20,649 nt of DNA from a virus. Positions 1-20,649 of the stretch are shown in pieces. The stretch's first letter is position 1. The number at the start of each line of letters is the position of its first letter. The notes below the pieces were generated by a model. The model had not been told where the DNA came from. It was given only the letters and a program-made list of their open reading frames with translations, and did not search any database. The translations under genes and the position numbers were made by a program. The DNA lies in IMG/VR virus record IMGVR_UViG_3300032322_000379, positions 1 to 20,649 of that record. One strand, 5' to 3'.

Positions 1-240
1 GTTGATGCTGATAACTTTGTTGACGGCTTCGATGCTGATGCTGCTGCTGCTGGTGCTTATGCACAAAACGCTGCTGCATTCCAGCCTATCGTAGTTGGTG
101 CAACTGCTGACACAATCGACATTACGATTGCTACAGCTACAACCGCTCCTACTTCTGGTGTAGCCCGTGTTTGGGCTGTGCTCATGAATGTAGATGGTCG
201 TATCTTGGCTGATGAAGTTGATCGTGATCAGTTGGCTTAA
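1..240 (+). CDS. C-terminal end of a head/structural protein (partial, possibly major capsid)
   Basis: An open frame runs from the first base to a TAA at 238-240, giving the last 79 residues of a protein whose start lies outside the window. The segment is rich in Ala, Thr and Val (for example ATADTIDITIATATT), is predicted beta-rich, and ends in an acidic, polar tail, DEVDRDQLA. It lacks Cys, and no catalytic motif is visible. The position decides the guess: in T7-like phages the gene before the tail adaptor is the major capsid gene, and it is followed by a terminator, exactly as here (hairpin at 255-288). A separate capsid decoration or head-fiber protein is an equally allowed reading. Structural role is an inference; the reading frame itself is certain. 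Confidence 0.55.
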   Translation, partial: VDADNFVDGFDADAAAAGAYAQNAAAFQPIVVGATADTIDITIATATTAPTSGVARVWAVLMNVDGRILADEVDRDQLA

Positions 241-254
241 GTAGTATAGTGATT

Positions 255-288
255 GGCGGGGGTCACAAGCCCCTGCCTTTCTTTATTT
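255..288 (+). terminator. Rho-independent terminator after the head gene (T7 T-phi-like position)
   Basis: The arm GGCGGGGG (255-262) pairs with CCCCTGCC (270-277) over eight positions with one G-U pair. The loop is the seven bases TCACAAG, and a T-rich tract TTTCTTTATTT follows at 278-288. It lies 15 bases after the stop of the head gene and 24 bases before the next start. In T7 the late terminator T-phi lies between the capsid and tail-adaptor genes; a leaky terminator here would let head mRNA outnumber tail mRNA. Confidence 0.85.
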
Positions 289-300
289 ATACATCTCAAT

Positions 301-306
301 AAGGTG
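301..306 (+). promoter_or_regulatory. Ribosome binding site deciding a GTG start
   Basis: AAGGTG lies five bases before GTG at 312. No in-frame ATG lies close downstream, so the GTG is taken as the true start of the tail adaptor gene. Confidence 0.75.
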
Positions 307-311
307 CTATA

Positions 312-1034
312 GTGGCTTACGATTTCTTGGGTTTAGTCAATGACATTAATAGAAAGCTAAATGAAGTAGAGCTAACCAGTTCTAACTTCAGTACTGCAAA
401 GGGTTTCTATTCGCATGCCAAAGATGCAGTCAATGCAGCTATTCAAGATATTAATCAGCTAGAATTCCAATGGCACTGGAATCATGTAACACAAACTACA
501 ACCTTAACTGCAGGAACAAGTAGGTATAACTACCCTGCTAATGCGAAAACAATTGACTTCGATTCTTTCCGTATTAGAAAAAATACCACATTCAACAATG
601 AGACAGTCAAATTAAAGATTCTGTCTTACGAAGAATACTTAGAGAAGTTTGTAGATCAAGAATATAATGCCGATACAAGCCTAAGAGATATTCCTTCCTT
701 TATTGTTCAGGCACCAAATAGACAATTCATTTTGGTACAGACACCAAAGGAAGCATACGAACTAACGTATGAGTATTACACAGTAACTACCGATTTATCT
801 GCATACAATGATGTGCCAACTATTCCTGAAATGTATAGGCATGTCATTGTTGAAGGTGCTACTTATTATGCGTATATGTTTAGGGGCAATACTCAAGACG
901 CAACAGTAGCCAAAGCAAAGTTTGAACAGAACCTCAAGCATATGAGAATCATGCTGGTCAATCGTACCGAGTATGTACGCTCTACTATGCTTCCACAAAA
1001 TAAAAGATACACTGCTGGCTTTAGGGTTAATTAA
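312..1034 (+). CDS. Tail adaptor / tail tubular protein A-like (gp11-like)
   Basis: This 240-residue protein starts at GTG, with AAGGTG five bases upstream. In T7-like phages the adaptor (tail tubular protein A, 196 residues in T7) forms the ring between the portal and the nozzle. The assignment rests on size, position directly before the nozzle gene, and the family's look: an N-terminal helical part with paired aromatic residues (LEFQWHWNHV near residues 50-60), then a beta segment starting TTTLTAGTSRYNYP (63-76), a central YEYYTVTTDL strand, and a C-terminal helix after VPTIPEMYRHVIVEGATYYA. It has no signal peptide or membrane segment. The TAA overlaps the ATG of the nozzle gene by one base (TAATG), so the two are probably translationally coupled. 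The fold is inferred, not shown by a catalytic signature. Confidence 0.75.
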   Translation: MAYDFLGLVNDINRKLNEVELTSSNFSTAKGFYSHAKDAVNAAIQDINQLEFQWHWNHVTQTTTLTAGTSRYNYPANAKTIDFDSFRIRKNTTFNNETVKLKILSYEEYLEKFVDQEYNADTSLRDIPSFIVQAPNRQFILVQTPKEAYELTYEYYTVTTDLSAYNDVPTIPEMYRHVIVEGATYYAYMFRGNTQDATVAKAKFEQNLKHMRIMLVNRTEYVRSTMLPQNKRYTAGFRVN

Positions 1035-3013
1035 TGGCTGATAGATGGAGTACATACCCGTTTGAGTTTAAGGGTGGGTTAATTACGAATCTATCCCCTC
1101 TACAGCTTGGTATTCAATTTCCGGGCAGTGCTAGGATACTACGTAATTTTGAACCTTCTATCGAGGGTGGCTATAGACGTATAGATGGATTTGATAAGTA
1201 CGATAGCTCTATCGTTCCTGCATATGGGGATGGCAGAGTACACGGAAGTGGGCAAACAGGTACTACACTTATAGTAGGCAACTTAATTGCTTCCCCATTA
1301 GAAGCTGATACATTTACTATTGCAGGGGTAGCTGGTACATATACGATTGCTACTGGTGGTGTTTCATATAATTCATCCACTAAGCGTGCAACACTTACAT
1401 TAACAACAAGCTTAGCATCTAGCCCTGCGGATAAAGCTGCCCTTACATTTACATCTGGGACTGGCACTATTCAAGGTGTTGCTGCTTGGACAGGTAAAGT
1501 AATTGCTGCTCGTAACAACAGTTTATATAGAAGCATAGGCAGTGGCTGGACAAAGATTAGTGCCCCATCATATGGAACTGTATTAGTTAATGGTGCCAGT
1601 CAAACAGGCAGTAGTTTAATTGTTGATGGATTGACAGGTAAACCTAAAGCGGGTGATGTATTTAGTATTGCTGGTGTATCATTAATATACACAGTTACTT
1701 CTGATGCAACAGTTACTAGTGGTGGTACTACCTTAGCAATTAGTCCTGCTTTAGCATCTAGCCCAGCGGATAATGCTGCAATAACTTTTTTATCTGCAGC
1801 CAGAGAACCTGCAACAAAGTATAGATTTGAGAAGTACCGTATTGCAACTACAGAAAAACTATGTGGTGTTGACAGTGTCAATGTCCCCTTCTTGTATGAC
1901 GGTACATCGTTTGTAGAATTGCATGATGCTCCTTCAGATGTTGTTGGTGCTGAGCATGTCGTATGGTTTAAGAATCAACTGTTCTTTGCCAAGGGCGATA
2001 AGTTAACTTTTACTTCCCCTTATACGGACAGTGACTTTAATGTAGCAAATGGTTCTGGTGTTATAAGTGTTGGTAATGCTATCACTGGTTTGATAGTGTT
2101 TCGTGAACAGCTTATTATATTTAGCCAACAAAAGATTAGTAGATTAGTTGGTAACACTGTAGCTGATTTTGTATTACAACCTATTACTTTGAATGTTGGC
2201 TGTGTAGATACAGATACAATTCAAGAGGTCGGATCTGATGTTATGTTCTTAGGTCCTGACGGTTTGAGACTTTTAAGTGGTACAGATAAGTTTGGTGATT
2301 ACTCATTAGCAGTAGTATCTAAGTTTATTCAGAGTGAGATGACTGCCTTTATTGGATCTAGTACATCTTTCTCTAGTGTTGTAATACGAGAAAAATCACA
2401 GTATCGCATCTTTGGATACAATGAGAGTGTTACTACTCAAAATGCGGTAGGTGTATTAGGTACTCAGACAATCGGTGACCAGACAGGTACAATAGCTTGG
2501 GCTGAGTTACGGGGTATCAAAGCCTTTGTAGCAGATAGTGATTATTACGGCAGGGTAGAAACTGTTGTGTTCTCTAATACAGATGGTTATGTATATGAGA
2601 TGGAGAAAGGAAATAGTTTTGATGGTGCTAGTATTATTGCTACCTTCTCTACCCCATTTGTACCAATGGAAGATCCACGTATTCGTAAAGCATTTTATAA
2701 GCTTTTCTTATACACAGATCCACAAGGAAGTGTAACAACCTCAGTTAATTTAAAGCTTGACTTTGACGATGAAGGTGTGATACAACCTGACACAATAACA
2801 TTGTCAAATCAAACAGGTGCTGTAGGATTTTATGGTTCCTCTACGGCTACTTACGGTACTGTACGTTATGGAACTAAATTAAAGAAACTATTCCAGACAC
2901 AGGTAGTAGGATCTGGATTTACAGTATCTTTGCAGTTTGTATCTGAAAGTACTGATCCTGCATTTTCACTTGACGCTGCAACACTAGAATACGCTACTTA
3001 CGATAGACGGTAG
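1034..3013 (+). CDS. Tail nozzle / tail tubular protein B-like (gp12-like)
   Basis: The 659-residue product is the size of the T7-supergroup nozzle protein (tail tubular protein B, about 790 residues in T7), which closes the distal end of the short tail. Residues 13-53 (KGGLITNLSPLQLGIQFPG, then RNFEPSIEGGYRRIDGF) form the N-terminal block seen in nozzle-type proteins of environmental podoviruses. The rest is beta-rich, as expected for a propeller-like body: a repeated pattern around 290-430 and a C-terminal beta region ending SLDAATLEYATYDRR. Two related Ig-like inserts occupy residues 70-139 and 187-252 (see repeat entry). The start overlaps the adaptor stop. A role other than nozzle is unlikely given the gene order. 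Confidence 0.75.
   Translation: MADRWSTYPFEFKGGLITNLSPLQLGIQFPGSARILRNFEPSIEGGYRRIDGFDKYDSSIVPAYGDGRVHGSGQTGTTLIVGNLIASPLEADTFTIAGVAGTYTIATGGVSYNSSTKRATLTLTTSLASSPADKAALTFTSGTGTIQGVAAWTGKVIAARNNSLYRSIGSGWTKISAPSYGTVLVNGASQTGSSLIVDGLTGKPKAGDVFSIAGVSLIYTVTSDATVTSGGTTLAISPALASSPADNAAITFLSAAREPATKYRFEKYRIATTEKLCGVDSVNVPFLYDGTSFVELHDAPSDVVGAEHVVWFKNQLFFAKGDKLTFTSPYTDSDFNVANGSGVISVGNAITGLIVFREQLIIFSQQKISRLVGNTVADFVLQPITLNVGCVDTDTIQEVGSDVMFLGPDGLRLLSGTDKFGDYSLAVVSKFIQSEMTAFIGSSTSFSSVVIREKSQYRIFGYNESVTTQNAVGVLGTQTIGDQTGTIAWAELRGIKAFVADSDYYGRVETVVFSNTDGYVYEMEKGNSFDGASIIATFSTPFVPMEDPRIRKAFYKLFLYTDPQGSVTTSVNLKLDFDDEGVIQPDTITLSNQTGAVGFYGSSTATYGTVRYGTKLKKLFQTQVVGSGFTVSLQFVSESTDPAFSLDAATLEYATYDRR
1241..1789 (+). 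repeat. Two copies of a ~70-residue beta domain inside the nozzle protein
   Basis: Residues 70-139 (1241-1450) and 187-252 (1592-1789) align. Both start with a GxxQTGxxLIV core, continue to a DxFxIAGVxxxYT segment, and close with LASSPADxAAxTF. The second copy is slightly shorter. DNA of the two copies differs at many synonymous sites, so the duplication is old. Similar GDVFTIAGV-type segments occur in beta domains inserted in phage head and tail proteins; that comparison is from memory. Confidence 0.75.
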
Positions 3014-3037
3014 GGATAGACGATAAGGTAAATAGAT

Positions 3038-4942
3038 ATGGCAACTGGATATACACGTAACGATACAGTCAACAATATTGCTGACGGTAATATTATTAAT
3101 GCTTCAGACTTAGATGGCGAATTTGATTCGTTACAAGCAGCGTTTAATGCAAGCACAGGACACAATCACGATGGGGCTGCTAATGGTTCCCCAATCACAA
3201 AGGTAGGTCCTGCACAAGATCTCGTAGTTTCTACTGGTGCTATCACTCCTAAGACAGACGATACTGTTGACTTAGGTTCTGCTACATTCCAATTCAAAGA
3301 TGCGTACATTGATGGTACTGCATATATTGATACCCTAGAAATAAATGGCACTGTCATTACCCCAACAGGCACTGAGTTAAATTATGTTGACGGTGTTACT
3401 TCTGCTATTCAAACCCAGTTAGATAATAAACAACCTTTAGATGCACAGCTTACTGACATTGCAGGCTTAAGTCCCACAGACAACGGCATCATTATTGGTA
3501 ATGGTACTAACTTTGTAATTGAGACTGGGGCTACTGCTCGTACTTCACTTGGTCTAGCTATCGGCACTGACGTTCAAGCGTATGACGCTGATCTAACTAC
3601 TTTAGGTGCTGGTGGTTCATCTGCTAGGTCTTTCCTAGGTCTAGCAATTGGTACTGATGTTCAAGCCTATGATGCCCAGCTTGCCGATATTGCAGGTTTA
3701 ACTCCAACTGACAGTAACTTTATTGTAGGTAACGGATCTAATTTCGTTACTGAGTCAGGCTCTACTGCAAGAACTTCATTAGGTCTTGGTACGATTGCTA
3801 CGCAAGATGCAAGCAATGTAACTATCTCTGGTGGATCTATCACAGGTATTACCGACTTGGCTATTGCCGATGGTGGTACTGGTGCTAGTACAGCTAATGC
3901 TGCTATCAATAATCTATTGCCATCTCAGACTAGTGCTAATGGTAAGTATTTAAAATCGGATGGTACTAATACTTCTTGGGATGATCTCAATATTAGTACT
4001 GCCGATATTACTGGCACACTTCCCATTGCAAATGGTGGTACAGGTGCTACAACTGCATCTGGTGCTAGAAGTGCTTTAGGTCTAGCTATCGGTACAGACG
4101 TACAAGGTTATGACCCACAGTTAGCTGACGTAGCAGGATTGACACCTACCGATAACGGTGTTATAATTGGCAATGGAACTAACTTCGTAGTAGAGACAGG
4201 CAATACACTAAGAACCTCTTTAGGTCTAGCTATTGGCACAGATGTACAGGCGTATGATGCTGACACAACTAAGAATGATGTCAGCAATACCTTTACAGCT
4301 AATCAAATTATTAGCGTTACTGACAACACCAATGCTGCACTCCGAGTTACTCAAACAGGAACTGGTAATGCTTTATTAGTAGAGGATTCTACTAATCCTG
4401 ATTCAAGTCCGTTTGTGATTGACGCAAGTGGAAATGTGATCTCTGGCTCAACAGCAACATACCGTATTGCAACAGCAGCAGACCCAAAAATCTTGGCTCA
4501 AGGTGTTGTTCCGTTTGCTGGCACACGAAACGAAAACACAGCTAACGGACCTATTTTTGCTCTTGGGAAATCAAGGGCTGCTGCTAATGTTTTTGCATTG
4601 GTTTCATCTGGCGATGCACTTGGAACAATAGGTTTTGACGGGGCAGACGGCACCGCTTATGTTCGAGGAGCTTCTATTCTTGCTGAAGTAGACGGCACTC
4701 CGGGCACTAACGATATGCCCGGCAGATTAGTATTCTCTACTACTGCTGATGGTGCTTCTAGCCCTACAGAGAGAATGAGGCTTACTTCTACTGGTGCAGT
4801 AGCATTTTCTGGTGCTTCAAATTATGGAACAAGTGGTCAAGTATTAACATCTAATGGCAATGCTGCACCTACTTGGGCTGCTGTAGCTGTAGATGCAGAC
4901 CCAGCAGGAACAGCAGTAGCTTTAGCAATCGCATTGGGATAA
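3038..4942 (+). CDS. Tail fiber protein with tandem repeats
   Basis: This 634-residue protein has the composition of a trimeric fiber: almost all Gly, Thr, Ser, Asn, Asp and Ala, with few aromatic residues and no Cys. The N-terminal part (1-135) would be the tail-attachment end and includes GHNHDG (41-46), a histidine pair that in trimeric fibers can hold a metal ion, and PKTDDTVDLG (71-80). Residues 135-404 form the shaft, with three ~40-residue repeats and four LGLAIGTDVQ motifs. xGGTGASTA-type motifs lie at 278-289 and 332-343. The C-terminal part (430-634) has a TERMRLTSTGAVAFSG stretch and SGQVLTSNGNAAPTW, as in many fibers, but no peptidase S74 chaperone is visible. AAGG at 3025-3028 lies nine bases before the ATG. 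Which receptor it binds cannot be read. Confidence 0.8.
   Translation: MATGYTRNDTVNNIADGNIINASDLDGEFDSLQAAFNASTGHNHDGAANGSPITKVGPAQDLVVSTGAITPKTDDTVDLGSATFQFKDAYIDGTAYIDTLEINGTVITPTGTELNYVDGVTSAIQTQLDNKQPLDAQLTDIAGLSPTDNGIIIGNGTNFVIETGATARTSLGLAIGTDVQAYDADLTTLGAGGSSARSFLGLAIGTDVQAYDAQLADIAGLTPTDSNFIVGNGSNFVTESGSTARTSLGLGTIATQDASNVTISGGSITGITDLAIADGGTGASTANAAINNLLPSQTSANGKYLKSDGTNTSWDDLNISTADITGTLPIANGGTGATTASGARSALGLAIGTDVQGYDPQLADVAGLTPTDNGVIIGNGTNFVVETGNTLRTSLGLAIGTDVQAYDADTTKNDVSNTFTANQIISVTDNTNAALRVTQTGTGNALLVEDSTNPDSSPFVIDASGNVISGSTATYRIATAADPKILAQGVVPFAGTRNENTANGPIFALGKSRAAANVFALVSSGDALGTIGFDGADGTAYVRGASILAEVDGTPGTNDMPGRLVFSTTADGASSPTERMRLTSTGAVAFSGASNYGTSGQVLTSNGNAAPTWAAVAVDADPAGTAVALAIALG
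3440..4237 (+). repeat. Protein-level tandem repeats in the fiber shaft
   Basis: Three units of 40-42 residues lie at residues 135-176, 212-251 and 359-400 (3440-3565, 3671-3790, 4112-4237). Each carries D-A/P-QL-T/A-D-I/V-AGL-S/T-PTD, a GNGxNFV core and RTSLGL. The ten-residue motif LGLAIGTDVQ occurs four times, starting at residues 171, 200, 347 and 395. Codons differ between copies while the amino acids are kept. Confidence 0.85.
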
Positions 4943-4951
4943 GGAAAACAA

Positions 4952-5278
4952 ATGGCAAATACATTCAAAAACTCTTTCAGTAAAAGTGTAGGCACATCTG
5001 CTGCCACGATATACACTGCTCCTTCGGCAACACAAACTACATTGATCGGACTGTCAGTAGCTAATACTACATCATCCCCAATCACTTGTGATGCATATGT
5101 CACCTCTTCAACAGTAGACTACTACTTGATCAAGGGTGCTACGGTACCTGTAGGTGGATCATTGGTTATTGTAGGAGGAGATCAGAAGGTTGTATTAGAA
5201 GCTGCTGATGCATTAAAAGTAGTATCTTCAGCTGCAAGCAGTGCCGATGTAGTTTGCTCATTGTTAGAAATAGCCTAA
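4952..5278 (+). CDS. Small beta-rich virion-type protein, function unknown
   Basis: The 108-residue product is rich in Thr, Ser, Val and Ala, with alternating hydrophobic residues typical of a beta-sandwich (LIGLSVANTTSSPITCDAYV, then YLIKGATVPVGGSLVIVGGD). There is no signal peptide or membrane helix. The C-terminus LEIA is typical of small single-domain virion proteins. It sits between two fiber genes, and its SD (AAGGA, 4941-4945) overlaps the stop codon of the preceding fiber gene, so the two are likely co-translated. A fiber connector, baseplate-like or decoration protein would fit. I recognise the general type from phage tail clusters but cannot assign a function. Confidence 0.65.
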   Translation: MANTFKNSFSKSVGTSAATIYTAPSATQTTLIGLSVANTTSSPITCDAYVTSSTVDYYLIKGATVPVGGSLVIVGGDQKVVLEAADALKVVSSAASSADVVCSLLEIA

Positions 5279-5288
5279 GAGGTAGACC

Positions 5289-6635
5289 ATGGCATATCTT
5301 GGTAATACACCAACCACCCAGAGTTTTATCTCTGGAACCGACTATTTCAACGGTACAGGCTCACAGACTGCGTTTACTTTAACTCGCACAGTTGCTAGTC
5401 AAAATGACGTTGAAGCAGTAGTTAATAACGTAGTCCAACAACCAAATGCTGGCTATACCATTAGCGGTACGACCATCACCTTTACCTCTGCCCCATCGGC
5501 TGGCACACAGAACGTCTACGTGCGTTATCTCAGCACCACGACTCAGACTATTGCCACAGGACAGGGAACAGTAGGCTGGAATCAGTTAAATACAGACACT
5601 CAGCAAGACTTGGGTATTTCGTTCAAGAACAGAATCATCAATGGTGCGATGCAGATTGACCAGCGTAATGCTGGTGCTAGTGTTAGTGTTTCTGATACTT
5701 ACACTTTAGATAGATGGTTAGCAAGCTCATCAACATCCGCAAAATACACTGTACAACAAAATGCTGGCTCTGTAACTCCACCAGCAGGATTTAATAATTA
5801 TTTAGGAGTAACTTCAGCAAGCTCATACAGCGTTCCCGTTGGGGAAATTTACGCAGTACAACAACGAATTGAAGGATTAAATGTTGCCGATTTAAATTGG
5901 GGTTCAGCAAATGCTAAAACAGTTACTTTGTCATTTTGGGTGCGTAGTTCGCTAACAGGCACTTTTGGGGGGTCTTTTAGAAATAGTGCGAACGATAGAA
6001 GTTATCCTTTTTCTTACACCGTTTCTTCTGCAAACACTTGGGAACAAAAGTCAATAACTATTACTGGTGATACAAGCGGAACTTGGCTTACAACTAGTGG
6101 AATTGGAATTAGAGTTGCTTTTGGGCTTGGAGTTGGTTCAACATTTAGCGGAACTGCTGGTGCATGGGCGGCTGGTAACTTTACATCTGTAATAGGAGCA
6201 ACATCAGTAGTCGGCACAAACGGAGCAACTTTCTACATTACAGGCGTACAACTCGAAGTAGGCACACAGGCAACGACCTTCACAACAGCGGGTGGTTCAT
6301 ACGGTGCTGAATTGGCTTTGTGTCAGAGGTATTATGAGCAAGTAACTGGAAGCACATCTGAGCAAAGACCATTTGGTATAGCATATGCCGCATCAACTAC
6401 ATCTATTAGATTAGTTTTTTATTACAAACAACAAAAAAGAGCAACCCCTACTATTGCTGGAACTACTGCTAGAGTTTCTAATGCTACCGATGGAACATCG
6501 CCAACTATTGAATTAATTGGTCCTGATACAGCAATTATTAGCTATACCACATCAGGTTTAACAGCAAATAACGCATATGTAATATTTAATAGAAGCGGTA
6601 GTGCGGATTACATTGCTTTTAGTTCGGAGTTATAA
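5289..6635 (+). CDS. Tail fiber / receptor-binding protein with jelly-roll-like domain
   Basis: The 448-residue product is modular. Residues 1-90 (starting MAYLGNTPTT, with FNGTGSQTAFTLT and VYVRYL) form an anchor module shared with the fiber encoded at 7335. Residues 110-127 carry the widespread fiber motif ISFKNRIINGAMQIDQRN. Residues 135-330 then look like a carbohydrate-binding jelly roll: DRW at 141-143, TLSFWVRSS at 213-221, and the closing strand FYITGVQLEVG at 315-325, followed by LCQRYYEQ. Residues 355-448 are a variable C-terminal part. AAGAGG (5277-5282) is placed six bases before the ATG. Base composition changes inside the gene: 53% G+C at 5521-5580, 38% at 5761-5820, 55% at 6241-6300, 37% at 6421-6480, suggesting a mosaic origin. 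Receptor binding is inferred. Confidence 0.8.
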   Translation: MAYLGNTPTTQSFISGTDYFNGTGSQTAFTLTRTVASQNDVEAVVNNVVQQPNAGYTISGTTITFTSAPSAGTQNVYVRYLSTTTQTIATGQGTVGWNQLNTDTQQDLGISFKNRIINGAMQIDQRNAGASVSVSDTYTLDRWLASSSTSAKYTVQQNAGSVTPPAGFNNYLGVTSASSYSVPVGEIYAVQQRIEGLNVADLNWGSANAKTVTLSFWVRSSLTGTFGGSFRNSANDRSYPFSYTVSSANTWEQKSITITGDTSGTWLTTSGIGIRVAFGLGVGSTFSGTAGAWAAGNFTSVIGATSVVGTNGATFYITGVQLEVGTQATTFTTAGGSYGAELALCQRYYEQVTGSTSEQRPFGIAYAASTTSIRLVFYYKQQKRATPTIAGTTARVSNATDGTSPTIELIGPDTAIISYTTSGLTANNAYVIFNRSGSADYIAFSSEL

Positions 6636-6809
6636 ATGTATAAATTACACAAAAACATAGAAGGTTCAATAAACTCTGTAGTAATAACAAATGGGGATGT
6701 AACTATTTCTATTCCTTTAACAGACCCCGCAAACACCGACTACCAAGCCTACCTAAAGTGGCTCGCACAAGGCAACCAGCCTCTACCCGCAGATGAAGGA
6801 GAACAATAA
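6636..6809 (+). CDS. Small 57-residue companion of the fiber gene
   Basis: This short frame starts at ATG 6636, directly after the stop of the preceding fiber gene, and ends at a TAA whose last base is the A of the next ATG (6809). GGAG at 6626-6629 lies six bases before the start. The protein begins MYKLHKNIEG, has a beta-like middle (VVITNGDVTISIPL) and an acidic end, DYQAYLKWLAQGN then QPLPADEGEQ. The YQAYLxWxxxGNxPLPAD pattern is common in small proteins encoded after phage fiber genes, some of which are assembly chaperones or tip proteins. Perfect packing with both neighbours and the good SD make it a real gene. The chaperone role is only a suggestion. Confidence 0.8.
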   Translation: MYKLHKNIEGSINSVVITNGDVTISIPLTDPANTDYQAYLKWLAQGNQPLPADEGEQ

Positions 6810-7324
6810 TGCCAGTAAGTACAGTCCCTTACGCAGGTTTAACATCCCCCCTTGGCGGTAGCGTTATTGTTAGCGGAACTGCTGTAGCTTCTACTTCAGG
6901 CACTTCTATTGATTTTACTAGCATACCTAGCTGGGTAAAGCGGATTACTGTAATGTTTAGTGCTGTATCTACTAACGGCTCTAGTAATTTACAAATACAA
7001 ATTGGTGCTGGTAGCGTTACAACAAGCGGTTACACATCTAGTGCTTGGACAGCCAATACATCTAATAGTGGAACAGTTACTACAGGATATATTTTGACTG
7101 CAGCCAATGCTGCGGCAACAACTTTTTACGGAAACATAACAATTTCTTCATTTGGCTCTAACACTTGGATTGAATCACATTCATTAGGTGGAAGTACAAG
7201 TGGTTATAACTCTGTAGGTGGTGGAACTATTGCTCTCGGTGGAACACTAGACCGAGTTAGAATCACCACAGTTAACGGCACAGACACCTTTGACGCTGGC
7301 TCAATCAACATCTTGTACGAGTAA
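6809..7324 (+). CDS. Beta-rich tail/fiber-tip protein, copy 1 of a paralogous pair
   Basis: The 171-residue protein is Ser/Thr/Gly-rich, without Cys or membrane helices. Its core TSIDFTSIPSWVKRITVMF (32-50) and its end (RITTVNGTDTFD, then AGSINILYE) are nearly the same in the protein encoded at 8701-9228. The middle (65-140) differs strongly between the two. This pattern, fixed ends and variable centre, fits a small beta-sandwich whose loops are exposed at a fiber tip. AAGGAG at 6796-6801 gives a strong SD seven bases before the ATG. The ATG overlaps the stop of the 57-residue gene. The function is inferred from context only. Confidence 0.7.
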   Translation: MPVSTVPYAGLTSPLGGSVIVSGTAVASTSGTSIDFTSIPSWVKRITVMFSAVSTNGSSNLQIQIGAGSVTTSGYTSSAWTANTSNSGTVTTGYILTAANAAATTFYGNITISSFGSNTWIESHSLGGSTSGYNSVGGGTIALGGTLDRVRITTVNGTDTFDAGSINILYE

Positions 7325-7334
7325 GGTAAATTAA

Positions 7335-8444
7335 ATGGCATATATAGGTAATCAACCAACTACAGTAGCCTTCCTTACCGATACATTTAACGGTACTGGA
7401 TCTCAGACTGCTTATACAATGACCGTGGCTCCTGCCACTACAAGCTCTATTCTTGTAGCCATTACGGGCGTTTTGCAAGATCCAAGTACATATAGCGTAT
7501 CTGGAACTACCCTAACATTCTCGGTTGCCCCACCATCGGGTACGGGCAATATCTCGGTTCGCTATCTAGGTATCCCAGCAAGCGGCATCGCTACCACAGC
7601 ATACAGAACTCAGACCGAGTTCACCGCCACTTCAGGACAGACTACCTTCACGCCACCATCGTACACACCTGGCTTTATTGATGTTTACCGTAACGGAGTG
7701 TTATTGGGTTCGGCTGACTTTACAGCCACTAACGGAACGACTGTAGTTTTAGCAATTGGAGCTACTGCTGGCGATCTTATCGAGACCGTTAGTTTCTTTG
7801 TAAGCTCAGTCCTAAACGCCATCCCAGCAACAGCGGGTGCGGTAAATAGTACATACTTGTTAGATGGCTCTGTAACATCAGCTAAATTGGCGGCTGGAGC
7901 AGCAGTCACTTCTTTAAACGGAAGCACGGGTGCATTAAAAGGTGCTGTATTTACAGGAACCACAAGTATTGCTGCTGGCTCAACATCTGTTGATGTAACT
8001 AGCCAAATGACTAACGCTGGTTGGTATATTGTTAATGTAAACCTTACACTAAGTGCTGCTGCAAATTCAACAGATATTGGCTTTAGAACATCATCAAATA
8101 ACGGTTCATCGTTTGATTCTGGTGCATCTAATTATGTATACGATATTTATAACGCTGGAACTAACACGGCTCAAACTTACCTACTTGGAACAAATACAAA
8201 CACCACTAACGCTGTGTTTTGGATGAATTTTAGTATTCTAATGTACACAGGAAATGGAACAAATCCAAATTTCTTTAACATACAATATGGAAATGGAGCA
8301 GTAACCCCAACGCTTAATGAGTTTGGCGGTAGATTTGGTTATAGGGCTTCTCTTTCACAGATTAATGCTATTCAAGTAGTAAGAGTCTCAGGAACTAGAA
8401 CGATGAGTTCAGGAACAATCAATGTGTATTACTTAGGACAATAA
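7335..8444 (+). CDS. Tail fiber protein sharing the N-terminal anchor module
   Basis: The 369-residue product has three parts. Residues 1-87 start MAYIGNQPTT and carry FNGTGSQTAYTMT and SVRYLG; they align with the first 90 residues of the fiber at 5289. Residues 90-190 form a second module with TEFTATSGQTTFTPP (94-108), PGFIDVYRNGVLL (112-124) and DFTATNGTTVVL (128-139), a block common in phage fibers, followed by LLDGSVTSAKLAAGA. Residues 200-369 are a beta-rich head with many Asn, Thr and Ser, ending GTINVYYLGQ. G+C falls from 53% (7561-7620) to 35% (8101-8160) between modules. TAAGG at 7322-7326 serves as SD. It is likely a second receptor-binding fiber; an alternative is a fiber branch attached to the first one. 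Confidence 0.78.
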   Translation: MAYIGNQPTTVAFLTDTFNGTGSQTAYTMTVAPATTSSILVAITGVLQDPSTYSVSGTTLTFSVAPPSGTGNISVRYLGIPASGIATTAYRTQTEFTATSGQTTFTPPSYTPGFIDVYRNGVLLGSADFTATNGTTVVLAIGATAGDLIETVSFFVSSVLNAIPATAGAVNSTYLLDGSVTSAKLAAGAAVTSLNGSTGALKGAVFTGTTSIAAGSTSVDVTSQMTNAGWYIVNVNLTLSAAANSTDIGFRTSSNNGSSFDSGASNYVYDIYNAGTNTAQTYLLGTNTNTTNAVFWMNFSILMYTGNGTNPNFFNIQYGNGAVTPTLNEFGGRFGYRASLSQINAIQVVRVSGTRTMSSGTINVYYLGQ

Positions 8445-8446
8445 TC

Positions 8447-8704
8447 ATGGAAAAACTATATAAATCCGTCAATGGCGAATTGGTTGAATACAGTCCTGAA
8501 GAATATGCTCAGGCTGAAGCCGACCAAAAATACTACGATGAAGTAATTAAGCCAAACGAATACAAACAGTTGAGAGCTAAAGAATACCCGCCCATCACCG
8601 ATTACATTGATGGTGTAGTAAAGGGTGACCAAGCACAGATTGATAAATACATTGCGGACTGCCTTGCGGTCAAGGCTAAGTATCCTAAAGGAGTAACAGA
8701 ATGA
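8447..8704 (+). CDS. Small acidic companion of the second fiber gene (fiber-assembly-like)
   Basis: The 85-residue protein is charged and predicted helical: YSPEEYAQAEADQKYYDEV (15-33), then LRAKEYPPITDYIDGVVKGD (43-62), then a helix with DKYIADCLAVKAKYP. The R-A-x-E-YPPI-x-D-x-I/L-D motif is typical of small proteins found after phage fiber genes (XkdW-like or fiber-assembly-associated families). It starts three bases after the preceding fiber gene (TAGGA SD at 8434-8438), and its TGA overlaps the next ATG (ATGA). An assembly chaperone or a protein bound to the fiber tip is plausible; the exact job is not shown by the sequence. Confidence 0.72.
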   Translation: MEKLYKSVNGELVEYSPEEYAQAEADQKYYDEVIKPNEYKQLRAKEYPPITDYIDGVVKGDQAQIDKYIADCLAVKAKYPKGVTE

Positions 8705-9228
8705 CACAAGCCGTTAACTTAGCCACCGTAGGCTCAAACGCAAATTCAAGCGGAACTTTAATTATTAGAGGTACTGCTGTAACCTGCGCTGGTCAAACTT
8801 CTATTGACTTTACTGGTATTCCTAATTGGGTAAGAAGAATTACTGTAATGTTTAATGGTGTTTCAACATCAGGAACTAGCAATATTCTTGTTCAACTTGG
8901 AACATCAGGTGGTATTGTTTCGAGTGGGTATAACTCCACTGCTGCAAATCAAGGTGGTACAACTGTTTCATCAACGGCTGGATTTTTAATAAATTCGCAA
9001 ACAGCCGCAGCGGATATTTTTTCAGGAATTTCTGTATTTACTAACATTACTTCCACAAATTGGGTTTATGCTGGCACTGGCAAAAGAGCAACTAATGCAC
9101 TTGCTTATGGCGGCGGTGATGGTGCTATTGGTGGTGTTGTTACACAATTACGCATTACTACAGTCAACGGCACAGATACTTTTGATACTACTCCGTCTGC
9201 TGGCTCAATTAACATTTTGTATGAATAA
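8701..9228 (+). CDS. Beta-rich tail/fiber-tip protein, copy 2 of a paralogous pair
   Basis: This 175-residue protein is the paralog of the one at 6809-7324. The shared blocks are TSIDFTGIPNWVRRITVMF (33-51) with V-S-T-x-G-x-S-N after it, and the closing LRITTVNGTDTFD plus AGSINILYE, with a short TPS insertion in the second copy. The centre (65-140) differs, with an AGTGKRATNALAYGGGDGA stretch not found in copy 1. A strong SD (AAAGGAG, 8687-8693) precedes the ATG by seven bases. As with copy 1, it follows a small companion gene of a fiber, so the fiber / small protein / beta-rich protein trio appears twice in tandem. Confidence 0.7.
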   Translation: MTQAVNLATVGSNANSSGTLIIRGTAVTCAGQTSIDFTGIPNWVRRITVMFNGVSTSGTSNILVQLGTSGGIVSSGYNSTAANQGGTTVSSTAGFLINSQTAAADIFSGISVFTNITSTNWVYAGTGKRATNALAYGGGDGAIGGVVTQLRITTVNGTDTFDTTPSAGSINILYE

Positions 9229-9238
9229 GGAATAAATC

Positions 9239-9946
9239 ATGCCATTAACAATCGTAGGAACAGGCGTTGGTGGGACAGGAGCTAGTACATTTCCGTTTAC
9301 TGGCTCCCAAGGTCAAGTATTTACATCTAACGGCACATTTACTATACCAACAGGAATAACCGCAGTTAAAGTAACTGTAGTGGGTGGAGGTGGTGGTTCG
9401 GGTGGTACACTTAACTCAGTCGCAATGGCATGTCCCGGTGGTGGTGGCGGTGGTGCGGCAATTAAATATTTAACAGGATTAACTGCAGGAAATACTTTAG
9501 CAGTAACTATTGGTGCGGCAGGTACTGCAGGGGCACAAGGTGGAACACCTACCGCTGGTGGAACAGGTGGAACTTCTTCTGTTGCATCAGGCACACAATC
9601 AATTACAACAATTTCTGCTACAGGTGGTGGAGGTGGAAGTCAAGCCAATCAAGCGGGTTTACAAAATGCAGGTGCAGGTGGAACTGGATCAAATGGTGAT
9701 TTAAATATTACTGGACAAGCAGGTAACAATGGTTCGTCTGGTTTAGTTGAATCTACAAGTGATCGGTGGGTTGGTGGTGGTAATGGAGGTTCGTCAATAT
9801 TAGGTGGTGGTGGTAGAGGAGGTAACAATTACAGTACTGCTCAAGGGCAAGCAGGTGGTGCTAGAGGTGGCGGTGCAGGTGGTTCATGTACTAACTTGCA
9901 AGATGGTGCGGCAGGATCAGGCGGTGTTGTAATGTTTGAATGGTAA
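9239..9946 (+). CDS. Glycine-rich adhesin-like tail tip protein
   Basis: This 235-residue protein has a short linker (GTGVGGTGASTFPFTGSQGQ), a beta segment (VFTSNGTFTIPTGITAVKVTVV, residues 27-48, in two strands), and then a long Gly-rich body with runs such as GGGGGSGG (49-56), PGGGGGG (66-72) and GGGGRGG. This pattern (F-x-x-P-x-G-V/I-T-x-V-x-V-x-V-x-GGGGGG) is the phage glycine-rich domain. In the Salmonella phage S16 adhesin gp38, such Gly-rich stretches form a polyglycine-II sandwich holding host-binding loops. Two Cys (residue 65 and near 222) flank the body. AAGGA (9227-9231) is the SD. A host-recognition role is inferred from the family; a purely structural tip is the alternative. Confidence 0.75.
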   Translation: MPLTIVGTGVGGTGASTFPFTGSQGQVFTSNGTFTIPTGITAVKVTVVGGGGGSGGTLNSVAMACPGGGGGGAAIKYLTGLTAGNTLAVTIGAAGTAGAQGGTPTAGGTGGTSSVASGTQSITTISATGGGGGSQANQAGLQNAGAGGTGSNGDLNITGQAGNNGSSGLVESTSDRWVGGGNGGSSILGGGGRGGNNYSTAQGQAGGARGGGAGGSCTNLQDGAAGSGGVVMFEW

Positions 9947-9956
9947 AAGGTGATAT

Positions 9957-10220
9957 ATGACAAATCAAAATTACTTAATGATTAATAATTCTACTAATGT
10001 TGTAGATAATGTTTGTGAATGGGATGGCAATACTGATACATGGCAACCACCACAAGACTACACTATGCTTGTTCAAGCAACTACTCCCGCAATGATTTGG
10101 ACACTTAATTCCGATAGTACGGATTATGTTTTAGTTGAGCAAATGGATGAAGCCCAAATTGGATTTACATGGGATGGGACAGTCTGCACTACTAATGAAC
10201 CTAAACCACAATTGCGTTAG
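9957..10220 (+). CDS. Small companion of the glycine-rich protein, function unknown
   Basis: The 87-residue acidic protein has several Trp residues (DNVCEWDGNTDTWQPP, residues 17-32; MIWTL; IGFTWDGTVC) and ends TTNEPKPQLR. The pattern W-D-G-N/T, then Q-P-P, then IGxxWDGxxxTxPxP is common in short proteins that follow phage fiber genes and resemble fiber-assembly or tip-binding proteins. There is no membrane segment. AAAAGGTG before ATG 9957 is a good SD. It is the last gene of the fiber cluster; a 27-base gap separates it from the lysis cassette. The companion role is inferred from position. Confidence 0.7.
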   Translation: MTNQNYLMINNSTNVVDNVCEWDGNTDTWQPPQDYTMLVQATTPAMIWTLNSDSTDYVLVEQMDEAQIGFTWDGTVCTTNEPKPQLR

Positions 10221-10247
10221 ACCTATCCTTTCCTGCGGAGTAAGTAA

Positions 10248-10460
10248 ATGTCTGAAGATTTTTTAGATCCCTATAAATACGGCAAGCTAGTAGCCCAAGT
10301 AGAGACCATGGAGAAAAAGATTGACATCATGGAAGCTGACATTAAGAAGCTTGTCATGATGGCTGAAAGATCTAAGGGTTCCTTATGGGCAATCATGGGT
10401 GCTGCCTCAGTATTTGGTGGCTTTGTAGCTTGGATGGCAGATTTAATATTTAGAAAGTAA
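10248..10460 (+). CDS. XhlA-like small membrane protein of the lysis cassette
   Basis: The 70-residue product has an N-terminal amphipathic/coiled-coil helix (residues 10-42, with VETMEKKIDIMEADIKKLV) followed by one transmembrane helix (44-66, SLWAIMGAASVFGGFVAWM) and a short basic end, FRK. This is the layout of the hemolysin XhlA family, which works next to a holin in several phages. CGGAG at 10236-10240 is the SD. The three genes after it encode two more membrane proteins and the endolysin, so a lysis role is likely. It could be a second holin or a holin regulator. Confidence 0.7.
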   Translation: MSEDFLDPYKYGKLVAQVETMEKKIDIMEADIKKLVMMAERSKGSLWAIMGAASVFGGFVAWMADLIFRK

Positions 10461-10468
10461 GCCTATGT

Positions 10469-10921
10469 ATGTCAGATCAATTTGGGTTTTTAGAAGGAGC
10501 AAAGTCTGTAACAAGTAGTATGGATGCTAGTCGGCAGGCTAGTCACTCTATAACAAAGAGTATTACCGATGTACAGAAGGAAGCAGTATCAGCAGCACAG
10601 CAGAAAGACCTAGAGCGTAAAAGACAGATAAGAGAATCTCAGGTACTTAAAGAGCAGTACTTCAAACGGGCACTAATGGAATGGCAAAGACAAGAAACCA
10701 TCCGTATTGAAGAAGAGAAAGTAAAAGCAGATTTCATTAAGAGGCATGGCTCTAAACGCTGGGGTGAAATCGAATCCATTAAACAAAAGATAGAGAAACA
10801 GGACAATGAACTTACTAGAGAGTTTAAACAAGATTTGGCAAAGGCTCGTAGAGCAATGTTCATGTGCTATGCAGTGGCTGCAGTCATTGCTTGGTACCTT
10901 ACTTGGGGTCATAAAGGGTAA
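10469..10921 (+). CDS. Coiled-coil protein with a C-terminal membrane anchor, lysis cassette
   Basis: This 150-residue protein has a polar N-terminus (1-45), a long charged helix (46-127, rich in Lys, Glu, Arg and Gln) and one C-terminal transmembrane segment (129-146, AMFMCYAVAAVIAWYLTW), ending GHKG. It is tail-anchored, the reverse of an Rz-type inner-membrane spanin, and has no lipobox. It sits between the XhlA-like gene and the holin. The SD is weak (GAAAG about ten bases upstream). An ATG four bases earlier is out of frame. I do not recognise the family; a role in timing lysis or in spanin-like fusion is possible, but so is an unrelated membrane function. Confidence 0.6.
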   Translation: MSDQFGFLEGAKSVTSSMDASRQASHSITKSITDVQKEAVSAAQQKDLERKRQIRESQVLKEQYFKRALMEWQRQETIRIEEEKVKADFIKRHGSKRWGEIESIKQKIEKQDNELTREFKQDLAKARRAMFMCYAVAAVIAWYLTWGHKG

Positions 10922-10924
10922 ATA

Positions 10925-11407
10925 ATGTTCACACTAATCTCAACTGCTTTGTCCTTCCTAATGGGTGGACTACCTAAATTACTAGACTTCTTCCAAGACA
11001 AGTCGGATAAGTCTCATGAACTAGAACTTGCACGTATGCAGACAGAAAGAGAACTCCAGATGCTAGAGCGTGGCTATGCTGCACAAGCTAGGATTGAGGA
11101 GATCAAGACAGAGCAAGTTCAGATGGAAACACAGGCACAAGAAAGAAGTGCTATGTATGCCCATGATATTGAGATTGGCAAGGGTGCTTCCCAGTGGGTA
11201 ATTAATCTCAGGGCATCTGTACGTCCAATGGTTACCTACCTATTTGTATTCCTACTTATTGTAGTAGACATTGCCTCCATCTGGTGGGCATGGTCTACTG
11301 GTGCTGGGTTTGCTGAGTCTATTATCCTAATCTTTGATAGTGATGAGATGCAGATACTTGCTTCGATTATAGCCTTCTGGTTTGGTACTCAGGCATTTAA
11401 AAAGTAA
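10925..11407 (+). CDS. Holin, GTA/3-TM type
   Basis: The 160-residue protein starts with a hydrophobic segment (2-22), has a charged helix (25-85, HELELARMQTERELQMLER) and two C-terminal transmembrane helices (about 103-123, with SVRPMVTYLFVFLL just before and inside it, and 143-157, ILASIIAFWFGTQAF). The set VRPxxTYxF, a long HELEL helix and a final F-W-F-G-T/S-x-x-F is the signature of the three-TM holin family first described for gene transfer agents (GTA_holin_3TM). AAAGGG is placed six bases before the ATG, and the gene follows the previous stop by three bases. The endolysin lies twelve bases downstream and carries no export signal of its own, which fits a holin-dependent system. Confidence 0.75.
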   Translation: MFTLISTALSFLMGGLPKLLDFFQDKSDKSHELELARMQTERELQMLERGYAAQARIEEIKTEQVQMETQAQERSAMYAHDIEIGKGASQWVINLRASVRPMVTYLFVFLLIVVDIASIWWAWSTGAGFAESIILIFDSDEMQILASIIAFWFGTQAFKK

Positions 11408-11419
11408 GTTTGCTATACT

Positions 11420-11899
11420 ATGCAGGTTAGCGATAAAACTATTAAAATGATAAAACACCATGAAGGTGTACGCTTTACTCCATACCAGTGCCCAGCCCTA
11501 TTGTGGACGATTGGTGTTGGGCATGTAATAGATCCCAACCATGCCCGTGTAGCCCTTGCAGAAAGAAAGAATCTGCCTATACCTACAGGATGGGATAGGA
11601 AAATAACAAACGAAGAATGTGACGATATTCTTAGAAAAGATCTTAGCCGATTTGAACAGGGTGTTGAGCGATACTGTACCGTTCCTCTCACTCAAGGTCA
11701 GTTCGATGCTCTTGTTAGCTTTAGCTTTAATGTTGGCTTGGGAACACTACAAAGAAGCACACTCCGTCAGAAGATTAATAGACAAGATTACGAGGGTGCT
11801 GCTGAAGAACTATTGAAGTATTGCATGGCAGGCGGTAAGGTACTTAAAGGTTTACTCAATAGAAGAAAAGATGAAAAAGCATTATTTGAATCTAAATAA
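11420..11899 (+). CDS. Endolysin, GH24 lysozyme (muramidase)
   Basis: The 159-residue protein is a full-length GH24 lysozyme that cuts the N-acetylmuramic acid/N-acetylglucosamine bond in peptidoglycan. The triad Glu-8 residues-Asp/Cys-5 residues-Thr is visible as Glu15, Cys24 and Thr30 (HHEGVRFTPY, QCPALLWT), with IGVGH following. The C-terminal half has LTQGQFDALVSFSFNVGLG (90-108) and a final GLLNRRKDE, both typical of the family. Cys in place of the common Asp is as in phage 21 endolysin R21, but here no N-terminal SAR or signal segment is present, so release should depend on the holin. The SD is weak (AAGTAAG). The start MQVSDKTIKMIKHHEG is normal for the family. Confidence 0.93.
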   Translation: MQVSDKTIKMIKHHEGVRFTPYQCPALLWTIGVGHVIDPNHARVALAERKNLPIPTGWDRKITNEECDDILRKDLSRFEQGVERYCTVPLTQGQFDALVSFSFNVGLGTLQRSTLRQKINRQDYEGAAEELLKYCMAGGKVLKGLLNRRKDEKALFESK

Positions 11900-11918
11900 A
11901 ATTACTAAGGTTTAAGAT

Positions 11919-13946
11919 ATGGCAGATAAAACATTCACAGAAAAACAACGGGAAATAGTAGCTCGTAAGATGGGCTATGATGGTCCTATGAATATGTTTG
12001 ATGAATACTTAAACTCCAGTCCATCTGAAGCACGTAAGTATGCCCTGATTGATAATAAGTTTATGGCTCGTGGTGGCATGGTTAGAAAGTATCAAGAGGG
12101 TGGTGCTGTTACTCCCACTACTACTACTACAAATACTGAAGAAGAAAAGAAATTTACTGCACCTGTCAAGCCACAAATATCTGCTGTAAAACCTACTCTT
12201 ACAACTGCGGAGCCAGAGCAACTAATACAAACAGAATTAGCCCCAACACAAGCAGCACAAGTTACACCTGCAACTACTACTCCTACTGTTTCTGCTGCTG
12301 CTCCAACAGTTAAACCAATAACTACTACACAAGCAGCTACTTCTACACCTGCTGTTAAGACTGCAGTTCAAGAGTTACAACCTGCACAAGGTGTTGTATC
12401 AGAGCAAGCACAAGTTACTGCTGCTCAAGCTGTGCCTACTGAGACTGCCGTTGGTCAGCTAGATGCTGCACAGGGTATGACAAGGCAAGTAACTGGTGCA
12501 CCTGTACGTGGTGAACAAGTAGGTGAAATGATCAGTGGACCTGCTGTTGATATGGCACAGGTAGAGAATACCTTAGCTAAAGCAGAAGCTGCTCAGGGGG
12601 TAGTGACAGAAGACATGACAGTTCAAGGGCAGTTAGCTAAATTAACTGCTGGCTTTGAATCGGGTAATCCTCCGTCATGGGCTGCTGCATCCTTACGTAA
12701 TGCTACAGCACAGATGGCTGCCCGTGGTTTAGGTGCATCTAGCCTAGCAGGTCAAGCTATTATTCAAGCTACCCTAGAGGCTGCTGTACCTATTGCAAGT
12801 GCTGATGCTCAAGTGTTCCAGCAGATGGGTATGCAGAATCTATCTAACAGACAGCAAGTAGCTGTATTAACTGCACAGCAACGTGCCCAGTTCTTAGGTC
12901 AAGAGTTTGACCAAGCATTCCAAACCCGTGTAGCTAATGCTGCTCGTGTAGCTGACATTGCTAATATGAACTTTACAGCACAGCAACAGGTTGCCTTAGA
13001 GAATGCAAGACTAGCACAGACAATGGACTTAGCTAATCTAAATAATAGACAAGCTCTTGTAATGGCTGAAGCTGCACAGATTGCTAACTTAGAGACACAG
13101 AACTTAAGCAATAGACAGCAAGCCGCTGTAGTAAATGCTCAGGCATTCCTACAAATGGACATGACTAATTTACAGAATGAACAGCAAGCTGAAATGTTTA
13201 AGGCACAGTCTGTTGTACAAAGTTTATTAACAGATCAAGCTGCAGAAAATGCATCTCGTCAATTTAATGCAACAAGCCAAAATCAATCTGATCAATTCTT
13301 TGCTAATTTAACTAGCCAAGTAAGTCAATTTAATGCACAGCAAACTAATGCAATGTCACAGTTTAATACCGATCAGGCTAACACTGTGTCTAGATTTAAT
13401 GCTGAGGTACAGAATCAACGTGATCAGTTCAATGCCCAGAATCGTTTAGTCATTGACCAGTCTAATGCTCAGTGGCGTAGAGAGATTGCTACTGCCAATA
13501 CAGCAGCTACAAATCGTGCTAACGAATTCAATGCAACAAAAGCTATGGAACTAACAACCATAGAGTATAATAATGTGTGGCAACAGTTCCGTGATGAGAT
13601 TGAGTACTCATGGAAATCTGCAGAGAATGCAGCAGATCGTATCAATCAAATTACTAGACAAGAAATTTCATCAAATGCTACAGTTCTTGCAGCTGCTATG
13701 GCTAAGGATGCAGCATTGACTGAGACTATTGGTAAGGCAGCTGCTACTATTCTTGGTGGTACAACTGCAGGCTCAACAGGTGCATCTATCTTTGGTGATA
13801 TTATTAAAGGTGGATACGATCTTGCCAAGAGTACTATCGCTGGTTCGTGGGATAGTCTGTTTGGTATTGGCGATAATCTCAGCAACTATTCTTATGTAGG
13901 TCCTAATGAATACCCAGACTGGTGGGAAACAGAATCATATGATTAA
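11919..13946 (+). CDS. Internal virion/ejection protein with a 242-residue hendecad repeat
   Basis: This 675-residue protein starts with a small domain (1-62) ending FMARGGMVRKYQEGGAV. A Thr/Ala/Pro/Gln-rich linker follows (63-230), then an amphipathic region (240-300) with NPPSWAAASLRNATAQMAARG. Residues 307-548 show an exact 11-residue period, Asn/Gln-rich (see repeat entry). A hydrophobic Gly-rich segment (605-645, ATILGGTTAGSTGASIFGDI) could enter a membrane, and the end is acidic and aromatic (YPDWWETESYD). T7-like phages carry internal core proteins (gp14, gp15, gp16) that leave the head first and form a channel across the cell envelope. Position, size and composition suit such a role. 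TAAGGT at 11906-11911 is the SD. No enzyme motif is seen. Function is inferred. Confidence 0.72.
   Translation: MADKTFTEKQREIVARKMGYDGPMNMFDEYLNSSPSEARKYALIDNKFMARGGMVRKYQEGGAVTPTTTTTNTEEEKKFTAPVKPQISAVKPTLTTAEPEQLIQTELAPTQAAQVTPATTTPTVSAAAPTVKPITTTQAATSTPAVKTAVQELQPAQGVVSEQAQVTAAQAVPTETAVGQLDAAQGMTRQVTGAPVRGEQVGEMISGPAVDMAQVENTLAKAEAAQGVVTEDMTVQGQLAKLTAGFESGNPPSWAAASLRNATAQMAARGLGASSLAGQAIIQATLEAAVPIASADAQVFQQMGMQNLSNRQQVAVLTAQQRAQFLGQEFDQAFQTRVANAARVADIANMNFTAQQQVALENARLAQTMDLANLNNRQALVMAEAAQIANLETQNLSNRQQAAVVNAQAFLQMDMTNLQNEQQAEMFKAQSVVQSLLTDQAAENASRQFNATSQNQSDQFFANLTSQVSQFNAQQTNAMSQFNTDQANTVSRFNAEVQNQRDQFNAQNRLVIDQSNAQWRREIATANTAATNRANEFNATKAMELTTIEYNNVWQQFRDEIEYSWKSAENAADRINQITRQEISSNATVLAAAMAKDAALTETIGKAAATILGGTTAGSTGASIFGDIIKGGYDLAKSTIAGSWDSLFGIGDNLSNYSYVGPNEYPDWWETESYD
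12837..13562 (+). repeat. 22 consecutive 11-residue (hendecad) repeats, Asn ladder
   Basis: Counting from Asn307, every 11th residue to 538 is N, T, E, N, N, N, N, E, N, N, N, K, D, N, F, N, N, N, N, N, N, N: Asn in 16 of 22 units with no slip in register. The first half alternates NLSNRQQ-like (307, 351, 373, 395, 417) and NAQ-like units, giving a 22-residue super-period. The second half repeats Q/R/E-F-N-A with Phe at 449, 460, 471, 482, 493, 504 and 537. Hydrophobic residues recur around units' positions 8-10. Eleven residues make three helical turns. Confidence 0.9.
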
Positions 13947-13949
13947 GGA
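13945..13949 (+). promoter_or_regulatory. Ribosome binding site deciding the start of the next gene
   Basis: AAGGA at 13945-13949 touches the first possible ATG (13950) with no spacing but lies six bases before the second in-frame ATG (13956). Ribosome spacing rules favour 13956. Confidence 0.75.
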
Positions 13950-13955
13950 ATGACA

Positions 13956-14183
13956 ATGAGTATCAATGATTACAAAAATAAAATAGAAAGCTACATTAGT
14001 AAAAAGGATAATAGTTCTAAAGAACTGGAATCTGCTCGTGGATTGCTGGCACCTAAAGGGGTAGTTAAGAAGGAAGCAATGAAACAAATGGATGCTATTG
14101 CTAGTGTCAGTGAATTTATTTATGCGATACGGCAAAAAAGAAAAGATATTCTAAAAAATAAAGGTACAAAAAATGGCAGCTGA
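13956..14183 (+). CDS. Small basic protein of the internal-protein block, function unknown
   Basis: From ATG 13956 the product is 75 residues (77 if the ATG at 13950 is used, which has no room for its SD). It is Lys-rich and predicted helical: SINDYKNKIESYISKKDNSS, then KKEAMKQMDAIASVSEFIYA and a basic end, RQKRKDILKNKGTKNGS. No membrane helix, Cys or known motif is visible. It starts nine bases after the internal protein gene, and its last 11 bases overlap the next gene, so it belongs to the same operon. Small helical proteins in this place in T7-like phages may be virion components or assembly helpers. I do not recognise the family. Confidence 0.7.
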   Translation: MSINDYKNKIESYISKKDNSSKELESARGLLAPKGVVKKEAMKQMDAIASVSEFIYAIRQKRKDILKNKGTKNGS

Positions 14184-14658
14184 TACTGGATATTTAAATG
14201 CACCTATTCCGGGGATGTCGTTAACTACTACACCCGGTGACAGACCTTGGGAAAATCCACCAAGCCTAGTTACTATTGAAGAAGCAATGGAGTACTATGC
14301 ATCTAAGATACTTGGCAATAAAGATTCTCATGATCAATTGCTAGATGTTTTAGAGCTAGGTGTTCCTGTAAGTAACTTAGCTTCTATTCTTCAAAAGAAT
14401 TCTGTAATGAACGGTGTGCACACATTAGATGTTGGCATGTTAGTTTTACCAGTCATTGAAGAGTTGATCATGGCAGTAGCAGACATGAACAATGTTTCTT
14501 ATGTGCCTTCCCCAGAGGCAGTGGCTAAGTCAATGTCGATTTCACCAAGAGAAGCTAGAAAAGCAGTAGAGGCAATGAGAAAGAGCAAGGCAGAAGAAAC
14601 AGTACAAGAAGAAAAGCCTCGTGGCTTAATGGCTAAACCTATAGAAACAATGGAATAA
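14173..14658 (+). CDS. Conserved phage virion-associated protein, function unknown
   Basis: The 161-residue product begins with a Pro-rich N-terminus, NAPIPGMSLTTTPGDRPWENPP (residues 9-30, split as two motifs PIPGMSLT and PGDRPWENPP). A helical body follows (35-110: EEAMEYYASKIL, QLLDVLELGVPVSNLASILQ, VLPVIEELIMAVADM). It ends in a charged helix (125-150) and RGLMAKPIETME. The PIPGxSLTxxPGxxPWExPP start is one I associate with conserved proteins of marine and freshwater phages, both podo- and myoviruses, of unknown function. The gene overlaps the previous one by 11 bases and uses AAGG at 14161-14164 as SD, inside that gene. It lies among internal virion genes and may be one, or a scaffold-like helper. 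Confidence 0.7.
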   Translation: MAADTGYLNAPIPGMSLTTTPGDRPWENPPSLVTIEEAMEYYASKILGNKDSHDQLLDVLELGVPVSNLASILQKNSVMNGVHTLDVGMLVLPVIEELIMAVADMNNVSYVPSPEAVAKSMSISPREARKAVEAMRKSKAEETVQEEKPRGLMAKPIETME

Positions 14659-14662
14659 TACT

Positions 14663-15955
14663 ATGTCGCTATTAGCAAAAGCATTTGTAGCAGGTGCTGC
14701 CGAAGGTGCAGCAGAAAGCATTGAGAAACGTAATAATGAAATACGTAAAAATGCTGCAGCTGAATTAGAAATGTTACGTAAAGAAGCAGAAGAAAAAGAT
14801 GAGAAACTTCGCACTAAACGTGATGAGTTAAGATCTACTGCACAAGCACTAAGCAGCTATCGTGATGGTAAAGGTGTAGCTTTAACTGAAACCCAGATCA
14901 CTGCACTATTAATGCAGCCTGTAAAAGCTAAACAAATTCTTAAAACTTTGGAGACAGAAAAAGATTTAGGTAATATTGATTTTAGTAAAGTATTAAAAGT
15001 TGGTGCTAAACCAGAAGATGTTCTTAAGCCACAAGAGTATATTCAAAAGGCTACATCTATTCCAGCTGGATTACCAGAGAGCCAACCTACCCCAGTTGTA
15101 CGTGGGGCATTTGGCTTTGAGTCGCCAGCATACAAACAAGCACAACAACAGTTTGAGCAAGTCTCTGGTAAGTCTGTTCGTGACATTAGAGCTAAAGCAT
15201 TAGGCTCTCCTGATGAAATACCAGCTGTACCTTTGGAAGTTGACTTATCCCAGTTCAAGAAACCAGAAAGTATTGAGATGGTTCAGAATAGATTGGCTGA
15301 TAATATTGCCAATGGCGGTAAGTACTCTGATCCTGAGAATCAAAAACTGTTAGAGAGACTTAAAGCGAATACTGCTATCAAAGAAATGATAGGAGAAGGT
15401 GAAGGCAGTAAGCCAAGAACTGCTGCTATGATTAATGGCGTATTTGATAAGTCATTACGTATTGGTTTAGAGCCGTTTATCACAGGTCGTGTTGTACGTC
15501 TTGACCCAGAGACAAATACTTATGTGCCTATTACCGGAGACGTAGACGCTATTAATAGCTTCATGAAACAAAGAAATGATATTGTCCAGTCTCGTGCTAG
15601 AGAAATGGGCATCCTTGATAAGGACAATAAAATCATTGGTGGTAGAAATTCAGAAGATGCTCTATTGCCATACGCTACTATTAAAGACGGCAAGGTTGTA
15701 TCGTGGAGATCTGCAACAACAGTGACTACACCTGCTCCTGCCCCTGCACCGGGCACTGCTGCCCCAGCTAAACCTGCTGCAACAGCAACAACACCTGCAC
15801 CTGTAGAACAAAAAGTAGTAGATAAACCAATACCTACTCCTGCAGGTGCCCTTGTCAATGGTGTATGGGATCCTGCTAAATTAGTAAAAGATCAAAAGTA
15901 CTTAAGTAAAGACGGTAAAACAGTAAGAACTTGGAATGGTAAAGGCTGGCAATAA
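14663..15955 (+). CDS. Internal virion protein candidate (mid-size)
   Basis: This 430-residue protein has an N-terminal Ala/Gly helix (1-18, LLAKAFVAGAAEGAAES), a highly charged coiled coil (19-62, rich in Glu, Lys and Arg), and a mixed central region (70-350) with a beta part (RIGLEPFITGRVVRLDPE, 266-283). A Thr/Ala/Pro linker (352-385) precedes a 35-residue C-terminal module (396-430, GALVNGVWDPAKLVKDQKYL, ending NGKGWQ). It lies between smaller internal genes and the 1119-residue protein, the position of the gp15-like core protein in T7. No enzyme signature is visible. The SD is weak (GGA, eight bases upstream). Virion location is inferred from neighbours and from the linker-module design it shares with the protein at 11919. 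Confidence 0.65.
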   Translation: MSLLAKAFVAGAAEGAAESIEKRNNEIRKNAAAELEMLRKEAEEKDEKLRTKRDELRSTAQALSSYRDGKGVALTETQITALLMQPVKAKQILKTLETEKDLGNIDFSKVLKVGAKPEDVLKPQEYIQKATSIPAGLPESQPTPVVRGAFGFESPAYKQAQQQFEQVSGKSVRDIRAKALGSPDEIPAVPLEVDLSQFKKPESIEMVQNRLADNIANGGKYSDPENQKLLERLKANTAIKEMIGEGEGSKPRTAAMINGVFDKSLRIGLEPFITGRVVRLDPETNTYVPITGDVDAINSFMKQRNDIVQSRAREMGILDKDNKIIGGRNSEDALLPYATIKDGKVVSWRSATTVTTPAPAPAPGTAAPAKPAATATTPAPVEQKVVDKPIPTPAGALVNGVWDPAKLVKDQKYLSKDGKTVRTWNGKGWQ

Positions 15956-15967
15956 TAAAGGATAAAA

Positions 15968-18900
15968 ATGGCTAGTGAATTAGACTTTCTACAGGCGGGT
16001 GTTACTGCACCTCAGTCTGAATTCGATTTACCTATTAAGACTCCAGCATCTAGTCAGACTTCAGCTGCTATGGTTCCTAAAACTACGGCACCTGCTTCTG
16101 AATTTGACTTACCTATTAAAGAACAAAAGGTTTCCTTACCTGCTAAAGAACAAAAGATCTCCTCTGAGTTTGACTTGCCAGTCAAAGAACAAGAAGTTCC
16201 TTTTGAATCACTATATAAAAATCCAGAGAACCTTAAAATAATTAAGGAGTATGGAGAAGTACGCTTTGGTGAATCTGGCAAACAAAAGCCAAATGAATCT
16301 GATGAGGACTATGCCAAACGATTCATGACAGCAATGCGTCAGGTTGAATACAATACATCACTAAATGCTGTACCTGAATTAAATTGGATATACAATGCCA
16401 AGCCTGATGAGGCACTTAAAACTGCCCGTGCCTTTGAACTGTACGAAAAGGTACCATACTTTTTTCAAAAGGGTGGACAGCCGGGCATTCGTCCTTTAGC
16501 AGAGTCTGTTTTATCTGCTGTATCTGAGCCTACTAATATTGTATCTTTTGGAATAGGTGCTGCTGCTAGACAACAGGCAGCAAGGGCTGCTATCAAGACA
16601 GCAATAAGTGCTAAGACAAAAGCTGTAGTTGGTGGAGCAAGTGCTGAGGCTGTGCTTGGAACTGCACAATCTGCTGTGTCATTACAAAGAGATCTAAAAG
16701 TACAACAGGTATTGGATACTGAAAAAGTTGACATTGAATTAAACAAGGCAAGGGGTGCATTAAATTCAGGAGAAATAACCCAAGAACAATTCAATGCTTT
16801 CAAAGAAAAACAAAACGAAAAAATAAAAGAAATAAATAGTAGGCAGATAAGTAAGGGTGAGGCTGCTATCGGTGGGGCTATTGGTGCATTGTTTGGTGGC
16901 ATCGAAGCAAGAGCAGCATTTAAAACTCCTAAGCTAACAACTGCAAAAGATTTAGAAAATGTTTTAGAGGGAAGAAAAAAGTTACTGACTGAAACGACAG
17001 ACACTGCTACTAAAGAACTTGCAGATGCTTTTGATCAACAGCTTGATGAAACACTTCGTCAGTTTGATATATTTGAAGGCAGAAAAATCCTTGATCAATT
17101 AAATCCACCAACAGAAATCACACAAGCAGAATTAAAAACAGATATTAATACTCGTGCTATCAATGTAGCTAAAGCTATTCTATTAGAAGATCCTGCTTTT
17201 AGTGATGTTGCAAGAAGAGTAGGCACCAAACAGCAAAAAGTATCTAGTGCTGTAAGCGAAGTGTTTGGATCCCTAGATAAAGTAAACGATGTTGCACTAA
17301 CAAAAGCCCTTGAAAAAGAAGGACTTACGCTACAAGAGTTTTCTAAAGTAACAGGAACTACAGTATCCGATGCTGCTTCTATTATGCAAGCGTACTCTGC
17401 ACTGTCTCGTGTTCTTTCTCGTCAAGCACAGGTAGATCCTGATGCACAAAAAGTTATTGACGATATGTTCCTCAGAAAATTTCATGTGCCAGATTTTTTA
17501 ATAACTTTAAAAGATGGTATAAATAGATTTGAAAGAGAATCAAAAGCATTAGTTGTATCTAGTATTGCAACAACAGTACGTAACGTATTGGGAACTTCTG
17601 TAAGTTTAACTTTTGATGCTACCTCTAAGTTTATAGAAAGTAGTCTGTATCAAGCTGGTAAAGTAGTTAAAAGTATTAAGCAAGGAAAGTTTGAAAAGGA
17701 AGATCTTTCTGTTGGTTTAAATACAATTGTACGAGACACTTTTAATACTTTAACTTATTTAACTAACGGTGGAATTACAGCAGAAGTAGTAGATAAAATT
17801 TTAGTAGACAATCCTAAAATTAAAGATCAACTATTTAGTGCCCTACAAGAAACTGGAAATCAAAACCTATCGAAAGTTTCTAAGATCGCAAACACTTTTA
17901 ACGTAGCACAAGATGCTATATTCAGACGTGCTATTTTTACAGCAAGTGTAGAAAGACAGCTACGTAAAGTTGGCATGGATATGTATGGAATACTTGCTGA
18001 AAATAAAGCAATACCTACCGATGTTGTAAAAAATGCTGCAGACGAAGCATTGAAAGGTACCTTTTCATATATGCCAAAACAAGGTGTAGCACATCACTTT
18101 GTAAAGTTTTTTGAACAGATGCCCGGTGGGTCTTTACTAGTAACATTCCCTCGCTTCATGACAAATGCGATGGCGTTCCAGTATAAGTATAGCCCTGTTG
18201 GAGCAGCTTTTGGTGGAGCAGATATAGTTAGAGCCGGACTTAATTTAAAAAAGAATCCACAATTAGCTGCACGTCTTTATCAAGAAGGCTTAAATAAATT
18301 TTCAAAGGGCATGGTAGGAACGGGTGCTATAGCTTGGGCTACAGCATATAGAGCAGAAAACCAAGAAAGCCCTTGGTACACATTTACGAATGAAGATGGT
18401 GGTACAGTAGACACCCGTGCATTATTCCCTATTGCACCCTACTTAGCAGTGGGTGAGTTTATTGCAAAATCACGAGAGGGTAAAAAATCTAATACAAAAG
18501 AAATCGTAGAAACTCTTTTAGGTATGAAAATTCCGGGCGGTGCTCAGGGATATATAATAGACCAACTTGCTGCAGCATACAATAACACCGAGGGTAAAGA
18601 AGCAGAGCGATTAGAAAAATCTTTAGGTGCCGTGTTTGGTGATTTTGCAAATCGTTTTATTCAACCCGGTCAGCCTATATTTAATTTCTTTGAATTGTTT
18701 AATACTGAAAGTCAGATTGCTAGAGATCCGAATGTTATTACTAGCGATGATATTATAACTGAGTCAGCATTAAATCGTATCAAAGCTAAAGTTCCGGGAT
18801 TCAAAGAGGGATTACCAGAGGCTAAAAGATATTTAAGAAAAGAAGTACCAGTACGTACTGGAGAATTCTTTAATACTTTGATGGGCGTTAGAATTGTTCC

Positions 18901-19327
18901 AAGGGCTAATGATATAGAACGAGAATTTGTACGTCTTAATTTAGATCCCTATAAATATTTTGGATCCACTGGGGATAAGGTATTAGATAGGGCAGTAATA
19001 GATGAAGCTGGACCTTTCATTAATCAAAGGGTTGTCCCTCTATTAAACTCTGATAGATACAATAAAATGACAGATAGCCAAAAGACACTGGCAATGGGCA
19101 ATAACATGCGTGAGTCTGTGACTATTGGAAGAACTATAGCTAGAGATAAAATGTTAGGTAAAGACAGAGACAGAATGGATAAGCTTATATTCAACAATAA
19201 AACTGCAGAAGAAAGAAAAGCTATTAACGAACTCTATGCAAAACAAAATAATGGTGTAACAATGGATGAGGCTAAGGACTATAAACAAATCTATAAGTAC
19301 GAAGCACTCATCGAAACATTCAGATAA
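15968..19327 (+). CDS. Large internal virion/ejection protein (gp16-position)
   Basis: The 1119-residue product is the largest of the window and the last late gene, the place of T7 gp16 (1318 residues), the protein that reaches the host cytoplasm first. The N-terminus (3-80) holds three SEFDLPIK-type motifs. Glycine-zipper-like hydrophobic segments appear at 192-232 and 298-314 (EAAIGGAIGALFGGIEA), and a helix at 780-792 (GMVGTGAIAWATA). The rest is mainly helical, with FDATSKFIESSLYQAGKVVK (549-568) and SLLVTFPRFMTNAMAFQYKY (722-741). No lytic transglycosylase motif like that at the T7 gp16 N-terminus is visible. AAAGGAT at 15957-15962 is the SD. The stop abuts the first minus-strand gene. 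Function is inferred from size, place and membrane-active segments. Confidence 0.72.
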   Translation: MASELDFLQAGVTAPQSEFDLPIKTPASSQTSAAMVPKTTAPASEFDLPIKEQKVSLPAKEQKISSEFDLPVKEQEVPFESLYKNPENLKIIKEYGEVRFGESGKQKPNESDEDYAKRFMTAMRQVEYNTSLNAVPELNWIYNAKPDEALKTARAFELYEKVPYFFQKGGQPGIRPLAESVLSAVSEPTNIVSFGIGAAARQQAARAAIKTAISAKTKAVVGGASAEAVLGTAQSAVSLQRDLKVQQVLDTEKVDIELNKARGALNSGEITQEQFNAFKEKQNEKIKEINSRQISKGEAAIGGAIGALFGGIEARAAFKTPKLTTAKDLENVLEGRKKLLTETTDTATKELADAFDQQLDETLRQFDIFEGRKILDQLNPPTEITQAELKTDINTRAINVAKAILLEDPAFSDVARRVGTKQQKVSSAVSEVFGSLDKVNDVALTKALEKEGLTLQEFSKVTGTTVSDAASIMQAYSALSRVLSRQAQVDPDAQKVIDDMFLRKFHVPDFLITLKDGINRFERESKALVVSSIATTVRNVLGTSVSLTFDATSKFIESSLYQAGKVVKSIKQGKFEKEDLSVGLNTIVRDTFNTLTYLTNGGITAEVVDKILVDNPKIKDQLFSALQETGNQNLSKVSKIANTFNVAQDAIFRRAIFTASVERQLRKVGMDMYGILAENKAIPTDVVKNAADEALKGTFSYMPKQGVAHHFVKFFEQMPGGSLLVTFPRFMTNAMAFQYKYSPVGAAFGGADIVRAGLNLKKNPQLAARLYQEGLNKFSKGMVGTGAIAWATAYRAENQESPWYTFTNEDGGTVDTRALFPIAPYLAVGEFIAKSREGKKSNTKEIVETLLGMKIPGGAQGYIIDQLAAAYNNTEGKEAERLEKSLGAVFGDFANRFIQPGQPIFNFFELFNTESQIARDPNVITSDDIITESALNRIKAKVPGFKEGLPEAKRYLRKEVPVRTGEFFNTLMGVRIVPRANDIEREFVRLNLDPYKYFGSTGDKVLDRAVIDEAGPFINQRVVPLLNSDRYNKMTDSQKTLAMGNNMRESVTIGRTIARDKMLGKDRDRMDKLIFNNKTAEERKAINELYAKQNNGVTMDEAKDYKQIYKYEALIETFR
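16016..16186 (+). repeat. Three SEFDLP(I/V)K motifs at the N-terminus of the large internal protein
   Basis: SEFDLPIK lies at residues 17-24 and 44-51, and SEFDLPVK at 66-73. A related SELDFL sits at 3-8, and a KEQK box follows copies two and three and also the intervening SLPAKEQK. The spacer sequence between copies is unrelated, Pro/Thr/Ser-rich and probably disordered. Confidence 0.9.
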
Positions 19328-19585
19328 CTACTTATATAAAAACACAGGTGTGTGTTCACCTACGTATGCACCCTGTGTGTTGTACTCGAAGTATTCATAA
19401 GCATCATCCTCCGACATATTCTCATATTTAGCTAGAAGCTTGATACATTTATTTGTATCGTAGCAGATAGCCTGTACTTGATTATTCCTATGTACTACAC
19501 CCACTATAGCCTTATCAAAATACTTAGGCTCTAGCATCATAAGTTCTGCATCTGGGTACTCTTCTGCAATTCTATAACGGTTCAT
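19328..19585 (-). CDS. Conserved phage protein next to nrdB, function unknown
   Basis: The 85-residue acidic protein reads leftwards. Its features are a mid-region strand, KAIVGVVHRNNQVQAICYDT (26-45), a helix with CIKLLAKYENMSEDDAYEYF (47-66) and the end NTQGAYVGEHTPVFLYK. The MS-x-x-x-A-x-EYF-x-(Y/F)N-x-x-GAYVGExTPVF ending is one I associate with small conserved phage proteins often found near ribonucleotide reductase genes; the role is unknown. AAAGGA, overlapping the nrdB stop codon, lies six to seven bases before its ATG (19585), so nrdB and this gene form one operon. Its TAG begins at the base next to the stop of the 1119-residue gene on the other strand. Confidence 0.75.
   Translation of the reverse strand: MNRYRIAEEYPDAELMMLEPKYFDKAIVGVVHRNNQVQAICYDTNKCIKLLAKYENMSEDDAYEYFEYNTQGAYVGEHTPVFLYK
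19341..19356 (-). terminator. Weak possible minus-strand terminator at the 3' end of the 85-residue gene
   Basis: AACACA (19341-19346) pairs with TGTGTT (19351-19356) around GGTG. On the minus strand it is followed by TTTATAT. The stem is short and A+T-rich, and it lies inside the coding end, so it may be chance. Confidence 0.25.
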
Positions 19586-19595
19586 ATAATATCCT

Positions 19596-20573
19596 TTAAG
19601 CTGCTAATCTTTCTTGACTCTCACCCCAACCCCACTCACCTTCCATACCAGCAGCATTGTAGTCAGTTACAACACCCTCAAAGAAGTTCTTAAGGCTGTC
19701 ACCAGAGATCACCCAATCTAACCACTCTAATGGGTTCTCTTTGACCTTCCAGTTACCCTTCAAGCCAAGCTGAATCAATCGTCTGTCAGCGATATAACGA
19801 ATATACTTCTTAACATCTGCAGCTGTCAAGCCTTGGATCTCACCTAGTTCAAATGCTGCATCTGTAACTGCATCCTCAAGTGCTACACCCTGCCTGAACA
19901 TCTCATAGATGTCTTTCTTAAACTCGTCAGTCACGATACGTGGATGCTCATTACAGAACTCACGGAACAGTTTGACCATACCCTCACAGTGCATTGTCTC
20001 ATCCCGCACAGACCACTCTACAATCTCGCACATACCTTTCATCTTACCAAATCTCTGGTAGTTAAGGAGCATTGCAAAGGCTGAGAACAAAGACATGCCC
20101 TCATTCATAACCGATCTTGCAATAGCTTTAGCTAAACCTGCATGGCTATTGGTATCGATCTGTGACATGAAGTCAATCTTCTCACTCATCTGCTTGTACT
20201 TCAGGAATGCTGAGTACTCTTCCTCCGGCAATCCAAGTGTGTCATTTAATAATGCGTAGCTACGTTGATGCACAAACTCTCTATTGGCAAAGCTAGTTAG
20301 CATTGCACGTATCTCATTGTTCTTAAACTTCTGAATGTAGTGCTCTAAGTAATTGGTACCTACAGCTACGTCACTCTGTGTGAATAGTCTGAGGATTTGT
20401 GTGATGTGATTCTTCTCTTGTGGGGATAGCTTGCCCCCTTGCCACTGTGCTAAGTCATCCTGCAGCTTAGCTTCCCACTCACCCCAGTGGGCTTTCTCTG
20501 ACTTAATGGCGTACTCAACAGCCCAAGGTGCAAAGAAAGGTTTGTAGGAAACGCTGGGCGATATAAGACTCAT
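19596..20573 (-). CDS. nrdB: Ribonucleotide reductase class Ia, small (R2) subunit
   Basis: The 325-residue product carries the di-iron tyrosyl-radical site of class Ia R2 proteins, which supplies the radical for reducing ribonucleotides to deoxyribonucleotides. Ligands with the right spacing: Asp68, Glu99 (31 residues on), His102, radical Tyr106 (FANREFVHQRSY), Glu158 (MNEGMSLF), then Glu192 and His195 (VRDETMHCEG). These match E. coli Asp84, Glu115, His118, Tyr122, Glu204, Glu238 and His241, including identical gaps of 31, 3, 4, 34 and 3. The protein is shorter than E. coli NrdB (375), as usual in phages; the C-terminus ends WGWGESQERLAA. GGAG lies nine bases before the ATG. The R1 partner should be encoded nearby, probably to the right of the window. 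Confidence 0.96.
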   Translation of the reverse strand: MSLISPSVSYKPFFAPWAVEYAIKSEKAHWGEWEAKLQDDLAQWQGGKLSPQEKNHITQILRLFTQSDVAVGTNYLEHYIQKFKNNEIRAMLTSFANREFVHQRSYALLNDTLGLPEEEYSAFLKYKQMSEKIDFMSQIDTNSHAGLAKAIARSVMNEGMSLFSAFAMLLNYQRFGKMKGMCEIVEWSVRDETMHCEGMVKLFREFCNEHPRIVTDEFKKDIYEMFRQGVALEDAVTDAAFELGEIQGLTAADVKKYIRYIADRRLIQLGLKGNWKVKENPLEWLDWVISGDSLKNFFEGVVTDYNAAGMEGEWGWGESQERLAA

Positions 20574-20600
20574 AGATTGATACTCCGAGGAAATTAATTG

Positions 20601-20626
20601 AAAAAAATAGGAGCAAGAAATGCTCC
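20601..20626 (-). terminator. Rho-independent terminator upstream of nrdB (minus strand)
   Basis: On the minus strand GGAGCA (20626-20621) pairs with TGCTCC (20615-20610) around the five-base loop TTTCT. It is followed by TA and seven T residues (20607-20601). It would end transcription of a gene to the right, just before nrdB. Confidence 0.75.
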
Positions 20627-20638
20627 CTTGGGATTCTA

Positions 20639-20649
20639 GTTATATGCGA
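20639..20649 (-). other. Possible last codons of the gene upstream of nrdB
   Basis: Read on the minus strand, the window edge gives T CGC ATA TAA, i.e. a possible C-terminus Arg-Ile-stop, 13 bases before the terminator hairpin. Other frames also stop here (TAG a few bases on), so the frame is uncertain. NrdA proteins often end in Cys-x-Ile, which would fit, but three codons prove nothing. Confidence 0.2.

Follow-up and report, generated by a model that had tools for sequence, protein, structure and literature searches.

An exact 11-residue repeat of quantised length in a candidate DNA ejection protein of HMO-2011-type podophages

Introduction

A virus fragment of 20,649 bases, called here the window (the whole stretch of DNA that was analyzed), touches on the question of how the very abundant marine podophages pass their DNA through the Gram-negative envelope. 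It does so through an open reading frame on the plus strand (11919-13946) whose 675-residue product contains a long array of 11-residue units. What does a protein built around such an array do for the phage? By its sequence, the phage of the window is an HMO-2011-type podophage, i.e. a member of an abundant marine group infecting bacteria: the homologous late gene cluster is present in the same order, but NrdB is found in place of NrdJ. The closest named relatives of the 675-residue protein come from Roseobacter phage CRP-1 (52% identity) and Puniceispirillum phage HMO-2011 (51%). Protein phage1322_25 of HMO-2011 and its homologs in the CRP phages, HTVC033P/104P, CHOED, phiM6, MQM1 and Slicky01 have the protein, the cluster and the register in common with the window, and all are annotated as hypothetical protein. 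The array, the quantisation of its length and its function were found described neither in the records nor in the open-licence PMC papers searched.

Results

The repeat in the window protein

The protein is organized as follows.

11919..13946, + strand: 675-residue hendecad-array protein, homolog of HMO-2011 phage1322_25
11919..12554, + strand: residues 1-212, short conserved N-terminal segment, then a Thr/Ala/Pro-rich linker
12555..12836, + strand: residues 213-306, conserved N-anchor domain (PPSWAAASLRNATAQMAARGLGASS...PIASADAQ)
12837..13562, + strand: residues 307-548, array of 22 exact hendecads, 16 of them with Asn at phase 0
13563..13718, + strand: residues 549-600, C-anchor (EYNNVWQQFRDEIEYSWKSAENAADR)
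13731..13853, + strand: residues 605-645, Gly-rich, mildly hydrophobic segment

A slip-free 11-residue register and the recurrence of Asn at one place in 16 of 22 units had been noted in a preliminary description of this DNA, and both observations were borne out: residues 307-548 divide into 22 exact 11-mers occupying precisely positions 12837-13562, and the phase counts place the 16 Asn residues at phase 0. With 13% Asn in the array overall, the binomial chance of this enrichment is about 3e-9, the 11 phases being allowed for. Autocorrelation, the check named in that description, gives a clear peak at lag 11 (identity 0.234 vs. 0.102 +/- 0.019 in 5000 shuffles, of which the maximum was 0.186; Z 6.8), followed by lag 22 (0.255) and lag 33 (0.187), every other lag up to 39 staying near 0.1. 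A second stripe of Phe/Leu/Ala had also been described; the residues are indeed these, but they form two phases and not a single stripe, namely position 1 (A 13, L 4, F 2 among the 22 units) and position 10 (F 8, A 4). The repeat is thus real, and much stronger than could be seen at first. Repeats at the DNA level are weak in the window array (74-78%), which indicates an old repeat maintained in the protein rather than a fresh expansion. Compared with two relatives, the array has a dN/dS of about 0.06-0.08, and the linker (residues 61-212) evolves fast (0.33-0.55). Residues 1-212 are swapped for longer modules in relatives, in one case with a LysM domain. The N-anchor domain is predicted to be helical in both of the AlphaFold models described below, and the best 19-residue stretch of the C-terminal tail reaches a KD value of 1.0 with five Gly.

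Quantised length across the family

Homologs were gathered from IMG/VR, phage genomes and MAG contigs, and the spacing between the two anchors was measured by profile (N-anchor residues 236-316, C-anchor residues 494-575, window numbering). Among the 217 distinct proteins of the first set, 216 are offset from the window spacing by whole multiples of 11, a rule not followed by the stretches between each anchor and the protein terminus on its side. Loci fetched later were in register without exception (90/90, some of these contigs being already part of the first set), and the combined non-redundant set contains 269 of 270 homologs in the 11-residue register. The sole exception (L130) carries an extra residue towards the C-terminus of its array (NTQNSNLAIEQSNV). 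Nineteen array lengths were observed (12, 15, 16, 17, 18, 21, 22, 23, 24, 30, 32, 39, 40, 42, 50, 52, 60, 62, and 72 units), those of named phages lying between 15 and 30 units. The arrays of 62 units (L292, L293, L295, L300, L301) and of 72 units (L294, L296, L340) comprise 682-792 residues, and the longer arrays alternate two unit types with a 22-residue period. One branch proceeds in steps of 110 residues (22, 32, 42, 52, 62, 72 units), and neighbouring 330-nt blocks within it reach up to 86% DNA identity; these steps are explained by block duplication through recombination. On the other hand, block duplication alone leaves unexplained the absence of slips of 1-10 residues across divergent sequences, for which selection on the register is the simplest reading.

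Helical structure and the two hydrophobic seams

The composition of the array argues strongly for an alpha-helix. There is not one Pro in 75,972 array residues, as against 5.4% elsewhere; Gly amounts to 1.2% and Ala to 17%, V/I/T are low, and helix propensity is better in the array than in the rest of the protein. Two AlphaFold monomer models, obtained with 16 and 78 sequences, predict the array as all helix with zero strand, at low confidence (mean pLDDT 48 and 60, pTM 0.21 and 0.24). The long helix of the preliminary description is thereby supported. A beta-solenoid, or a Gln/Asn amyloid-like ladder devoid of helix, has in its favour that hydrophobic positions alternate (hydrophobicity power at 131 and 164 degrees, not at 98), a pattern that a beta-strand would fit as well as the helical rod that we prefer, and that Asn ladders are common in beta-helices. 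However, the composition speaks against strands, Gln/Asn would occupy interior positions, and both models are strand-free; we regard a fold of this kind as most improbable.

When the helical wheel is drawn at 11 residues per three turns, the large hydrophobic residues gather in two seams at 98-164 and 262-327 degrees (phases 1/5/9 and 3/7/10), centred at about 137 and 298 degrees and separated by about 162 degrees, and make up just 2-3% at 196-229 and at 0 degrees. The narrow face between the seams (196-229 degrees; phases 2 and 6) consists of Gln/Ser/Thr. On the wide face, Asn stands at 0 degrees, and the residues at 33 and 65 degrees are charged in 36-39% of cases. The phase-0 Asn is the most conserved position of the unit (column entropy 0.39 bits), above every hydrophobic one, a ranking that points to a structural contact rather than simply to exposure to solvent. 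The array thus has the 11-residue register of a single-core hendecad coiled coil but not its one hydrophobic face near 98 degrees: single-face power is not significant (p 0.86 at 98.2 degrees, p 0.58 for 94-106 degrees), in a test that is weak, since the analyzed region of the P22 needle likewise has its peak off 100 degrees; the missing 98-degree power is for this reason less than decisive against coiled coils in general. A helix lying between two neighbours, in a wall, a barrel or a folded bundle, would account for the two seams better than would a simple coiled coil of two to four strands.

The preliminary description had pictured a straight tube formed after ejection, with the Asn ladder turned into the lumen and a length matched to the periplasm, in the manner of the phiX174 pilot protein H, a decameric alpha-helical barrel. 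The long helix and the exact register agree with this picture, and H is likewise helical, amide-rich and used for DNA delivery, with three hendecads and a lumen lined by N/Q/R (PMC7354561). However, the hendecads of H are followed by heptads, its pattern is at 97 degrees and not at 131/164, and no sequence relation between the two proteins is detectable. Moreover, the narrow side of a closed wall, that of the lumen, would be Gln/Ser/Thr, and Asn falls on the wide, charged side between the two seams, contrary to an Asn-lined channel. Length does not track the envelope either: as straight helices, 12 to 72 units would measure 20 to 119 nm, and phages of one host strain, FZCC0040, carry 16 (CRP-235) and 21 (CRP-207) units, so that the host envelope does not set array length. 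As 119 nm exceeds any usual Gram-negative envelope, at least the long arrays would have to be folded back or placed elsewhere, and a straight helix across the periplasm does not hold as a rule. A multi-helix wall or tube is possible; the straight Asn-lined form of it we consider decidedly unlikely.

Gene neighbourhood

The array gene is the first in the terminal cluster of the late operon (675, 77, 161, 430, and 1119 residues), after which convergent genes follow; the SU10-type adaptor, fibre-like genes and the lysozyme gene lie upstream.

312..1034, + strand: SU10-type adaptor protein (PF24175, 83.7 bits)
11420..11899, + strand: lysozyme (Phage_lysozyme), directly upstream of the array gene
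13950..14183, + strand: 77-residue protein of the terminal late cluster
14173..14658, + strand: 161-residue protein (about 160-190 residues at the equivalent position in most named relatives)
14663..15955, + strand: 430-residue protein (about 370-930 residues in named relatives)
15968..19327, + strand: 1119-residue protein, last of the late operon

A similar cluster in the same order is found in the named relatives, and in the marine podophages all of its proteins are listed as hypothetical. The partners of the array gene match no known family; from its position and size, the 1119-residue protein is a candidate for the large (gp16-like) ejection protein. By eye, no relation between array units and the lengths of the 430- and 1119-residue partners is evident among the named phages. 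In phage SU10, this place at the end of the late operon, ahead of convergent genes, is taken by gp20-24, proteins that are present in virions and gone upon genome release (PMC9509320). By gene position, ejection is the likeliest role of the array protein, in agreement with the preliminary description, which had called it ejection-type.

A counterpoint to this assignment is that no sequence link between the array protein and any ejection protein was found by profile, PHROG and PDB comparisons. Scans of the window protein against Pfam and PHROG returned nothing, and sequence and profile searches of the PDB returned nothing real, with one chance match to ComP (E 0.026). The kinship with phiX174 H or T7 gp14/gp15 for which the preliminary description proposed to look is thus undetectable by sequence in the Pfam, PHROG and PDB searches. 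Profile comparison with SU10 gp21/gp22 gave a probability of 0.4%, the weak alignment falling at the matching place. The assignment of the CRP-212 relative to phrog_4287 ('DNA ejection protein') was rejected, since the match vanishes without the Peptidase_S74 domain. Searches for published virion proteomics of this phage group returned none.

Likeness to known ejection systems lies in arrangement. SU10 gp21/gp22, the DNA injection protein of Salmonella phage 7-11 (phrog_4287) and P22 gp7 (phrog_598) also belong to the last late block and have an N/Q-rich middle and a Gly-rich C-terminal part, but they lack the hendecad array and show no significant profile similarity. With the Kuravirus/SU10-type ejection systems, the window shares the late-block position together with an SU10-type adaptor but not sequence similarity to gp21/gp22. 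The ejectosomes of T7 (gp14/gp15/gp16) and DEV (gp73/gp72/gp71), which form helical tunnels (PMC10925440), are likewise encoded in a podophage cluster of small, middle and very large proteins; no sequence similarity to them was found, and no hendecad array is described for them.

The same gene position would be expected of an internal virion protein that is no conduit, i.e. a helical rod that forms bundles inside the head or about the DNA ends and is ejected to protect the DNA or hand it over. Long helices have to fold back inside a head, and DNA-end-binding ejection proteins are known, for example gp44 of phage 80alpha (PMC7290940). On the other hand, basic residues do not prevail in the array (K+R about 7%, D+E about 9%), which does not favour DNA coating, and the strictness of the register is left unexplained; we hold this role to be quite unlikely. 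The near-absence of slips suggests that the rod is a strictly register-locked part of the DNA-delivery machine.

Accessory domains in relatives

The accessory domains of the homologs point both ways. LysM, a peptidoglycan-binding domain, occurs near the N-terminus of the CRP-235 protein (L037, residues 62-113) and suits passage through peptidoglycan; N-terminal parts vary widely in length, to more than 800 residues in L018 and L019. S74 is an intramolecular chaperone domain, usual on trimeric fibres and spikes. A Peptidase_S74-type domain is found at residues 547-602 of L032 and at the C-termini of L037 and L040 (CRP-3, CRP-235, and CRP-212), directly after a Gly-rich hydrophobic segment, in this one branch of the family; it is absent from the window protein.

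The main rival to an ejection protein is an external fibre or tail needle made of a trimeric coiled coil, in which S74 would serve as the trimerising chaperone of some relatives. Fibres reach 100 nm or longer, which fits the members with 62-72 units, and the array gene comes after the fibre and lysis genes. However, a single-core coiled coil predicts one hydrophobic face, and two seams are present here, although the weakness of the angular test given above applies to this point too. Moreover, an S74-like motif occurs in only 7 of 214 homologs, and the same Gly-rich and S74 ending, common to the CRP-3 branch and the annotated DNA injection protein of Salmonella phage 7-11, is also that of AH02 gp11, which in addition has a DNA-ejection match of the P22-gp7 type. 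An external fibre is unlikely in our estimate.

Discussion

We propose that the array protein belongs to the virion of an HMO-2011-type podophage and most likely serves in ejection, with a two-seam helical rod forming a wall or bundle; taken as a whole, this explanation seems to us evenly poised. Exact 11-residue units would make up its core, a long alpha-helical rod, in which the two near-opposite seams would let each helix pack between two neighbours. Several copies, or folded-back stretches of one copy, could in this way build up a helical wall or bundle, the near-invariant phase-0 Asn most likely providing a contact that recurs along the helices and holds their mutual register, and the Gln/Ser/Thr face lining a lumen in the case of a closed wall. 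Once the phage has adsorbed, the array protein would exit the head together with the other products of the cluster and help to extend the short tail through the envelope. Register, quantised length, composition, selection and synteny are observations; beyond them, the alpha-helix is strongly supported, packing by two seams and ejection less so, and a wall or tube weakly.

A more specific proposal, which we put forward as a tentative and rather doubtful one, is an ejection family whose rod is counted in units of 11 residues (in one branch in blocks of 110) and whose two seams would close it into a wall, serving as a DNA conduit or an extendable tail that would grow in evolution by whole units, with the Asn ladder locking the helices in register. 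A sixfold range of length in exact 11-residue steps amounts to a natural experiment, in which ideas of a ruler, a tube or a fibre are directly testable by comparison of phages with 12 to 72 units, including the two of a single host strain. For protein designers, the family may offer a naturally varied series of Asn-registered helices.

Some observations concern other parts of the data. Homologs L275-L291 come from MAG contigs labelled Flavobacteriales, Maricaulis, Campylobacteraceae and others; several of these contigs measure 55-63 kb and are thus probably binned phage genomes rather than host genes. In the window, the class I ribonucleotide reductase small chain (PF00268) is encoded among the convergent genes, at 19596-20573 on the minus strand, and HMO-2011 has its B12-dependent nrdJ near the same place. 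Finally, two pairs of genes in the fibre region look alike (5289-6635 with 7335-8444, and 6809-7324 with 8701-9228); a common MAY[LI]GN.PTT start and a 171/175-residue pair suggest gene duplication in the fibre module.
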